In this document: piece by piece, positions 1 through 64,000 of the stretch | Numbering within the stretch: position 1 is the stretch's first letter | Layout: each line of letters opens with the position of its first letter | DNA from: Microcoleus sp. CAWBG506 | GTDB lineage: Bacteria; Cyanobacteriota; Cyanobacteriia; Cyanobacteriales; Microcoleaceae | Direction: 5' to 3' | Assembly (NCBI GenBank): GCA_020883125.1 | Contig: JAHREW010000003.1 | Coordinates: forward strand, 1-64,000 | Length of the DNA stretch: 64,000 bases | Notes under the pieces: model-generated | Told to the model about the DNA's origin: nothing | What the model saw: only the letters and a program-made list of their open reading frames with translations | The model's database searches: none | Program-made: the position numbers and the translations under genes

Positions 1-465
1 TGAACCAAATGTGCTATTACTATTTTTTGGCGGAGATCGAGAGAATATGCTTTCATTAATTTTTAATACAAGATGATATTTTGTTATTATTTATTGTACC
101 ATTATACAGCGGGAACCGCTGTATTTGCAAAACACAGATGCACCCCATAGGAGAGGGAAAAATCTACCGGGATAGGGAAATATCGGAAAGCCACCGGATC
201 GATCCGTAGACTCGCAGCCTTCAAAACTCCCATCCCCAATCCTTGACTCCTAAATTCTCAATCGATCTCGCTACTTTCGACACTTGTGGATTATACTGTT
301 TGTGGAATTTGAATTATTGTGCTTTAACATCAACAAAAATTTTAACATACAGGAAGGGGAAGCCCCACACTCTATCCGTTTACGGGATGAGTGACGGGAT
401 GAAAGTAATCCCGAAAATAAATTGAGCGATAGCGAATCAATTATCCAAAAATCAGGTCTTCAGCT
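1..465. other. Gene-free leading region
   Basis: No convincing gene is seen in the first 465 bases. A 60-codon open frame at 243-425 has no recognisable family and no clear ribosome site. The one clear structure is a perfect hairpin, nine paired bases (104-112 with 116-124) around a GAA loop. No T-run follows it on either strand, so it is not a convincing terminator. The upstream gene lies outside the window. Confidence 0.5.
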
Positions 466-1494
466 ATGACAGAGCTTAATTTTCAGGAACTTGCCAAACA
501 GGGAAATCCGCAGGCGATCGCCTCTTGGCTCCAGAGTCAGTTACAATCTGAAGACATCACAGTCACAGTTAATGTCAGCGGCGATTCTTTGGAAGTATTT
601 CTGGATGCTTCGCCCGTACCTGCACCAGATACATCAGTAGAATTTGTCCGCAAAGAATTAACCGATTTGCAGCCAAATTCGATTCGCATGGTGAAAGTTG
701 AGGGTCGAGAAATTGGTCAGGTTGTGTCTGATTGGAGTCAAGAATTTATTTTAGAACACCCAAGTATTGCTCAAGAAAATTATCCTGAAAAATCCTTGAC
801 AAATACAATAGTTGCTAATAGGGAAAATGCGAAAAATATGGAGGCGACACCGCCGGAAATGAAAGAATTAGAGAATAGACTGCGATCGACTTTTATAGTA
901 GTCGGGATGGTGACAGGTATATTGGCGATCGCAGTCGTAGCCTTTGTTGGTAAACTTTTAAACGAGCCAGCAGCAACTGCGGGCAAAAATCTAGAGGAAA
1001 CAACGAGTGTAGCAACAGTACCAGATTCTTTTCGAGAGGCAGTTAACAGTGCAGTAAAAGCAGCAGAATTAGGACGAGGTGCCAAAACCAAAGAGGAATG
1101 GAATTTAGTTGCCAATAACTGGCAAGAAGCCATCTCTTTGATGAGAAGAGTACCCCCATCAAGTCCTCATCATGAACTAGCTCAGACAAAAGTAGCTGAG
1201 TATCAGAAATATCTGATTTATGCTCAAGAATCAGCAGTAACTCTGCCTTCCCCAAGTCCAACACCAGCCACGGGTGAAAAAGAATCAGCAGAAAAATCAG
1301 CTAAAAAATCCAATTCCGAAAAAGAAACCACTGAAAAATCAACTAAAAAATCCAATTCTGAAAAAGAAGCCACTGAAAAATCAACTAAAAAATCCAATTC
1401 TGAAAAAGAAGCCACTGAAAAATCAACTAAAAAATCCAATTCTGAAAAAGAATCTAATGAAAAAGCAAATAGGAAATCTAATCCTGAAAAATAA
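466..1494 (+). CDS. Single-pass membrane protein with charged 14-residue C-terminal repeats
   Basis: I do not recognise a named family over the full length. Residues 1-90 form a compact acidic domain. A hydrophobic segment at about residues 143-163 is the only membrane helix. Residues about 185-245 (starting SFREAVNSAVKAAELG, containing NNWQEAISLMRRVPPSS) closely match two copies of the same module in the membrane protein at 48804-50402. After a Pro/Ser linker the protein ends in about five copies of a 14-residue unit of type ATEKSTKKSNSEKE, encoded by near-identical 42-bp DNA repeats, so the tail is highly charged, probably disordered and prone to copy-number change. The ATG at 466 is the first start in frame. 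The sulfurtransferase follows on the same strand after 77 bp. Function unknown. Confidence 0.75.
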   Translation: MTELNFQELAKQGNPQAIASWLQSQLQSEDITVTVNVSGDSLEVFLDASPVPAPDTSVEFVRKELTDLQPNSIRMVKVEGREIGQVVSDWSQEFILEHPSIAQENYPEKSLTNTIVANRENAKNMEATPPEMKELENRLRSTFIVVGMVTGILAIAVVAFVGKLLNEPAATAGKNLEETTSVATVPDSFREAVNSAVKAAELGRGAKTKEEWNLVANNWQEAISLMRRVPPSSPHHELAQTKVAEYQKYLIYAQESAVTLPSPSPTPATGEKESAEKSAKKSNSEKETTEKSTKKSNSEKEATEKSTKKSNSEKEATEKSTKKSNSEKESNEKANRKSNPEK

Positions 1495-1571
1495 GGTGAT
1501 GAAAAAAGCAGCTTATTTTCTAGAGATTTTCAAGTTTATCGCCGTTCAAACACAGGAATTTTTAAATCAAT

Positions 1572-2393
1572 ATGACAGACACCAATTTGATAGTTAATCC
1601 TGAATGGTTAGCCGCCAATACCGAAAATCAGCAAGTTGTAATTATTGACTGTCGGTTTTCTCTAGCCGATGCAGAATTGGGACAAAAACAATATCAAGAA
1701 AGTCACATTCCCGGAGCTTTTTATTTAGATTTAAACCAAGACCTCGCTAGTCAAGTTGAAAAACATGGTGGCAGACATCCGCTGCCAAATATTACAGAAT
1801 TAGCGGAAAAATTGAGTGCTATTGGCATTAATTTTCAAGAAACTTTAGTCGTCGCCTATGACGATTCGCGGTTGGCTTTTGCGGCTCGGTTGTGGTGGTT
1901 GCTGCGATATATGGGACACAGTAAAGTAGCCTTGTTAGATGGGGGTTTCAGTGGCTGGAAAGCGGCCCGATATCCGGTGACAAATGTTTTGCCAAAACCT
2001 CTTGAGGGCAAATTTGTTCCCCAATTGCGATCGGACCTAATTGTTGATATTGAGGCCGTAAAAGCACTAAAAAACTTGCCGGGAAAGGTTTTGGTTGATT
2101 CGCGGGAGAACGATCGATATCTTGGCCTCCGGGAGCCGATCGACCCCATTGCAGGCCACATTCCCGGTGCTGTCAACTATCCTTGGCAACAGGTGACAGA
2201 TGAGACAGGAAAAGTGCGATCGACTGCCACACAAAAGCAACTTTGGACAGAATTAGCCACCGCCGAAGAAATTATGGTTTATTGCGGTTCCGGGGTAACA
2301 GCTTGCGTGAATTTATTGTCTTTAGAAATAGCCGGAATTCCCAACGCTAAACTTTATCCAGGTAGCTGGAGTGACTGGTGTTCCTATGAATAA
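1572..2393 (+). CDS. sseA: Sulfurtransferase (tandem rhodanese, thiosulfate/3-mercaptopyruvate type)
   Basis: Two-domain rhodanese-fold enzyme that moves a sulfane sulfur from thiosulfate or 3-mercaptopyruvate to a thiol or cyanide acceptor in the cytoplasm. The N-terminal non-catalytic rhodanese repeat covers about residues 8-135 (VIIDCRFSLADAE, HIPGAFYLDLN). The catalytic repeat covers about 160-270 and carries the loop CGSGVTAC, with active-site Cys near residue 238. The CGSGVT loop is typical of the SseA/TST family. The length of 273 residues is normal. The ATG at 1572 has AGGA about 13 bases upstream. A MITE-like element begins 17 bp after the stop. The substrate preference cannot be read from the sequence. 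Confidence 0.9.
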   Translation: MTDTNLIVNPEWLAANTENQQVVIIDCRFSLADAELGQKQYQESHIPGAFYLDLNQDLASQVEKHGGRHPLPNITELAEKLSAIGINFQETLVVAYDDSRLAFAARLWWLLRYMGHSKVALLDGGFSGWKAARYPVTNVLPKPLEGKFVPQLRSDLIVDIEAVKALKNLPGKVLVDSRENDRYLGLREPIDPIAGHIPGAVNYPWQQVTDETGKVRSTATQKQLWTELATAEEIMVYCGSGVTACVNLLSLEIAGIPNAKLYPGSWSDWCSYE

Positions 2394-2409
2394 GTGACGC
2401 CAAAAAACT

Positions 2410-2530
2410 GGGTGCACCTCAGTTTTGCAAATATATTAGTAGGGGCGAAGCATTACCGCTGTAAATCTCTGGTTATCACTAATAAATTGTCTGCGGTCAT
2501 GCTTCGCCTATGCAAAATCGGGATGCTCCC
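2410..2530. mobile_element. MITE-like element, copy 1 (121 bp)
   Basis: A short non-coding element with imperfect terminal inverted repeats: the left end reads GGGTGCACCTCAGTTTTGCA and the right end, reverse-complemented, GGGAGCATCCCGATTTTGCA. Related copies lie at 44106-44194 and 57615-57739. The flanks here (AAAAAACT left, AAAAAAAT right) look like an 8-bp target duplication with one mismatch. The core at 2455-2497 is the reverse complement of the core in the 57615 copy, although the outer arms keep the same orientation. There is no transposase, so it would be mobilised in trans. Confidence 0.75.
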
Positions 2531-2638
2531 AAAAAAATTGTTTCTCTAATAAATCCTGATTTGTTAACATAAATATTGAGGCAGAAACCAGGTTTTTTAC
2601 ACCCTTGCATAAATTCGATCCTTCTTCCTTCCCATCCT

Positions 2639-4111
2639 CTAAAAATCAAAATAAATGTAAGGTAAACCACCCTCCGGTGCCAACACCCAAACCGCATACA
2701 AACAAAGCGGTACTAACATCAACTTCACAGGCCAATTCAACTCCACCTTCAAACCCCGAATTAACGTATAATTAATCAGCATCGCCAGCGCCAAGCTCCC
2801 CAAAATCCAACTTAACTGCACTCTTTCCAAACCCAGGGCTTCCACATAAACTTTATGTGCAAACTGGACATCAGCAGAATGTCCCCAAAAATGGGAAATT
2901 ACCCATCCAGAGTCTTTCAAATCGGGAAGACGGAAAAATATCCAACTACCAAAAACCATAGCTTGAGTTAACAGCCAACCGATGAAAAAGCCGATCGCAT
3001 TGTCCCACAAAAAATCTATTCGCAACCGCTTAAACACCACATCCGTCAGCCTATGAACCACCAAAGCCAAACCGTGTAACCCCCCCCACACAATAAATCC
3101 CCAAGCCGCCCCGTGCCAAATTCCAGCCACTAACATGACGATTAACAAATTCAGACAAGTACGCCACAAACTAACCCGCGAACCGCCCAAAGGAAAATAC
3201 AAATAATTCCGCAGCCAATCCCCCAAAGTCATGTGCCAGCGCCGCCAAAAATCGCCTATGCTAGAACTAAAATAAGGAAAATCAAAATTGGGTGGTAAGT
3301 ACCAACCTAGCAGCAAAGCAGTACCGCGCGCGATATCAACATAAGCGCTAAAGTCGAGATAAAGTTGCAACCCGTAAGCAAAAATTGTCAGCCACAAATC
3401 TTCGCTTCCCGCCCGCTGCAAGTTGGTAAAACTTAAATCTACATAAATTCCCAAATTGTCAGCCACAAGCCCTTTTTTTACTGCACCGGAGGCGATCGCC
3501 CACAGTCCCTCTGCAATGCGATCTACTGTGGGAAATTTCTGGGATTTTAGTTGATAAATTAAGTTATGATACCGAGTAATTGGTCCCGAAATTAGTTTGG
3601 GAAAAAACAACTTGTAAGCAGCAAAGTGCAGCAGTGAATTTGCCGCAGGTGCACCTCGATACACGTCTATCAAATAAGCAATACACTCAAAGCAAAAAAA
3701 ACTCAATCCTAGAGGAGCAATTACGTGGGTTTTTACCCAGTCCGCACTGTCTAAAGCCACGGGTAAATTTAACAAATTGCCTAGGGAACTTAAGAAAAAA
3801 GGCACATACTTAAAACCTAGAAGCAGCAATACATTCAGGGTAATTCCTATGCACAGTAGCAACCAGCGGCGGCGGTTCCAAGATTCGTTAGCAATCCGCC
3901 AATCCAGAGGTTCCCCGATCGCCATTGCCAAGAAATAATTAAACAGAGTACCTACTAACAGCAGAGGAATGTACCATTTTTGCAGCGAACCATAAAAAAT
4001 GAGACTACCAATCACCATGATTGAAAGTCGCCACCATCGCAGTGGCACTAACCAATAAACAACTAACAAACTTAGCAAAAATTGGGCGTATTGAAGGGAG
4101 ATGAAAGTCAT
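2639..4111 (-). CDS. MBOAT-family membrane O-acyltransferase (AlgI-like)
   Basis: Polytopic membrane protein of 490 residues, with about ten or more hydrophobic helices, in the membrane-bound O-acyltransferase family. Members such as AlgI and DltB transfer acetyl or acyl groups across the inner membrane to polysaccharides. The diagnostic motifs are present: SIGDFWRRWHMTLGDWLRNY at about residues 280-300, and the catalytic-His motif GIWHGAAWGF near residue 334. The length matches AlgI-type proteins. It lies 46 bp downstream of the RfaE2-like gene on the same strand, so the two may be co-transcribed. The acceptor is unknown; an exopolysaccharide or LPS sugar is plausible. No AlgX/AlgJ-like partner is seen in the window. 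Its stop faces the end of the sulfurtransferase gene. Confidence 0.85.
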   Translation of the reverse strand: MTFISLQYAQFLLSLLVVYWLVPLRWWRLSIMVIGSLIFYGSLQKWYIPLLLVGTLFNYFLAMAIGEPLDWRIANESWNRRRWLLLCIGITLNVLLLLGFKYVPFFLSSLGNLLNLPVALDSADWVKTHVIAPLGLSFFCFECIAYLIDVYRGAPAANSLLHFAAYKLFFPKLISGPITRYHNLIYQLKSQKFPTVDRIAEGLWAIASGAVKKGLVADNLGIYVDLSFTNLQRAGSEDLWLTIFAYGLQLYLDFSAYVDIARGTALLLGWYLPPNFDFPYFSSSIGDFWRRWHMTLGDWLRNYLYFPLGGSRVSLWRTCLNLLIVMLVAGIWHGAAWGFIVWGGLHGLALVVHRLTDVVFKRLRIDFLWDNAIGFFIGWLLTQAMVFGSWIFFRLPDLKDSGWVISHFWGHSADVQFAHKVYVEALGLERVQLSWILGSLALAMLINYTLIRGLKVELNWPVKLMLVPLCLYAVWVLAPEGGLPYIYFDF

Positions 4112-4157
4112 GTTTTACCAATAAATAAGATAAGTGTTTGTATATTATTGCTGTATT

Positions 4158-4646
4158 CTATAACTGCAAAATGCGTTTGACGATCGCACTGGTAGAACTC
4201 GGAACTTCTATTTTGACCAAGGAAATTTTGCCACCACAGGCTAAAACCGCAGGTGCTTCCGGTAGTGTTTCGATTTGATAGTCGCCTCCTTTAACGTAGA
4301 TATCTGGCTTCAGAGTCGCGATCAGTTCAATGGCGGTAGTTTCGGGAAAAATTACTACGGCGTCTACGGCTTTGAGTGCCGCTAAAACTTCGGCTCGCTG
4401 TTCTTCTGGTACGATCGGGCGCCCTGGTAATCCCGGCTGCTGGGGTTTGAGGGCTTGTACGCTAGCATCGCTATTCAATCCCACCACGAGGGACCGCCCC
4501 AAGGATGAAGCCTGGTGCAAATAGCGGACGTGCCCTGCGTGTAAGATATCGAAGCAGCCGTTGGTAAAGACGAGGGGACGCCACTGAGCCGGATTTGAGG
4601 CGATCGCACGAGCAAGTTCTTTCAACCCATAAACACCAGAAATCAT
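4158..4646 (-). CDS. rfaE2: RfaE2-like sugar-phosphate nucleotidyltransferase
   Basis: Nucleotidyltransferase of the HIGH/cytidylyltransferase superfamily, resembling the C-terminal half of HldE. That enzyme adenylylates D-glycero-beta-D-manno-heptose 1-phosphate in ADP-heptose synthesis. The N-terminus contains FTNGCFDILHAGHVRYL (nucleotide-binding HxGH), followed by VGLNSDASV and, later, KGGDY, all typical of the family. I chose the start at 4646 (MISGVYGLKEL), giving 162 residues, the usual length. An upstream in-frame start at 4712 would add 22 residues unlike the family. The kinase half of HldE is not encoded here. It is followed by the MBOAT gene. The exact sugar substrate in cyanobacteria is uncertain. 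Confidence 0.85.
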   Translation of the reverse strand: MISGVYGLKELARAIASNPAQWRPLVFTNGCFDILHAGHVRYLHQASSLGRSLVVGLNSDASVQALKPQQPGLPGRPIVPEEQRAEVLAALKAVDAVVIFPETTAIELIATLKPDIYVKGGDYQIETLPEAPAVLACGGKISLVKIEVPSSTSAIVKRILQL

Positions 4647-5556
4647 TGTTTCCACCAACAGCGAGTTTGAACAGCGATGAACCATCCTACCAGCAAAAGT
4701 GAGAAATTGCACTTGCTAAATTGAAAAATTAATTATTCAATTGCCTAATAGTTAGTAAGTTATAATTTGCAGGCGATAGCTTAAGTGAAAATTAAAAATA
4801 GAGAGAATTTTTGTTAATAAAAAAGCAAGTTAAGTCTGAGTTTTATGCGATCGATCCGCTCCACAAACTTGTGGTGTTCTCAGCAAGTCGGTAAAATCTT
4901 TCACAGGAGTGCTGAAATTGTTTCGAGAAGGGAAGCTGGAAGACAACCCAAAACTCCTAAATTATCGTCCTGTGTGCATTATTTTCGACACCACCGCGCC
5001 AACACAAGCTAGTTAAAAGCTGCTGGAACCGTAAGCGTCCAGAACACCTCTGTACCAAAACCGCAGTCAAGAACAATCAGAAAAAAGTCGAGCCTGGTGT
5101 CGCAACGAGCTCTTTTGGTGGAAAATAACTTAACTTGTGCAACAAAATCTACTCCACTACCGCCTTGAATCTAACGGTGTAAAATTATCCAACAGGAATT
5201 CTCTGTTACCAAGGCCTGACGATACGCTCCCTCGCCAGAGCCATCAAACCAGCCGTACTGACTAACCTCCCGTCTTAGCTGACTAGGTTATTTGAGTCAA
5301 TACACCCGCTTGATAGGTAGCTAATCAAGAGATCTGTTGCTGCTGGTTCATAGTCTGCTATGTAACACAGACCGTGCTTTGGGCCCCTAAAACTGTCATC
5401 ACAAAGGCGCGCTCACATCACTCCGCAAGGGAATAGGCCCAAAGGTATGAGGGGTCAACAACCCTCCATTCTGCTATTGACTAGGCGGTTCCCACCGCTG
5501 GTGTCACTTTCCTCTTGGATCTAAACTCCCTCGTTTCCCACTTACCGCATATTTGT
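4647..5556. other. Long gene-free stretch upstream of the HpsJ-like gene
   Basis: About 900 bases without a believable gene. Several short inverted repeats are visible: CCACAA/TTGTGG near 4860, TCAGCA/TGCTGA around 4880-4915, and GCGGT/ACCGC close to 5485-5497. A GGGCC/GGCCC pairing brackets about 5380-5440. The segment from about 4900 to 5550 is richer in G/C than usual intergenic DNA here and could be a structured leader or a small RNA. I could match it to no known riboswitch, 6S, tmRNA or RNase P signature on either strand. Confidence 0.4.
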
Positions 5557-6387
5557 ATGAAAGCAACTAATAGCCGTCAATTTTCTTCTGTAGCCGCTCG
5601 CACTCTCAAAGTAGTGGGGATTATCTTGATTCTCTCTGCTTTGCTCGACTGCATTGTGCTGTCACTACCGGGAGAAACCTCCGACATTCTCAATAGAGGG
5701 TGGCAGTTGGCTGCGGCAACTCAGATAGTTGACCGGGGAATTATTCCTTTAATGGGTATAGCCCTACTGATGACTGGCTTTTGGGTGGACAGCAGCACTG
5801 GAGTCTCCATCGAACGCCAAAATATTTGGCTGGATTTACGATTCTGGGCCCTGTTAGTTTCCAGTTTGCTAGGCCTGATTTATCTGTGTCTGGTGCCACT
5901 TCATCTCAACAATACTCGTTTGGAACTCAAGGAGGCCCTGGTTCAAGTCGATAGAGAAGCCGGACAAGCTGAGGGTCAACTCGAAGCCCAAATTAAAAGC
6001 GATCAGTTCAAAGCTCAGATAGAACAGCTTAAAAGCCAGCGCCGCAGTCAGATAGCAGCCCTGCTGCAAGATGAGGGAAAAATGGCACAAGCACTCAAGA
6101 GTCCAGAGGTTCCCAAGGAATTGAAAGCTGTGCTTCAGGAGTCAAAAAATGACCCGAAAGCCCTAGACAAATTTCTGGAACAGCAAGCCCAAGAACTTCC
6201 TAACCAGGCCCGCAAAGAAATTCAGACTCGTAAGCAACAAAAAGAGAAAGAGTTGAGAACTCGATCGAGAAATTCTAGTTTGCAGACGGGAATCAGCAGT
6301 TTACTCTTGGCGATCGGTTACATTACTGTTGGTTGGACTGGATTGAGAAGCATGGGAATTCCTCGGTTCGGCCGCCACAAGAGTTGA
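5557..6387 (+). CDS. hpsJ: HpsJ-like membrane protein
   Basis: Membrane protein resembling the cyanobacterial HpsJ family, named for the hormogonium polysaccharide secretion locus. The N-terminus (AARTLKVVGIILILSALLD) leads into a first helix at about residues 18-40. Two more helices follow (about 60-80 and 95-118), then a long charged, probably coiled-coil region (about 120-245), and a last helix near 258-275. I chose the ATG at 5557 (276 residues). A TTG in frame at 5515 would add 14 residues with no better ribosome site. A glycosyltransferase gene follows after 198 bp on the same strand, fitting polysaccharide export or assembly. The rest of the hps locus is not in this window. The family call comes from memory of the N-terminal pattern and is moderately sure. 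Confidence 0.65.
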   Translation: MKATNSRQFSSVAARTLKVVGIILILSALLDCIVLSLPGETSDILNRGWQLAAATQIVDRGIIPLMGIALLMTGFWVDSSTGVSIERQNIWLDLRFWALLVSSLLGLIYLCLVPLHLNNTRLELKEALVQVDREAGQAEGQLEAQIKSDQFKAQIEQLKSQRRSQIAALLQDEGKMAQALKSPEVPKELKAVLQESKNDPKALDKFLEQQAQELPNQARKEIQTRKQQKEKELRTRSRNSSLQTGISSLLLAIGYITVGWTGLRSMGIPRFGRHKS

Positions 6388-6585
6388 CCAGCCAACAGCG
6401 GGGATCGCGCCGGTCCAGACATCTCTAATAAATATTTGATGTGGTTAATAGAGCAACCGCTGAGGCAGTTAGGACGTTGTTAATTGCTGAAACCATTGAT
6501 TTTCTTGCATTTGCACCTCGCTCTTCTGCCGACATCCATCGGACTTCTTCCTTCTGCTATGGTTTGCCCTTACTGAAAGCTGGGA

Positions 6586-7482
6586 ATGTTCTCAATTTAT
6601 ATTCTGACTTACAACGAAGAGATTGATATCGCCGCTTGCATTGAATCGGCGCTGCTTTGTGACGATATCATTGTGGTTGATTCTTTCAGCAGCGATCGTA
6701 CCCTTGAGATTATCCAGAGCTATCCAGTCCTCTTGGTGCAGCACGCTTTTGAAACTCACGGGCGTCAGCGGACTTGGATGTTGCAAGAAGTTCCCTGCAA
6801 GTACGAATGGGTTTACATCCTCGAAGCAGATGAGCGGATGACACCTGCACTGTTTGCTGAATGCTTAAAGGCGATCGAAAGTCAAGAATATATAGGCTAT
6901 TACGTCGCTGAAAAAGTAATATTTATGGATCGTTGGATTCGCCGCAGCACTCAATATCCCCGCTATCAAATGCGCCTATTTCGCAAAGACCAAGTATGGT
7001 TTAGTGACTACGGCCACACGGAACGGGAAGTTTGCAATGGTCCGACTCACTTCCTGAAGGAAACCTACCCTCACTATACTTGCAGCAAAGGTCTTTCTCG
7101 CTGGATTGAAAAGCACAACCGCTACTCGAATGACGAGGCTGCCGAAACCCTCCGTCAACTAGAAGCCGGTCAAGTAAATTGGTGGGATTTATTTTTTGGA
7201 GCCTCAGAAGTGGAAAGACGCCGTGCATTGAAAGATTTTTCTTTGCGCTTGCCTTTACGACCAGTTGTGCGCTTTTTCTATATGTATATTCTACTAGGCG
7301 GATTTCTTGACGGTCAAGCGGGATTAGCTTGGTGTACGCTGCAAGCTTTTTATGAATATTTAATTTTGCTGAAAGTTTGGGAAATGAAGCATATGCCACT
7401 GCCAAATTTAGACTCTGCGAAAGAAGAATCTATTTCGGATGTAGTAACAATTGATTCGCCTAAAGTTTCATCGAATATTTAG
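6586..7482 (+). CDS. Glycosyltransferase family 2 (WaaE/KdtX-like)
   Basis: GT-A fold family 2 glycosyltransferase, 298 residues. It starts directly with the GT2 signature SIYILTYNEEIDIAACIES, then IIVVDSFSSDRTLEI and the metal-binding region ILEADERMTPAL. The middle part (RLFRKDQVWFSDYGHTER) and a C-terminal hydrophobic stretch (VRFFYMYILLGGFLDG) are typical of WaaE-like enzymes, which add a sugar to LPS core or capsule on the cytoplasmic face. The ATG at 6586 starts the conserved fold, so the start is firm. It follows the HpsJ-like gene and probably works in the same surface polysaccharide process. The donor sugar cannot be inferred. A palindromic tandem repeat lies between its stop and the end of glgB. 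Confidence 0.85.
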   Translation: MFSIYILTYNEEIDIAACIESALLCDDIIVVDSFSSDRTLEIIQSYPVLLVQHAFETHGRQRTWMLQEVPCKYEWVYILEADERMTPALFAECLKAIESQEYIGYYVAEKVIFMDRWIRRSTQYPRYQMRLFRKDQVWFSDYGHTEREVCNGPTHFLKETYPHYTCSKGLSRWIEKHNRYSNDEAAETLRQLEAGQVNWWDLFFGASEVERRRALKDFSLRLPLRPVVRFFYMYILLGGFLDGQAGLAWCTLQAFYEYLILLKVWEMKHMPLPNLDSAKEESISDVVTIDSPKVSSNI

Positions 7483-7550
7483 TTATTTGTTATTTGTTAT
7501 TGGTTATTGGTTATAGCAATCCTAAATCATTATTATTAGTAGCCAAAATT

Positions 7551-7696
7551 AGGACACGGCACTGCCGTGTCCCTACAATTTATTTTCGGTAGGGACACGG
7601 CACTGCCGTGTCCCTACAATTTATTTTCGGTAGGGACACGGCACTGCCGTGTCCCTACAATTTATTTTCGGTAGGGACACGGCACTGCCGTGTCCT
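7551..7696. repeat. 41-bp tandem array with nested perfect palindrome (four palindromes)
   Basis: Four copies of the palindrome GGACACGGCA/TGCCGTGTCC occur at a regular 41-bp period. They are joined by a constant CAATTTATTTTCGG spacer. The array ends six bases before the glgB stop codon, between the convergent glycosyltransferase and glgB genes. Each unit can form a strong hairpin in RNA from either strand, so the array may act as a bidirectional transcription barrier. The spacers are identical, which rules out a CRISPR. Confidence 0.9.
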
Positions 7697-7702
7697 CTGT
7701 CA

Positions 7703-9997
7703 TCAAAACTCTTGAGATTTTGCTGCTGTTTTTGCCCGATCGAGCTTCAAAATTAACACACCCAAAGGCGGCAAACACAAGTCGATCGAATAAGCACTAT
7801 TGTGGAACCACCACTCATCAGTCCACTTGCCCCCCAAATTGCCCATATTGCTGCCACCGTACTCCCGTGCGTCGCTGTTAAACAACTCCGTATAGAAACC
7901 CGCCTCCGGCACTCCGACGCGATAATGAGAGTGCGGCTGCGGCGTAAAATTGCAAACTGTCACCACAAACTCATTACCATCCTTCGAGCGACGCACAAAG
8001 GCTACCACACTGTGTCGATTGTCGCTGCAATCAATCCAGTCAAACCCATCCTCAGCAAAATCTTGACTATAAAGTGCTGATTCGCTGCGGTACAGATTGT
8101 TCAAATCCTTAAAAAACAGCTTCAACTTTTGGTGAGGCTCAAATTGCAGCAAATTCCACTGCAAATCTCCCCAAACATTCCACTCTTGCCACTGGCCGAA
8201 CTCCATCCCCATAAACATGGTTTTTTTGCCTGGGTGAGTAAACATAAAAGTAAACAAACACCGCACGTTCGCACACTTTTGCCATTCATCTCCTGGCATT
8301 TTCCCAATGATGTGAGCCTTGCCGTGGACTACCTCATCGTGGGATAGTGCCAGCATAAAATTCTCGCTGTGGTTGTACCACATACTGAAAGTTATGTTGT
8401 TCTGATGAAACTGGCGGAACCAAGGGTCCATGTGGAAATAGTCGAGCATATCGTGCATCCAACCCATGTTCCACTTCAGATTGAAGCCCAAGCCACCTAC
8501 ATAGGTCGGCCAAGAGACCATCGGCCAAGAGGTAGATTCTTCCGCGATTGACAGTGAACCTGGGAAATAGCTGAAAATTACATGATTCACCTGTCGCAGA
8601 AAATCTGCCGCTTCAATATTTTCCCGGCCGCCGTACTGATTAGTCAGCCATTCTCCCGGTTCGCGACAGTAATCCAAATACAGCATGGAAGCCACCGCAT
8701 CTACCCGAATCCCGTCGATGTGGTACTTGTCGAACCAGAAAAGAGCGTTGGATACTAAGAAATTCCTCACCTCGTTGCGGCCGTAGTTAAATACCAGGGT
8801 TCCCCACTCTTTGTGTTCGCCTTTGCGCGGGTCCGCGTGTTCGTACAAGTGAGTTCCATCAAAGAAAGCCAAACCGTGTCCATCTTTGGGGAAATGTCCC
8901 GGCACCCAGTCCACCAGTACACCAATGCCCGCAGCGTGACACTGGTCAACAAAATACATGAAATCTTCTGGTTTGCCGTAGCGGGATGTTGGGGCGAAAT
9001 AGCCCGTCACTTGATAACCCCAAGAGCCGTCGAAAGGATGTTCTGCTATTGGTAGAACTTCGATGTGAGTGTATCCCAAATCTTGGACGTAAGGAATTAG
9101 TCGATCGGCTAATTCCCGATAAGTCAGAAACCGGGCCCCTGGTTTAAGTTCAGAAACTTGGACTGGCCTTTCTATGTCACCATTTGGCAACACTGAAGGT
9201 TCATCACTGGCGGCATGGAGCCAAGAACCAATGTGGCATTCGTAAACCGAAATCGGCTGTGTCAGGGGGTCTGTCTGCCTCCGTTTTTCGATCCAAGCGC
9301 TGTCGTTCCAAGTGTAGGTGTTTAAGTCTGTGACTATGGATGCTGTTTTCGGTCGTACTTCTTGCTGAAAGCCGTAGGGGTCTGACTTTTCATAGGGATG
9401 TCCGTCTTGGTTTTTCACTTCATATTTGTAATGAGTCCCCGCATCGAGTCCCGGAATAAATAATTCCCAGATGCCATTTTGGGACTTCCGCATTTGATGT
9501 TTGCGGCCGTCCCAATAGTTGAAATCACCTAGAACTGAGACGTTGCGCGCATTGGGAGCCCAAACTGCAAAATACACTCCAGGGATGCCTTCTACTTCGG
9601 TGAGGTGCGCTCCCAGTTTTTCGTAGATCCGGTGGTGATTACCTTCTGAGAATAGATGCTGGTCGAATTCTGTGAGTTTGGGCGATCGAAAAGCGTAGGG
9701 ATCGTAGATAAAACGTTCGTGTTCTCCTTCTTTCACACGCAGTTGGTAGTTAGCTAGTTCTGGAATTTCGATCGCACATTCAAAAAAATGAGGGTGATGT
9801 ACTGACTGCATCGGGTGTTCCGTTCTCGATGCTGGCAACACCACCGATACCGCATCCGCATTGGGCAGATAAACTCGGACGGCCCAGATTTTTTTGCCGT
9901 TTTCCTCGATCTCGTGGGGGCCGAGCACTTCAAATGGATCGTGGTGCTGATTCCCCACAATCCGGTCAATCTGTTCAAATGGGACATTCGCGGGCAT
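7703..9997 (-). CDS. glgB: 1,4-alpha-glucan branching enzyme GlgB
   Basis: Glycogen branching enzyme (GH13): it cuts alpha-1,4 chains and rejoins them as alpha-1,6 branches in the cytoplasm. Two N-terminal carbohydrate-binding-like modules (about residues 15-215; [28 protein letters not shown]) precede the catalytic barrel. Catalytic motifs are visible: [10 protein letters not shown] (nucleophile Asp near residue 433), SIAEES (acid/base Glu) and [11 protein letters not shown] (third acidic residue). The C-terminal beta domain ends with [19 protein letters not shown] prefer the ATG at 9997 (MPANVPFEQ, 764 residues) with GAGG about 11 bases upstream over the GTG at 10018. No other glycogen gene is adjacent. 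Sequence and length are normal. Confidence 0.97.
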
Positions 9998-10938
9998 AAA
10001 ACTACTTACCTCAATCACTTTACTTAATTGTTTTGAAAAGCAAAACTAGGCTCGATGTGGTAATTTACATTTTTTTACATTTTTTCTTGCTCATCCTACC
10101 ACTGAATCAGCCTGAATTTGCCCGATCGCATTCTCACCCTGGCTGTCGGTCAAGTGTTTTCACCTACTTTTGAGCTTGGTTTTGCTAGGGGCTAATATCT
10201 AAATATCAAAATCTTAAAACAAATTGAAAGATTTGTATATTTCTCTAAATACTATTGACTTTTACTGTTTTTTGTGGTATTGCAACTGCGATATTAAAGT
10301 TTTTAGATCGATTTTAGATATATCTTTACGTCTAAATTATTTCCTGTTAGCACAGCCACTAATCGGCGTTAAGTACAAGCAATCAGGAAAATAGCAGCAG
10401 GCAGCTTTTATTTATAAATTTACGAAAAATCATGATACAGCAAGGTTTTTAGTCCTTGGCATTTTACGTTTAATTAAATAGATTTGCCAAAACCTTGGCT
10501 TGAAAAAGCTGTCCTATCTAGGTAGCTTTTAACCCGGAGAGGGATGTCAATTAGCTACTAATATTTAATATTTCCGAGTCATTGGATAGAGCGCTATTTT
10601 TGATTTTCACAATTTTTTTGATTGGATACTTGCAGGATGCACTGCTATACAAATCCAAGACAAGTTAAGTGAGATTCCGAGTCTCTTAGCAAATTCGTGA
10701 GGTTTAAACATAAATACACTTAGAGGTTTGTCAATAAGTGTACCATTTTGTATATTTAATTACTAGCCAAGGACTTGCTCTGTTCAGAATTGTTTCTGCA
10801 TCCATTGTCCCTTCGAGATTGGACAAAAACCAACACCCAAAATCAGGCCCAGACCAGTGTGATAAAAAAATGTGAGAAGCGAACGATTTTTTAGCAGCAG
10901 GCTAGGCCCGTTGGGGCTGTACTCCGCGATCGCCGTGG
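9998..10938. other. Gene-free region between glgB and a lipoprotein gene
   Basis: About 940 A/T-rich bases hold no recognisable gene on either strand. The part next to 9998 should contain the glgB promoter, transcribed leftwards, and the part near 10938 the end of the lipoprotein transcript. I see no clear sigma-70 hexamer pair, terminator or RNA family signature. Confidence 0.4.
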
Positions 10939-11190
10939 TTAGGGCTTTTTAGGAGCAGGAGAAGCGGATTCCTTAGCAGCAGGAGACTTAGTAGCTGCGG
11001 GAGACTTCTCAGCTGCGGGAGACTTCTCAGCCCCTGGAGCGGTCTTTGGAGATTCCTTTGATGCTGGAGCAGAAGCAGGAGCCTCGCCAGCAGGGGTGGG
11101 GGTAGCGGTAGGGGCAGTTTCACCAGCGCAAGCGCCCAGAGTGGCGGCTAAGCCTAGTACCAAAGTCAGACGAATTAATCCCTTGTTCAT
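10939..11190 (-). CDS. Small Ala/Pro/Lys-rich lipoprotein
   Basis: An 83-residue predicted lipoprotein. The start at 11190 (MNKGLIRLTLVLGLAATLGA) is set by AGGAG seven bases upstream and by the signal peptide. An upstream in-frame ATG at 11280 would give an implausible N-terminus. The lipobox LGAC predicts cleavage before Cys22 and lipid attachment. The mature part is a low-complexity chain with repeated KSPAAEKSPA-like motifs, probably disordered and spanning from the membrane towards the peptidoglycan. There is no enzymatic domain. Function unknown. Confidence 0.75.
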   Translation of the reverse strand: MNKGLIRLTLVLGLAATLGACAGETAPTATPTPAGEAPASAPASKESPKTAPGAEKSPAAEKSPAATKSPAAKESASPAPKKP

Positions 11191-11776
11191 AAAAAATCTC
11201 CTAGGTTGGAAACCCTGTCTGTTTAGAGCAGGGATGAAAACGAGTGAGCGGTTTTTAAACCGTAAAATCAGAAATCTCATCGCTCCCGGCGAGATTCCGT
11301 GGATTCTATCAGTAACACTCTGGTAGAGCAGCTACAGATAGGGAGTGGTTTACTGGAGAACCAATGCTGGCACGAATCGAGCGATGATTCGCTCGTTGAT
11401 TACAATACTGCATTTAGTCACATATTCCCACATCAAATCAAAGATTATTTTGTGGGCTGACAACAGACCCATTGAGGATATGTTGAAATTGGCTTCGAGG
11501 TATCGTGATGATTGACCTCTAGAGCGTTTTATAGTCAGGAAGATAATTGGCCCCACTGCCGATCGGCTGAAGGATTTGTTTTACTTCCGGGTATCCTAAA
11601 ACGGCAAATTTTATTTTTCCGGTCAAAGAAGCAGGAAAATAGAGCAGTGATAGGATGGGTTAGTTGGTTTGTGAGGTATCCTTGGCAAGGATAACCGATC
11701 TAGCTCCAATTGCCACCATTGAATATCCGATCGCTCTAAAAGCAATCCTAACCTAAGTCAAGTATTGGTGAATTCT
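11191..11776. other. Gene-free region upstream of the ftsL-like gene
   Basis: Between the divergent lipoprotein and FtsL-like genes there are about 585 bases without a believable coding frame. The left part should hold the lipoprotein promoter and the right part the promoter of the division genes. I identified no terminator or RNA gene. Confidence 0.4.
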
Positions 11777-12358
11777 ATGACTGCTGCTATCAGAACCACG
11801 GATTCTCGCCGCAAAGCGGCTCGCAAACCCGCCTCTGGGTCTGCCAACAGCAAAGTTACTTCCATTGCTCAACGGAGGCGGGCCAAAACAGGGCCTGTAT
11901 TACCGAACTACTCTCCAGCAGAAACAGCTCAAACACAGCCTCGGCAGGAAGCATCTGTAGTCAAAGTGCTGCCGAATCATCGCGTACATCCGGCGTGGCT
12001 CCAATCGCTCCTGGGAACCCAACGGGCTTCTTCTGTGGCAGTGATTCTGCTGTTGAGTGGAGCTTTAAGTGTCTACGGCTTGACTGTCTACGGCGAGCAA
12101 CGCTGGAGTCAAGAGTATCAAAAGCTGGAAACTCTGCGCCTCCGAGAACAGCAGTTGAGTGCCGCCAGCGAAGTCTTGAAACACCAACTGGCTAAAGACG
12201 CGGAAAATCCAGCAACGGGTTTGGCCCCACAGAAGCCTGGGGAGACAATTTTCTTAGAGCCGACCCCAGTTGGTCGATCGCCCCAAACGACGAACCCACC
12301 AACTCCCGCCCCAGGAGTCCAGGGTTCAGGTACTGTGGAGACTCCCCTGGGTTATTAA
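11777..12358 (+). CDS. FtsL-like small bitopic division protein
   Basis: A 193-residue bitopic protein directly upstream of the FtsI-type penicillin-binding protein. A basic N-terminal tail (about 75 residues) precedes one membrane helix at about residues 88-106 (VAVILLLSGALSVYGLTVYG). A short leucine-zipper-like coiled coil (about 110-140, YQKLETLRLREQQLSAASEV) and a Pro-rich tail follow. Topology, coiled coil and position before ftsI fit cyanobacterial FtsL, a divisome scaffold. I chose the ATG at 11777; TTG and GTG codons just upstream are in frame. FtsL is poorly conserved, so the call rests on context and architecture. Confidence 0.65.
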   Translation: MTAAIRTTDSRRKAARKPASGSANSKVTSIAQRRRAKTGPVLPNYSPAETAQTQPRQEASVVKVLPNHRVHPAWLQSLLGTQRASSVAVILLLSGALSVYGLTVYGEQRWSQEYQKLETLRLREQQLSAASEVLKHQLAKDAENPATGLAPQKPGETIFLEPTPVGRSPQTTNPPTPAPGVQGSGTVETPLGY

Positions 12359-12455
12359 TCAGGAATGGGGCATCGGGCATCGGTTATTGGTTATGAGTTA
12401 TGACAACGAACAAATAACAGATAACCAATAACCACTAACTAATGACTTATTGTTT

Positions 12456-14333
12456 ATGAGCTACGATCCTCGTTTTGACCGTTACAGATCGCCGAACTCG
12501 AAAGGTTCAAAACAGCCGGCCGATCGCACTCGATGGGCTAAACCAAGCAAAACGGCTATTTCTGGGAAGCCTGGTAGCCCGCCTCGGCAACCTGTGAATC
12601 GCTTAAAACTGAGCAAGTTTCGCTTGTGGGCGGTGTGGGCGGTGTTGATGTTAGGAGGGCTGGGGCTGGCGGTGAATTTGTTTTATTTGCAGGTGACGCG
12701 AGGGCAAGCGCTGCAAAAACAGGCCTTGCAGCAACAGACTTTGAAAACTAAGCCCTTTGTACCCAGACGCCCGATTATTGACCGCAATGGGAATGTATTG
12801 GCGATCGACCGACAGGTGTACACGCTCTACGCTCACCCAAAGTTATTCAAGCACACCAAGGCCGAAATAGCAGCATCCTTGGCTCCCATGCTCCCCATCA
12901 AAGTTAGCGCGGGTAATACGGCGGAAACTGAATTGCTGCAAAAGTTTAATCTTGCCGAAAGTGGTATTACGATCGCTGATTCCTTGGCTCAAGAAGTTGC
13001 CGATCGAGTGGGGCGGATGCTGATTAAAAATAGTCCCGTTGATGGGTTGGAATTGGTGCGACAGCAGCAGCGTTTTTACCCGCAGCAGGAATTGGTAGCC
13101 GATGTCTTGGGTTATGTCGATGGAGAGCGGAAGGGGCAAGCAGGAGTAGAATACAGTCAGCAGAATTTGCTGGAACGATCGATGCCGTCAATTCAATTTA
13201 GCAAGTCGATCGATGGGCATTGGCTTCCCGATCGACTGACGGCGGGATTTGTCCAGTTGGATGACTTGAAATTGCAATTGACGATCGACAGCCGTTTGCA
13301 GCGGGTAGCCCGGATTGCTCTGAAGGAAAAAATGGAGAAACATGGGGCGAAGCGGGGCACAGTGATTGTGATGGATGCCCGTAATGGAGAGTTGCTATCG
13401 ATGGTGGCCGAACCTTCCTACGATCCCAATCAGTATTTTAATTTTGGTTTGGAACGTTATAAAAATTGGGCTGTAACTGATGTTTACGAACCTGGTTCGA
13501 CTTTTAAAGCAATTAATGTGGCGATCGCCATGGAAGCTGGTGCTGTCAAACCTAACAGCGTGTTTAACGATGAAGGTCGAATTTACATGGGTATTTGGCC
13601 GATTCAAAATTCCGACTATCAGTCAGCAGGGGCACGGGGTCCTTCGACGGTGACAGATATTTTAAAACATTCTAGTAATGTGGGGATGGTACACATTATG
13701 AGAACTATGAAATCTTCTCTTTACTATCAAGCTTTAGAAAAACTAGGACTAGGACAAAGTGCAGGTACTGATTTGCCTTTTGAAGTAACCAGTCAGCTCA
13801 AAAATCGAGAGCAATTTATCAATTCTCCGGTGGAAGTTGCTACCACTGCTTTTGGCCAAGGTTTTTCAATTACTCCCATTCAATTGGTGCAGCTTAATGG
13901 CGCTTTGGCCAATGGTGGGAAGTTGGTAACTCCCCACGTAGTGCGGGGACTTTTCGATCGCGAAGGTCAAGCTTATTGGAAGCTTCCTAGGGTTGTAGCG
14001 AAGCAGGTTTTTTCACCTAAAACCACTAAGCAAGTGTTAGAGATGATGGAAACTGTTGTGGATGGCGGTACGGGGAAGGCTGCACAGATTCCCGGCTATC
14101 GGATTGCAGGGAAAACGGGTACCGCTCAAAAGGCTAGTGGTGGTGGTTATTCTAACAAGGCGATTATTACTAGCTTTGTCGGAATTATGCCTGTGGAGGC
14201 TCCTCGGTATGTGGTTTTGGCAGTGATTGATGAGCCGAAGGGGGGATCGGGAGGGACTGTGGCGGCACCAATTGTGGAGTCGGTGATGGAGGCGCTCATT
14301 AGTATTGAGAAGATTCCTCCTAGTAAGAAATAG
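12456..14333 (+). CDS. ftsI: FtsI-type penicillin-binding protein (class B transpeptidase)
   Basis: Monofunctional class B PBP that cross-links septal peptidoglycan in the periplasm. A basic cytoplasmic tail is followed by one membrane anchor (about residues 48-70), the dimerisation/pedestal domain (RRPIIDRNGNVLAID), and the transpeptidase domain. All three active-site motifs are present: STFK (serine near residue 347), SSN in KHSSNVGM, and KTGT near residue 551. The ATG at 12456 is preferred to the TTG at 12450. It lies about 100 bp after the FtsL-like gene and is probably co-transcribed. The length of 625 residues is normal and there are no PASTA domains. PBP2/SpoVD-like function cannot be excluded, but the FtsL neighbour favours FtsI. 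Confidence 0.92.
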   Translation: MSYDPRFDRYRSPNSKGSKQPADRTRWAKPSKTAISGKPGSPPRQPVNRLKLSKFRLWAVWAVLMLGGLGLAVNLFYLQVTRGQALQKQALQQQTLKTKPFVPRRPIIDRNGNVLAIDRQVYTLYAHPKLFKHTKAEIAASLAPMLPIKVSAGNTAETELLQKFNLAESGITIADSLAQEVADRVGRMLIKNSPVDGLELVRQQQRFYPQQELVADVLGYVDGERKGQAGVEYSQQNLLERSMPSIQFSKSIDGHWLPDRLTAGFVQLDDLKLQLTIDSRLQRVARIALKEKMEKHGAKRGTVIVMDARNGELLSMVAEPSYDPNQYFNFGLERYKNWAVTDVYEPGSTFKAINVAIAMEAGAVKPNSVFNDEGRIYMGIWPIQNSDYQSAGARGPSTVTDILKHSSNVGMVHIMRTMKSSLYYQALEKLGLGQSAGTDLPFEVTSQLKNREQFINSPVEVATTAFGQGFSITPIQLVQLNGALANGGKLVTPHVVRGLFDREGQAYWKLPRVVAKQVFSPKTTKQVLEMMETVVDGGTGKAAQIPGYRIAGKTGTAQKASGGGYSNKAIITSFVGIMPVEAPRYVVLAVIDEPKGGSGGTVAAPIVESVMEALISIEKIPPSKK

Positions 14334-14362
14334 GAGGCTACCATAGTTCAAGGGCTGTTAAG

Positions 14363-14428
14363 GCGCTTTAGTCATTGATCCCTGAAGTCAGACACCGGGA
14401 ATCTGAGCGCGAATAATGACTAAAGCGC
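14363..14428. terminator. Long perfect stem between convergent genes
   Basis: GCGCTTTAGTCATT at 14363-14376 is perfectly complementary to 14415-14428, giving a 14-bp stem around a 38-base interior. It sits between the stop of ftsI (14333) and the stop of the convergent redoxin gene (14450). No T-run follows, so it is either a bidirectional transcript-end structure or a small inverted-repeat element. Confidence 0.55.
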
Positions 14429-14449
14429 GTTGGCGGTTGCTATTTATGC

Positions 14450-14989
14450 TTACTGATGGAGAGATTTTAGCAAAGTTTCCACACTAGCATTGTGGTCGAT
14501 AAAGGAGAACAAATGTTTAAATAGAAGTTTTCCATCTGCATCCAAAACAAACTGAGCAGGCAAAGGCGCTCCTAAAGCTTGACCGACTTGATAGGCGCGA
14601 AAAACTTGACAACTAGGATCGCTCAACAGTGGCATTTTTAAGCTTAAATCTCTAACCACTATCTGACTTTGCCGCTCGTCGGTACTTGTCACCATCAATA
14701 ATTCTATATTGCGATCGGCAAATTTTTCCCAGTTTTCATTCAAGGCTTTAATATGAGGAAAACAGAAGGGGCAATATTGCTTTTCAGTAAAAATCCGAGT
14801 AAAAGCCAGAACCACAGGCCTATCGCCACGATAATTAGATAGCCTTACCAATTTGCCATTATTGAGATCCGGCAATTCAAAATCAGGGGTTCTGTGTCCC
14901 ACTTTCAAAGAATTAGTAGCAGGAACAGGCAAGAAATTTTGGAAAAACCGCTGATTTAACAAGCCGCTAAAATCAGTAGAAGTCAGCAT
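14450..14989 (-). CDS. Peroxiredoxin-like redoxin (AhpC/TSA superfamily)
   Basis: Thioredoxin-fold redoxin of 179 residues. The core starts at LKVGHRTPDFELPDLNNGKL and continues VVLAFTRIFTEKQYCPFC, placing Cys residues in a CPFC motif where peroxiredoxins have the peroxidatic PxxxTxxC loop. The later segment (LMVTSTDERQS, PLLSDPSCQVFRAYQVG, QFVLDADGKLLFKH) fits the peroxiredoxin fold. A hydroperoxide- or disulfide-handling role in the cytoplasm is likely; the reductant is unknown. It lies just downstream of the 2-Cys peroxiredoxin gene on the same strand. The 15000-15040 spacer is a low-complexity run of GGGAATTG-type repeats. Substrate not determinable. Confidence 0.75.
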   Translation of the reverse strand: MLTSTDFSGLLNQRFFQNFLPVPATNSLKVGHRTPDFELPDLNNGKLVRLSNYRGDRPVVLAFTRIFTEKQYCPFCFPHIKALNENWEKFADRNIELLMVTSTDERQSQIVVRDLSLKMPLLSDPSCQVFRAYQVGQALGAPLPAQFVLDADGKLLFKHLFSFIDHNASVETLLKSLHQ

Positions 14990-15105
14990 ATTTCCTAATT
15001 GGGGAATTGGGAATTGGGAATTGGGGAATTGGGAATTGCAGGGAAAGTTTGGAGTTTTGAATGAAAAACTCTTTAACTCAAAACTCCAAACTCGAAACTA
15101 TCAAT

Positions 15106-15705
15106 TTAGACAGCAGCAAAGAAGACTTTAGACTTAACTGGATCGGGAGTCATAGTTTTGTCACCGGGCTGCCAGCCGGCGGGACAAACTTCATCGGGGT
15201 GAGACTGGACGTGTTGAATCGCTTGGAGAGTGCGGAGAGTTTCGTCCACGTTGCGACCGAAGGCAAGGTTGTTGATAGTGGAGTGTTGGATGATGCCTTC
15301 TTTATCGATGATAAACAGACCTCTGAGGGCAATGCCTGCTTCTGGGTCAAGCACGTTGTAGGCGGCACTAATTGTTTTTTTGATATCCGCCACTAAAGGA
15401 TAGTTGAGGTCGCCAACCCCGCCGGATTTGCGGTCTGATTGTATCCAAGCTAGGTGAGAAAATTCGCTGTCAACGGATACGCCTAGGATTTCGGTATTGA
15501 GTTTATTGAAGTCTTCAAAGCGATCGCTAAATGCTGTAATCTCCGTCGGGCAGACAAAAGTGAAGTCCAAGGGGTAAAAGAACAGGACTACATATTTTTT
15601 GCCTTTATAATCAGACAGTTTAACAGTCTTGAATTCCTGATCCACTACGGCTGTTGCTGCGAAGTCTGGGGCAGCCTGACCAACCCGGAGGCATTCACTC
15701 GTCAT
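15106..15705 (-). CDS. Typical 2-Cys peroxiredoxin
   Basis: Thiol peroxidase of the AhpC/Prx1 type, 199 residues, which reduces hydrogen peroxide and alkyl hydroperoxides using thioredoxin. The peroxidatic site [19 protein letters not shown] (Cys near residue 51) and the resolving-Cys motif [10 protein letters not shown] (near residue 173) are both present, as is the dimer-interface segment following [11 protein letters not shown]. The start ATG at 15705 has AAGGA upstream. Another redoxin gene follows on the same strand. A terminator and tRNA-Met lie just upstream on the same strand. The cyanobacterial orthologue is a major antioxidant of the photosynthetic cell. Confidence 0.95.
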
Positions 15706-15775
15706 AGATTTTGTTTCCTTTTTTACGAACTGTTACAAATATATCATAGTCATAACGAGTACAGTTACCTTAAAT

Positions 15776-15811
15776 CAAAATAAAAAACACGCTCTCAAAG
15801 CTGAGAGCGTG
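15776..15811 (-). terminator. Rho-independent terminator downstream of tRNA-Met
   Basis: Read on the minus strand, CACGCTCTCAGCTTTGAGAG CGTG forms a strong hairpin (15788-15811), followed at once by TTTTTTATTTTG. It lies 18 bases downstream of the tRNA-Met gene on the same strand and upstream of the peroxiredoxin gene, so it should end the tRNA transcript. Confidence 0.85.
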
Positions 15812-15829
15812 CTGATTGTCATCACATTA

Positions 15830-15902
15830 TGGCTCAGGCGGGATTTGAACCTGCGACCTTGGGCTTATGAGTCCCCTGCGCTAACCACTGCGCCACTGAG
15901 CC
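15830..15902 (-). tRNA. tRNA-Met (anticodon CAT)
   Basis: A 73-nt cloverleaf is readable on the minus strand. The acceptor stem is GGCTCAG/CTGAGCC with discriminator A, the D stem is GCGC/GCGC, the anticodon loop is CTCATAA, and the T arm is GCAGG-TTCAAAT-CCCGC with one weak pair. No CCA is encoded. The CAT anticodon with this loop fits elongator methionine, although an isoleucine tRNA with modified C34 cannot be excluded by eye. The anticodon stem GGGGA/GCCCA has non-Watson-Crick ends. Confidence 0.92.
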
Positions 15903-16040
15903 AAAACTTGTTCACGATTTACTATCGTAGCACGGTATGGCGTTCTATGGATAGCTGTTTGACTACATTATTTGTAATGACTAACGGATAAAGTTATGAG
16001 TTTTGCTGATATATCAAAACCCATAACTTGAAACAACTGC

Positions 16041-18491
16041 TTAGCGAGAAGCGCTGGAATCATCCTTGGGTAGAAAAGCCATAGGATTGACAGCTCCCGA
16101 TCCGGCGGGATGAATTTCAAAGTGCAAGTGAGGGCCGGTACTATTGCCTGTGCTGCCCATTTCGGAAATCTGTTCGCCTTGAGCAACTCTCTGACCTTTT
16201 TGCACCAAAATCCGGCTGTTGTGGGCATATACAGTCTCAGTACCGTCAGGATGGGTAATTTCCACCAGATAGCCGTAGCCACCATCGTTCCACTGTGCAT
16301 AGGTCACTACCCCGTCCGAGGCTGCGACAATGGGTGTGCCGATGGGTCCTGCAACGTCAATACCCTTGTGCATCCGTCCCCAGCGCCACCCATAGCCGGA
16401 AGTGAAAACACCTTTAGCCGGCCAAATAAACCCATTAGCCGACTGTTTGGAGCCGTTAGGCAGATAGGTATCAGCGCCAGAAAGGGGTGGCAGTTCTGGA
16501 GAAACCATCTGCCCTAAAGAGGGATTGCTGAGGGGGTCGTAACCCTGGGAACCCAAGGGAGCAGTCGCCACCACGGGCCGTTCTAAATTAGAGTTCGGTG
16601 TCAGGTCGATCGGTTGCGATTGGGCGGCGCGGGCGGGGTCAAAACGCTCTTGCTGCTGCTTCTGAACCTCCTGGCTCCACCCTCTCGACGGGGGTCTGCT
16701 GATTTCATTCTGCACCGTTCCAGCGTACTCTGGGGTGTAGAGATAGGGGTTGAGATGTTCGCTGTCCTCAGACGGGTTGCCGCCAGGGACTTGAGCCTCT
16801 GGGTCTTGGGTGGGAGCTAGGGCTACTGAATTGGGGCCGATCGAATTTCGCTCTGCCCGATATTCCTCTTGTAGCCGGACGACTTCCGCCCTTAAGCGTT
16901 CAGCATAAGGGTTGATAGCCTCTGCCGATGGAGTAGTCACTGCTGAGGAATCCGGTAGGACACTAGCTGTATCGGTGGCTAAACTCTGGGTGCTGACAAC
17001 TGGTGTCCAGTTAGCAGGCTGGGCTGATGCAGCATTCAAGGTAGAGCTGGCAGTGGCAGTGGCTGGCATTGGTAGCGCACTGGTATCAACAGCACCGGTG
17101 AATTTTGGTTCGCCTTGAAGCTCCAACTTCCCAGGGTCGCTAATGGTTTGAGAAACTTGAGTTAGCGGGATGTTGTTAATTTGGGGAACCATCGGCGCTG
17201 AAATATTGTTCAGACCTTCCAAGTTCGCCAGGGGAGAGACCATCGGTACTGTGGGCGCAGATACTGTAACGCCAGCACCAGGGATTTCTGGGGTAGATGA
17301 GCTGGGGTTCAAAGATGCGGGAACCGAAGCTGCCGAGAAGACAGATGTAGAGTTAGATGCCTGAATAGTAGAAGCGGATGCTTGCACCCCTGGATTGTTT
17401 AACCCAGCTTTCGGAATTTTCAGCCGTTGATTGACATTGAGCAAATTGGGGTTGCCGAGCTTGTTGACCGCGATCAGGTCTTGTGCCGACACGCCCTGAG
17501 ATGAGGCGATCGCATCTAGGGTATCTCCTGGACGCACACTGTACAACACATCCGTTGGTGCGGAGGTAGTGTTGGCTGGGGCAACTACCACAGCAGAGGG
17601 TAAACTGGGTGTTACCAGGGATTGTTCAATAGATGATGATTGAGCAAACCCGCTATTGGGGATAACCGTTGGCGTGGCAGAGGTGGAAGATGCCGGCGTC
17701 GGTGCTGGCGACTGCAAGGATACAGTCGGTGATGTAGATGAACTCGTTCCTCCCTCAGACTCCAACTGGGTCAGACCCACTGCTGCTGTCCGGTTTTCCT
17801 GTTTTTTCAAACTCTCAATCGCCCCGTTGGGATTGGGCACGAAGCTTGAATTTTGCTCAGGTGTGGGAGTTACGAGGGGGCTCGTTGCTGTTGATTGCTC
17901 CCCTGACTGCACCACCGAACTAGAAGCAGGCTCTGAGCCTGTTAAATCTAACTTTTGTTCGGGATTGACCTGGGAGGTTTCCTCGGCTGCTGGGTCTGGG
18001 GTGTTGCCGACCTTCTGTTGTGGTGCGACGACATCCGCCGACGGAATTGTAAGTTTTTGCCCTACTTGGAGTAAGGTTTCGGATTTAATGCCGTTAGCAG
18101 TTGCTAGTGCATTTGGAGCAACTGCATAGTCCTGTGATAACTCCCACAGAGTTGGTCCTGGTTGCACCTTAACCGCTACCTGCTTATCAGGTTGAGCAGC
18201 AGGTGCAACTGGGGAAGTATCACCTACAGAGGTAGGGATTTCGTTAGCCGACGCTGGCTGTACTTCCGCGGTGGGTTCTGGTGTCGGTGCGAGTTCGGAC
18301 GCGCGAGCGCTGTCCCCGGTTCTCGGCAGCAGGATGCTGGAAGCACCTACGGATATTGCAAGTCCGATCGTGGCTAGAGAGCGAACTCTGCCAGTGCTTA
18401 GCGTGGTCTGTTTGGACTGTTCTGTAGAACCGTCTCTGTCGATTTCACTAGCCTTAACAGGCTGATTTTTTTGGGGATATATTCGTTTCAA
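16041..18491 (-). CDS. LysM- and M23-domain murein endopeptidase
   Basis: Exported peptidoglycan hydrolase of 816 residues. A basic N-terminus is followed by a hydrophobic segment (about residues 38-60) acting as signal or anchor. Two LysM peptidoglycan-binding modules follow, at about 108-152 (PTLWELSQDYAVAPNALATA) and 318-362 (RPGDTLDAIASSQGVSAQDL). A long Ser/Thr/Pro-rich linker leads to the C-terminal M23 domain (about 695-805) with zinc ligands in HKGIDVAGPIGTPI and HLHFEIHP. It resembles NlpD/EnvC-like cell-separation factors, but the intact HxH and HxxxD ligands suggest an active enzyme. The start is TTG at 18491, supported by AGGAGGT nine bases upstream. The linker probably reaches across the thick cyanobacterial wall. 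Confidence 0.9.
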   Translation of the reverse strand: MKRIYPQKNQPVKASEIDRDGSTEQSKQTTLSTGRVRSLATIGLAISVGASSILLPRTGDSARASELAPTPEPTAEVQPASANEIPTSVGDTSPVAPAAQPDKQVAVKVQPGPTLWELSQDYAVAPNALATANGIKSETLLQVGQKLTIPSADVVAPQQKVGNTPDPAAEETSQVNPEQKLDLTGSEPASSSVVQSGEQSTATSPLVTPTPEQNSSFVPNPNGAIESLKKQENRTAAVGLTQLESEGGTSSSTSPTVSLQSPAPTPASSTSATPTVIPNSGFAQSSSIEQSLVTPSLPSAVVVAPANTTSAPTDVLYSVRPGDTLDAIASSQGVSAQDLIAVNKLGNPNLLNVNQRLKIPKAGLNNPGVQASASTIQASNSTSVFSAASVPASLNPSSSTPEIPGAGVTVSAPTVPMVSPLANLEGLNNISAPMVPQINNIPLTQVSQTISDPGKLELQGEPKFTGAVDTSALPMPATATASSTLNAASAQPANWTPVVSTQSLATDTASVLPDSSAVTTPSAEAINPYAERLRAEVVRLQEEYRAERNSIGPNSVALAPTQDPEAQVPGGNPSEDSEHLNPYLYTPEYAGTVQNEISRPPSRGWSQEVQKQQQERFDPARAAQSQPIDLTPNSNLERPVVATAPLGSQGYDPLSNPSLGQMVSPELPPLSGADTYLPNGSKQSANGFIWPAKGVFTSGYGWRWGRMHKGIDVAGPIGTPIVAASDGVVTYAQWNDGGYGYLVEITHPDGTETVYAHNSRILVQKGQRVAQGEQISEMGSTGNSTGPHLHFEIHPAGSGAVNPMAFLPKDDSSASR

Positions 18492-19073
18492 AAAAACGAC
18501 CTCCTACTGAGAAGCGCTAACTGTCCTTGGAAACACGCAAGGGATTGCATGACACTGATTTATCAACAAACAAGAATATTTTGATTGTTGACAGCTATCA
18601 TGCTTAGGCAAGATTACCTTGATTTTTTAATTTAGACAAGCTCGCAGAGCTACAAAAATTAAATTTTCTGGTAAATTTGGCGGCGATCGCACCCAAAACC
18701 CTTACACGGCAATAGCTAGAACAAATAGATAAAATATCTGTTGGCGCTAGGGCTAGGAGTACGATCTTTGACGATCGCACTCTATCCTAACTTCGCAAAT
18801 AACTACAACCGTATATCTACTAGATATAGTGCCACTATGGGTTCTAAGTTCCGTGTAGAACGCTCTAGCGCTCAAAAACTCTGTTTTGGTTGCTCAATCA
18901 TCTTTGAAATATTTTGGTATTGATGATAACAATCTCTTTTTGCTTCAATATAATCAATTAATCTTGGCTGTTTAGATTCTCACAGCTTTGATACAAATTT
19001 CTTATCTTTTGATGTAGATTTCCTAGATGTATAAAGCTATTAAATATCTATATGTGTATTTATCGATGATTCT
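18492..19073. other. Gene-free region upstream of the M23 gene
   Basis: About 580 A/T-rich bases between the end of trmL and the start of the endopeptidase gene, both on the minus strand. The section just above 18491 should hold the endopeptidase promoter. No gene, RNA or repeat is supported. Confidence 0.4.
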
Positions 19074-19535
19074 TTATCCGAGTTCGCCCAACTGTCGCTT
19101 TGCCTCAAATAAACCTACAGCGGCGCTGACAGAAAGATTTAAACTGCGCACTCCCGGCTGGCTCATGGGAATAAAAACTGTGGCATCGCAGGCATCCAAG
19201 ACGAATTGAGGAATGCCGACTGTTTCGGAGCCAAACATCAGCCAGTCGCTGGCAAGAAACTGGAATTGCGTGTAACTGTATCGCCCGCCTGTGCTGAATC
19301 CGATGGAGCGTCCTCCCCGTTGCTGCTGACAAGCCACAAAAGCTTCTAAATTCTCGTGAATGTGGAGGTTGACATGGGGCCAGTAATCTAAACCAGCGCG
19401 TTTCAGGTAGCGATCGGTAATTTCAAATCCAAGTGGCCCGACCAAATGCAATTCAGTGCCTGTGGCTGCGCAAGTGCGGGCGATATTCCCAGTATTGGGG
19501 GGGATTTGGGGGTGAATCAAGACAAGTTGGGGCAT
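19074..19535 (-). CDS. trmL: tRNA (cytidine/uridine(34)-2'-O)-methyltransferase TrmL
   Basis: Minimal SPOUT (SpoU) methyltransferase that methylates the ribose at wobble position 34 of tRNA-Leu using SAM. Signature segments are present: LVLIHPQIPPNTGNIARTC at the N-terminus, LHLVGPLGF, LMFGSETVGIP and the knot motif MSQPGVRSLNLSVSAAVGLF. With the start at 19535 (MPQLVLIHPQ) it has 153 residues, the usual TrmL length. An upstream in-frame ATG at 19583 would add 16 residues unlike the family. A C/G-rich palindromic repeat lies just upstream at about 19582-19613. No operon partner is evident. Confidence 0.93.
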   Translation of the reverse strand: MPQLVLIHPQIPPNTGNIARTCAATGTELHLVGPLGFEITDRYLKRAGLDYWPHVNLHIHENLEAFVACQQQRGGRSIGFSTGGRYSYTQFQFLASDWLMFGSETVGIPQFVLDACDATVFIPMSQPGVRSLNLSVSAAVGLFEAKRQLGELG

Positions 19536-19581
19536 GAAGCTATAGAAGAAGGAAGCAGCAAGAAGAAAGAACGAGGAAGTC

Positions 19582-19613
19582 ACCCCCCCCTCCGCCCTTG
19601 GGGGGCAGGGGGA
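19582..19613. repeat. C/G-rich palindromic repeat
   Basis: A run of eight C, then CCGCCCTTGGGGGGCAGGGGG, forms an imperfect C-run/G-run palindrome of the same type as those at 30734, 32366, 46701 and 48199. This copy is intergenic, upstream of trmL. Confidence 0.6.
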
Positions 19614-19790
19614 AATTCAGGAAACAGGAAGAAGGGAGATGTCTAATGGTTGGGGCCATTAAGAGCGTCTTCACCGTCTTGGTAGTTGCTCTAAAAATCT
19701 ACCCAAAGGTAGAGGCAACCATAGCTTTTATTTATAACCTGTGTCGGACGCGATTGATTAAATATTCTGATTTGTCTGGAAATTGTCTTT

Positions 19791-20942
19791 TCAAGCAACT
19801 AACTGGGCGCACAAGTTATCTTCGAGTTCCCATTCCTGTTGAACCATCCCATTAATCCCTTGCAGAATAATACTGCGGGTGTCCAAACCACTGTCATGGA
19901 GTTTTAACCACTGCTGGGCGGTGTTGCCTTCTCGCAGAATCTTTTTGAGCGGTGAGAGAAAGCAGCTAAAGCCACTTTTTTTCGCAATTGGCCAGACTTG
20001 TTGGTAAATTTCCTCTATCCAATCCCGTGCCAGAATAGTTCTGCCATCTTGCCAGTGTCGGAGTTCTGCATCCAAACTGTGACGAGATGCAGCAATTTCG
20101 TTGGCATCGGTGAGAGCAACTAAGTCTTGGTTGCGGGTAGCCGCGGGCAAGGTGGATAGTTCTAAGGGGTCTAAGCTGGGGTCTTCCATCATCTGCCCAA
20201 TCCGAGCTTCTAGCAAGGCAGTAATGGCTAACAGGGCAAGAGGATTGACTTCGAGGTCACAAATTCTCAGTTCTAGGCGGTTGAGACAGTAGGGGCGACG
20301 ATCGCCATTGGGGCGCACGGCAGACCACAGGTGGCGGACGTTTTGCATGGTACCGAGTTGTAGTTGTTCCTCAGTCCACTGGATGTAATGCTTGTGACTT
20401 TCAAACAGGGGGACGATGGCGGGAGTTTTGGGAAACAAACCCCAGCGAGTGGAATGATAGCCGGTGACTTCGCCATCGAGGAAAGGGGAGGAAGCACTCA
20501 AGGCGAGGTAGAGGGGTGCTTCCACGCGGGCGAGGCGAATTGCCCGCATCAGCAGTTCTGGTTGAGAGATGCCGATGTTGATGTGAATGCTGGCGGTGAC
20601 GACTTTGGTGCCGTAGGTTTGCTCGATGTAGGTGTGGTAGGGGTTGTTGGGGTCCGATCTGTAAAATCGATCGCTCCCTCCCAGAGACAGGGTACTTCCC
20701 GGCAGTAAGGTATAGTCGCCCAATTGTTTTAAATACTGTCGCAGCCGGACTCGCGGCTTGACTAAGGCACACAGCAGGCGATCGTAGCTGCATAGTGGGG
20801 CCGTCGTGTACTCTACATTGCGACTATCAGGCTCGCGCACAAATCCCTCTAAATCGGCGACTATGCGATCGGAGAGACCGACAACATCACCTTCGGGCGT
20901 GCCGGTATACATTTCTACTTCAAACCCTTTTGATAGCAGCAC
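19791..20942 (-). CDS. gshA: Glutamate-cysteine ligase (cyanobacterial GCS2 type)
   Basis: Catalyses ATP-dependent joining of glutamate and cysteine, the first step of glutathione synthesis in the cytoplasm. The 383-residue protein matches the cyanobacterial GshA pattern: GFEVEMYTGTPEGDVVGLSD at the N-terminus, an active-site region RNVEYTTAPLCSYDRLL, SIHINIGI, and NRLELRICDLEVNPLALLAI. The start is a GTG at 20942 with GAGG about 10 bases upstream; no better in-frame ATG exists before the conserved start. The glutathione synthetase gene is not in the window. It may serve glutathione-dependent stress defence along with the nearby peroxiredoxins, but no operon links them. Confidence 0.92.
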   Translation of the reverse strand: MLLSKGFEVEMYTGTPEGDVVGLSDRIVADLEGFVREPDSRNVEYTTAPLCSYDRLLCALVKPRVRLRQYLKQLGDYTLLPGSTLSLGGSDRFYRSDPNNPYHTYIEQTYGTKVVTASIHINIGISQPELLMRAIRLARVEAPLYLALSASSPFLDGEVTGYHSTRWGLFPKTPAIVPLFESHKHYIQWTEEQLQLGTMQNVRHLWSAVRPNGDRRPYCLNRLELRICDLEVNPLALLAITALLEARIGQMMEDPSLDPLELSTLPAATRNQDLVALTDANEIAASRHSLDAELRHWQDGRTILARDWIEEIYQQVWPIAKKSGFSCFLSPLKKILREGNTAQQWLKLHDSGLDTRSIILQGINGMVQQEWELEDNLCAQLVA

Positions 20943-21134
20943 GTTTGTTCCTCAGCTAAGTTAAGTGCTGCTTTTTAGTATCCCAAAAATTGACCCATTA
21001 AGACTATCTTCCACAAGACAGAGTTAAAATTTTTGATCTACTTCCACGGGCACCTGGTTTTATGGATTTTCGATTTTCGATTTTCGATTTAACCCACGGA
21101 TGAATTCGGGGATCGAAACCCAATTGCTTGATTA

Positions 21135-21947
21135 TCAATAAATAAATTGCAATTCCGTTGGAAATCTTGCTTCTTCCGGCTCTGGATTGTAGATATAATC
21201 GCAGTCAAAGTGCAAAGCTTGAGCGTGCCTACTGATAGAAAATCCACAGTTAGTTACCATTTCTGTAGTAAAAGTTGCCGTTATTAATTCAATTAGTTTT
21301 TTGTAGGAAATATTCGGCTGTTGAACGTAATAGGCGCGCCTCGCAAAAAATATCTTTTCATCTTTCGGGACAATTATACCGTTGATTTTGTGTGCGTGTT
21401 GAATCGGCTTGATGTAGGTTTCGATAAACTGGCACTGATTTTTTTGTAGTCTCGCCAATCGTTCGTGTTGCAACCAGCTCATTTGAAATACTATTTTCAT
21501 GAATTCAAAACCCAAAATGTAGTTGAAAACATTATTGCGTTCTTCTGTACTCAAAACGAAACGAAGTGCCGATTCTAAATACTGGTCGTTTTGCCCGCGT
21601 ACTTGTTGAGCGGAGTGGATGTAAAATTGTTTGATGTAGCTTCTTAAATCTGATTCGTTTAATTCTTTTTTAACTCGGAACCGCATTAGATACTCTTTGA
21701 CACGGTGTAGAGTATCGACATCTTCAAACATTTTTGAAATTAAGCCATCTGCCGTGTAGTCATCTAAAAATTCTGCTTGCAAGTCGGGAGTAGATGCGCA
21801 CAAGATATAACAGAGGGACAATAGATAGCGGCGCTTGTTCCAAGGGAGGCTTTGGGCCCAATCTTTAACTTCTACAGGAATTTGCCCTAGGATATCTGTG
21901 TGTCGGCGCTGAGAAAGGTCGGCATATTTATTTTGTGCTTGAATCAT
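21135..21947 (-). CDS. Conserved cyanobacterial protein of unknown function
   Basis: A soluble 270-residue protein with no signal peptide or membrane helix. It is mainly alpha-helical by composition and rich in aromatic and charged residues. Segments such as VKDWAQSLPWNKRRYLLSLC, STEERNNVFNYILGFEFMKI, HAHKINGIIVPKDEKIFFAR and the C-terminal DCDYIYNPEPEEARFPTEL look strongly conserved, and I have the impression of a cyanobacteria-specific family. I cannot assign a function; a misleading cobyrinate-synthase label sometimes attached to such proteins has no support in the sequence. The ATG at 21947 is the first start in frame. The gene stands alone between gshA and a long gene-free region. Confidence 0.7.
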   Translation of the reverse strand: MIQAQNKYADLSQRRHTDILGQIPVEVKDWAQSLPWNKRRYLLSLCYILCASTPDLQAEFLDDYTADGLISKMFEDVDTLHRVKEYLMRFRVKKELNESDLRSYIKQFYIHSAQQVRGQNDQYLESALRFVLSTEERNNVFNYILGFEFMKIVFQMSWLQHERLARLQKNQCQFIETYIKPIQHAHKINGIIVPKDEKIFFARRAYYVQQPNISYKKLIELITATFTTEMVTNCGFSISRHAQALHFDCDYIYNPEPEEARFPTELQFIY

Positions 21948-22774
21948 TGCCTATAACCTTGATTATGAAGATGATTAAGTGGAGGAGATAATGTATCGCA
22001 GAGAAATTTAGGGTACAGGAATTATGGAAAGATGCACTTAATTTGTTATTTTATTTATATTATATATGCTGTTATAGTTGCTAGAAGTGATACAGATCAC
22101 ATTGATTTTGGTTTGCCATCACAAAAATTAGGTGTGCCGATCGCCTCTTGAGAATGGAATTGTCACAAACAAGACTTATCCTCGTCACCTGAGAATCTAC
22201 GGATTGAGTAGATAATGAAGTAGAGTTATTATTAGTCATAATTACTGAGGTTTGCGATCGCTATACCCTAAGTATTTTTTCTCAATATCATTGCTAAAAT
22301 TTAGCTATTTCCCCCTCGACTTGCGGATGCAGTGCGATAGTAGTTAGATTGAATAGATGTTCGATCGCGAGTCCTAGCTAAGTAGTTGTATCAAGTTATA
22401 CTGTTAATGTGTTCTGTTGAGTGAAATATCCAACGATAGGGCGATCGCAGCGGAAGATGTCAAGCAATTTTGGATGTTAGATGTCAGATGTGGGATTTTC
22501 TTTAACGAAATAGCTTGATTGTCAGGGCTTAGTGGTGCTTGAAGGATTTGACACCTCGATCGCCTATAGATGCCAATTATTTAGGGTGCGCCTGGAGTAG
22601 CTAGTTGTTCGAGCGCTAATTTAAGCCATAATAGTTCATAATCTATTAGTAGATACTTGTAGATAAGAATGGGAATCGACAGGAACAAGTAGCTAAAAAT
22701 TCAGCTAAAACAGCAGCCACTAACAAACCAGGATAAAAATATTTAAACCGCTAGTTTCGAGCAGGGAAGTGAAT
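21948..22774. other. Gene-free region between divergent genes
   Basis: About 820 bases between the divergent hypothetical gene and the HD-domain gene. It contains scattered GATCGC sites. No open frame with family features, no RNA signature and no strong terminator is seen. It should hold both promoters. Confidence 0.4.
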
Positions 22775-23638
22775 ATGTTTAATGCCACAGAATTATTGAT
22801 TAAAGCTTTCGTAAATCGGCTGATTGAAGGATACCGCTACACCTACGGTGGCTTCAAGTCGGACTATGGAGAGATTATTTGCTGGGTAGCTGATATGGCA
22901 TTGCAAAATATTGCCAATAGCGATGCTCTTTACCACAATGTAGAACATACTATTTTAGTGACCTTGGTGGGACAGGAAATTATGCGTGGGAAACACATTC
23001 GTGAAGGGGGTGTTTCCTGTGAAGATTGGCTGCATTTCCACATAGCTTTGCTATGTCACGATATTGGGTATGTGAAGGGAGTTTGCCGTCTCGATCAAAC
23101 TGATTTGAGGATGTATGCGACGGGGGTGGGTGATGGGAAAATAAAACTGCCTCTGGGGGCGACGGATGCTAGTTTGAATCCCTATCATGTCGATCGCGGT
23201 AAAATGTTTGTTTCTGAGCGTTTTGGCGGTCACAAACTGATTGATGCGGAGCTGGTTAAGCGCAATATTGAGCTAACTCGTTTCCCGGTGCTGGCGGATG
23301 AAGATTATCAAGATACGGTCAATTATCCGGGTTTAGTTCGCGCGGCTGATTTAATTGGTCAGTGGAGCGATCCGCGATATTTGCAAAAAGTGGCGGCGCT
23401 GTTTTACGAGTTTGAGGAAACTGGTAAAAATCAGCTTTTGGGGTATCGGAATCCGGGGGATTTGCGGGATGGATATCCTAAGTTTTATTGGAATGTGATT
23501 TATCGGTATGTCAAGGATGCGATCGGCTATTTGGAACTGACGCAGCAGGGGAAACAAGTTGTGGCTAATTTAAGCGCAAATGTGTTTCGGGTGGAGCATT
23601 CTCAGGTGGGAGTTGAGGATGTGGCTGTAGTTCGTTGA
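22775..23638 (+). CDS. HD-domain metal-dependent phosphohydrolase (PDEase-like)
   Basis: Soluble 288-residue protein with an HD-type metal site: YHNVEHTILVTLVGQEI (about residues 50-67) and LHFHIALLCHDIGYVKG (about 87-103) supply the His, His-Asp and further ligands. The YHNxxH pattern followed by HDxxY also resembles the signature of eukaryotic-type cyclic nucleotide phosphodiesterases. The fold therefore fits hydrolysis of a phosphoester such as a nucleotide second messenger, but the substrate is unknown. The ATG at 22775 has AGGGA seven bases upstream and is preferred to the GTG at 22769. The gene stands alone; the next gene on the right is convergent. Confidence 0.8.
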   Translation: MFNATELLIKAFVNRLIEGYRYTYGGFKSDYGEIICWVADMALQNIANSDALYHNVEHTILVTLVGQEIMRGKHIREGGVSCEDWLHFHIALLCHDIGYVKGVCRLDQTDLRMYATGVGDGKIKLPLGATDASLNPYHVDRGKMFVSERFGGHKLIDAELVKRNIELTRFPVLADEDYQDTVNYPGLVRAADLIGQWSDPRYLQKVAALFYEFEETGKNQLLGYRNPGDLRDGYPKFYWNVIYRYVKDAIGYLELTQQGKQVVANLSANVFRVEHSQVGVEDVAVVR

Positions 23639-23700
23639 TTCCTTGTCCGCAGCGAGGAACGAAACAATCTCATATCAAGTCAGATCGACCACAATTCCTG

Positions 23701-23759
23701 TAGGGGCGGGTTCACCAACCATAATTGCCTATAATCTACAATATAATAAACCCGCCCCG
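23701..23759. repeat. GGGGCGGGTT palindromic-end element
   Basis: Starts GGGGCGGGTTCACCAACC and ends AATAAACCCGCCCC, giving about 10-bp inverted ends around an A/T-rich core. The same element occurs in the opposite orientation at about 26314-26378, in a diverged form at 26222-26278 and as a partial copy near 34232. It lies in the 330-bp spacer between the convergent HD and ATP-grasp genes, which otherwise shows only low-value repeats (GCGAGGAACG at two sites and a CTCTGTGTTCTCTGCG run). Confidence 0.75.
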
Positions 23760-23967
23760 ACCACTATATTATGGTTAATCTGATTCCTTGTAATTGCGAG
23801 GAACGTTAGCGAAGCGATCCGAAGGAAAGCAATCCCAATAAAATGTGTAATATCAAATCCGGTAACATCGGAATTATTCATCTCTCTTATCTCCCTCTGT
23901 GTTCTCTGCGTTCTCTGTGGTTAAATCATTCCGATGCAGCCGGAAACGATATAATTTTCGATCGAAT

Positions 23968-24972
23968 TCAGCAATCCTGTTGATATTGCAGTGCTAAATC
24001 TTCGATAAGTTCAACCATTGCGCGAACCATCGGCATTTTAGTGAGAATTTCGATCCAATACCACTGTCCGTTGGGATTGAGTTCGATAAAATAAAGCGTG
24101 TCGTCATCGTCGCGAATGATGTCGAATGCACCAAAATGTAAGCCGAAATCGTCAAGCATTTGATGAAGTTTGTTGAGGTAATCTATCGGCAAATTGTCGG
24201 GAACGTGAACGAGTTTGTTTGGTTCGGTGACTCGCCAATCTAAGGTCACATCTGCATCGTTAGTATGTTCGGCATCAATGCGACAAACAAAACTTTGCTT
24301 ACCAATTAATGTAACGCGATACTCTGCCTTCTTTTGAATGCGTTTTTGAATAAAAACAGGTGCCAATCGAATGCTGTCTCGAAATTCCTCAAGTGTTTCG
24401 ACATCAATGGGGCGAGTATAACACGCATACTGCTTGTCATTATGTAAAAAACCAGAGTAGCGCATCGGTTTGACAATGCACTTTCCCTGTTCTGTCACAA
24501 AGTTGCACGCAGCATCGTAGGAATTTGTGACGAGTGTTGGAGGGATAGTAATTCCGAGTTTTTGAGCAATTGGGATTTGGTTGATGCGATGGGATGGCAA
24601 TCTAATTTTGTAGTAGTTATTGACCCACTTTGCTTTAGGATATAAGCCAGACAGAGAGTACATCAAAGATTCTGTTTCTTCTTGACAATACTTGATTGCC
24701 CAAGCATCATCAACTTCGGGAAATACTTGATAGTCGTTAGGTTTACGCCACCAAATTACGCCGATTTCTTGAGCTTCTTTCAAGGAGTCTTCAAAAGACA
24801 AAAAACTTTGACTGGGATGGCCCAAAGCTTGCCACGAGTAAGCATATTTGCTTTTTTTAATAAAACTTTCTGAATTCAATCGAATTGCTCGAATATTTGA
24901 TTTTTGCAATTCGTTGATAACGACATCTGCATGAATGTCTGTCTCGGAAGTCACGATTAAAAGGTCAGTCAT
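23968..24972 (-). CDS. Graspetide ATP-grasp ligase (MvdC/MvdD family)
   Basis: ATP-grasp peptide ligase of the microviridin/marinostatin maturase family. These enzymes activate Asp or Glu side chains of a precursor and join them to Ser/Thr (omega-ester) or Lys (omega-amide), making side-chain macrocycles. The N-terminal part begins LLIVTSETDIHADVVINEL and has GVIWWRKPND near residues 71-80, a region conserved in MvdC/D. The ATP-grasp fold runs from about residue 120, with KCIVKPMRYSGFL, PVFIQKRIQKKAEYRVTLIG and the metal-binding end FIELNPNGQWYWIE. The length of 334 residues is typical. The candidate precursor gene lies 200 bp upstream on the same strand with a hairpin between. Only one ligase and no acetyltransferase or transporter is nearby, unlike the classical microviridin cluster. 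Confidence 0.9.
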   Translation of the reverse strand: MTDLLIVTSETDIHADVVINELQKSNIRAIRLNSESFIKKSKYAYSWQALGHPSQSFLSFEDSLKEAQEIGVIWWRKPNDYQVFPEVDDAWAIKYCQEETESLMYSLSGLYPKAKWVNNYYKIRLPSHRINQIPIAQKLGITIPPTLVTNSYDAACNFVTEQGKCIVKPMRYSGFLHNDKQYACYTRPIDVETLEEFRDSIRLAPVFIQKRIQKKAEYRVTLIGKQSFVCRIDAEHTNDADVTLDWRVTEPNKLVHVPDNLPIDYLNKLHQMLDDFGLHFGAFDIIRDDDDTLYFIELNPNGQWYWIEILTKMPMVRAMVELIEDLALQYQQDC

Positions 24973-25090
24973 ACTATTTTAGATTTGAGATGGGAAATTA
25001 TGGATTATGTATGGGTTTCGAGCTTGTATGCGGTTGGATTTTTTTTGAAAGTGGTATCGCAATCAAACTAATTGAAATAAAGTTGACAGT

Positions 25091-25127
25091 GAAAGACCTG
25101 TCATGCAAAAATTAATACAGGTCTTTC
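25091..25127 (-). terminator. Hairpin between graspetide precursor and ligase genes
   Basis: GAAAGACCTGT at 25091-25101 pairs perfectly with 25117-25127: an 11-bp stem with a 15-base loop. It lies between the precursor stop (25173) and the ligase start (24972). No long T-run follows on the minus strand, so a leaky attenuator or an RNA-stabilising hairpin that keeps precursor mRNA in excess over ligase mRNA is likely (inference). Confidence 0.65.
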
Positions 25128-25172
25128 AAGAACATAAAGGGCGATCGAATTATTTCTTAGTAATTCAAAAAT

Positions 25173-25391
25173 CTAGTCGTCCTCTTGCTGGTCGTCATCA
25201 CTAGGTTCAAACCACTTAAAAGTGGAGCCACTAACAGTACACCAGGAGCCGCTCATGGAGGTGATGTTGGAAGTCTGGGTGCTGGGATCGTAGCTAGCTT
25301 GCTCTTGGGAGATGTTGTACTTGGGCAAGATGCTCAGGTGCATCATCAAAGGATTTGCTTTTTTGTCGAGAGCGAGCTGGGTAGTCGTCAT
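25173..25391 (-). CDS. Graspetide (microviridin-like) precursor peptide
   Basis: A 72-residue peptide encoded directly upstream of the ATP-grasp ligase. The first half (LALDKKANPLMMHLSILPKY) looks like a leader. The C-terminus reads SGSTFKWFEPSDDDQQEDD, with donors Ser54, Ser56, Thr57 and Lys59 followed by acceptors Glu62, Asp65-67, Glu70, Asp71 and Asp72. Microviridins have the core TxKYPSDxE; here Thr-Phe-Lys and Pro-Ser-Asp are kept, but two extra residues (WFE in place of Y) separate Lys from Pro-Ser-Asp, and the tail is much more acidic. The leader lacks an obvious PFFARFL helix. There is no secretion gene nearby. The ring pattern cannot be inferred. The ATG at 25391 has no strong ribosome site. 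Confidence 0.85.
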   Translation of the reverse strand: MTTTQLALDKKANPLMMHLSILPKYNISQEQASYDPSTQTSNITSMSGSWCTVSGSTFKWFEPSDDDQQEDD

Positions 25392-25456
25392 AACTTAATT
25401 TTTATTGAGTGATGGTTTGACACTCACAACAATACAACTTGCACATTGATTTGTAT

Positions 25457-25549
25457 AGTCGAAAAAAGTCGAAAAAAGTCGGATAATGTAGAAAATCTTA
25501 AGACCGATTCAACCGTTTTTGTATTTAAGGCGAAAATAGTCGGATATTG
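25457..25549. promoter_or_regulatory. Helically phased AGTCG direct repeats in a divergent promoter region
   Basis: AGTCG recurs at 25457, 25467 and 25477, exactly 10 bp apart, separated by A-runs. A fourth copy is at 25538, where a 12-base block (AGTCGGATATTG) repeats the third copy's AGTCGGATAATG with one difference. The array lies between the divergent graspetide precursor (start 25391) and the small HTH gene (start 25591). One-turn spacing suggests several subunits of a DNA-binding protein on one face of the helix. The HTH protein at 25591 is an obvious candidate, but binding is inference. Confidence 0.55.
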
Positions 25550-25590
25550 ACGGTTATAATTGTATGATTGCGAGGTTGTGAGGAAACCTG

Positions 25591-26073
25591 ATGAACGTTC
25601 AAGAAGCACTGGCTTTTGCAGATGAAGTGGTCTTTGCGAAAACTGGCAAGCATTTAGATGATATGCAAGTTGGTGTGATTGAGGGCGTTTTGAAGCGGCA
25701 AAAGTACGGCGATATTGCCGAAGCGCTAAACTGTACTGAGGGTTATGCTAAAGATATCGGCTACGAGCTATGGCAGTTGTTCTCTGATTCTTTTGGAGAA
25801 GAGGTTAATAAGTTAAATTTGCGATCGACGCTGATTCGGAAGTCGATGATTGGCAATGTTACTGGCGGCGTTATTAATGGCCATCATAATGTAATCGGCT
25901 CGGTGAATATCTGCAAGTCATCTGAAGAGTCGCCTGAGTTTCTGCGGGGAAAGCAGCGGGCAAAATTTGAGGCTATCCATCGCTTGCAAGCAGTAGGTTT
26001 GAGCGATGAGCAAATCGCGCAATGTTTGGATATGACGCTAGAAGAGATTCGACAAGTCGATTTGACGGAATAA
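25591..26073 (+). CDS. Small HTH protein with a vMAP-type N-terminal domain
   Basis: A 160-residue protein. Its first 90 residues (VQEALAFADEVVFAKTGKHL, IEGVLKRQKYGDIAEALNCT, YAKDIGYELWQLFSDSFGEE) match the N-terminal helix-turn-helix domain found in many large cyanobacterial proteins of the vWA-MoxR-associated and NB-ARC/WD40 type. Here it is free-standing, followed by a short linker with GVINGHHNVIGSVNI. The C-terminal 40 residues (AIHRLQAVGLSDEQIAQCLD) resemble the helical tails of Rpn-family proteins and may be a second small HTH. It starts 200 bp from the divergent graspetide precursor, across phased repeats, so it may regulate that cluster. GAGGA precedes the ATG at 25591. Confidence 0.7.
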   Translation: MNVQEALAFADEVVFAKTGKHLDDMQVGVIEGVLKRQKYGDIAEALNCTEGYAKDIGYELWQLFSDSFGEEVNKLNLRSTLIRKSMIGNVTGGVINGHHNVIGSVNICKSSEESPEFLRGKQRAKFEAIHRLQAVGLSDEQIAQCLDMTLEEIRQVDLTE

Positions 26074-26578
26074 GTAGGTTGCTCTAATTAAACGTAAAAC
26101 GCTTTTCTGTTAGATACCCGAATTCTTTAAGCAGTCGGGTACCTCGGTGTGCTGTTTTTTGAGGAAATCAGCTATGACTAAAATCTTGCACTAATGTCAA
26201 TAAAGGGATTTTCGATGGGGGAGGGCGGGTTTGCTTAAGGTGTCTGTAAGCTTTAAGGCTAATGGCGAACCCGCCCCTTGTATCTTGAAAGAGGTTCATT
26301 TGAATTTACCGTTGGGGGCGGGCGGGTTTATTGAGATTGTTGATTCTTCTTATATATTGTTGGTGAACCCGCCCCTACAGCTAATTGAGAATGGTGCAAG
26401 ATCTCAGTTATAATTGAAATCAGTCAAGACGGCTTAATTTTCAGTTTATGAATTCTCGGTGTGGCGGAACATCGTAAAAAATGACCATGCCCACACGGAT
26501 CGGCAAATCATTAAATGTTTTGATTGTCCTTGCTAGATAGATTGAGTCATTGCAGCGCTATAAAAAGGGAAAATTACC
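26074..26578. repeat. Gene-free spacer with two GGGCGGGTT palindromic elements
   Basis: The 500-bp spacer carries two elements with GGGCGGGTT and AACCCGCCC ends, at about 26222-26278 and 26314-26378. The second matches the 23701 element in reverse orientation. Close to the left edge, ACCCGA/TCGGGT with a later TTTTTT run near 26100-26156 could end the HTH gene transcript. No gene is supported. Confidence 0.65.
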
Positions 26579-27466
26579 ATGAGATTCATTAACCCCAAAA
26601 CCGACTTTGCATTCAAAAAGATTTTCGGATCTAACGAAAGCAAACCAATTTTAATCAGCTTTCTGAATGCGATGATTTATGGTGGAATTTCCACCATCAC
26701 CGACTTAGAAATTATCGACCCGTATTTACCATCCAAAGTTGCTTATCTCAAAGATTCTTACCTGGATGTTCAAGCAAAACTTGCAGGAGGCCAAATTGTA
26801 ATTATTGAGATGCAAGTTTTAAATGTGGCATCTTTTGCAAAACGAGTTGTATACAATACGGCAAAAGCTTACTCTACTCAACTTTTCCGCGGTCAAGGCT
26901 ACTCTAAATTAAAACCCGTAATTGCTTTGACAATTACTGACTTTGAAATGTTTGACCATGACCAAGAAGTAATTTCTCAATTTTTGTTCAAGGAGAAAGA
27001 ACGTTTATTTGAGTATCCAGATCCAGGGATGGAAATGATATTTATTGAATTGCCGAAATTCAACAAACAATTGGATCAGTTGGAAACTTTGACTGATAAG
27101 TGGGTTTATTTTATGAAAAATGCTCCTAGTTTGGAAGTAGTACCGTCAACAATGGAAACTGTCTCGGAAATTCAGCAAGCTTTTGCGATTGCTAATGAAA
27201 CTAACTTGAATGCTGAAGAGTTGAAAGATTTAGAAGATCGCGAGAGGTATATTCTGGATCAGCAAGGTGTCTTGATCAAGGGTATTGAAGAAGGACTTGC
27301 ACAAGGGCGAGAAGAAGGCAGAGAAGAAGGCAGAGAAGAAGGAATCGCGCTAGGAATGCGAGAAAAAGCTCTGGAAATTGCTAGGCAACTTCTGAATGTT
27401 CTGGACAATCAAACTATCAGTCAAACTACTGGTTTGAGTGTTGAAGATATTCAAAATTTGCGGTAG
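26579..27466 (+). CDS. Rpn-family PD-(D/E)XK nuclease / putative transposase
   Basis: A 295-residue member of the Rpn (recombination-promoting nuclease, transposase_31-like) family. The start FINPKTDFAFKKIFGSNESK is the family hallmark. The catalytic PD-(D/E)XK core is seen as YLDVQAKLAGGQIVIIEMQV (Asp ... Glu-x-Gln), followed by RVVYNTAKAYSTQL. The C-terminus has the usual charged repeats (GREEGREEGREEG) and a helical tail (LLNVLDNQTISQTTGLSVED). Such proteins are common, multi-copy and not proven to transpose themselves. There are no terminal inverted repeats around it. The ATG at 26579 starts the conserved motif. Confidence 0.9.
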   Translation: MRFINPKTDFAFKKIFGSNESKPILISFLNAMIYGGISTITDLEIIDPYLPSKVAYLKDSYLDVQAKLAGGQIVIIEMQVLNVASFAKRVVYNTAKAYSTQLFRGQGYSKLKPVIALTITDFEMFDHDQEVISQFLFKEKERLFEYPDPGMEMIFIELPKFNKQLDQLETLTDKWVYFMKNAPSLEVVPSTMETVSEIQQAFAIANETNLNAEELKDLEDRERYILDQQGVLIKGIEEGLAQGREEGREEGREEGIALGMREKALEIARQLLNVLDNQTISQTTGLSVEDIQNLR

Positions 27467-27579
27467 GAATAAAAGGAGGAAAATGAGGGGGAAAAGTCCG
27501 ATCGCCCTGACGATCGTATTCAGTAAAAAATAGAATACCCGACTGCCCCATTCCCCATTCCCCGTCCCTCAATTTCTGA

Positions 27580-29352
27580 TTATTTCTGATATCGTCTGGG
27601 GGTGTAAACCCAAACATCTCCATATTTGCGGGGAATAATCCGAGTCTGACTGGAACCAATAATTACCAAAGTTCTCATATCCGCGTCTTCGGGCTGGAAT
27701 TCACCTAGTGTACAAACGCGCACGGATTGTCCAATTCTGCCGAGGTTTCTGCCTAGTATGACGGGGGTTTGAGTCGATCGACTTTGCAACAAAATTTCGA
27801 TCGCCTTAGACAATTGCCAAATCCGCTGTTTCGAGATGGGATTGTAGAATGCAATCACTAAATCAGCAGCCGCAGCCGCAGCAATTCGCTGTTCAATCAC
27901 CTCCCAAGGCTTGAGAATATCCGAAAGCGAGATCGCGCAAAAATCGTGTCCCAGAGGTGCTCCGATGGCTGCCGCCGCGGCCTGCATGGCAGAAATGCCC
28001 GGTGCGACACGGATATCGATACCATCCCATTCTGGTTTGCTATCGAGGTCGATCGCCTCAAACACCGCCGCCGCCATGGCAAAAATCCCCGGATCTCCCG
28101 ACGAAACCACGGCGACAGATTTTCCCGATGCTGCTAAATCTAGCGCAAAACGCGCGCGATCGATCTCTTGGCGGTTGTCAGAATCGTGTCGTTGCTGGCC
28201 TGGACGCAGGGTTCCTGCCAAATCAAGATAGAACTTGTAACCTACCCAATCCGTAGCTTCCCGCAGAATTTCCTTAACTTCCGGGGACATCCAGGGCGCG
28301 CCACCTGGTCCAGTACCGACGATCGCCAGTTGTCCGCGACTAATGCCGATCGCCTCACCATCTAGGGGTTGGGCCGCAAGGGCGATGGCGCAACTGAGTT
28401 GGTTGAGGCGATCGTACCCGACTAACTGACTGTTTGCACCGGCTGCTGTCAGGGCAATTTGTGCCGCCGTCACATCAAAATTTGCATTATATTCTATTAA
28501 TTTAACCGAGTCAAATTCTGTCAGTTCTGATAGATTAAAGAAACGGACTGGGGATTTAAAATAATCTGAAATCGCTGTCAGCGCCGGACTGCCCATGTCA
28601 TTTTTTAAGGCAAATATTCCCGCAAGTGAAGCTAGGGACAAACCGGATTTTGCCAACACTTGCTGGATCAGTAAAATCGCTATTTCTGGCTGAATATTGG
28701 ATATTTGCGTGAGGGCGACTGTCACTGTTTTGGGATGGTAAACCAAACAATCTGGTGTTGGTTTTATGCCTTTTTCGGTGATGTGAATAGTCAATTTTGC
28801 GTCGGGGTCGATCGGCAAATTACTCTCCAAGAGCCAGTTGGCTGCGCCTTCAATGCGTACTTTTGCCCCAGCGAGCAAATTTGAAATAAAAGTTTTGGCA
28901 TCCTCTGGATTGGCCAAATTATAGCCCTGGGGAGGACTGAGTAGGGCGGTGCGAAACCGGATATCTCCGGTAGTGGTGATGGCTGGCTGCACGCCGAGGG
29001 CTTGGGCAATTTCTCTGGCTAAGTCATTCACCCCGTGCAAACCGCCCAACAATGGTACAACGGCGCTGCCATCTTCGGCTACGACCAAGACAGGGGGTTC
29101 GGCGCGTTTGTCTGACAGCAGTGGGGCGAGGGTGCGAATCAGTATTCCGGCGGCGCAGATGCCAATAATGGGGGTTTGGGTTGTAAATAATTCCCGCAAG
29201 GTTTCGCCGAAGTTGGTAATGTTGATATCGGCATCGGTTGTGCGATCGCTCAAACCGTAAATCAGTGAACCGGGAAAAAGTGTGGCGATTTTTCGGGCGA
29301 TCGGCTGGCTGTTTTGACCTAAAATTACAATGGCGGGAGAAACTCGATTCAC
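27580..29352 (-). CDS. cobJ: CbiG-CobJ fusion (cobalt-precorrin 5A hydrolase / precorrin-3B C17-methyltransferase)
   Basis: Bifunctional corrin-ring enzyme of 590 residues in cobalamin biosynthesis. The N-terminal half (about 1-330) is CbiG-like, with PIIGICAAGILIRTLAPLL and VVPLLGGLHGVNDLA, and ends in the small CbiG C-terminal domain (LAGIFALKNDMGSPALTAIS). The C-terminal half (about 340-590) is the SAM-dependent C17-methyltransferase CobJ/CbiH (VGTGPGGAPWMSPEVKEIL, VVSSGDPGIFAMAAAVFE, APGISAMQAAAAAIGAP, IAFYNPISKQRIWQ). This fusion is known in cyanobacteria. The start is GTG at 29352. cobK lies about 8 kb away, so the pathway genes are scattered. No cobalamin riboswitch was recognised upstream. 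Confidence 0.93.
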   Translation of the reverse strand: MNRVSPAIVILGQNSQPIARKIATLFPGSLIYGLSDRTTDADINITNFGETLRELFTTQTPIIGICAAGILIRTLAPLLSDKRAEPPVLVVAEDGSAVVPLLGGLHGVNDLAREIAQALGVQPAITTTGDIRFRTALLSPPQGYNLANPEDAKTFISNLLAGAKVRIEGAANWLLESNLPIDPDAKLTIHITEKGIKPTPDCLVYHPKTVTVALTQISNIQPEIAILLIQQVLAKSGLSLASLAGIFALKNDMGSPALTAISDYFKSPVRFFNLSELTEFDSVKLIEYNANFDVTAAQIALTAAGANSQLVGYDRLNQLSCAIALAAQPLDGEAIGISRGQLAIVGTGPGGAPWMSPEVKEILREATDWVGYKFYLDLAGTLRPGQQRHDSDNRQEIDRARFALDLAASGKSVAVVSSGDPGIFAMAAAVFEAIDLDSKPEWDGIDIRVAPGISAMQAAAAAIGAPLGHDFCAISLSDILKPWEVIEQRIAAAAAADLVIAFYNPISKQRIWQLSKAIEILLQSRSTQTPVILGRNLGRIGQSVRVCTLGEFQPEDADMRTLVIIGSSQTRIIPRKYGDVWVYTPRRYQK

Positions 29353-29775
29353 TGTTGTCTGTATGGCTATGTTTGCATTTGTTTCTTTATTTTAATCGCT
29401 TTTTAGTCAAATAATATTTATTTAATCAACCGCGAAGATGCAAAGGCCGTGAAGGAAGATTTAGCGTAAAATCTAATTTTTGCTAGTGTTTTATGACTAA
29501 TTACTTTGATTAAAATTAAGTATAAATGACAGATTCCCAGGCTCTTCCTGGGAATCTTTTAATGACTAAAGTCCTTACTACCAACAAATTATATCGTTTC
29601 CGGCTACATCGTCAGGTGATTTAACCGCAGAGAACACTCTTGACACAGAGTCCGAGAATAGACATCTCCCATAATTATTTTGGAACAGGCAGGATGCCTG
29701 TTCTTGACAAGCTTTTTGGGAGATGTCTAATAGAGATCTGAATTATTCAGATGCTACCGGATTTGATATTAAATA
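29353..29775. repeat. Spacer with two inverted repeats
   Basis: No gene is supported. AGATTCCCAGG/CCTGGGAATCT at 29531-29557 is an 11-bp stem followed by TTT on the plus strand, although no plus-strand gene precedes it. AGACATCTCCCA at 29660-29671 pairs with 29717-29728 around an interior with its own GAACAGGCA/TGCCTGTTC dyad; a similar AACAGGC/GCCTGTT dyad occurs near 47351. These look like dispersed palindromic elements. Confidence 0.6.
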
Positions 29776-30402
29776 TTAAATACCCCGATCGCTCTCTGGT
29801 TTTTCTGCTGGAACAGATGGTTTGTTTGTAGTTGAATGAAAAGAGCGATCGACCAAATCGCCAAAGGGAATAAACTGCTGGGAAGATAATTGCTCTGGAT
29901 TTCTGGTTCTCAAAACTGTTACCTGTCCACCGCCATCTTGGGCGAAATTAATTAATCTGCTTAAAACTTCACTGGGATTTTTAGCATTTTTGCTATCCAG
30001 GGTGAACAAGATATTTTGAGAATTGCAACGCCCTCTTCCATTCACATAACAAACCACAGGGAGGTTATTAATCGTACCTGTTGTTAACTGTAAGTTGGTC
30101 AAGCGCCCGCCGTTGTCCGCAACTGCTTTGGTCAATCTGTTGGAAACAATCTGACAGCGCTGCCAAGGTGTAAATTCTGGTCCGAATTCCCTAGATTTCC
30201 ACAGAATTATGGGATCTGTCGTCACATTTCCCCGTCGGGCAATTGTCACAAAATTCCTACCGGAAGTAACGCACTGAAATGTTGTTGTCGTGTCATTTAA
30301 AGTATTGGTGACAAGCCGAGTTTTTCCTTGACCTGCCAATGCAGCAGTACCGGTCAAAACTAAAGCGGATGCTAATAAAGGTGCGACAAATTTTAATTTC
30401 AT
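29776..30402 (-). CDS. COP23-domain secreted protein, paralog 1
   Basis: A 208-residue exported protein with a Sec signal peptide (FVAPLLASALVLTGTAALAG, cleavage after ALA). Its COP23 domain, named from a circadian-oscillating cyanobacterial membrane protein, is shown by TTFQCVTSGRNFVTIARRG, TDPIILWKSREFGPEFTP, QRCQIVSNRL and CYVNGRGRCNSQNILFTLD. Conserved Cys residues probably form disulfides outside the cytoplasm. The start at 30402 has GGAG just upstream; an in-frame ATG at 30447 is less likely. A close paralog lies 400 bp upstream on the same strand, pointing to tandem duplication. The biochemical role of COP23 is unknown. Confidence 0.88.
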   Translation of the reverse strand: MKLKFVAPLLASALVLTGTAALAGQGKTRLVTNTLNDTTTTFQCVTSGRNFVTIARRGNVTTDPIILWKSREFGPEFTPWQRCQIVSNRLTKAVADNGGRLTNLQLTTGTINNLPVVCYVNGRGRCNSQNILFTLDSKNAKNPSEVLSRLINFAQDGGGQVTVLRTRNPEQLSSQQFIPFGDLVDRSFHSTTNKPSVPAEKPESDRGI

Positions 30403-30585
30403 GATAACTCCTGGATCTGAGGCAAGTAGATTTATGTAGGAAGTCATATTTGTAGGTACACTGCTGTTGAGTGTTCCTACATATTTTAGATTCTGCTAGT
30501 TAGTAGTTGCACCCGGATATATTTTAGTTGATTTACACCCACACCGATCGCCCTTAAATCCTCGACTCCTCACAGCCCAAGCACA

Positions 30586-30621
30586 AATCCCCGACTTCTG
30601 GGAAAGGAGAAGTCGGGGATT
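30586..30621. repeat. Perfect 14-bp hairpin repeat
   Basis: AATCCCCGACTTCT (30586-30599) pairs with 30608-30621 around an 8-base loop. The AAGTCGGGGATT motif recurs in weaker form near 48695-48720. It lies between the two COP23 genes and may end transcription from the upstream paralog. Confidence 0.7.
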
Positions 30622-30733
30622 ATAGTCTCGGAGGCTTAAATTCGCTTTCTTAAGCTAATTTTGTGCTTGTTCCTGTGCCTGCATAAGTCCTGTACTTATA
30701 CCAATTTTAAAAAAGAATGCAACAGTAGTCTTG

Positions 30734-30768
30734 TCCCTCCCCTTTATAAGGGGGGGTTAGGGGGGGTC
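30734..30768. repeat. C/G-rich palindromic repeat
   Basis: A C-rich arm (CCCTCCCCTTTATAAG) is followed by GGGGGGGTTAGGGGGG, of the same type as the copies inside three coding genes at 32366, 46701 and 48199. This copy is intergenic, 33 bp from the end of the second COP23 gene. Confidence 0.7.
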
Positions 30769-30800
30769 AAAGATTGTTGCACGATTTTAGAGAAATGGTA

Positions 30801-31409
30801 TTAGATTCCTCGATTGCTTGGTTGGGCTTTCACAGGCGCTGGGGCTGTATTCAAAGCTCGATCGACTAAATCTTGCAAAGAAACGTACTGCTGTTCCGGT
30901 TCATCAGTAGGACGAGTTCTGGAAACTACGGCTTCACCAACACCGTTTTCGGCAAAATTGACCAAACGGGTGAGCACGGCACCAAGATTGCTGGCATTTT
31001 TGCGGTCAAGAGTAAATAGTGTATTGCTAGAGTTGCAACGTCCACGTCCGCTCACGAAACAAACAACGGGTAGGCTATTAACATTACCTGTAGTTAACAG
31101 TAAATTACTTAAGCTTCCGCCATTATTAGCAACCGCTTGTGTCAATCTTCTGGAAACAGCTTGACAGCGCTGGCTGGGAGTAAACTCGCGACCAAATTCT
31201 GTGGTGCGCCACAGAATTATCGGGTCGGTGGTACGATTTCCTCGCTTGGCAATTGTTGCTAAGTTTCGACCTGAACCAACACATTGAAATACTGTCGTTT
31301 CGTTAGCAACCAAAGTGGCTGGACCCGCTTGCACTGTTGTTGCAGTTACCATAGTACCGGATACTGCTAGTGCAGACAACAATATTTGTGCAATCAATTT
31401 AGATTTCAT
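30801..31409 (-). CDS. COP23-domain secreted protein, paralog 2
   Basis: A 202-residue paralog of the protein at 29776-30402. The signal peptide LIAQILLSALAVSGTMVTAT is followed by cleavage near VQA. The COP23 domain segments TTVFQCVGSGRNLATIAKRG, TDPIILWRTTEFGREFTPSQ, CQAVSRRLTQAVANNGGSLS and CFVSGRGRCNSSNTLFTLD align with the first copy at high identity, and both proteins end with a Pro-rich tail and RGI. The ATG at 31409 has GGAG upstream. The 350-bp spacer between the two contains the hairpin and C/G-rich repeats, so separate transcripts are possible. It is probably periplasmic or outer-membrane associated; function unknown. Confidence 0.88.
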   Translation of the reverse strand: MKSKLIAQILLSALAVSGTMVTATTVQAGPATLVANETTVFQCVGSGRNLATIAKRGNRTTDPIILWRTTEFGREFTPSQRCQAVSRRLTQAVANNGGSLSNLLLTTGNVNSLPVVCFVSGRGRCNSSNTLFTLDRKNASNLGAVLTRLVNFAENGVGEAVVSRTRPTDEPEQQYVSLQDLVDRALNTAPAPVKAQPSNRGI

Positions 31410-31806
31410 GAAAACTCCTCTGTTTTGGATGTGGTAGATGATTTTTAACTTCTCATCTAACCGTTATCTATTGATCTGAATATAGTTTTAGTATTCACCA
31501 ATGTCCTCACCATTCCGGGTGATAAATAGCTATTTTTTATAAGATTTAAAAGTATTTAAAACCTCCCGATTTACAATAAATAGTACCGAATATACAAAGT
31601 TTTAGCTGTTTTATTTAATTTCAAGAAGTAGTTAATATACTGTCAAACATATGACTTTCAGGACAAATAATATTTTTTTTAGCCGGGAAAATCTGGAAAC
31701 TGTGGCTACACAAAATTTCGTATTGTTGTGCAGATAAGGGATATAAACTGGTAATAAACCTGATAAAATTAGGTCAGTACAGACTCTCTATTAGCTGCGA
31801 CTGAGA
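31410..31806. other. Divergent promoter region, no gene
   Basis: About 400 A/T-rich bases between the divergent COP23 paralog 2 and the amidase gene. No coding frame, RNA or repeat is supported. It should contain promoters for both. Confidence 0.4.
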
Positions 31807-33630
31807 ATGATAAAATTTTTAGCCTTAGTTGTATTCGGGATAATTTTGGCGATCGCCCCTGTAGCAGTTGCCGCCCAACCTTTGTTTGTGGCTTATCCTC
31901 CTCCTAATCACCAGACTACAGTCGATCGCATTTTTTTAATTGGCACAGCACCACCATCGGGACAAGTGTTGGTAAATGGCAACCAGATCCCCCGCACTCA
32001 AGTCGGTCATTTTGCCCCTACTTTTCCCCTACAAGTCGGAGAAAATGTCTTTACACTGCGTTACAACAATCAGGAACTCAAAATTAAGGTGACGCGCCAG
32101 CCAAGTCAGGCAACAATTCCTTTAGGATTGGCTTTTGCCAAGGATTCTTTGACACCGAAAGTTGATGTGGCAACTTTGCCGGGGGAATATATTTGCTTTG
32201 GGGCGATCGCACCTATGAATGCTCAGGTTTCGGTAAAATTGGCTGGGGAAACTACTCCTTTAAAAGCGCGATCGCAAGTTGAATTGCCTGATAATAAATC
32301 TGTATTATTAGGCGAAAACTCTCCAATCAAAACTGGTAATCAACTATATCAAGGCTGCGCTAAAACCCCCCCCACCCCCCCCTTGCTAAGGGGGGGCAAT
32401 CAGTCGGAAACCCAAATAAATAACAGCAAAAAAGTAGATTTGGGAGTGCCTGTATTTGAACTAACCATGAATAATCAAACAGTCAGTCAGCAAGGTACGG
32501 GCAAAATTTCTATTCTTTCTCCTGCTGATTTGGAAGTAGCAGAAGTGACAGCAGAACCAGGTGTTGCCCGCACCGGCGCGAGTACCGATTTTTCTCGGAT
32601 GACGCCTCTACCGAAGGGAACAAAAGCCACAATTACTGGCCGCGAAGGAGAATGGATTCGACTCGATTACGGTGCTTGGATCAAAGCATCAGAAGTGAAA
32701 ATTGTCAAGGATACAGTGCCGCCGCGATCGCTAATTCGCAGTGTGCGATCGCGTCAAGTTCCCGGCTGGACCGAAGTCTTATTTCCTCTAGAAATACCAG
32801 TCCCCGTCACCGTACAAGAAGGATCTGGTACTTTTACTTTGACCCTCTACAACACCACAGCTCAAACTGACATTATTCGACTTGATGATGACCCCGTAAT
32901 TTCACGTTTGACATGGCAACAAATATTGCCATTGCAATTACAATATACTTTTAATCTCAAATCAGCGCAACAATGGGGTTACAAATTGAGATATGATGGC
33001 ACAACTTTAGTGCTGTCCTTAAAACACCCCCCTGTGAAAGCCAGCCAGATGGCTAATCCACAAGCAAAGCCGCTGTCTGGAATTAAAATACTCTTAGATC
33101 CGGGACACGGCGGACCTGAAGATTCAGGGGGTGTCGGGCCCACAGGCTACCGAGAAAAAACTGTGGCTTTAATTGTGTCAAAATTGGTGCGTCAGGAATT
33201 GGTAAATCGGGGTGCAAATGTGGTAATGACGCGGGTGGAAGATGTGGATCTGGATTTGCCACCGAGGGTGGAAATGATTCAAAAAGAAGCTCCTGCGATC
33301 GCAATTTCTCTGCACTACAATGCTTTACCAGATAACGGGGACGCGATTCATACTAAAGGTGTCGGCGCTTTTTGGTTTCATCCGCAAGCGCACAGTTTGG
33401 CAATGTTTTTGCAAAAGTATTTAGTTGCTAAATTGAATCGTCCTTCCTATGGTGTATTCTGGAACAACCTAGCCATGACTCGTCCTGCCGTTGCTCCATC
33501 TGTTTTAATGGAATTAGGATTTATGATTAATCCTGATGAATTTGAATGGATTGTCAATCCGAAAGAACAGCAGAAGTTAGCAGAGGCGATCGCCCAAGGT
33601 ATTACCGAGTGGTTTGCCTCAGTTAAATAA
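31807..33630 (+). CDS. N-acetylmuramoyl-L-alanine amidase (AmiC type)
   Basis: Exported zinc amidase that cuts the bond between MurNAc and L-Ala in peptidoglycan. A signal peptide (LALVVFGIILAIAPVAVAAQ) is followed by N-terminal beta-rich modules, an AMIN-like region at about residues 300-410, and the Amidase_3 domain at about 425-605. Zinc-site and catalytic motifs are visible: LLDPGHGGPEDSGG, GYREKTVAL, ISLHYNALP and VLMELGFMINPDE. Residues about 187-198 (KTPPTPPLLRGGNQ) are encoded by an in-frame C/G-rich palindromic repeat, probably a surface loop. A short hairpin (33641-33659) follows the stop. The SH3 protein gene is next. The length of 607 residues is long but usual for cyanobacterial AmiC-like enzymes. 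Likely role: cell separation and septal junctions. Confidence 0.92.
   Translation: MIKFLALVVFGIILAIAPVAVAAQPLFVAYPPPNHQTTVDRIFLIGTAPPSGQVLVNGNQIPRTQVGHFAPTFPLQVGENVFTLRYNNQELKIKVTRQPSQATIPLGLAFAKDSLTPKVDVATLPGEYICFGAIAPMNAQVSVKLAGETTPLKARSQVELPDNKSVLLGENSPIKTGNQLYQGCAKTPPTPPLLRGGNQSETQINNSKKVDLGVPVFELTMNNQTVSQQGTGKISILSPADLEVAEVTAEPGVARTGASTDFSRMTPLPKGTKATITGREGEWIRLDYGAWIKASEVKIVKDTVPPRSLIRSVRSRQVPGWTEVLFPLEIPVPVTVQEGSGTFTLTLYNTTAQTDIIRLDDDPVISRLTWQQILPLQLQYTFNLKSAQQWGYKLRYDGTTLVLSLKHPPVKASQMANPQAKPLSGIKILLDPGHGGPEDSGGVGPTGYREKTVALIVSKLVRQELVNRGANVVMTRVEDVDLDLPPRVEMIQKEAPAIAISLHYNALPDNGDAIHTKGVGAFWFHPQAHSLAMFLQKYLVAKLNRPSYGVFWNNLAMTRPAVAPSVLMELGFMINPDEFEWIVNPKEQQKLAEAIAQGITEWFASVK
32366..32396. 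repeat. C/G-rich palindromic repeat inside the amidase gene
   Basis: CCCCCCCCACCCCCCCC-TTGCTAA-GGGGGGG lies in frame within the amidase gene and encodes Pro/Leu/Arg/Gly residues. It is the same type of palindrome as the intergenic copies at 19582 and 30734. Confidence 0.75.
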
Positions 33631-33681
33631 AAATTAGTAGTAAGGACTAAGAGTCCTTATTAACCCACGGAGATTAAATAG

Positions 33682-34077
33682 ATGCTGAGTTTGACTCAAT
33701 CAAAAGCCTTTTTCATTGCAGCCGCCGTCGCCACTTTTGGCTTTTCCCTGGTCAGTTTTCCCGTTTTTGGTAAAGAGCAAACTCTGTCAGCCGACAAAGT
33801 AGAAGCTTTAAAAGAGCAAACTAAATGCTCCTTTATTAATGTTAAAACAGGGACTGTTAACATTCGGAAAGGTCCCGGCAATAATTACCCGGTTGTTGTT
33901 AAACTCAAAAGAGGAGACGGAGTTAGGGCTGTTAGCAGAAAGGGACAATGGGTGAAAATTGCTGCGAGAACTCATGGGAATGCTCCTAATGAGACTTTTG
34001 AAATTTTGGACGGTTGGGTGAACAATCAATATCTCAACGGCTGTTCGGAAGATCAATTTGATATGTGGCGGAAATAA
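33682..34077 (+). CDS. Exported bacterial SH3-domain protein
   Basis: A 131-residue exported protein. The signal peptide is AFFIAAAVATFGFSLVSFPV. The mature part is one bacterial SH3 (SH3b) domain: TGTVNIRKGPGNNYPVVVKL, RGDGVRAVSRKGQWVKIA and GWVNNQYL. SH3b domains usually bind peptidoglycan peptides or metal-loaded wall targets. Two Cys (in KCSFINV and NGCSED) could form a disulfide. It starts 52 bp after the amidase stop on the same strand, so it may be co-transcribed and help with wall turnover; a short hairpin lies between. There is no catalytic domain. Confidence 0.8.
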   Translation: MLSLTQSKAFFIAAAVATFGFSLVSFPVFGKEQTLSADKVEALKEQTKCSFINVKTGTVNIRKGPGNNYPVVVKLKRGDGVRAVSRKGQWVKIAARTHGNAPNETFEILDGWVNNQYLNGCSEDQFDMWRK

Positions 34078-34258
34078 CGAATTTTCTATTGGTAGGTGCG
34101 AACAACCTGTATCAGCGGGTTTTACCAACAAGATATCACAACTACAAACAATCTCGAAAAACCCGCACCCACACACAAATTGACTACATCAACTAGGATG
34201 TTTATCAAATCCCAAAAATGTCGGTGGGGATTTACCGTTGGGTGGGGGCGGGTTTGAT

Positions 34259-34456
34259 AGATTGTCTATTATTGAAGAATTGCTGGCCTTGTATCAAGCA
34301 GCTACAGGATGTTATGTCGAAGATGTGGATCTGGAAGTTAATCGGCTGCAACAATTACAGCCAGAGTACAGTTCGTTTGTTGCTAGGGTGCTGGAACTTT
34401 CCGAAGATTTTGAGTATGAAAAAATTGGACAATTGATAGATCGATATTTATCCTAA
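34259..34456 (+). CDS. Small acidic protein, N-terminus possibly altered by a repeat
   Basis: About 65 residues from a TTG at 34259 (SIIEELLALYQAATGCYVED, then RLQQLQPEYSSFVARVLELS). It is helical and acidic and looks like a genuine protein by composition. No ATG exists in frame. The bases just upstream (34226-34256, with GGGTGGGGGCGGGTTTGATAG) are a partial copy of the GGGGCGGGTT repeat, so the original N-terminus may have been replaced. The phytochrome gene starts 75 bp downstream on the same strand. Family not recognised. Confidence 0.45.
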   Translation, partial: RLSIIEELLALYQAATGCYVEDVDLEVNRLQQLQPEYSSFVARVLELSEDFEYEKIGQLIDRYLS

Positions 34457-34531
34457 AATATAGTATAATACAGCGGATTAACTAATTTCAAATTAAGCAA
34501 CAAACTGTAGCAGAAGTTTGCCAATTACGAT

Positions 34532-36847
34532 ATGACCGATCACACGCTCGATCTGACAAATTGCGATCGCGAGCCGATTCATATTCCGGGAACGATTCAG
34601 TCGCACGGGGTTTTGCTAGTTTTGCAAGCACCCACCCTCGAAATCATTCAAACCAGCAGCAACACTCAGGAATTGATTGGTCGCCCACCCACAGAACTGC
34701 TGGGAAAGCCGCTTTCAGACTTATTCGATGCCGAGCAAATTCAGCAAATTCAACTATGTCTGACTTCGGATTTTGATAGTATTAATCCTCTCAGTTTATC
34801 AATCGAGCATTTGAATGATTGTCTTTATTTTGATGGGATTGTACATCGTTCAGGTCGAAGCATTATTTTGGAAATAGAACCAAAAAAAGATCAAGAAAAA
34901 ACTAATTTTTTTGACTTTTATCACCAGGTAAAAGGAACCATTAATCGCATTCAAAAAGCACCAACTCTCTTAGAAATTTGCCAAGTGGTTGTGAAAGAAG
35001 TCCGGCGAATTACTGGCTTCGATCGCGTGATGATCTACAGGTTCGATCGAGAAGGGGCAGGTATCGTCGTTGCTGAAGATACAGACCAAGAACTGCCCTA
35101 TCTCAACCTACACTATCCGTCCTCTGATATTCCTCAGCAAGCCAGACAGCTATACACCCTCAACTGGGTGCGCCTGATTTGCGATGCCCGCTATCAGCCC
35201 GTTCCCTTAATTCCAGAACTCGATCTGGTCACGAATCAACCGCTCGATCTGAGTTTATCAGTGTTGCGGAGCGTTTCTCCCCTGCATCTAGAATACCTGC
35301 AAAATATGGGAGTAACTGCCTCCATGTCGATTTCTCTGATGCAAGATCGAAAGCTGTGGGGGTTGATTGCTTGTCATCATTTGTCTCCCAAATATGTTCC
35401 CTATAACACCCGCACCGTTTGCGAATTTATCGGACAGGTGATGTCTGTAGAATTGGCAAATAAAGAACTCAGTGAAGACAGCGATTACAAAATTAAATTG
35501 AAGTCACTGCACACTCAGTTTATCGAAGCATTATCTCAAGCTGACTATTTCCTTGATGGCATGGTGCAACTGAAAGTTCAGTTGCTGGATTTAGTCAATG
35601 CCACCGGAGCGGTAATATGCAGTGGCAATCAGTGCATTCGAGTCGGAGAAGTGCCCTCGGAACCAGAAGTATATGCGTTACTTGATTGGCTTAAACCTAA
35701 CTTTTATAACAGCTTATTTGAAACGCGATCGCTCTCTAAAGATTACCAGGCGGGCGAGTCATTTAAGGCGATCGGCAGTGGAGTATTAGCCCTGGAAATT
35801 TCCAAAGCTCACCACAATTACATTCTCTGGTTTCGCCCCGAAGTATTTCAAACCGTGAATTGGGCCGGCAATCCCAACAAGCCTGTAGAAGTTTTAGAAG
35901 ACGGTAGCTGGCGAATGTCACCCCGCAAATCCTTTGAGTTGTGGCAAGAAACAGTACAAGGCTGTTCCTTACCCTGGAAACCCTGCGAAATCGAACTGGT
36001 TGCCGAACTGCGCAGCCTGATTGTGGGCATTGTGCTCCACCAAGCAGATGAAATGGCATCCATGAATTTTGAATTGCAGCGCAGCAATGAAGAACTCGAT
36101 TCCTTTGCCTACATTGCCTCCCACGATTTGAAAGAACCGCTGCGAGGCATTCACAACTATGCCAATTTCTTGATGGAGGACTATGAAGGTGTACTCGATG
36201 AGGATGGGGTGGCGAAATTAAAAACTATGCTGCGGCTGACGCAGCGCATGGAAGATTTGATTAATTCACTCCTCCACTTTTCCCGCATGGGACGTGCTGA
36301 GTTGATACGGCAAACCCTAAATCTAGATGAATTAGTACAAGATGTCATCGCCACCCTGACGATTTCCCGACCCCAGAGTGAAGTTGAGTTTCGCGTTCCT
36401 CGGCCCCTGCCCAGCATTGAGTGCGATCGCACTCAAATTAACGAACTTTTCACCAACCTGATTGGTAACGCGATTAAATATAGCAATAAAGCCCAAAAAT
36501 GGCTTGAAATTGGCTTTATCGAACATAATGGCGACGAAACCAACACTTTTTCCCTCAGCACTCAGCAGGCTGCTACCCAGGAGCAAGCTACAGCTACAGC
36601 ACAGGGCATTCCCTACACCTTCTACGTCCGCGATAACGGCATTGGCATCCCGCTAAAGCATTTTGAAAAAATCTTTGAGATATTCCGTAGGTTGCACGGG
36701 CGAGATGACTTTGGTGGTGGTACGGGGGCTGGGTTAACCATTGCCCGCAAAATTGTGGAACGACACGGCGGCCGACTTTGGGTCGAATCGAGCGTCAATG
36801 AAGGCAGTACGTTTTATTTCACTCTATCGCCCCAGACAACCCTATGA
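34532..36847 (+). CDS. Bacteriophytochrome-type sensor histidine kinase (CphB-like)
   Basis: Red/far-red light sensor kinase of 771 residues. Order: PAS (about 12-110), GAF (about 135-305), PHY (about 320-495), HisKA (about 515-585) and HATPase_c (about 630-770). The bilin-binding Cys is at residue 11 in TNCDREPIHIPG, as in biliverdin-binding bacteriophytochromes. The usual cyanobacterial GAF Cys is absent: the Cph1 motif SAYHCHLTYL is SVSPLHLEYL here. The GAF DIP motif (YPSSDIPQQARQ) and the PHY tongue MSPRKSFELW are intact. The H-box IASHDLKEPLRG has the phospho-His near residue 530, and ATP-binding boxes DNGIGIP and GGGTGAGLTIA follow. The response regulator gene overlaps its stop by 4 bp. 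No heme oxygenase is in the window. This matches Calothrix CphB/RcpB-type pairs. Confidence 0.93.
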   Translation: MTDHTLDLTNCDREPIHIPGTIQSHGVLLVLQAPTLEIIQTSSNTQELIGRPPTELLGKPLSDLFDAEQIQQIQLCLTSDFDSINPLSLSIEHLNDCLYFDGIVHRSGRSIILEIEPKKDQEKTNFFDFYHQVKGTINRIQKAPTLLEICQVVVKEVRRITGFDRVMIYRFDREGAGIVVAEDTDQELPYLNLHYPSSDIPQQARQLYTLNWVRLICDARYQPVPLIPELDLVTNQPLDLSLSVLRSVSPLHLEYLQNMGVTASMSISLMQDRKLWGLIACHHLSPKYVPYNTRTVCEFIGQVMSVELANKELSEDSDYKIKLKSLHTQFIEALSQADYFLDGMVQLKVQLLDLVNATGAVICSGNQCIRVGEVPSEPEVYALLDWLKPNFYNSLFETRSLSKDYQAGESFKAIGSGVLALEISKAHHNYILWFRPEVFQTVNWAGNPNKPVEVLEDGSWRMSPRKSFELWQETVQGCSLPWKPCEIELVAELRSLIVGIVLHQADEMASMNFELQRSNEELDSFAYIASHDLKEPLRGIHNYANFLMEDYEGVLDEDGVAKLKTMLRLTQRMEDLINSLLHFSRMGRAELIRQTLNLDELVQDVIATLTISRPQSEVEFRVPRPLPSIECDRTQINELFTNLIGNAIKYSNKAQKWLEIGFIEHNGDETNTFSLSTQQAATQEQATATAQGIPYTFYVRDNGIGIPLKHFEKIFEIFRRLHGRDDFGGGTGAGLTIARKIVERHGGRLWVESSVNEGSTFYFTLSPQTTL

Positions 36848-37314
36848 ATAACAGTTTCAGCCATCGAATCAGGCAAAACCGATCGCTGCTAGTGGTGGAA
36901 GACAGCAACGAAGACTTTGAGGCACTACAGCGCTTTTTGCGCCGATCGCCCATTCCCATTACCATTGAGCGATGTGTTAATGGCGAGCAAGCCTTGGCTT
37001 TTTTGTACCGGACTGGGAGTTATGTCGATCGCAAAATTTTCCCCCGTCCCGGCTTGATTTTGCTTGACCTGAATCTGCCCGGAATTGACGGGCCAGAAGT
37101 GTTACGTCAGATCAAAAAAGATGTCAAGCTTAAAAGCATTCCCGTGGTAATTTTCACCACTTCCAACAATCCTAAAGATATTGAAGACTGCTATATATCT
37201 GGAGCCAACAGCTACATTATCAAGCCGATCGATTTTGCTCAATTGAAACGAGATGTCCAAATACTCGTAGACTACTGGTTTGATGTCGCGACGCTGCACG
37301 ATTTAGAGGATTAA
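36844..37314 (+). CDS. Single-domain response regulator (RcpB/Rcp1-like)
   Basis: A 156-residue stand-alone receiver domain without an output domain. The acidic pocket is VVEDSNEDFEAL, the phospho-acceptor Asp is in GLILLDLNLPGIDG, the switch Thr is in VIFTTSNNP and the conserved Lys is in SYIIKPID. Its start codon overlaps the phytochrome kinase stop (ATGA), so translation is coupled. It almost certainly takes phosphate from that kinase. The C-terminal extension (LVDYWFDVATLHDLED) resembles the dimerising tail of Rcp1-type regulators. The downstream target is unknown; the diguanylate or motility targets of other systems are not encoded nearby. Confidence 0.95.
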   Translation: MNNSFSHRIRQNRSLLVVEDSNEDFEALQRFLRRSPIPITIERCVNGEQALAFLYRTGSYVDRKIFPRPGLILLDLNLPGIDGPEVLRQIKKDVKLKSIPVVIFTTSNNPKDIEDCYISGANSYIIKPIDFAQLKRDVQILVDYWFDVATLHDLED

Positions 37315-37470
37315 TCGACAGCTTGTCCCAGGGCCAATGTCTTGGCTATCGCCCAACTCATTGCTTCAATTTTTGTCTAAAAAAACTACTTAAGTTGAGT
37401 TTCATCTGTCAAACGCAGTAGAGGTTTATCGATGCGGAAATAGTGAGTATCGCCGTGGACAAATACAACA

Positions 37471-38217
37471 TTAATTTAAATGTTTCATCAGCCAAGCGAT
37501 CGCCTCGGAGACATCAGTAACTACTTCTCCATCCGGTATCGGTGGCCTTTGCACCATCACCACGGGAATTCCCAATTCCCGCGCCGCGACAATTTTGGCA
37601 TAAGTCGCATCGCCACCGCTGTTTTTGCTGACAATGGTATCAATCTGATGTTCGAGCAACAATTCCCGCTCATTTTCTAAGAAAAAAGGCCCCTTTGCTA
37701 AGATTAATTTGCTGTTTGGGTATAAAATACCTAGGGCTGGGGGATCGATCGCCCGAATCAAAAACCAAATAGAATCTAGACTAGAAAATGCAGTCAATTC
37801 CTGTCTACCAATGGTAAGAAATACGCGCTGCGATCGCTCAGATAAAGCCATTGCAGCCTCTTGATGGTTTTCGACTTCAATCCAGCGATCGCCCTGCACC
37901 TGAGTCCAAGCAGGACGCACCAGCATCAAATGTGGCAATTGAAATTCAGCCGCAGCGCTGGCTGCATTCATCGAAATCTGAGCAGCAAACGGATGAGTCG
38001 CATCAATTAACAAGTCGATCGCGCGATCGGTCAAATACTCACCCAGTCCAGATACTCCCCCAAACCCACCAATTCGCAGCGTACCCGTTGGGGTGGAAGG
38101 TTGTTTAGTGCGTCCTGCTAGCGAAGAAACCACCTCCAAGTTAGGGATTTGGGAAGCCCGCGCCGCCAGTTGAGTCGCATCCCCCGTTCCTCCCAAAATT
38201 AGCAAGCGTTTTTTCAT
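37471..38217 (-). CDS. cobK: Precorrin-6A reductase CobK/CbiJ
   Basis: NAD(P)H-dependent reductase of the corrin ring (precorrin-6A or cobalt-precorrin-6A to the dihydro form) in cobalamin synthesis. The 248-residue protein begins with the nucleotide-binding segment LLILGGTGDATQLAARA, then IDLLIDATHPFAAQISMNAA, RVFLTIGRQELTAF, and IDTIVSKNSGGDATYAKI near the end, all family hallmarks. The ATG at 38217 is firm. The gene stands alone between the convergent response regulator and the divergent TPR gene. Together with the CbiG-CobJ fusion it shows that this organism makes corrinoids itself, which fits the CoaR/CoaT locus at 54-57 kb. Confidence 0.93.
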   Translation of the reverse strand: MKKRLLILGGTGDATQLAARASQIPNLEVVSSLAGRTKQPSTPTGTLRIGGFGGVSGLGEYLTDRAIDLLIDATHPFAAQISMNAASAAAEFQLPHLMLVRPAWTQVQGDRWIEVENHQEAAMALSERSQRVFLTIGRQELTAFSSLDSIWFLIRAIDPPALGILYPNSKLILAKGPFFLENERELLLEHQIDTIVSKNSGGDATYAKIVAARELGIPVVMVQRPPIPDGEVVTDVSEAIAWLMKHLN

Positions 38218-38291
38218 AGAATTCCCCCTACCCGATCTAGTCTTGACTTAACAATATAATATGTTAAGTAAAGTTTTAACTACCAACAGCT

Positions 38292-39110
38292 ATGATGCGA
38301 TCGCTCTTGACATTTTTGACAGTATTAGTTGTAAGTGGGATAGTTTGGCTAGGAAATGTAATGCCAGCCTCCGCAGAAGTTCAAGCCACAGATATTACCG
38401 ATCCCCAGCAGCAGTTAGCAGAACTGGTTCAGAAAGCTTTTGAAGCGACAAATGAAGGCAAATTCCCCCTGGCTGAAAGTTTTTGGACTCAAATCATTGA
38501 CAAATTTCCCGATCGAGCAGCCGCTTGGAGCAACCGTGGTAATTCTAGAGTCAGTCAGAACCACCTACAAGCAGCAATTTCCGACTACGAAAAAGCGATC
38601 GAACTCGTTCCCGACGCTCCCGATCCATACTTAAACCGTGGCACCGCCTTAGAAGGTTTAGGAAAGTGGGAAGAGGCGATCGCAGACTACAATCATGTAC
38701 TAGAATTAGACCCAAAAGATCCAGCAGCCTACAACAACCGAGGCAACGCCGAAGCAGGTTTAGGTCAATGGAAACAAGCAATTATCGACTACAACAAAGC
38801 CTTTGAACTAGCACCTGAATACGCCTTTGCTCGCGCCAACCACGCCCTCGCCCTTTATCAAAATGGACAAACCAAAGAAGCAATTCGCAACATGAAAAAC
38901 ATTGTTCGCAGATACCCCCAATTTGCCGACATGAGAGCAGCCCTCAGCGCTTGTCTGTGGGAGGCGGGACAGCGTGGGGAAGCTGAGAGCAATTGGGTTG
39001 CCGCCGTCGGTCTCGACTCCCGCTACAAAGACCTCGATTGGGTTAAAAATACCCGCCGTTGGCCACCACTTGCAGTCAGTGCTTTGGATAAATTCTTGAA
39101 CTTGAAATAA
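38292..39110 (+). CDS. TPR-repeat protein, exported or lumenal
   Basis: A 272-residue protein with a signal peptide (LLTFLTVLVVSGIVWLGNVM, cleavage after ASA). It has about five tetratricopeptide repeats between residues 45 and 210, such as AAWSNRGNSRVSQNHLQAAI, PYLNRGTALEGLGKWEEAIA, AYNNRGNAEAGLGQWKQAII and ARANHALALYQNGQTKEAIR. TPR arrays bind partner proteins; related cyanobacterial and chloroplast proteins are thylakoid-lumen or periplasmic. The C-terminal WPPLAVSALDKFLNLK is outside the repeats. ATG codons at 38292 and 38295 are both possible. It stands divergent to cobK with a 74-bp gap. The partner is unknown. Confidence 0.85.
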   Translation: MMRSLLTFLTVLVVSGIVWLGNVMPASAEVQATDITDPQQQLAELVQKAFEATNEGKFPLAESFWTQIIDKFPDRAAAWSNRGNSRVSQNHLQAAISDYEKAIELVPDAPDPYLNRGTALEGLGKWEEAIADYNHVLELDPKDPAAYNNRGNAEAGLGQWKQAIIDYNKAFELAPEYAFARANHALALYQNGQTKEAIRNMKNIVRRYPQFADMRAALSACLWEAGQRGEAESNWVAAVGLDSRYKDLDWVKNTRRWPPLAVSALDKFLNLK

Positions 39111-39116
39111 TACCAA

Positions 39117-39240
39117 AGTTATTGGTTATTGGTTATTGGTTGTTTGTTGTTTGTTATTGGTTATTTGTTCGTTAGAGTAACCAATAACCCAATTCCCAAT
39201 TCCCAATCCCCAATCCCCTATTCCCAATCCCCTATTCCCT
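39117..39240. repeat. Low-complexity TTATTGG and AATCCCC/ATTCCCA runs
   Basis: Imperfect tandem runs of TTATTGG-type words (39117-39190) are followed by ATTCCCAATTCCC and CCCTATTCCC words (39190-39255). Similar runs occur at 7483-7520, 12380-12440, 15000-15040, 42940-43010 and 63250-63290. These are simple-sequence drift zones with no gene. Confidence 0.7.
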
Positions 39241-40048
39241 ATTCCCAATTCCGTATTCCCATTAATAATTCCCAAACCAGTGCCGGAGTCAACTCTTCCA
39301 CAGTCCTCAATACTGATACAGCACCAGCCTTTTGTAGCGCCAGAGTATAAGCTTGGCACCGCACAGCATCATCCAAAACATGAGGTGGCAAAATTCCAAT
39401 TCCCAGCCAAACTCGCGAGGGTTGTACTTGACTGGCTTTGACAATAGTGTAAATATCTGCAACAGTATCTCCTGCATAAATCACAGGCAAACTTTCTGGT
39501 AAAGCGTTCAGGTTTTCCAATTGTTCAATAGTCGCAAATAGTCCAGTAGGATCTGGTTTTCCCGGTGCATCTTCCATCGCCACTAATACGGGGGAATTTA
39601 AGCCGAGTTTCCCGGATAAAACATAAGTAGCTTCAGCCCGCATCGCCCCGCTAAAAAAGCCCCAAACTATGCCACCTGTCGTTAAACTTTCCAGGTAAGC
39701 CGGACTTAGCAGCAGCGGTTCGTCGCCAATGTAACCAGTCCAATTTTGCTCGTCGGGGCCACGATAGCGACTTTGGAAAAATGCTACTAACTCGTTATAG
39801 TCGATCGCGCTTTCCGTTCGCGATCGCCCAATTCCCTCAAAATAACGGTACACTAACTCTTGTGAAGCTTCCCAGTCATTATTCCACACTCCCTCAGACT
39901 TGAGAGAGTCAATATCAATAGAATTGGGACGAAAAGCACCCCCCGTGAAATGCTCCACCGCATCCGCCAGCGCCCGTCGGTAAGAACCAGACACATCCCG
40001 CACCACACCATCAATATCAAAAACTACAATCGCTCTGTCTGCTGTCAT
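39239..40048 (-). CDS. HAD-superfamily hydrolase (TIGR01548-like)
   Basis: A 269-residue HAD-fold phosphatase or related hydrolase. The nucleophile motif is [20 protein letters not shown]. Motif II is near [16 protein letters not shown], and the Lys and acidic motifs are [15 protein letters not shown] and [19 protein letters not shown]. The N-terminal pattern [20 protein letters not shown] matches a cyanobacterial and chloroplast subfamily of HAD proteins of unknown substrate. The last codons run into the low-complexity ATTCCCAATTCC zone (MGIRNWE), so the true C-terminus may have been changed by repeat growth. The ATG at 40048 is firm. Substrate unknown. Confidence 0.88.
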
Positions 40049-40175
40049 CAGTGCCCCACCCGCAGTTAACTATTGGCATTTTACCTGAGCAAATGTCTGA
40101 ATTTTGAGTAAAAATGGCAAAAGTATGCTAAGCTTAGCGATTGTAGAAATTTTTAATAAGTTCGATCGAAACCCC

Positions 40176-40180
40176 GGAGG
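40176..40180 (+). promoter_or_regulatory. Shine-Dalgarno that sets the TTG start of PSRP-3
   Basis: GGAGG ends five bases before the TTG at 40186. No ATG or GTG lies in frame near the conserved N-terminus, so this strong site decides the start. Confidence 0.8.
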
Positions 40181-40185
40181 TTTGT

Positions 40186-40485
40186 TTGTCCAAGTTCATC
40201 TTAAAAGTTCTCTGGCTAGAAGAGAATGTTGCCCTCGCCGTTGACCAAGTGGTCGGTAAAGGAACTAGCCCGCTGACAGCTTACTTTTTCTGGCCCCGCA
40301 AGGATGCGTGGGAAGATCTCAAAAACGAACTCGAAGCCAAACACTGGATTGCCGACAACGATCGCGTCGAAGTCCTCAACCAAGCCACAGAAGTAATCAA
40401 CTACTGGCAAGAGGAAGGCAGACGGCGACCAATGAATGAAGCTCAGTCAAAATTCCCCCTCGTGACTTTTACTGGCAGCAACTAA
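40186..40485 (+). CDS. ycf65: 30S ribosomal protein PSRP-3 (Ycf65)
   Basis: A 99-residue ribosomal protein specific to cyanobacteria and plastids. It sits on the small subunit and is thought to affect translation. Conserved blocks cover almost the whole protein: [65 protein letters not shown] and a tail with [11 protein letters not shown]. The start is TTG at 40186 with a GGAGG site at ideal spacing. The rare start codon on a ribosomal protein gene may limit its translation. The gene is alone; a tandem AACAGTTAACTG repeat follows the stop, then a methyltransferase gene. Confidence 0.93.
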
Positions 40486-40489
40486 TCAC

Positions 40490-40540
40490 AGTTAACAGTT
40501 AACTGTTAACTGTCAACTGTTAACTGTCAACTGTTAACTA
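40490..40540. repeat. AACAGTTAACTGT/C tandem palindromic repeat
   Basis: About four imperfect copies of CAGTTAACTGTTAACTGTCA-like words immediately follow the PSRP-3 stop. GTTAAC palindromes recur about every 7-13 bp. It may form a hairpin that ends the transcript, although no T-run is present. Confidence 0.65.
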
Positions 40541-40570
40541 CGTAAATATTTTTTTCCTTGAGCGGAATTT

Positions 40571-41644
40571 ATGGGCGGCGACAGTACAATCAACCAGACT
40601 GAACAGCTACCGCTGGTAGTAAATCCTGATATTCTCCAGCAAGCTATTCTCTACAAAATAAATACTCGAATTACCGCCCGCGGAGAAATAGCGTTTCCCT
40701 GTGTACCGGGGATGCTAAACCACTATCTCCAGTCAATCGAAAAACTATTCACCACTCTCGACAGACCTTTACCAGCAGACAGAAAAGAGGAACTGAGCAG
40801 ACTGTTAGCCAGCAAATTAGAACAAGGCCACCAGTCTTCCACTGCTTCGATGTTGATACTTCAATACGAGTCAGTTCAGCCTCCGCAAACCGGTTTAGCT
40901 TGCAAAGTGATCGTGGCGACCTCCACAGTAGGAGAACAGTATAAAAGTTGGGTAGATACCAGGGAAGCTCCCCTATTCGGATCCCATCCCGACGCAAAAT
41001 TGATGACCACGGTTGCTGAATTGGGAAGTCCCGATCGCGTGCGGATTTTGGATGTGGGTGCTGGTACCGGTCGCAACACTTTGCCCTTGGCGAGATTGGG
41101 CTATGCTGTGGATGCGATCGAACTAACCCCAGCTTTTGCAGAACAGTTACAAACTGCTGCGACAGCCGAAAACTTACCAGTCACAGTGACACTAGGCAAT
41201 ATACTCGACCCCTTAGTGCGAATGAAACCGGCTCGGTACCAACTTGCAGTCGCCGCCGAAGTCATCTCTCATTTTCGAGACAGCGACGAAGTGCGGCTGT
41301 TCCTAGCAAAAATGTGCGACTCCCTCTGTCCTGGAGGTCTATTACTCTTCAGTACATTTTTATCCGTAGGTGACTACCAACCAGATCCCCTCGTGCGACA
41401 AGTAGCCCAACTTTCCTGGTCTACTTTATTTACGCCCCAAGAACTGATTGTGGCGATGGAAGGCTTACCCCTAGTGCCCATCTCCAATGAATTGGTATTT
41501 GAGTACGAACGCACCCATCTGCCGGAAGCAGCTTGGCCCCCGACACCCTGGTTTGCCAGTTGGGCCACAGGTCGTGATGTTTTTCCCATGGCCAATGGAC
41601 GCCCCCCGATGGAATTGCGCTGGATTTTGTGCCGCCGGAGTTAA
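40571..41644 (+). CDS. Class I SAM-dependent methyltransferase
   Basis: A 357-residue protein. A helical N-terminal region (about residues 1-140) of unknown role precedes a Rossmann-fold methyltransferase domain (about 145-300). The SAM motif I is VRILDVGAGTGRNTLPLARL, followed by AVDAIELTPAFAEQLQ (motif II acidic residue) and the post-motif LAVAAEVISHF. The substrate is unknown; the fold is compatible with a small molecule or protein target. The ATG at 40571 is the first in frame, with no strong ribosome site. It is transcribed in the same direction as PSRP-3 but separated by a repeat. Confidence 0.8.
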   Translation: MGGDSTINQTEQLPLVVNPDILQQAILYKINTRITARGEIAFPCVPGMLNHYLQSIEKLFTTLDRPLPADRKEELSRLLASKLEQGHQSSTASMLILQYESVQPPQTGLACKVIVATSTVGEQYKSWVDTREAPLFGSHPDAKLMTTVAELGSPDRVRILDVGAGTGRNTLPLARLGYAVDAIELTPAFAEQLQTAATAENLPVTVTLGNILDPLVRMKPARYQLAVAAEVISHFRDSDEVRLFLAKMCDSLCPGGLLLFSTFLSVGDYQPDPLVRQVAQLSWSTLFTPQELIVAMEGLPLVPISNELVFEYERTHLPEAAWPPTPWFASWATGRDVFPMANGRPPMELRWILCRRS

Positions 41645-41896
41645 GAAGCACAAACACCCAAGAATACTTATCAAGCCAATAACATAAGTTTTGGTTAATT
41701 TTTTGTTTTGTAGCATTTGTACATAAAAATTAATAAAAATTGTACTAGAATATGCAAAGAGTGAAGATCGATCGAGACAGGTGCAGCTAAAGTTAAGATC
41801 GGACAAACTTATCCCTTAAGATAGATGACATTCTGAGGGAAAAACATCGGCTAATTAATTCTCTCGCTAGATCAGCGATAATCCTGACACACAAAT

Positions 41897-42778
41897 ATGC
41901 TTTTAACACGTCCACTACAAGCGTTTCGAGCAATCTTCAGGGATAAACCTTCAACGAATAGAACGATCGAACAAAAAAGTAGTAAAAATAATTTTGGGGG
42001 GAATATTTATCCCACTCCCAATCAACAAATTGACTGGTCCATCGAATTGGAAAGACTGATGAATAACGTGAAATCTGCCTGTACCAACGAAGAGATTACC
42101 GCATGGCTACGCGGATTGCTGACAATTGCTTGGGCTGACGGCAACTTTGACGAAAACGAGCAAAAACTGATTGCGACCATAACTCACGATGAATTAAATT
42201 TAGTATCTTTGGAGACAGATTTTCAACCAATTACCCCAGACGAACTAGCTGGTGTGTTAGGCAAAAGTACCGCCAACGGTGAAAATTTCTTGAGAACCGC
42301 AGTCATGGTAGCTTTAGCAGACGGTATTTATTCCCTTTGCGAAGATGAATTGCTAGAGAAGTTTTGTACAGCATTAGGTCAAAATGTGAAAGTGATAGAA
42401 GCTCTCCGACACACCATCGAAGGAACCGAATACCCCCTAGAAAAACCCCCAACCTCAGCAGCGGCTGTGGAGTGGCACGCGGCAACACCCCTAAGTGCAA
42501 AACCGCTGCAACCACCCCACAAAGATGTCCTACAACCAGTCAAAGACTGGCTCGACGGCTGGGAAATTCATAACCCCAAGGTGGCACACTTTCTCTGCAA
42601 AATGATTCCGCCCCAGTGTCCGTTTGAGCGAGATATTGTGTTATTTGGCCGCAAAATCGTACACATTCCGGCGATGTGCCAGATTAATCCGCTTTACGAA
42701 CAGTTGGTGGGGATGCGCTTCCGAGCTCTATGCTATTTAGCCGATGATTGCAAGGAAGATATCTCGTCCTATTGTTAG
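41897..42778 (+). CDS. TerB-like / Mo-dependent nitrogenase C-terminal domain fusion
   Basis: A 293-residue protein with two parts. Residues about 50-170 form a TerB-like helical domain with acidic helix motifs (LRGLLTIAWADGNFDENEQK and TAVMVALADGIYSLCEDELL) that may bind metal. Residues about 215-293 match the cyanobacterial Mo-dependent nitrogenase C-terminal domain: VKDWLDGWEIHNPKVAHFLC, KMIPPQCPFERDIVLFGRKI and MCQINPLYEQLVGMRFRALC. That domain name comes from its link with nitrogenase genes in some genomes; its own role is unknown. There are no nif genes in the window. The ATG at 41897 is the first in frame. It is soluble and unlinked to its neighbours. Confidence 0.85.
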   Translation: MLLTRPLQAFRAIFRDKPSTNRTIEQKSSKNNFGGNIYPTPNQQIDWSIELERLMNNVKSACTNEEITAWLRGLLTIAWADGNFDENEQKLIATITHDELNLVSLETDFQPITPDELAGVLGKSTANGENFLRTAVMVALADGIYSLCEDELLEKFCTALGQNVKVIEALRHTIEGTEYPLEKPPTSAAAVEWHAATPLSAKPLQPPHKDVLQPVKDWLDGWEIHNPKVAHFLCKMIPPQCPFERDIVLFGRKIVHIPAMCQINPLYEQLVGMRFRALCYLADDCKEDISSYC

Positions 42779-43021
42779 TCATGATTCAGGACTCATTAGT
42801 TAGTAGCGTTGAAACTACCCAATCTCCCATAGTCGTGGAATAGGAAGACTGTGCGGTCTTAATATTGCAAAACCGGCGAATTATGCTCACAAATGGTATA
42901 ATTAACCACTACTTACTAATGACCACTGAGTCGGGAATGGTTCATGGGGAATAGGCAATGGTTCATGGGGAATAACCAATAACCAATAACCAATAACCAA
43001 TTACTACTGACTAATTAAATT

Positions 43022-44062
43022 ATGCAATTTATCGATCGAGCAGATATTCAAGTCGCAGCCGGCAAAGGAGGCGACGGTATGGTTGCTTTTCGCAGAGAAA
43101 AGTATGTACCAGCGGGCGGGCCAAGCGGGGGCACCGGCGGGCGGGGCGGTTCAGTATTTATGGTGGCGGTAGAAAGTCTGCAAACCCTGCTAGATTTTCA
43201 GTACAACCGCATCTTTAAAGCTGAGGATGGGAAACGGGGTGCACCGAAAAATATGACCGGGGCTGGTGGGGACGATCGCACAATTGAAGTTCCCTGCGGT
43301 ACTGTAGTTTACGATGCGGAAACTCAGGCAATTTTAGCAGATTTAGTAACGCCCGGACAGACTTTTTGCGTTGCCAAAGGCGGCAAAGGCGGTTTGGGAA
43401 ATAAATGTTTTCTGACCAATTCTAACCGCGCTCCAGATTATGCCATGCCCGGTGGAGAAGGAGAACACAAGTTTCTGCGGCTGGAATTGAAGCTATTAGC
43501 TGAAGTGGGAATTATTGGTTTACCAAATGCCGGCAAATCTACCCTGATTTCTGCTTTATCCGCCGCTCGTCCTAAGATAGCAGATTATCCGTTTACAACT
43601 TTAGTCCCGAATTTAGGCGTAGTCAGAAAACCGACGGGAGACGGTACGGTTTTTGCAGATATTCCAGGATTAATTGAAGGGGCTCACGAAGGTGCCGGTC
43701 TGGGTTATGAGTTTTTGCGGCACATTGAACGAACTCGGTTACTGCTGCATTTGATCGATGTTACCGATGAAGATCCGATCGCCAATTACATTACAATTCG
43801 GGAAGAATTGAAAGCTTACGGGCGAGGTTTGGCAAATCGACCGCAGATTTTGGCGTTTAATAAGGTAGATGCGATCGATCTAGAAAGCGCAGAAATGGAT
43901 AATTTGATTGCTAGACTTGAAGAAATCAGTGGCTCTCCGATTTTGTCTATTTCCGCTGTGAGTCGAGTGGGATTGGATGAGTTGATGCAGCAGGTTTGGC
44001 AGAAACTTGACGAATTGAATGAAAAAGAAGCAGCGGAACTTTTAGCAGTTGCAGTTTCCTAG
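43022..44062 (+). CDS. obg: GTPase Obg
   Basis: Essential ribosome-associated GTPase of 346 residues, involved in 50S assembly and stress control. The Gly-rich Obg fold (about 1-158) opens FIDRADIQVAAGKGGDGMVA and contains GGPSGGTGGRGG. The G domain (about 160-330) has GLPNAGKSTLISAL (P-loop), DYPFTTLVPNLG (switch I), DIPGLIEGAHEGAGLGYEF (switch II), FNKVD (in place of NKxD) and SAVSR. The C-terminal extension of other Obg proteins is short here. The ATG at 43022 is firm. A MITE-like element begins 44 bp after the stop. Low-complexity AACCAATA runs lie in front of it. Confidence 0.96.
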   Translation: MQFIDRADIQVAAGKGGDGMVAFRREKYVPAGGPSGGTGGRGGSVFMVAVESLQTLLDFQYNRIFKAEDGKRGAPKNMTGAGGDDRTIEVPCGTVVYDAETQAILADLVTPGQTFCVAKGGKGGLGNKCFLTNSNRAPDYAMPGGEGEHKFLRLELKLLAEVGIIGLPNAGKSTLISALSAARPKIADYPFTTLVPNLGVVRKPTGDGTVFADIPGLIEGAHEGAGLGYEFLRHIERTRLLLHLIDVTDEDPIANYITIREELKAYGRGLANRPQILAFNKVDAIDLESAEMDNLIARLEEISGSPILSISAVSRVGLDELMQQVWQKLDELNEKEAAELLAVAVS

Positions 44063-44105
44063 CAGAAACTGGTTCTGCTTTTCCAGAAATATAGCAACCG
44101 CCAAA

Positions 44106-44194
44106 GGGTGCATCTCAATGAGTGCAAATATATTCGTAGGGGTAGTGCCAAGAGTGCCTACCCTCTTCGTCTGTTACAAAATCGGGATGCTCCC
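44106..44194. mobile_element. MITE-like element, copy 2 (89 bp, 8-bp target duplication)
   Basis: The left end GGGTGCATCTCAATGAGTGC and right end CAAAATCGGGATGCTCCC match the termini of the copies at 2410 and 57615, but the core is shorter and different. It is flanked on both sides by the identical 8-mer CCGCCAAA (44098-44105 and 44195-44202), a perfect target-site duplication. It lies between obg and the convergent hypothetical gene. Confidence 0.85.
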
Positions 44195-44243
44195 CCGCCA
44201 AAGCGCCTTGGCGACTGCTATTTTAACTCAAGTAAGTTGCCGG

Positions 44244-44645
44244 TCAAATTTGGTTTGAGTTACGAATCAGCCCGTTGTAATCAACTCTGACCTGTCCATT
44301 TCGAGAAACAGTAACAACGCTTTCTATCCTATAGACAGAAGAACCAGGTCTGCTTCCTTTAAAAGAAAAGGTCCAACTACCATCGCCATTGTCTACAAAC
44401 GGCGCTTCCGAAGAAACACCGTGCATAGAAGGTTCGGCTCGATATTCTCCCAAGCCACCGTTGGCGACTTCTGCTGCTTGACGAGCTAGGTTTTTCGCCC
44501 GATTCAGTTCGATATTATTGGAAACAACTGTGATGTCGTCGAATTCACCTTGAGGAGAAGGATTGGCATTACTCGGTGAGGGGGAGACTCCAACAGCCAT
44601 AATTGATAATGCTACCAGATAAGGAAGCCTGATGTTTGGTTTCAT
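44244..44645 (-). CDS. Exported small protein of unknown function
   Basis: A 133-residue protein with a signal peptide (LPYLVALSIMAVGVSPSPSN, cleavage near SNA). The mature part has a helical segment (LNRAKNLARQAAEVANGGLG) and a beta-rich C-terminus (DGSWTFSFKGSRPGSSVYRI, VVTVSRNGQVRVDYNG) that could be a small sandwich domain. No family is recognised; its exported nature and size suggest a periplasmic role. The ATG at 44645 is the first start. The MITE-like element ends 50 bp from its stop. The serine hydrolase gene lies upstream of it on the same strand, about 100 bp away. Confidence 0.7.
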   Translation of the reverse strand: MKPNIRLPYLVALSIMAVGVSPSPSNANPSPQGEFDDITVVSNNIELNRAKNLARQAAEVANGGLGEYRAEPSMHGVSSEAPFVDNGDGSWTFSFKGSRPGSSVYRIESVVTVSRNGQVRVDYNGLIRNSNQI

Positions 44646-44741
44646 ATGGCAAACTGATTTATAGTTTGTCAGATATACAGCAGTTAAACCAAAAATCCGG
44701 TAACAACAAAAAATTTTTTGAAGCCGATTCTGCCTTCTGCT

Positions 44742-46355
44742 TTAATTTTTAAGTTTTACTTTGGCATCAACCGTGGATTCTCCATCATTCAAATACTGAT
44801 AACTCATCCGAGAAATATCGCGAATCAAACTTTGAGCAGTCTTCTCTGTTTCCGGGGAATGTTTCACCATTACCGCCACTAAATAACGCTTGCCGTTCGG
44901 CAAATCTACCATCCCTGCATCGGCTAGCAAAGTGTTAATATTTCCAGTTTTATGAGCAATAATTGCCTCTTCCCCCAAACCTTTGGGTAGCAAACTATCA
45001 TTTTTGGTTTGCCTCATGATTTGAAAAATACGATCGCGCGATTTCACCGACACCAAATTACCCCGATCGATCTGGGCAATAATATTAATCAAATCCTTGG
45101 GACTGGTAGTATTAGTTCCCTCTAAATCCGGCAATTTATTGCGAATAACCGTCGCCCTCAAACCCCAGGTTGCAAAATTCTGATTCAAAACTTCTGCACC
45201 TCCCAACAACTCAATCATCATATTGGTCGCGGTATTGTCACTGACAACAATCATTTTTTTGGCAACTTCCAAAGCCGAATACTTCGTACCCGGAGGTTGG
45301 TCTTGCATCTCTCCCGAACCGCCCACAATGTCTTCGGCGCGCAGGGTCAACATCTGATCTAGTCGCACTTTCCCCTCATCTACAGCTTGGAAAAAAGCTA
45401 CTAAAATCGGCACTTTAATCGTACTAGCTGAAGCAAAAGTAGTGTCGCCGTTAACATTTAGGTAGCTTCCACTATCTAAATCGACTAAGAATACTCCCGC
45501 AGTCAAGCTAGGGTTTTCCGTGGTCAAAACCTGAACTTGCGTTTTGAGGGTGGCTAATTCTTGATTCAGTTGCAGTGCAGGGGGGGCTAAGGTTGTAGCT
45601 GCGGCGCTATCACTTTCTGCGGGAGTTTTTTGCCCATTAGCTCCTGGAGCGTTCTGTTCTTGTGCTGTGGAACCCGATCGACTCACAGCATTCACCACTG
45701 ACAACATTGTCCCGCAAATCACCGCCATCCCAACTCCCAAAATCAACAAACGAGTAGCGTACACCAGCGGTGGTGTCGTGCTAGGTGTGGGTCGTTTGCG
45801 GGGTTGATCGATTGCTTGGGGGCGCTGTTTGGGGTCTGGGCGTTTTTTGACCTTGGGAGGCGTTTCAGTGTCTGCAATGCGACCTAAAGGCGACTGGGAG
45901 CGACTTCCGGGACGGGATACAGGGGTGGTTGGCGGTATAAGCTGGCTGTTGGGATTGCTGGCCGGACTAAGATTTTCTGGTGTCTGTCCTGGATTGAACA
46001 AATCTACAGCAGCGAGGCCTTTTTTGGGAGATTGACGGGTTTTCGACTGGGGAGTTTTGGTGGTTCGGGGTTTTTTACGGCTAATTGCAGATTGGGGATT
46101 GGATAAAAAGTCTGGTGTGTTTAATTCTGCGGGGGGATTAGCAGGGGAATTGGCCCTAATTCTGCTGCCGCTTGGTGGTTTCAATGGTAGAGTCGAAGGT
46201 TTTTTTGCTTGACTGGAAGCTGGCGGTTTTGGTTTCTGCGATTGGGTGGAACCGCGGCGGCCTGATTTGCTAGACTGATTTGTTTTGCTCGACTGCTGAG
46301 ATGATATTGAGGAGATCTCTGAGAATATCGATCGCTTGGGAAACCGCTCTGCCAC
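44742..46355 (-). CDS. Class A beta-lactamase-like serine hydrolase with long cytoplasmic tail
   Basis: A 537-residue protein in three parts. Residues 1-195 are a basic, Pro/Ser/Lys-rich and probably disordered tail. A single membrane helix is at about 200-222 (ATRLLILGVGMAVICGTMLS). The extracytoplasmic class A beta-lactamase/serine hydrolase fold runs from about 265 to 520. Active-site motifs are present: STIK (Ser near residue 310), SDN in MIVVSDNTATNM, and KTG in AHKTGNINTL; LPDLEGTN replaces the usual ExxLN loop. The start is GTG at 46355 with GGAG seven bases upstream. The family includes true beta-lactamases and cell-wall-related hydrolases; the tethered form points to wall metabolism or PBP-like binding rather than secreted drug resistance (inference). 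Confidence 0.85.
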   Translation of the reverse strand: MAERFPKRSIFSEISSISSQQSSKTNQSSKSGRRGSTQSQKPKPPASSQAKKPSTLPLKPPSGSRIRANSPANPPAELNTPDFLSNPQSAISRKKPRTTKTPQSKTRQSPKKGLAAVDLFNPGQTPENLSPASNPNSQLIPPTTPVSRPGSRSQSPLGRIADTETPPKVKKRPDPKQRPQAIDQPRKRPTPSTTPPLVYATRLLILGVGMAVICGTMLSVVNAVSRSGSTAQEQNAPGANGQKTPAESDSAAATTLAPPALQLNQELATLKTQVQVLTTENPSLTAGVFLVDLDSGSYLNVNGDTTFASASTIKVPILVAFFQAVDEGKVRLDQMLTLRAEDIVGGSGEMQDQPPGTKYSALEVAKKMIVVSDNTATNMMIELLGGAEVLNQNFATWGLRATVIRNKLPDLEGTNTTSPKDLINIIAQIDRGNLVSVKSRDRIFQIMRQTKNDSLLPKGLGEEAIIAHKTGNINTLLADAGMVDLPNGKRYLVAVMVKHSPETEKTAQSLIRDISRMSYQYLNDGESTVDAKVKLKN

Positions 46356-46396
46356 GTCTTACTCCTTCACCAATGTACACTTCAAATTGCTGATTT

Positions 46397-47245
46397 TTAA
46401 TCGGGCTCGCTCGCCTTTTGAGCTGGATAATCGGGCAATGCCTGATCCAGACTATCAGAAACAGGACCGATCGGGTGAGTTTTCCTGATCGCCCATTCTA
46501 CTTGTCGGAGAATTCCCCGCAACATGGCGACTTCCCCAACGGAAGGATAGGCGCGATTATATAAATGGCGAAATTTTGCCATCCGGCTGGCTGCTGTGTG
46601 GGGATGCAAGTATCCCACTTTTAACAACAAAGTTTCTAGTTGCTGGTAGTATCCTTCTAAATTTTCTAAGCTAGCAGAAGCATCTTCTTTCTTCACCGCT
46701 TGGGGGAAGTTGGGGGGGGTTTCCTTCTTTTCCCCCCAAGGGGGGGGTAGGGGGGGGTTGACAACTAACTTATATAGTTCGTAGCAGCAGACAGCGACGG
46801 CTTGGGCGAGATTTAGGGATGTGTAAGCGTCGCTGGAGGGAATGCGGATCAGGCGCTGAGCGTAGTTTAATTCGGCGTTGGTTAGGCCACAGTCTTCTCG
46901 ACCAAAAATTAGGGCGCTGGGGGCTTCTAGGAGCCAAGGTAAGGCATCTGCTGGTGCTTCTGGCTTTGTGGCTAAGGGGCGATCGTCCCCTGTGGTGGCG
47001 ATCGCCCTTGTACAGCCTACCAAAGCCGCTGGCAAACTCTCAACTACTCTGGCATTTTCCAATATATCGGCGGCGCGCACAGCCATGAGTCGAGCTTCTG
47101 TTCCTAAATAATCGCACTGGGGATTGACCAAAACTAATTGGTGCAAACCCATATTTTTGAGCACGCGGGCTACAGAACCCACATTCAAAGGGCCTGCGGG
47201 TTCTACTAAGATAATTCGGATGTTGGCGGCGGCCGTTGAGATCAT
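46397..47245 (-). CDS. trmJ: TrmJ-like tRNA/rRNA 2'-O-methyltransferase (SPOUT)
   Basis: SpoU-type RNA ribose methyltransferase, 282 residues; TrmJ acts on position 32 of tRNA. The N-terminal SPOUT domain (about 5-160) has IILVEPAGPLNVGSVARVLK, LVLVNPQCDYLG, LIFGREDCGLTNAELN and the knot segment SDAYTSLNLAQAVAVCCYEL. The C-terminal helical domain (about 190-255, LEGYYQQLETLLLKVGYLHP) is typical of TrmJ dimerisation. Between them, residues about 163-182 (PPLPPPWGEKKETPPNFPQA) are encoded by a C/G-rich palindromic repeat at 46701-46758, inserted in frame in the interdomain linker. The ATG at 47245 is firm. The hydrolase gene follows on the same strand. Confidence 0.9.
   Translation of the reverse strand: MISTAAANIRIILVEPAGPLNVGSVARVLKNMGLHQLVLVNPQCDYLGTEARLMAVRAADILENARVVESLPAALVGCTRAIATTGDDRPLATKPEAPADALPWLLEAPSALIFGREDCGLTNAELNYAQRLIRIPSSDAYTSLNLAQAVAVCCYELYKLVVNPPLPPPWGEKKETPPNFPQAVKKEDASASLENLEGYYQQLETLLLKVGYLHPHTAASRMAKFRHLYNRAYPSVGEVAMLRGILRQVEWAIRKTHPIGPVSDSLDQALPDYPAQKASEPD
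46701..46758. repeat. C/G-rich palindromic repeat inside trmJ
   Basis: Runs of G and C (TGGGGGAAGTTGGGGGGGG, then CCCCCCAAGGGGGGGG and TAGGGGGGGG) form an imperfect palindrome in frame within trmJ. It is of the same type as the copies at 30734, 32366 and 48199. Confidence 0.75.
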
Positions 47246-47462
47246 TTAATTTAGGGAGATCTAGCGAAGGAAGAAGGAAGAGGCAATAATAATAGCAAGG
47301 GTTTCAGCAATCAAGAATGTCTGTTCCACAAGCAAATTGTTTTTTTCACAACAGGCCAGATGCCTGTTCCACAAGAATTAAATTTTGTTTTGGAACTGGC
47401 ATCTTGCGTGTTCTTGAAAATGATACAAAATGTAAATTAGTTAATGTATTGTCAAAATTAAC

Positions 47463-47618
47463 ATGGCTAAGCAGCGATCGAAATCCGATTTACCTACAAA
47501 AATGTGCCCGGTGTGCGATCGACCTTTTACTTGGCGCAAAAAATGGGCTGACTGTTGGGATGATGTCAAATACTGCTCGGAACGCTGTCGTCGCCGTCGG
47601 CATAGCACCGAAAATTAA
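47463..47618 (+). CDS. DUF2256 small zinc-ribbon-like protein
   Basis: A 51-residue protein. It starts MAKQRSKSDLPTKMCPVCDR and continues PFTWRKKWADCWDDVKYCSE, RCRRRR. The four Cys in CPVC...CSERC form a treble-clef or zinc-ribbon pattern, and the sequence fits the widespread DUF2256 family of unknown function. The basic, Arg-rich end suggests nucleic acid binding (inference). It lies in the gap between divergent trmJ and isoaspartyl peptidase, preceded by two AACAGGC/GCCTGTT dyads (about 47351-47415). The isoaspartyl peptidase gene follows after 69 bp on the same strand. Confidence 0.88.
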   Translation: MAKQRSKSDLPTKMCPVCDRPFTWRKKWADCWDDVKYCSERCRRRRHSTEN

Positions 47619-47687
47619 GAATTTCTTGCCATTTACAAAACCGAGGTTAAGATTGCAAAGGAAAAATTCTAGGTTAAGTTAAAAAGT

Positions 47688-48662
47688 ATGGCATCGCAAC
47701 AGGTACAACCAAAGTTAGTTATTCACGGCGGTGCCGGCAGTTCTCTACATAGCAAAGGCGGAATTGAGGCGGTACGTAAATCGCTTTATCATGTTTTGGA
47801 GGAAGTTTATCCCCTGCTGAAGGACGGTGCGAGTGCCGTAGATGCAGTGGTGCGGGGCTGTCGGTTATTGGAAGATGACCCACGTTTTAATGCGGGTACG
47901 GGTTCTGTGGTGCAGTCAGACGGTCAAATTCGGATGAGTGCTTCGTTGATGGATGGTTTTGTGCAGCGTTTCAGCGGGGCGATTAATGTTTCTCGCGTTC
48001 AGAATCCGATCGAACTTGCTAAATTTTTGCAGACTTCGGACGATCGGGTACTCTCGGATTATGGTTCGGCGGAATTGTTACGAGAACTTCACTTGCCGAT
48101 TTACGATCCCATGACGGATTTGCGTTTGCATGAGTGGATGGAGGAACGCAAAGGCAATTTTAGCAGAGCAATGGCTACTGTGGTGGCGGAACCTGCCTCA
48201 CCCCCCCTGTCCCCCCTTGGTAAGGGGGGAGAAAGGGGGGTAGGTACTATCGGAGTCGTAGCTTTGGATGCCGAGGGACGTTTGGCTGCGGGAACTTCTA
48301 CTGGTGGCAAGGGTTTTGAGCGGATTGGGCGGGTTAGCGACTCTGCGATGCCGGCGGGAAATTATGCTACTGGAAGTGCTGGGGTAAGTTGTACCGGAAT
48401 TGGCGAACACATTATGGATGAGTGTTTGGCGGCCAGAATTGTGATTCGGGTGACGGATGGTTTTAGTTTGAAAGCTGCTTTTGAGCGTTCTTTTGGGGAA
48501 GCTGACGAACATAAACGGGATTTTGGGGCAATTGGTATTGATGCTACTGGTGCGATCGCTTGTGGTAAAACTAGCGATGTGCTTCTAGGCGCTTTTCATA
48601 ATGGTATGCAGATGGGCGATTGTTTGGAAATGAGCAAGGGAACGCTAATTTTTATCGCTTAA
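47688..48662 (+). CDS. iaaA: Isoaspartyl peptidase / type III L-asparaginase
   Basis: N-terminal nucleophile hydrolase of 324 residues. It cuts isoaspartyl peptides and L-asparagine and is made as a precursor that cleaves itself before the catalytic Thr. Conserved blocks: LVIHGGAGSSLHSKGG, VVRGCRLLEDDPRFNAGTGS, and the new N-terminus of the small subunit TIGVVALDAEGRLAAGTSTG (Thr near residue 187), then NYATGSAGVSCTGIGEHIMD. The usual HGT-V-G cleavage context is changed to GVGTIG. The segment directly before it (residues about 171-186, SPPLSPLGKGGERGVG) is encoded by an inserted palindromic repeat. The loop is disordered before cleavage in homologues, so the insert may be tolerated, but self-processing deserves testing. 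The start is ATG at 47688. Confidence 0.9.
   Translation: MASQQVQPKLVIHGGAGSSLHSKGGIEAVRKSLYHVLEEVYPLLKDGASAVDAVVRGCRLLEDDPRFNAGTGSVVQSDGQIRMSASLMDGFVQRFSGAINVSRVQNPIELAKFLQTSDDRVLSDYGSAELLRELHLPIYDPMTDLRLHEWMEERKGNFSRAMATVVAEPASPPLSPLGKGGERGVGTIGVVALDAEGRLAAGTSTGGKGFERIGRVSDSAMPAGNYATGSAGVSCTGIGEHIMDECLAARIVIRVTDGFSLKAAFERSFGEADEHKRDFGAIGIDATGAIACGKTSDVLLGAFHNGMQMGDCLEMSKGTLIFIA
48199..48241. repeat. C/G-rich palindromic repeat inside iaaA
   Basis: CACCCCCCCTGTCCCCCC-TTGGTAA-GGGGGGAGAAAGGGGGG lies in frame just before the codon of the catalytic Thr. It encodes the Pro-Leu-Gly-Lys-Gly-Gly-Glu-Arg-Gly run. Its arms pair almost perfectly. Confidence 0.8.
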
Positions 48663-48803
48663 AAAGGGTTCGAGAGCAGTGGTTTAGCTCCTCGGCTTCT
48701 TGAATAAGTCGGGGAGTTCGATCGGCGTTAGTTTTACCAATTACTGAAAATGTGTAGCGGCGGTGTGGTATCTTAATTGACATCCTCCTCACCACAACTA
48801 CCT

Positions 48804-50402
48804 ATGACTCAACAGAGCAATCTTAATCCGATCGCTCAAATTGCGATCGATCCAAAACAATTAGAAAAGTTTGTCAAGTTATCTGGGCGCAGTCTGTGGA
48901 TAACTGCTTTGCTTGCCTTTACAGTTCCAATTCTTGCCTACACTTACACTAAGCGGCGACGGGCTTTTTATATTGCTTTGCTGCTTAGCGGTTTGATGGG
49001 TGTATTGACTGTGTTCATAGTTTTTTCTAGAGAAATACCCAATGGAAGTACGCTTCCTACTACGGCATTCTCTACATTTTCTTTCCTAGTTTCCCTGGCA
49101 ATTACTGTTGATAACTGCGCCGCTATTTTCCGGGCTAGAAAACAAGTTGAATTATTAACAGGAGAGACTCCTTGGAAAACAGCTAATAATCACCAAGTTA
49201 AAAACGGACGGTGGCCTGCATGGTTTCCCTATCCCAGTTCTTGGGTGAGAACTTTCGTTTTAATGTTGTGGATAGGTATTGTTGTGAGAGTTGTCGGTTT
49301 TTGGATTGCTATTATCGGTCTAACTTTATCAGCAACTCAGCAAGATATGGGCTCATTTTTGCGAGCTTTAGGACTAATAATACCCCTTTCAGTAGTAATA
49401 CTATCTTACCTTCATCACATTTTATTTTTAGATAAATCTCAAGTCACGTACACTCGGTGGATTCCTACTCCCAGGAGTTTGTGGGAAGGTTTGTATGCTC
49501 CAATTGTGGCACTATTATCTTTGATAATGGTAGTAGTTTTGATATTACCATTTTTTCCAATGGTTCCAACCTGCAACTATGGAGCCGAATTTGAATTGGC
49601 AAGTTGTATTGGATCTTACCAAGCAGAGATATCTAATTATTTAACTACTATTGCTGAAGTTTCAACAGTGATTTGGGTAGTGACAGCAGCATATCTGTAC
49701 CAAATAGATTACCTGATTCGTAACAATATTTCTCTGAAAACGCTGTCGCAATCAATTTTACTGGGATTTATCACTTTTTTGGCGGTTTCAGGGATTTCGC
49801 AGCTTTCTAAAAATCCAGAGGCGAGGCTAGCAATAAATTCCCCTGCACCGACAACCAATGTACCGGATTTGGTGACTTCTGAACAAACACCTACACCTGC
49901 TTTGCCAACTGCACCGATACCCCAGCCCTTACCGCAGACTTCTCCAACAGTTGAATCTGACTCTTTTCGGGATGCAGTAAATAAAGCAACAAATGCAGCA
50001 AATCTGGCTCAATCGGCTCAATCTGAGGCGCAGTTGCTCACAGTAGTCGCTGAGTGGCAAAATGCGATCGCCCTGATGAAATCAGTACCGCCTTCTAGTT
50101 CCGATTATGATGTGGCCCAAGATAGAGTTATACAGTACCAGCAGAATGTAGTTGCTATTAAGCGCAGAATCACTCGTCCTTTTCAACAGGGAATTGATGA
50201 AGCTCAAAATGCAGCATTTTTCGCTCAAACTGCTAAATCTAAAGCTGAGTGGGAAAACGTGGTCAGTCACTGGGAGCAAGCGATCGCATTTATGAAAACT
50301 GTACCACAGTCTAATTCCAATTATGCTGTAGCTCAAAATAGAGTTGTCAAGTATCAGCAAAATTTAAAATCTGCACGTTTAGCAGTTAGTCGCGCTCAAT
50401 AA
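48804..50402 (+). CDS. Multipass membrane protein with duplicated C-terminal module
   Basis: A 532-residue protein. It has about seven or eight hydrophobic helices between residues 30 and 345 (for example SLWITALLAFTVPILAYTYT, FVLMLWIGIVVRVVGFWIAI, LIMVVVLILPFFPMV). A Pro/Thr linker follows. Then come two copies of an about 60-residue helical module: SFRDAVNKATNAANLAQSAQ ... WQNAIALMKSVPPSS, and GIDEAQNAAFFAQTAKSKAE ... WEQAIAFMKTVPQSN. A third copy occurs in the protein at 466-1494, so the module is reused in unrelated membrane proteins. The ATG at 48804 is preferred to the TTG at 48777; neither has a strong ribosome site. Function unknown. Confidence 0.75.
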   Translation: MTQQSNLNPIAQIAIDPKQLEKFVKLSGRSLWITALLAFTVPILAYTYTKRRRAFYIALLLSGLMGVLTVFIVFSREIPNGSTLPTTAFSTFSFLVSLAITVDNCAAIFRARKQVELLTGETPWKTANNHQVKNGRWPAWFPYPSSWVRTFVLMLWIGIVVRVVGFWIAIIGLTLSATQQDMGSFLRALGLIIPLSVVILSYLHHILFLDKSQVTYTRWIPTPRSLWEGLYAPIVALLSLIMVVVLILPFFPMVPTCNYGAEFELASCIGSYQAEISNYLTTIAEVSTVIWVVTAAYLYQIDYLIRNNISLKTLSQSILLGFITFLAVSGISQLSKNPEARLAINSPAPTTNVPDLVTSEQTPTPALPTAPIPQPLPQTSPTVESDSFRDAVNKATNAANLAQSAQSEAQLLTVVAEWQNAIALMKSVPPSSSDYDVAQDRVIQYQQNVVAIKRRITRPFQQGIDEAQNAAFFAQTAKSKAEWENVVSHWEQAIAFMKTVPQSNSNYAVAQNRVVKYQQNLKSARLAVSRAQ

Positions 50403-50446
50403 AAACCTTGGGTAACGGATATAAATACTAAAATTACCTTCTCCTC

Positions 50447-50662
50447 GTGCAGTCTTCATGGGGGGTATTCATCATCATTTCTCAACTAGAGTTAAAAGAA
50501 ACAGAAGATACTGAAGACTATAAATTCTATGAGTTGCGCTTGCTGATGAATCAGGGCGTGAGCCTATCTTTGGGTAAAAGCGTGTATCATAAAGAACAAC
50601 AGAAAATGGCTGACTTGATTCGCAGCTACCTTAATCCTCGATCGCACTTCGGCGCGCTTTAA
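50447..50662 (+). CDS. Possible small protein or gene fragment
   Basis: A 71-codon frame whose central part (ETEDTEDYKFYELRLLMNQG, VSLSLGKSVYHKEQQKMADL) reads like the end of a real protein: a beta-strand/helix unit of the type seen at the C-termini of some cyanobacterial membrane proteins. No conventional ribosome site is visible. The last 32 bases overlap the convergent nucleotidyltransferase gene. It may be a decayed gene whose 5' part is lost. Family not recognised. Confidence 0.35.
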   Translation: MQSSWGVFIIISQLELKETEDTEDYKFYELRLLMNQGVSLSLGKSVYHKEQQKMADLIRSYLNPRSHFGAL

Positions 50663-51575
50663 TCAAAAACTGATTAGCCTTCTCATAATTAGGACGTTCT
50701 GGTAAGCGAGTTGATCCAAAAGCGCGATCGAACTCTCGATGCAAATCCAGCCGCCACCGATTCACCTCATCCCAGGGTACTTCCTGATTGCGGATAGACA
50801 AAAGTTGCGATCGATAATCATCCACTCGCACCGGCACAAAACCCTCCTTCAACACCGTGATTCCCGATAATAGCAACCGAATTAAGTGCATGGCGTGCTT
50901 CGAGCGAACTTCTCCTGTATTCCGCAAATCTTGTTCCATTTTTTTAAACTGAGACAAAACATAGCCATTGTAAGTTTGATAAACCAATTTAGACAGAAAG
51001 ATTTCCCGAATGTCTAGCAATTCTTGTGCTACAGGAGAAACCGTTTCCACCAAAGGCGTATACAAACATTCCAGCACATTTGGATTACCTTTTAGCGCCA
51101 CCATCAAAAACTTTTGCAGTTCCCAGTAACATTCATCATTTTGCTTGTTTTCCAATTGCTCTGGAATCCCATAAAGCGACCAATGAAGGTTTGCGGGTGG
51201 CAGATAAATCCCGCGCCGATCGGTATCAGATTGCGCGTTATCTAAACCATAGGCTTTGGAACCGACAATGCAGCGGTAAATGACTGAATCATAGAGGTTG
51301 TATTCGGCTAAGAAATCTGCTTTTGAATGCAATCCTTCGCTCTGAAACTGCTTGCGGATACTGAGTTCGTGTCGCCGCAAACTGATTTCTGTGCCGTCTG
51401 GGAGTTTGACTAAATATGCGTGAGAATTATCCGTAGGCGATTGAACGATGACACCTACTGCTCCTGGTTTCCAAGATTGATTAGTGGCGGGGTTTTTGAC
51501 TTCAATTTTGGTGACAATCTGGGTTCCTGCGGGGAGGATTAAGTTGAAATTTTGGGGAATATTGGCATTTGCCAT
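50631..51575 (-). CDS. Predicted nucleotidyltransferase (YcgL/pol-beta-like superfamily)
   Basis: A 314-residue protein. An N-terminal beta-rich region (about 1-75) carries GTEISLRRHELSIRK. The nucleotidyltransferase domain follows, with the signature CIVGSKAYGLDNAQSDTDRR (GS...D-x-D) supplying two metal-binding acidic residues. Later segments (GNPNVLECLYTPLVE, LVYQTYNGYVLSQFKKMEQD, SKHAMHLIRLLLSG) match predicted nucleotidyltransferases of the COG3541 type. Members are often found with RNA-repair or toxin-antitoxin genes; the substrate is unknown. The start is ATG at 51575. It lies next to a repeat-rich island with hicAB and Uma2, so it may belong to an accessory set. No RNA ligase is adjacent. 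Confidence 0.82.
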   Translation of the reverse strand: MANANIPQNFNLILPAGTQIVTKIEVKNPATNQSWKPGAVGVIVQSPTDNSHAYLVKLPDGTEISLRRHELSIRKQFQSEGLHSKADFLAEYNLYDSVIYRCIVGSKAYGLDNAQSDTDRRGIYLPPANLHWSLYGIPEQLENKQNDECYWELQKFLMVALKGNPNVLECLYTPLVETVSPVAQELLDIREIFLSKLVYQTYNGYVLSQFKKMEQDLRNTGEVRSKHAMHLIRLLLSGITVLKEGFVPVRVDDYRSQLLSIRNQEVPWDEVNRWRLDLHREFDRAFGSTRLPERPNYEKANQFLIKARRSAIED

Positions 51576-51699
51576 GAGGGAACCTCCGGCGGGGTACGAG
51601 TTATACTATTATTGTAGCATATATGTAGTATTAAGCAAAGGGAGTTTTGGGCGCATCCCACACCGCAAGCTATGGCAATTTTGGCCTTGTTGAACATTG

Positions 51700-51831
51700 T
51701 CTAATTATTAAGGAGGAAGATTAATGCGTTATACTGTGGTTGAAAAAGGTGAAACTACCTACGGTGCCTATGTTCCAGATTTACCTGGCTCTGTGTCTGT
51801 GGCTGAAAGTTTAGAAGAGGTGAGGAATACT
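51700..51831 (+). pseudogene. Decayed hicA-hicB remnant
   Basis: The bases GGAGGAAGATTAATGCGTTA at about 51712-51731 repeat the end of hicA and start of hicB at 53016. The frame at 51724 gives RYTVVEKGETTYGAYVPDLP then SVAESLEEVRN, nearly identical to the first 35 residues of the intact HicB. Homology then stops abruptly at about 51828 and the frame runs into unrelated DNA. The upstream word GTTGAACATTGTCT also occurs before the intact pair (52684-52697). This is a truncated duplicate of the toxin-antitoxin locus. Confidence 0.85.
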
Positions 51832-51922
51832 AACATCAAAATTCTGCTACTTCTAACAATAAGGGTACAAATTCAGCTTCGATCCTGTAGGCGATCGCTA
51901 TCAATCGAAGGAGATATTTCAA

Positions 51923-52531
51923 ATGATTGCTCAACTACAACCTCATTTCATGAGTCCCCAAGAATATCTGGAATGGGAAGAACAACAACCCATTAAATAT
52001 GAATATATGAATGGGGAAATCTTTGCTATGACCGGGGGAATTCTGGCCCATAACTCCATTGCGATAAACCTGACATCTGCACTCAAAAATCACTTGCGGG
52101 GTAAAGGTTGTAAAGTTTTTATGGCAGATGCCAAACTAGGGGTTTCGCAAAATGGTCCTTTTCACTATCCAGATGTCATGGTCAGTTGCGATCCACTCGA
52201 CCAAAAAGCCCGTAAAATTATTTATCATCCCTGTTTAATTGTTGAAGTGCTATCTCCAGGAACAGAAGCATTCGATCGCGGCCAGAAATTTAGAAATTAC
52301 CGTCAAATTGAAAGTTTAAAAGAATATGTTTTGATTGAAGCCGATCGCCTGAATGTGGAATATTACCGCATCAATGAGAAAGGCAAATGGGAACTCACTG
52401 CTTATTCCCTTGACGCGACAACTATCGACGGTACAGAAGTAGAAGTTGATTTTACTAGCGTTGATTTCCGCTGTCCGATTTCTCTGCTGTATGAAGATGT
52501 TGTTTTTCCGGAAGATAATCCTGTTTTCTAG
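51923..52531 (+). CDS. Uma2-family (DUF820) PD-(D/E)XK endonuclease
   Basis: A 202-residue member of the Uma2/DUF820 family, which is greatly expanded in cyanobacteria and has a restriction-endonuclease-like fold. Family hallmarks: MSPQEYLEWEEQQPIKYEYM, NGEIFAMTGGILAHNSIAIN, KVFMADAKLGVSQNGPFHYP-D, and PCLIVEVLSPGTEAFDRGQK (Asp ... Glu-x-Leu). The last part YVLIEADRLNVEYYR matches too. Real cleavage activity is unproved for most members. The ATG at 51923 has GGAG upstream. It sits between the decayed and the intact hicAB, with the 64-bp palindromic element beginning three bases after its stop. Confidence 0.92.
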   Translation: MIAQLQPHFMSPQEYLEWEEQQPIKYEYMNGEIFAMTGGILAHNSIAINLTSALKNHLRGKGCKVFMADAKLGVSQNGPFHYPDVMVSCDPLDQKARKIIYHPCLIVEVLSPGTEAFDRGQKFRNYRQIESLKEYVLIEADRLNVEYYRINEKGKWELTAYSLDATTIDGTEVEVDFTSVDFRCPISLLYEDVVFPEDNPVF

Positions 52532-52533
52532 TT

Positions 52534-52669
52534 GTAGGGTGCGTCAGGGCAGAATGTGACGACAACAAACTAAGAACTTCCCCCTGACGCACCCTACTGA
52601 AAGTTGTAGGGTGCGTCAGGGCAGAATGTGACGACAACAAACTAAGAATTTCCCCCTGACGCACCCTAC
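52534..52669. mobile_element. Two tandem copies of a 64-bp terminal-inverted-repeat element
   Basis: Copies at 52534-52597 and 52606-52669 are almost identical. Each begins GTAGGGTGCGTCAGGG and ends CCCTGACGCACCCTAC, perfect 16-bp inverted ends around a constant core (AGAATGTGACGACAACAAAC). They are separated by eight bases (TGAAAGTT). A third copy is at 53338-53401. Palindromic ends and exact length conservation suggest a short mobile or amplifying repeat rather than a regulatory hairpin. Confidence 0.85.
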
Positions 52670-52821
52670 TGTTAGCTTACTGTGTTGAACATTGTCTTCA
52701 GATTGAGCAGAATCAGGTTTTTTATCAGTCGCCCTAGGTTACAATCGAGAGGTTGCTGAAGTTAAAGCATATTATGGGGATATAAATGCGGGAGTTGATG
52801 AATTTTATAGATAAATGAACA

Positions 52822-53016
52822 ATGAAAGTTAGAGAAGTTATTAAAATGTTAGAAGATGATGGTTGGTATTTAGCTAGAACAAAGGGCAGTCATCGTCAAT
52901 TCAAACACCCAGAAAAGGCTGGAACTGTTACGGTGTCAGGTAATTTAGGCGTTGATATGCCAATTGGTACGCTTAAAAGTGTTTTGCGACAATCTCAACT
53001 AGAGGAGGAAGATTAA
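52822..53016 (+). CDS. hicA: HicA-type mRNA interferase toxin
   Basis: A 64-residue toxin of the HicA family, a small dsRBD-like ribonuclease. It has the family pattern KVREVIKMLEDDGWYLARTK followed by GSHRQFKHPEKAGTVTVSGN, in which the His of GSHR is the catalytic residue. The end SVLRQSQLEEED overlaps the hicB start by one base (TAATG). The toxin gene comes first, as usual for HicAB. A decayed copy lies 1.1 kb upstream. Because toxin and antitoxin are translationally coupled, HicB can neutralise HicA as it is made. Confidence 0.92.
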   Translation: MKVREVIKMLEDDGWYLARTKGSHRQFKHPEKAGTVTVSGNLGVDMPIGTLKSVLRQSQLEEED

Positions 53017-53222
53017 TGCGTTATGCTGTGGTAATTGAAAAAGGTGAAACTAGCTACGGTGCGTATGTTCCCGATTTACCGGGATGTGTGGCTGTGGCTG
53101 AAAGTTTAGAAGAGGTGAGGAATTTAATTAAAGAGGCGATCGCATTTCATATTGAAGGACTACAAGAGGATGCTTTTCCGATTCCCGAACCTGTCTCTAT
53201 TTGCGAATATGTTGAAGCTTAA
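53016..53222 (+). CDS. hicB: HicB-type antitoxin
   Basis: A 68-residue partial-RNase-H-fold antitoxin that binds HicA. The conserved part is RYAVVIEKGETSYGAYVPDL, PGCVAVAESLEEVRN and LIKEAIAFHIEGLQEDAFPI-PEP. It lacks a separate C-terminal DNA-binding domain, as in short HicB forms, so autoregulation would need another factor. It is encoded with a one-base overlap after hicA. GAGGAGGA just upstream of the ATG is a strong ribosome site, which would favour antitoxin excess. A truncated paralog is at 51724. Confidence 0.92.
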   Translation: MRYAVVIEKGETSYGAYVPDLPGCVAVAESLEEVRNLIKEAIAFHIEGLQEDAFPIPEPVSICEYVEA

Positions 53223-53337
53223 GCTAAGCACCAATTAATTTTTATTTCCAGTCCGTTTTTTTACCTGCTTGATTTTTTCCTCATACCCCCTTTTCACTTT
53301 CATGTTGTGCAGGAAGTGCTACACGCCCATGAAAGTT

Positions 53338-53401
53338 GTAGGGTGCGTCAGGGCAGAATGTGACGACAACAAACTAAGAATTTCCCCCTGACGCACCCTA
53401 C
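53338..53401. mobile_element. 64-bp terminal-inverted-repeat element, third copy
   Basis: The same 64-bp element as at 52534 and 52606, with identical 16-bp inverted ends. The bases around it (GAAAGTT before, TGTTAGCT after) also match copy 2, so the duplicated unit is larger than the element itself. It lies between hicB and tRNA-Val; the 400-bp spacer otherwise holds nothing recognisable. Confidence 0.85.
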
Positions 53402-53442
53402 TGTTAGCTGTGAAAAATGTGGGTTAGTTTGAGTGAAAAAAA

Positions 53443-53514
<72 letters not shown>

Positions 53515-53629
53515 GTAGATAACTAATCTATCATACTATGTCCAGATTTGCAAGCACAATTTCCCAAAAAATTTAGTGGCACTCGACAAAATGCCCGATC
53601 GCACGCACAGGCATTAGTCGAGCCTAGCA

Positions 53630-53842
53630 TCAATCAACCAACCACCAGCCCGCGGCGGGGCCGACAAATCGTACTACAACCCACCAAGCAACCAGCAAAC
53701 TAATCCCGATCCAGCTTCCGCGACTTGTCCACTTCAAAAAATCTGCGCTTTGGGTTTTCGTGATCGGCAGCCAGGGATAGATACGTTCTTCTTCACCATA
53801 CTTGTCGCCGATCGCCTGTTTGCGACGTTTAGATTCGCCCAT
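53630..53842 (-). CDS. DUF2839 membrane protein
   Basis: A 70-residue protein of the cyanobacterial DUF2839 family: MGESKRRKQAIGDKYGEEER, IYPWLPITKTQSADFLKWTS and one membrane helix (SWIGISLLVAWWVVVRFVGP) near the C-terminus. The charged N-terminus is probably cytoplasmic. It is broadly conserved in cyanobacteria, and its function is unknown. The ATG at 53842 starts the conserved motif. The tRNA-Val gene lies downstream and a truncated gene upstream, both on the same strand. Confidence 0.88.
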   Translation of the reverse strand: MGESKRRKQAIGDKYGEEERIYPWLPITKTQSADFLKWTSRGSWIGISLLVAWWVVVRFVGPAAGWWLVD

Positions 53843-53888
53843 AATCTTTGTCTACTAAATTAGATTTCCAATTGGATACTCAACCAAA

Positions 53889-54119
53889 TTATAGGCCAAC
53901 AGTTGAAATACTCACCGGCCTCTCATGAGCGGTGATTCTTGACGCTTCACAGGGTTCTGCTTTCACAAAATATCCGAGAGAGCCCATTTGTTGCCGCGCT
54001 TCGTTTTCTTGGGCTTTGAGGTGTTCCGGTAGCGGTACGGGATCGGCGGGGGCTCCTGGATGGTAGTGATAAGCTTGTTCGGTTACTAAATCGATGAAAC
54101 CGATGATTTGTTCGTTAAT
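53889..54119 (-). pseudogene. N-terminally truncated gene remnant
   Basis: On the minus strand an open frame ends at 53889 and reads NEQIIGFIDLVTEQAYHYHP, then GAPADPVPLPEHLKAQENEA, RQQMGSLGYFVKAEPCEASR. It has protein-like composition throughout, but no ATG, GTG or TTG precedes NEQ. The upstream side merges into the 102-bp tandem duplication that starts at about 54137. I infer a real gene that lost its N-terminus to repeat insertion. The family is not recognised; the only ATG in frame would leave about 32 residues. Confidence 0.5.
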
Positions 54120-54136
54120 TGTATTTTTTCTTAATA

Positions 54137-54335
54137 TTTTGATTTTTTTTACCGCAGAGAGCGCAGAGAGCGCAGAGGAGGAGGATAGGGGGACTTATTA
54201 TTCCTAGTTAGGGTGGATTTTATGTCGCTCTTGTTGTTATTTTGATTTTTTTACCGCAGAGAGCGCAGAGAGCGCAGAGGAGGAGAAGAGGGGGACTTAT
54301 TATTCCTAGTTAGGGTGGATTTGATGTCGCTCTTC
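54137..54335. repeat. 102-bp tandem duplication with ACCGCAGAGAGCGCAGAG motif
   Basis: Two nearly identical units start at 54137 and 54239. Both contain ACCGCAGAGAGCGCAGAG, GGGGGACTTATTATTCCTAG and TTAGGGTGGATTT, with a 102-bp period. A related CTCTGTGTTCTCTGCG word occurs near 23900. The pair fills the space between the truncated gene and the end of coaT. Confidence 0.85.
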
Positions 54336-54352
54336 CTCTGCGTCGCATTTCT

Positions 54353-56266
54353 CTAATTTCTCAGCAGTCGCAAGCCGCTTAATGTTACTATTACTGTAGA
54401 GCCTTCGTGACCGATGACACCTAAAGGCATGGTAATATTTCCGAGAAAATTGGCCGCCAGTAACAGCATAATACAACTGAGTGCAAAGACAATGTTTTGT
54501 TTGACAACATTTTGAGCGCGACGCCCTAAAATAATTGCTTTTGCTAGCTGTTCTAATCTATCGGCCATTAATACGATATCCGCAGTTTCCAAAGCTACAT
54601 CGCTGCCCGAAATTCCCATGGCAATTCCCACAGAGGCTTGAGCGAGGGCGGGGGCATCGTTGATGCCGTCTCCTACCATGGCGACGGTTTGATACTGTTT
54701 TTGCAGTCGTTGAATTACGGCTACTTTGTCTTCTGGTAACAGTTCGGCATAGACTTCTTTGATGCCTAATTCGCTGGCTATGTATTGAGCTGTTTGCTGA
54801 TTGTCACCTGTCAGCATAATTATATGTTCTACGCCTAACTTGGTCAAGCGTTTGATGGTATTGGCTGCTTCGGGGCGGAGGGTGTCTGCTACCGCAATGA
54901 TCCCCAACAGTTCATCGCCCTGACTCACCCAAACCACGGTTTTTCCTGCTGCTTGCAACTGCTGGCTGACTTGAGTTAACTCCCCTGTTGCTTGCACGAA
55001 ATTAGCTTTACCAATGGAGATGATTTGGTGGTTGATTTTGCCTACAATTCCTTGGCCGACTTTGGCTTGAACTTCGGTGGCGATGGGAAGTGCTAATTGT
55101 TGTTTTTGGGCGGCTTCGACAATGGCAATTGCGATCGCGTGTTCTGAGTAAGTTTCCAAAGCAGCCGCTAATTGCAGAACTTCTGTTTCAGTATATCCGG
55201 TGGCGGGGACAATTTGGATAACTTCTGGTTTTCCGGTAGTCAGAGTTCCAGTTTTATCAAAGGCGATCGCCCTGACTTTACCAATTATCTCTAACTGTGC
55301 GCCACTTTTAAACAAAATTCCCTGTTTCGCCCCATTGGCAATTCCCGAAAGTAGCGCGGGCATAATCGAAGCCATCAGCGCGCAGGGAGAAGCAACTACT
55401 AGGAAAATCAACGCCCGATAGATTGTATCTTCCCAATTCCAACCGAAAATAAATGGTGGCAAAATTGCCAACAGCAAGCCAACAATCACAATAAATCGAG
55501 CATAACCACGCTCGAATTTTTCCACAAACATTTGAGAAGGAGGCGCTGCGGTTTGTGCTTGCTGTACCAGCCGAATTACGCGCTGAATTAAACTGCTTTC
55601 TGGGGTTTTGTGGACTTCTATTTGTAGCGCGCCGAAACCGTTAATTGTTCCGGCATAAACTTCATCACCCGCTGTTTTTTCCACGGGCATAGATTCGCCG
55701 GTGATTGAGGCTTGATTCAGGCTGCTAGCACCTTCTACAATTATCGCATCGGTGGGAATTATTTCTCCTGGCTTGACTAAAATGCGATCGCCAATTTGCA
55801 ATTTATCGATCGCAATTTCCCGTTCATCGCCATCAAGCACCACCCTAGCAGTATCCGCAGTCAAACTCATCAAACTGCGGATGCTGCGTTCAGTCCGCTG
55901 CATAGCATAACCTTCTAGGGCACCGCTAATCGCAAAAATTAAAATCAAAACAGCGCCGTCAACAATTAAATGATATTCATGCCGCCACAGCCCCAAACCG
56001 GCCGCCCCCAAAGCAGCCACAATCATTAGCAAATCGACATCTAATTCATGTTCTTGAAAAAGCGTCGTTAATCCTTCGCGGGCGCTGGAATAACCACCGA
56101 TGACATAAGCAGCCGGGAGGATAAATACAGCCAAGCCCAACCAGCCTAGTTGCAGCGCTAGGGAACCCAAAATGACCAGAATTCCACAGAGGGTGGCGGT
56201 TAAAGCGTCGGGATGTTCTTCTGCTAACTGAGAGATGCGAGAAATTGAGATGGAATTAGAAGTCAT
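54353..56266 (-). CDS. coaT: Cobalt-exporting P1B-4-type ATPase CoaT
   Basis: Heavy-metal P-type ATPase of 637 residues in the inner membrane. About six to eight helices are seen. The actuator TGES motif lies in NQASITGESMPVEK. The metal site on helix 6 is SPC (LVVASPCALMASIMPALL, near residue 293), the signature of the P1B-4 cobalt/zinc class, instead of CPC. The phosphorylation site DKTGTLTTGKPE is near residue 337, and the ATP-binding and hinge motifs MLTGDN and GDGINDAPALAQASVGIAMG follow. There is no N-terminal metal-binding (HMA) domain, as usual for this class. The regulator coaR is divergent, 238 bp away, and a MerR-type dyad sits in its promoter. In Synechocystis the pair exports cobalt. 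The ATG at 56266 is firm. Confidence 0.93.
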   Translation of the reverse strand: MTSNSISISRISQLAEEHPDALTATLCGILVILGSLALQLGWLGLAVFILPAAYVIGGYSSAREGLTTLFQEHELDVDLLMIVAALGAAGLGLWRHEYHLIVDGAVLILIFAISGALEGYAMQRTERSIRSLMSLTADTARVVLDGDEREIAIDKLQIGDRILVKPGEIIPTDAIIVEGASSLNQASITGESMPVEKTAGDEVYAGTINGFGALQIEVHKTPESSLIQRVIRLVQQAQTAAPPSQMFVEKFERGYARFIVIVGLLLAILPPFIFGWNWEDTIYRALIFLVVASPCALMASIMPALLSGIANGAKQGILFKSGAQLEIIGKVRAIAFDKTGTLTTGKPEVIQIVPATGYTETEVLQLAAALETYSEHAIAIAIVEAAQKQQLALPIATEVQAKVGQGIVGKINHQIISIGKANFVQATGELTQVSQQLQAAGKTVVWVSQGDELLGIIAVADTLRPEAANTIKRLTKLGVEHIIMLTGDNQQTAQYIASELGIKEVYAELLPEDKVAVIQRLQKQYQTVAMVGDGINDAPALAQASVGIAMGISGSDVALETADIVLMADRLEQLAKAIILGRRAQNVVKQNIVFALSCIMLLLAANFLGNITMPLGVIGHEGSTVIVTLSGLRLLRN

Positions 56267-56299
56267 TGGAAAAATTTGATTTGGTAGAATGACTTCTGT

Positions 56300-56332
56300 A
56301 GCCTAAACCTTGACATTAATGTCAATGTCAAG
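56300..56332 (-). promoter_or_regulatory. MerR-type coaT promoter and operator
   Basis: On the minus strand TTGACA (-35, 56326-56331) and TAGGCT (-10, 56300-56305) are separated by 20 bp, the long spacing typical of MerR-family promoters. A perfect dyad, CTTGACATT-GACATT-AATGTCAAG (9-6-9), covers 56309-56332 and lies largely in the spacer. The -10 box is 33 bp from the coaT start. CoaR is the expected binding protein. It would untwist the spacer when cobalt is bound (known mechanism; binding here is inferred). Confidence 0.85.
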
Positions 56333-56504
56333 AGTAAAACCAAAATAAATTCGTCATCAACTCGCCTCTGGTTACATCCGAGATTCCGACAGGGATTGAA
56401 ATCCCTGATAGCGCAAGTCCTCTCAAAGAGGACTGAAGAGAGTTGAGATAGGACTTGCGGGTGAATGCGATGGCCAAATATATAATTCAAGCATCTCAAA
56501 TCCA

Positions 56505-57605
56505 ATGCCAAAATACCTCACAATCAAACAACTTACAGAAGCAGTTCAAGGTGCTGTCACCCCCCGGATGGTAAGACATTATCACTCCTTGGGGCTGCTT
56601 TCGACCGCAGTGCGATCGACCTCTAACTACAGACTCTACACCCGCAGCGATGTGCAGAAACTGCAAAAAATTGTCGCACTCAAACAGCAAGGTTTTCAGC
56701 TTTCCCACATCCGCAAATTGTTAGAAACTGATGGGGATGCTTCTCCTGACGCGCTGATGGCGACTCTACAGCAACAGTATCTTTCTGTTACTGGGCAGAT
56801 AGTTCGCCTCCGACAAACGGCTTTAGCGCTGGAGGGTTTGCTGGGGCGGGATCTCTCCTGTCAAGCGGTGCAAGCGGGCGCACTGTCGCAAATGAGGCTG
56901 TTGCAGGTGGAAACTGAGGGGGGATTGGGTGAGTTGGAACAGTTGTGGGAGAGTTGGGATGCTGTGGCGCATTCTCACCCGGAGAATTTTGAGGAATCTT
57001 TGCAGCATTTGTTGCCGGATTTGAGCGATCGCTCAGAAATTGAGGTAGACTTGCTTTCAAAACTGGTATTAGCTAGTGGTGATTGTTCCCTATTGCCGTT
57101 TGTGAAGTTGAGCGAAACTGCGATTCAATCGGCGCGGGAAGCTTTGAAAAATCGTTGTCAAATTGTGGCTGATGTGTCGCCAGTTTGTGCTGCTTTGGAT
57201 GCTACTAGGTTAGCACATTTGGGAACAAGTATTGTCACTTTAATTGACGATCCACATATTAATGCTGCTGGGGAAGCGGAACAGCAATTTTGGCAAAAAA
57301 AAGCATGGTTTGAACAGTTGTTGCAAGTCGAAAAAGGATGTATATTGGTGATAGGATATGCGCCTTCTGTGTTAATGTCTGTCTGTGAGGCGATCGAGCA
57401 TGGGGAATTGCAACCGGCTTTGGTGATTGGTATGCCGATCGGTTTTAGTCATGCTCCAGTGGCGAAACGGCGTTTAGTGCGATCGGGTGTTCCTTATATT
57501 ACGACTGTGGGGACTTTTGGCGGTGGATTGTTGGCGGCGGTGGCTTTGAATGCTTTGGTTGAGTCTTTGATTGAAAAGCCGAATTGTCATTGTCATCTCA
57601 AGTAA
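56505..57605 (+). CDS. coaR: CoaR: MerR regulator with precorrin-isomerase-like sensor domain
   Basis: A 366-residue cobalt-responsive activator. The N-terminal MerR winged helix (about 1-75, YLTIKQLTEAVQGAVTPRMV, RHYHSLGLL) and dimer helix are followed by a long linker. A C-terminal domain homologous to precorrin-8X methylmutase (CobH/CbiC; about 180-355, CQIVADVSPVCAALDATRLA, VIGYAPSVLMSVCEAIEHGE, LVIGMPIGFSHAPVAKRRLV) follows. The protein ends NCHCHLK, with the Cys-His-Cys motif that binds cobalt in Synechocystis CoaR. It is divergent from coaT. The isomerase-like part is thought to sense tetrapyrrole intermediates, linking metal export to corrinoid supply. The ATG at 56505 is firm. The region between the genes also has small hairpins near 56392-56455. 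Confidence 0.95.
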   Translation: MPKYLTIKQLTEAVQGAVTPRMVRHYHSLGLLSTAVRSTSNYRLYTRSDVQKLQKIVALKQQGFQLSHIRKLLETDGDASPDALMATLQQQYLSVTGQIVRLRQTALALEGLLGRDLSCQAVQAGALSQMRLLQVETEGGLGELEQLWESWDAVAHSHPENFEESLQHLLPDLSDRSEIEVDLLSKLVLASGDCSLLPFVKLSETAIQSAREALKNRCQIVADVSPVCAALDATRLAHLGTSIVTLIDDPHINAAGEAEQQFWQKKAWFEQLLQVEKGCILVIGYAPSVLMSVCEAIEHGELQPALVIGMPIGFSHAPVAKRRLVRSGVPYITTVGTFGGGLLAAVALNALVESLIEKPNCHCHLK

Positions 57606-57614
57606 AAATTACTT

Positions 57615-57739
57615 GGGTCTATCTCTATTTTGCAAGTATATTGGTACGATGCTCTAGCATGACCGCAGACAATTTATTAGCGATCGCGCCAGAGATTTAC
57701 AGCGGTCATGCTTCGCCTATGCAAAATCGGGATGCTCCC
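57615..57739. mobile_element. MITE-like element, copy 3 (125 bp, 8-bp target duplication, inverted core)
   Basis: The outer arms match copy 1 in the same orientation: the left has TTTTGCAAGTATATTGGTA and the right GCTTCGCCTATGCAAAATCG then GGATGCTCCC. The core (57662-57706) is the reverse complement of the copy 1 core (2455-2497), with a few changes. It is flanked by identical AATTACTT 8-mers (57607-57614 and 57740-57747). It lies 9 bp after the coaR stop. Confidence 0.88.
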
Positions 57740-57778
57740 AATTACTTCCTACAAATCCCAAAATACACTCTAACCCGA

Positions 57779-59890
57779 TTACCATTTCCCCAAAGCCCCC
57801 CAAACAATACCCGAAACCACCCCCCAAATCGCCCCCAAACCCGAACCAACGATCGCCCCCGCCACAGGGGCAAAATCTCCCACCACCCCAGCGTTGATAG
57901 CCGGAAACACTAACGACAAGCCCCCACCCAACACCATACCGACGATCGCCCCCAAGAAACTGCCCCAAATCCCTCCCAAAAACCCCCCTCTCACCCCCGA
58001 AGGCTGAAACGACACCGGCAACTTCGGCGCAAACCCACAAAAACCCAACAAACTCCCAGAAACCGTACCACCAAGGGAACCCACTCCCGCCGCTACCATC
58101 GCCACCACCAACAACAAATTCGCAAACTCATTCCCCGGAGTCATCGTCCCACTATATTGCTGCCAAACCACCAACCCCGAACCCAAACAAACACCAGCCA
58201 AAGTCCCCAAAAATGCCCCCCAGACAGCCCCCAAAAACGCTCCCCGCCTGCCCCAAACTCTCCCCATCGGCACTATCAGAGGAGGCTTAAAATTCGTCCA
58301 AACCAAGCCCCACACAATACCCACCCCCACACCAGACCAAATTCCTCGGCCGATCGCCGGATTCTCACTAATCGCCCCAAACACCACACCCCCGATCGCC
58401 GCCAACACAAAAGCCCCCCACAAAGTCCCCACCAAAACACCCACCCACTTCCGCAAAATCTGATTCGGAGGTACAGCCAAAATGCCCCAAATCATCCCAA
58501 AAAAAGCGCCCCAAATCGAACCCACAAAAATCGCCCCCAAAATCGCCCCACCACCCTGGGCGATCGCCGAAAATACCCCCGCCACCGCCGCCAAACACAA
58601 ACCGCCCCAAACACCACCCCAAGCTGCATCCTGAAATACCCGTTCCAACTTACTAACAGGTACTGTCGGAGGCGGAGTCCGAGAAGACATCGGCATCGGC
58701 AACAGTGGCGGCTGGTATTGACCTAGAGACCGTGGCAGTCCCGTAGACGGCTGTTGTCTGGTTCTTGCGGTCTCCCGTACAACAGTGGGGGGTTTGGGCT
58801 TCTGACGCTGATTTTTCGCAGGCTGCAAGTTCACTCCGTTACGGACTGCTTCTCGCGAGGGGAATGGATCGCGCCCTCTGAGCAGTTTTGCCCGATCGCA
58901 CCAAGGACAGCGATTGAGATGATTGCCGTATTTATGTTGATTATTTTTGCTGCAAGTAATTAGAGCATCTTCGGCTTCCCGCAGCGCATTTACCCAAGTT
59001 TTGGCATCCGGGCGCGCCAAAGGACTGCTGTGCCCATCCTCAAAACAGCGGATAAACATCTGCCGCAGTAGGGGATGCAGCATTTCCCAAGCTGGTGCTG
59101 CGGGCATGGGGCGATAGGGAATCCGCTTGGTGCCAGAGGGGAAATGGCCCGATCGAATTCTCGCTTCTAAGGGCGGCGGTTCATCCGTACCGAGATAAAC
59201 TCCCGAAAACGGGTGCGTACCTTCCATCAGTAGTTGAAAAATCAGCACCGCTAAGCCGAACAAATCATGTTCTGGGGCTCTGTCAATATCCCGAAAAGTT
59301 TTTCCCTGCAATTCCGGTGGTGTAAACTCTGGCTTCCCCACGGGACACCGATAAACGTAACCTGTATAGGGATCGCGTACTTGAAAGGAATCCGTATCCA
59401 CCAAGGTTACTAAAGCTGTGTCGGTGACGAGGATATTCGACTCATTCACATCGCCGATCACGTAACCCCGTACATGGAGGGCGTTGACGGCGGCTGCCAG
59501 ATTTCGGGCGGTGCGATGCAGGTAAAGATAGTTAAATAGGGGTTTTTGTTCGCGACGGGTTTTGGGAGTGTAAAAAGTGTGAACTGGCGACACCTTGGTG
59601 ACGCGAGGCATCACAAAACCGACGATTTTTTCTCGCCCGCCCACAGTATGCAGTAAATCCAGTGGCCAAGCAATTGAAGCGTGTCCCGGTGCGGCGATCG
59701 GCGCATCTGGTGGCATACTGAACATGACTGTGAGTTTGTCGCCGTCTTCCTCTGTCGGTCTGTGGTAAATTTTTGCTACTAGGGACTGGTCTTGGGGGAT
59801 GGGATAGATGCGACCTTCACCTCCACTGGCGATCGCCGTGTTAGTGTCGATCGCGATCAGTTGTCCGCTAAATTGCCGCTGCAACTGCAT
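57779..59890 (-). CDS. TerY-P-type protein kinase with Gly-rich membrane C-terminus
   Basis: A 703-residue protein. The N-terminal protein-kinase-like domain (about 18-300) has a Gly-rich start ASGGEGRIYPIP, an ATP-binding Lys in SLVAKIYHRP, the catalytic loop GYVIGDVNESNILVTDTALV (Asp and Asn near residues 147-152) and DTDSF in place of DFG, as in kinases of TerY phosphorylation triads. A short segment with CPWCDRAKLL and a Pro-rich linker follow. The C-terminal third is a chain of Gly/Trp/Val-rich hydrophobic segments (GAIWGVVSGIVWGALG-like), probably a tight helical membrane bundle. On the same strand upstream lie PP2C and vWA genes. The unusually repetitive membrane part is not expected in the classical triad. 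Substrate unknown. Confidence 0.85.
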   Translation of the reverse strand: MQLQRQFSGQLIAIDTNTAIASGGEGRIYPIPQDQSLVAKIYHRPTEEDGDKLTVMFSMPPDAPIAAPGHASIAWPLDLLHTVGGREKIVGFVMPRVTKVSPVHTFYTPKTRREQKPLFNYLYLHRTARNLAAAVNALHVRGYVIGDVNESNILVTDTALVTLVDTDSFQVRDPYTGYVYRCPVGKPEFTPPELQGKTFRDIDRAPEHDLFGLAVLIFQLLMEGTHPFSGVYLGTDEPPPLEARIRSGHFPSGTKRIPYRPMPAAPAWEMLHPLLRQMFIRCFEDGHSSPLARPDAKTWVNALREAEDALITCSKNNQHKYGNHLNRCPWCDRAKLLRGRDPFPSREAVRNGVNLQPAKNQRQKPKPPTVVRETARTRQQPSTGLPRSLGQYQPPLLPMPMSSRTPPPTVPVSKLERVFQDAAWGGVWGGLCLAAVAGVFSAIAQGGGAILGAIFVGSIWGAFFGMIWGILAVPPNQILRKWVGVLVGTLWGAFVLAAIGGVVFGAISENPAIGRGIWSGVGVGIVWGLVWTNFKPPLIVPMGRVWGRRGAFLGAVWGAFLGTLAGVCLGSGLVVWQQYSGTMTPGNEFANLLLVVAMVAAGVGSLGGTVSGSLLGFCGFAPKLPVSFQPSGVRGGFLGGIWGSFLGAIVGMVLGGGLSLVFPAINAGVVGDFAPVAGAIVGSGLGAIWGVVSGIVWGALGKW

Positions 59891-60030
59891 AGAATTCCAT
59901 ATATATATCGATTCTATCGATTTGAGATTTGTGATTTGGGATTTTTGATGGAAGCACTGACCCCACTGATAAATTTATTAACAGGCTCTTGAGGCCTATT
60001 CCACAATACTGCATTATTTGTTTTCTAGTT

Positions 60031-61053
60031 TTAGTTTAATTGATTTTCTCTCTCCTCTACCAGTTCTGCCACTGCTGTTTTGATAAAATTATTAACTAGC
60101 CAGTCGCGGGTGCGCGAGAAATTACTGCCCAATTCCAGGTACTGATTGCCTAATTTTGTCTTGAATTCTTTGGGAAAAATCTCTTTGGCCACTAACATTT
60201 TTTTCCAGTGAGTTAGATCGCTGACATTACCTTCGGGAAAACGGTGGTACAGATAGTCAAATGCGATCGCCTCTAAAATTTCTCCACCCAGGATTCGCCG
60301 CCGTTTAATAGCTATTTGTGGCGAAATTTTTGTCCCTTCAATTAGAGCGCTTTTTTGACTAATCTTCTCAGCAACTGCTTGGGCGATGAAATTCTGAATC
60401 AGCCAGTCGCCCGCACGCAAAAAATCGCGATCGCACTCCAAGTAAATCGCCCCAAAAACAGCCTCAAAAGTTTCCCCCAGAAATCTATTGTACTCACTTT
60501 TTTCTGTTTCTTTCCCATGAACACTCTGCAAGCTAAGTTCCTGCAAACTCAAACTAATCGCAAACTCCGATAGTTTGTTCTTGTCTAGTAACTGAGATTT
60601 TAAATTTGAGATACAATCTCGATCGAGCTGAGGATATTGGCGGTATAGATAATCGGTAACAACCGCACTCAAAATCGCGCTTCCTAGCAGAGCCAGCCTT
60701 TTGTACTTGACATCTCTATCCACTGACGAGTCAAAAGATGTTCCTCGAAAATCCTTCGTATCGCCACGGTGAGTCAAGGCTATTTCCAGTAATTGTGTTT
60801 TCTGAAAGTTAGAAAAGCCGATCGCTATTTTGATCGCCTCAACATCTATACTGGTAATCCTGTCAACTTCTAAATCTTCTGCTTCCGCTTTTCCCCATTC
60901 TGCCAACCAATCTCCACCAGCATCATCCACATACAAATCTACAAAATTTATCCCATTTTTCATCCAGTCATCCTGCATTTTTCGGGCTGATTCCAGTTTT
61001 TCCAACACTTTTTGTAAACTTTTTTCAACAGTCGTTGTGCCTTGTGCTGTCAT
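60031..61053 (-). CDS. Degenerate tandem RNase III-like protein
   Basis: A 340-residue protein with an RNase III-type helical fold at about 75-230: LLEIALTHRGDTKDFRG, YKRLALLGSAILSAVVTDYL, LLDKNKLSEFAISLSLQELS, FLGETFEAVFGAIYLECDRD. The signature NERLEFLGD of active enzymes reads YKRLALLGS, so three of the metal-binding acidic positions are lost; the later DxxE is ExxE. Residues about 240-335 repeat part of the fold (RRRILGGEILEAIAFDYLYH, RDWLVNNFIKTAVAEL), a second, shortened copy. There is no double-stranded-RNA-binding domain. It is probably inactive as a nuclease and acts as a binding protein. It lies within the vWA-PP2C-kinase operon. The ATG at 61053 is clear. Confidence 0.75.
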   Translation of the reverse strand: MTAQGTTTVEKSLQKVLEKLESARKMQDDWMKNGINFVDLYVDDAGGDWLAEWGKAEAEDLEVDRITSIDVEAIKIAIGFSNFQKTQLLEIALTHRGDTKDFRGTSFDSSVDRDVKYKRLALLGSAILSAVVTDYLYRQYPQLDRDCISNLKSQLLDKNKLSEFAISLSLQELSLQSVHGKETEKSEYNRFLGETFEAVFGAIYLECDRDFLRAGDWLIQNFIAQAVAEKISQKSALIEGTKISPQIAIKRRRILGGEILEAIAFDYLYHRFPEGNVSDLTHWKKMLVAKEIFPKEFKTKLGNQYLELGSNFSRTRDWLVNNFIKTAVAELVEERENQLN

Positions 61054-61463
61054 GGTGTTATTTTCGATCGAATTTTAAGGTTGCTATTCTCTCGGGCTAG
61101 GGAAATATCTAGGGCTTCACAAGCGTCCATTCATAGCAAATATCTTAGTTACCCATCTGCTAGGAAGCTATTTGTTGTCCTGGACTCAAAAACTGGGTTT
61201 CTTAAATTCATTGCGTCATTTGAGATTCACTAGCAGAACGAGAAACCTGGTTTTTTTCCGTTGAATTCGTAAGTCCTGTGTGCCTAATCGCTGTTTCCAG
61301 CGCCTAGTTCCTAGGTTTGACTTAAACTCATCTTATTTTGTTTTGTCTAAATTTGATTTTTTGAGCCCGGAAAGGCAGAGAATGCTGAGCAATAGCCGAC
61401 AGAGAAATATTCACATTTTTTAACAACTTTTTTAACAACATTTACGCGGCTCCCTTCTGGATT
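61054..61463. other. Spacer inside the signalling cluster
   Basis: About 410 bases between the RNase III-like gene and the next gene on the minus strand. AAACTGGGTTTCTT (near 61193) and AAACCTGGTTTTTTTCCG (near 61243) are two copies of a dispersed AAACC(T)GGTTT word, also seen near 2585. No gene is supported. A promoter for the RNase III-like and kinase genes may lie here. Confidence 0.45.
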
Positions 61464-62159
61464 CTAGGAAAATTTTAGGTATGTGCCAGGCTGTAAATTA
61501 TCGCTGTTGTACAATGCCATATTAACTAATCGAACTACAGAATTTTCAATACTTGGATTGTAACTTAAAAATAATCCTCTGTCAATCCCCCATTCCTGAA
61601 GAGTTTTTTGCCAATTATCATACTTTTCTTGCGAAAATTCATCCGAAATACTCGTGATTTGTATACATAAAGGCTGATGTTCCCGGCTGCTGACTATGGA
61701 ATCCGTGGCCATCGAAAGATCTGCTATATAACGCTGTATAAAAGAAGTATCTTCTCGCTGCTGAATGTGAGTTATTATCGATTGCAGTATCTGCTCGTCA
61801 GCCGGATAAAAGTCTCCCGCCATTAATTTTTTCTTCCAAATATAAAATTTGCGATCGGTTTCACTCAGCCATTTAGGAAAGAGATAGCTATACCAATATT
61901 TTTCCGCAGAACTCATTAACTCAAAGGCAGCTTGTTGTGCTGCTTCCGAAGGTAGAGATTTGACAGCCAACCAAACTTCGGAATCACTGACAAGCTGTAG
62001 CAGAAAAGCCATCACAAATTTTTTGGCAGTTAGCGAACCGGGTTTGACATCTTTTACCCAGCGATAAATTTCATCCAATCTTCTCGCCAAACTCGGATCT
62101 ATTGGATATGCTTCGCTAATTAGGGATTTGAGTTGATCCTTAATCTCTTGTGCTTGCAA
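61464..62159 (-). CDS. Unrecognised soluble protein in the TerY-P-like cluster
   Basis: A 231-residue soluble protein, mostly alpha-helical in its first 150 residues (IKDQLKSLISEAYPIDPSLA, WLAVKSLPSEAAQQAAFELM, SSAEKYWYSYLFPKWLSETD). A C-terminal part (QPLCIQITSISDEFSQEKYD, EWGIDRGLFLSYNPSIENSV) may be a small alpha/beta domain. No family is recognised. It lies between the PP2C gene and the RNase III-like gene on the same strand, so it may be a dedicated partner of the kinase system. The start is TTG at 62159; no ATG is near the beginning. Confidence 0.65.
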   Translation of the reverse strand: MQAQEIKDQLKSLISEAYPIDPSLARRLDEIYRWVKDVKPGSLTAKKFVMAFLLQLVSDSEVWLAVKSLPSEAAQQAAFELMSSAEKYWYSYLFPKWLSETDRKFYIWKKKLMAGDFYPADEQILQSIITHIQQREDTSFIQRYIADLSMATDSIVSSREHQPLCIQITSISDEFSQEKYDNWQKTLQEWGIDRGLFLSYNPSIENSVVRLVNMALYNSDNLQPGTYLKFS

Positions 62160-62364
62160 GTGATGACCTACTGTTAAACGGGAGCATAATTGTTGACAAG
62201 TCGATTTTATTATAGAACTGCTACGTTGAACAGATGAGACTTCTTGCCCAAATCATAATCGGTTTTGTAGCGCAGATGAACGCCAACCGACGCAGATAAT
62301 TTCTTTCTACTGCGGACAAACTTAATAAAGTTTTACAAGATTCGCTTTTGCAAGATGTCTACTG

Positions 62365-63150
62365 TTAATTTTCTGGTGGCTCCGAACTCAAACAACTTGC
62401 CAACAATAATGTTAAGTCATCATCGGTGCGTTCGGAAACGCGCGGCGATCGCAAAAAAGACTCCAACTGCTGTTGTGCATCAGACTCATCTTGAACTTGA
62501 GCCGAAAATCGAAACAGGGGTGCAAAAAATGGACCGTGGGGTACGCCTTCGGGGATTTTCAGGGCTAGCATTTGCAAACCGTCGGAAAACACAGCTAAAT
62601 GCGCCATTTTTTCCCGTCGCACATGAAATTGTGCGGTTTCTATGGCATTGGGGGAAATCAAAAAAATGGTTTCATTGATATATTCACCACAGGGAGGTAC
62701 TGTCAGGGCGATCGCACTTCCTTGATTATCACCCGCCACGGCTGCACCATCACCGATTTGAGCAACGGCGATTAATTCGGGTGTAGCCACCACCGCAATT
62801 AAAGTGCAAGCTAAATCTCTAGCCCCCACTCCCCGCGTCGCGGCTTCTGTTTCCACAGCCGCCCGTGCGACTTGAAGTGCGGATGTGAGGAATACTTGCC
62901 ATTGGCTGTCATCTTCAGGCAGCATTTCTGATAGCCCACAAATTGTTTCGACAACTGCTTCCACAGCAATTTTAGCACCTACTTCTGCCAGTGTTGCCGA
63001 ACCCGCACCATCGGCAACACTGGCAGCCAAAACACCATTGGGTAACAGCCGCCAGCAGTGGGCATCTTGACAAGGTTGCGATCGCTTGGAGTGACTCGTC
63101 CCCATCACCGATGCCGCTACCACTTGCCACTTTGTCATTTGTTCTGTCAT
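62365..63150 (-). CDS. PP2C-type protein phosphatase of the TerY-P-like triad
   Basis: Ser/Thr phosphatase-like protein of 261 residues in the PP2C family. The N-terminus WQVVAASVMGTSHSKRSQPC, then QDAHCWRLLPNGVLAASVAD-GAG, contains the metal-binding Asp residues (QDA and ADGAGS). Later motifs are AVAQIGDGAAVAGDNQGSAI and AVFSDGL, then RTDDDLTLLL near the C-terminus (DD metal site). It would remove phosphate added by the kinase at 57779. Gene order on the minus strand is vWA, PP2C, unknown, RNase III-like, kinase. The start at 63150 (ATG) or the ATG four codons later are both possible. A 14-bp tandem repeat lies just upstream. Confidence 0.9.
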   Translation of the reverse strand: MTEQMTKWQVVAASVMGTSHSKRSQPCQDAHCWRLLPNGVLAASVADGAGSATLAEVGAKIAVEAVVETICGLSEMLPEDDSQWQVFLTSALQVARAAVETEAATRGVGARDLACTLIAVVATPELIAVAQIGDGAAVAGDNQGSAIALTVPPCGEYINETIFLISPNAIETAQFHVRREKMAHLAVFSDGLQMLALKIPEGVPHGPFFAPLFRFSAQVQDESDAQQQLESFLRSPRVSERTDDDLTLLLASCLSSEPPEN

Positions 63151-63166
63151 TTGTCAGTTATTCAGA

Positions 63167-63236
63167 TGTTAGTAGTTAATTGTTAGTAGTTAATTGTTAG
63201 TAGTTAATTGTTAGTAGTTAATTGTTAGTAGTTAAT
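63167..63236. repeat. Five perfect copies of a 14-bp tandem repeat
   Basis: TGTTAGTAGTTAAT is repeated five times without change between the vWA stop and the PP2C start. Its perfect state suggests recent expansion; the copy number may vary between strains and could alter the vWA-PP2C transcript. Confidence 0.92.
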
Positions 63237-63290
63237 TGTCACCTGCTACTCATAACAAATAACCAATAACAAATAACAAATAACCAATGA

Positions 63291-63953
63291 CTAAACGGTT
63301 CCCCACCCCGGAGGTGGTAAGGCTACTTGTTCATCAATTTTTGAGTGAGAAACTCGCTGCATACTAGCTGACAGCCAAATAAACATCTCCCTAAAGTCCA
63401 ATCCTTTCAATTTTACAGGAGTCCGTTCCACTATTTCGGCGAGACGGCTAATATTAGCACCTTCGACTCCTACCGCAAAAAAAGCAACGCGCTTGTTAGT
63501 TTCTTCCTCTTTAATCCGCCGTGAAGCGATGTCTACAATATCGTCCGATTCCCCTTGGGGTTCTCCATCAGTAATCATAAATACCCACGGCCGATAATAG
63601 GTAATTCCGTTGTTGCGATATTCAGATTTGCGGGCGGCGATTAAATCTAGCGCTTGCTGAATACCTGCACCCATGTGAGTTTGTCCTTGGGCTTTCAGCA
63701 GTGGTGTCTCGAATTGGTCTGCCGTCACGAAATCCTGCACAACTTTGATATGATTGTCAAAGGAAATAATCGCGACTTCCACTCGCTTTTTCGCCAATTC
63801 ATCTTTAATCAGATCGTCCCTAAAAGTTTGCAGCCCTTCATTCAAGGCATCTATAGGAGCACCTTGCATTGAACCGGAGGTGTCCAACAGGAGGACGCAG
63901 GGACAACGCGGCTCAGGGTTTTCGGCAAATTCTACGGCTTCGTCTAGTCTCAT
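63291..63953 (-). CDS. von Willebrand factor A domain protein, TerY-like
   Basis: A 220-residue single vWA domain. The MIDAS metal site begins CVLLLDTSGSMQGAPIDALN (DxSxS), with Thr in GQTHMGAG and Asp in FMITDGEPQGESDDIV, so metal binding should be intact. The family includes TerY, which acts with a PP2C phosphatase and a kinase as a phosphorylation-controlled module (TerY-P triad). It comes first of the genes seen in this cluster on the minus strand; the PP2C gene starts 140 bp downstream. The C-terminus LPPPGWGTV is short. The ATG at 63953 starts the domain. Upstream sequence (63954-64000) may belong to another gene outside the window. Confidence 0.92.
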   Translation of the reverse strand: MRLDEAVEFAENPEPRCPCVLLLDTSGSMQGAPIDALNEGLQTFRDDLIKDELAKKRVEVAIISFDNHIKVVQDFVTADQFETPLLKAQGQTHMGAGIQQALDLIAARKSEYRNNGITYYRPWVFMITDGEPQGESDDIVDIASRRIKEEETNKRVAFFAVGVEGANISRLAEIVERTPVKLKGLDFREMFIWLSASMQRVSHSKIDEQVALPPPGWGTV

Positions 63954-64000
63954 GGTTCGCGATTGACCTTGGAGTGGCTGGATTTTTTGGTTTGCTACTT

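Follow-up and report, generated by a model that had tools for sequence, protein, structure and literature searches.

A probable single-ligase graspetide module in Microcoleus with a divergent putative regulator and a 10-bp-phased promoter array

What is made by a short peptide gene that is followed by one ATP-grasp ligase gene in a cyanobacterium, and what controls it? The question is raised by a locus in the window analysed here, a stretch of 64,000 nucleotides (bases 1-64000 of one contig) from a Microcoleus assembly of 6.03 Mb that is 95.7% complete. Graspetides, a class of crosslinked peptides, attract interest as protease inhibitors, and the control of their gene clusters appears to have been little studied. 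An earlier note on this DNA had described a 72-aa precursor followed by an MvdC/MvdD-like ATP-grasp ligase, and both ORFs proved to be real, judged by their coordinates, profile matches and conservation. Its description of a minimal two-gene cluster captured precursor and ligase correctly but missed a divergent regulator gene and a repeat array that belong to the locus as well (Table 1). Judging from sequence comparison, we propose that the whole is probably a regulated graspetide module, in which a regulator, an RNA hairpin, the chemistry of a single ligase and processing in trans would act together. The regulatory part is the aspect likeliest to surprise a specialist, with the third gene and the repeat array being new here.

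Table 1. Parts of the module and their positions in the window.
Feature	Position	Strand	Description or evidence
Precursor peptide gene, 72 aa	25173..25391	-	ORF; precursor alignment; TIGR04186, 14.1 bits (cut-off 25)
Precursor leader			PLMMHLSI, residues 14-21; YDPSTQTSN, residues 34-42
Precursor core			Hydroxyl-rich strand SGSWCTVSGST, 47-57; variable loop FKWFEPS, 58-64; acidic tail DDDQQEDD, 65-72
Graspetide-type ATP-grasp ligase, single, 334 aa	23968..24972	-	Pfam, NCBIfam, solved relatives, tree
Divergent helix-turn-helix-like putative regulator, 160 aa	25591..26073	+	Locus-conserved
Three direct repeats, 10-bp period	25457..25481	-	CGACTTTTTT CGACTTTTTT CGACT; presumed operator
Two-unit array, regulator side, 10-bp period	25528..25543	-	CCGACTATTTTCGCCT
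Precursor promoter-like site	25429..25457	-	-35 TATACA fused to third repeat, 17-bp spacer, -10 TATTGT
RNA hairpin between precursor and ligase genes	25090..25128	-	12-bp stem; same place in relatives

Searching 388 genomes of the order, we found the family ligase (called at 52% identity or more and an E-value below 1e-100) in 17. The precursor profile matched 19 genomes, namely 14 with this family, three with precursors of the family treated below as family C (G309, G326, G130) and two with internal stops (G024, G210). The co-occurrence check proposed in the earlier note thus gave a favourable answer, with all 14 precursor genomes being among the 17 that hold the ligase. The two genes are adjacent in 13 of the 14; in G208, both lie near contig ends. 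The ligase stands without the precursor in three genomes: at a contig end (G365), with a stop near a contig end (G130) and as a remnant with stops (G033).

Signs of decay were seen as well. Beyond the ligase, the window carries a gene for an HD-domain protein on the other strand, and shorter ligase remnants adjoin this same gene at L093, L095, L026, L028 and L030, as does the G033 remnant (L094). At L093 (7421-7892), the last 294 nt of the ligase sit directly beside 182 nt of the regulator, while at L094 (4537-5401) a regulator remnant of 149 nt lies 62 nt from what is left of the ligase, about two thirds of it; neither array nor precursor was found at these two decayed loci.

For a view of gene sharing, ORFs of at least 70 aa were clustered over 19 loci. 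One gene besides precursor and ligase, and no other, was common beyond the loci of Microcoleus type: the divergent 160-aa regulator, present at 14 of the 19. Four of the five loci without it have 96-234 upstream bases (L006, L008, L013, L014), those of L008 amounting to 201 and holding the end of another precursor; at the fifth, L012, the same protein type recurs in divergent position as a fusion with an NB-ARC NTPase. In G208 (L046), the divergent gene encodes an HTH protein that is sigma70-r4-like and also matches AAA weakly. The divergent position is constant in several genera, and the outer neighbours are not common to them.

Similarity to known DNA-binding domains is faint. The window protein reaches 17.5 bits against HTH_23 in Pfam (residues 122-149), below the cut-off of 24.6, and the stand-alone regulators generally show weak HTH_23 or sigma70_r4 similarity, all of it below cut-off. 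In its own genome, the HTH-NB-ARC protein L114 has an N-terminal domain that resembles the window regulator. No credible solved relative of the regulator was found, and none of the four proteins compared with defence-system models matched them. Searching its own genome with the regulator gave 30 matches including itself, that is, 29 paralogues; 17 of the 30 are open frames of 457-514 aa, the one scanned (L114) being the NB-ARC protein. The paralogue loci (L110-L128) are spread over contigs C37, C21, C66, C6, C1 and others. A tree groups 13 regulators from module loci in a single clade (95/89) that excludes 18 paralogues of the window genome.

All 14 divergent regions carry three direct repeats with a 10-bp period on the precursor side. 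At 14/14 loci, the third repeat ends in a -35-like hexamer, which a 17-bp spacer separates from a -10-like hexamer, the hexamers being the best over four offsets and four spacers. On the regulator side, the pattern used detected a two-unit array at 11 of the 14, not finding it in L010, L025 and L092. The window array had 0 matches in 100 shuffles, and when the pattern was relaxed slightly, it had a single site in the genome. The pattern YGACTTTWTNCGACYTTWTTCGRCT, which was written from eight of these loci so that its presence there is largely by construction and only its absence elsewhere is a test, occurs in 12 of the 388 genomes with one site each and is absent from the 371 genomes outside the 17 with the family ligase. 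Eleven of the sites are beside the precursor; the one in G343 sits on another contig, at its end, as would result from contigs breaking within a tandem precursor pair. Three of the 371 array-free genomes (G277, G228, G109) carry short ligase remnants. The five ligase genomes without the array are G365, G130 and G033, together with G189 and G208, which have other or fused regulators.

The phasing was scored as the lag-10 self-match of upstream regions against 300 shuffles. In the present family (family A), 13 of 14 loci had at most one shuffle as good, and L015 had 13. No clear signal was obtained at the fused kinds L012 (37) and L046 (230), nor at the family C locus L079 (157), where the regulator was not found. 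Upstream regions of five microviridin-type loci had their lag-10 scores met by 6 to 96 of 100 shuffles. We also tested the regulator's paralogues, 18 of the 19 loci fetched for the 29 (L127 gave no tblastn match at 1e-4). Their upstream regions passed p 0.05 at lag 10 in 17/18 cases, compared with 4/44 for other window genes, with mean z peaking at 3.64 for lag 10, followed by 2.56 for lag 20, and none of the other lags between 6 and 30 exceeding 1.1. Upstream of the 44 window genes, it is self-matches at lags 7 and 14 that stand out (mean z 1.43 and 0.91); these are perhaps heptamer repeats, which are known from cyanobacteria.

The best family-A array match falls on the same relative strand in 18/18 paralogue upstream regions. 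Near versions, with 3 to 6 mismatches of 25 and 0/200 shuffles as good, precede L110, L111, L112, L113, L116, L117 and L126, the closest being L117 with 3; others are more divergent, with 9-10 mismatches (e.g., L118, L119, L121, L124). None of the 19 paralogue loci has the family-A unit pair in exact form. We had entertained a private array for each regulator and dropped this idea in view of the seven near versions. With the remaining arrays being different, the units make up a related, diversified set in which cross-reading is possible, and the module's array may not be private to the module.

The same data feed the most serious rival reading, in which the divergent gene regulates itself without controlling the precursor, or several members of its protein family read the array. 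Phased repeats precede nearly all paralogues tested though the genome has one such ligase, so that an array can serve a regulator gene alone, and the near versions of the module's array would suit shared reading. What argues for control of the precursor is placement: the regulator keeps its divergent position in several genera whose outer neighbours are unshared, and likewise beside three other graspetide families, while the three-unit array abuts the precursor promoter and most loci have a second array toward the regulator. We therefore regard autoregulation or cross-reading as rather unlikely to be the whole account, and precursor control by the divergent regulator as the better reading.

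A second putative control element lies in the 200-nt gap between the precursor and ligase ORFs. An RNA stem-loop is present there in the window and in each of eight relatives examined (9/9 loci), its z-scores ranging from -2.4 to -6.6; the stem sequence is partly or wholly different in L010, L011, L012, L015 and L091. This hairpin could set the precursor-to-enzyme ratio. As to maturation, neither a methyltransferase nor a peptidase-transporter or HlyD protein was seen among the flanking proteins scanned. A genome-wide look for a peptidase or transporter, as the earlier note had recommended, did turn up three C39-peptidase matches elsewhere in the genome, but none that is tied to the module; such peptidases could act in trans on leader removal and export.

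The nature of the product has to be judged from the precursor family. We aligned 15 precursors, leaving out those with truncated (L005), frameshifted (L009) or tail-less (L025) cores, each beside a readable ligase, as well as L006 and L013, which lie at contig ends and lack a precursor, and L014, since L046 already represents its genome. Invariant in the leader and middle part are M1, L8, P14, L15, M16, M17, L19, I21, Y34, Q39, S41 and M46, so that PLMM, which begins the window leader motif PLMMHLSI, is found in 15/15. In the core, S49, W50, S56, D65, D67, E70, D71 and D72 are invariant in all 15, and position 57 is always a hydroxyl residue; position 51 holds Cys (13 precursors) or Ser (two), and position 52 is Thr in 11. 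Positions 58-64 are variable, the loop ranging from 3 to 10 residues. The precursors thus share a strand rich in hydroxyl residues, SW[C/S]...S[S/T], followed by the variable loop and then an acidic tail; a chance ORF was rejected on the strength of the conservation. L002 has a tandem pair of precursors whose differences fall mainly after residue 50. At its very start (L008:1-35), the L008 contig holds the end of another precursor (EPSDDDQQEDD), which makes a tandem pair like that of L002 seem likely in its genome as well. No plasmid relative of the precursor was matched, and the window genome gave no convincing second precursor, the three other matches having E-values of 0.16 to 0.93 and internal stops.

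Microviridins have a core motif of the TxKxPSD type. The earlier note had pointed to TFK and PSD in the window precursor, where the letters are indeed present with three residues between them, a spacing that we take to be two residues more than in microviridins, but the resemblance is not conserved in the alignment: TxK occurs in 5/15 and PSD in 3/15 precursors, both inside the loop or at its edge. Because this loop is hypervariable and changes in length, an amide through that Lys cannot be the common chemistry of the family. The tail, said to hold eight Asp/Glu in its last eleven residues (EPSDDDQQEDD in the window precursor), contains seven. A pairing of T52/S56 with D67/D71 would match the four-residue spacing of fuscimiditide; since T52 is Thr in just 11 of the 15, we do not claim this ring pattern. 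The prevalence of Cys at position 51 leaves a slim chance that a native omega-thioester is formed.

The ligase itself matches ATPgraspMvdD in Pfam with 33.9 bits (cut-off 27). Its NCBIfam scores all fall below cut-off, with 208.7 bits for TIGR04187, the best match there (cut-off 350), 171.7 for TIGR04185 (MvdC, 425) and 157 for TIGR04184 (MvdD, 475). It is homologous along its length to five distinct solved sequences (5ig8, 7m4s, 7mgv, 5ig9, 9bou), of which 5ig8 and 5ig9 are presumably MdnB/MdnC-type structures. E297-G302 (ELNPNG) is invariant across 13 aligned relatives, and comparisons with close relatives gave a dN/dS of 0.10-0.12 in six cases and 0.22 in a seventh (L009), L010 having no finite dS. 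The closest relatives among the genome contigs searched, L002-L009 with 83-93% identity, come from Microcoleus and unclassified Oscillatoriales/Microcoleaceae. In a tree of 48 ligases (without L006, L008 and L013), the cyanobacterial family forms a clade of its own on a long stem (16 rows, support 100/100), and the MvdC/MvdD pairs (12 rows, 100/97) and TgmB (6 rows, 100/98) form others. A second ligase of the same kind was not found in the 6.03-Mb, 95.7% complete assembly, in keeping with the earlier proposal that one enzyme would do all the linking.

An enzyme of this kind might instead add residues or cyclise in another way (RimK-like or head-to-tail) without side-chain crosslinks. Such activities occur in this ATP-grasp subfamily (PMC8939145, section 3); yet donors and acceptors are conserved around the variable loop, as crosslinking would have it, and we consider the alternative unlikely. 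Against it there is also the fact that the closest solved relatives of the ligase presumably include graspetide synthetases. Still less probable is a system of the TgmA/TgmB type (actinobacterial GRASP_targ) that forms an aspartimide-containing graspetide. TIGR04187 is the best NCBIfam match of the ligase, precursor residues 29-53 weakly align with TIGR04186, and in both cases a single ligase comes after the precursor; both scores are nevertheless under cut-off, the six TgmB rows are a separate clade, and beyond the ligase there is the oppositely oriented HD-domain gene, with no methyltransferase among the flanking proteins scanned. Finally, the earlier interpretation as a microviridin variant, in which TFK and PSD form the usual lactone/lactam cage with two extra residues, can be set aside as very improbable, for although the window strain has these letters and its ligase is related to MvdC/MvdD, the hypervariable loop holds or borders them, the leader lacks PFFARFL, the one ligase of the genome is outside the MvdC/MvdD clade, and no such regulator was found at E 0.1 beside 5/5 MvdC/MvdD-clade ligase pairs (L084-L088).

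We thus return to a regulated single-ligase graspetide. In this scheme, the regulator would bind the phased repeats in the shared promoter and control precursor and ligase as well as its own gene, with the hairpin adjusting the ratio of the two products. The ligase is predicted to recognise the PLMMHLSI leader region, to phosphorylate Asp/Glu of the acidic tail and to join them to Ser/Thr, or possibly Cys, of the SW[C/S]..S[S/T] strand. A hairpin with two or more omega-ester rings around the variable loop would result, and the loop, which differs between strains, should carry specificity, going by the conservation pattern and by characterised graspetides. Leader removal and export would probably occur in trans, e.g., by one of the C39-peptidase candidates, and by analogy the activity may be protease inhibition.

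A broader reading, to which we would give even chances, is that a large cyanobacterial regulator family, with its 30 matches here, reads 10-bp-phased arrays before its own genes; at least one member is fused to NB-ARC (STAND) as in bacterial conflict systems, and others stand at four single-ligase graspetide families, so that graspetide production would be one output of a partly cross-talking regulator network. In a published survey, the neighbours counted were those of the same directon (PMC8939145, section 7), and by such a count a divergent regulator would be missed. The module offers a testable regulator-array pair that might switch on a silent cluster. Its loop variants are natural variations of a single scaffold, and its regulator gives access to about 30 likely DNA-binding proteins of the same genome, with 10-bp-phased units as their presumed recognition rule. 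We found no description of the precursor family, the divergent regulator or the phased arrays in the literature consulted, which included the available parts of PMC8939145, PMC13097080, PMC12291112, PMC9576775, PMC11119718, PMC7159879 and PMC8195603; this precursor/ligase family may already have been placed in a published graspetide network.

How does the module compare with known systems? It has the hallmarks of graspetides: an ATP-grasp ligase of the MvdC/MvdD-like subfamily and an adjacent precursor with a conserved leader, a Pro-hydrophobic-hydrophobic motif of the kind that serves as a rule for graspetide precursors (PMC8939145, section 5) and a core of Ser/Thr/Lys and Asp/Glu. A minimal cluster is not unusual in itself, since graspetides made by a single ligase are well known. 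In plesiocin and thuringinin, one enzyme makes all linkages (PMC8939145, section 3), fuscimiditide is another single-ligase case (available text of PMC12291112), and some of the 24 earlier and 19 new graspetide groups counted in 2026 consist of just ligase and precursor (PMC13097080, section 7). The cyclised motifs of plesiocin are repeated (PMC13097080, section 5), and its likeness to the module is the single ligase. In fuscimiditide, the stem-loop is linked through Thr3-Asp22 and Thr7-Asp18, and the module's order of donor strand, variable loop and acceptor tail resembles it (PMC12291112, available text). TgmA/TgmB/TgmC and fuscimiditide-type systems likewise share with the module one ligase, a weak similarity before the core, and donors N-terminal and acceptors C-terminal of a loop. 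They differ in that the module falls below their family cut-offs, forms its own cyanobacterial clade and has no methyltransferase beside the ligase; a methyltransferase follows TgmB in 5/6 plasmid loci viewed, two being annotated merely as methyltransferase domain proteins.

Microviridins (graspetide group 1, MvdC and MvdD) are alike in being cyanobacterial and in having a leader-core precursor beside an MvdC/MvdD-like ATP-grasp ligase. They have a PFFARFL leader, their own core motif and two ligases, whereas the module has PLMMHLSI, one ligase from a separate clade and the divergent regulator; the peptidase-transporter and HlyD protein seen at a Nostoc microviridin locus have no counterpart in the module flanks scanned. 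Taken together, the comparisons suggest that the module is a relative of the microviridins and not a member, probably a hairpin graspetide of the known single-ligase kind.

Similar in organization are three further single-ligase cyanobacterial graspetide families, each with its own leader, core and repeat unit: B (L016, L017, L018, L021, L029), C (L089, L075, L076, L052, L079) and D (L080-L082). The contig of L018 is filed as Flavobacterium and its graspetide locus is nearly identical to cyanobacterial L016; it is probably mis-binned. With the module, the three families share a YDP/YNPxxQ stretch, one ligase, an acidic C-terminal part and, at 12/13 loci, a divergent gene of the same type (B 5/5, counting L018; C 4/5; D 3/3), the regulator not being found in the available bases of the family C locus of G309 (L048/L079). 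At 5/5 loci from other phyla (L019, L020, L023, L024, L027), this regulator type was not found at E 0.1. Phasing at lag 10 was equalled by 1, 1, 2 and 1 of 300 shuffles in family B, by 0, 0 and 1 in family D, and in family C by 54 (L089), 10 (L076), 11 (L052) and 0 (fourth locus). The families differ from the module in the letters of leader and core and in having other 10-bp repeats in the same place, the units being CGACTTT in A, CCCAC/T in B, CCACTAAA in C and CCGTATTT in D.
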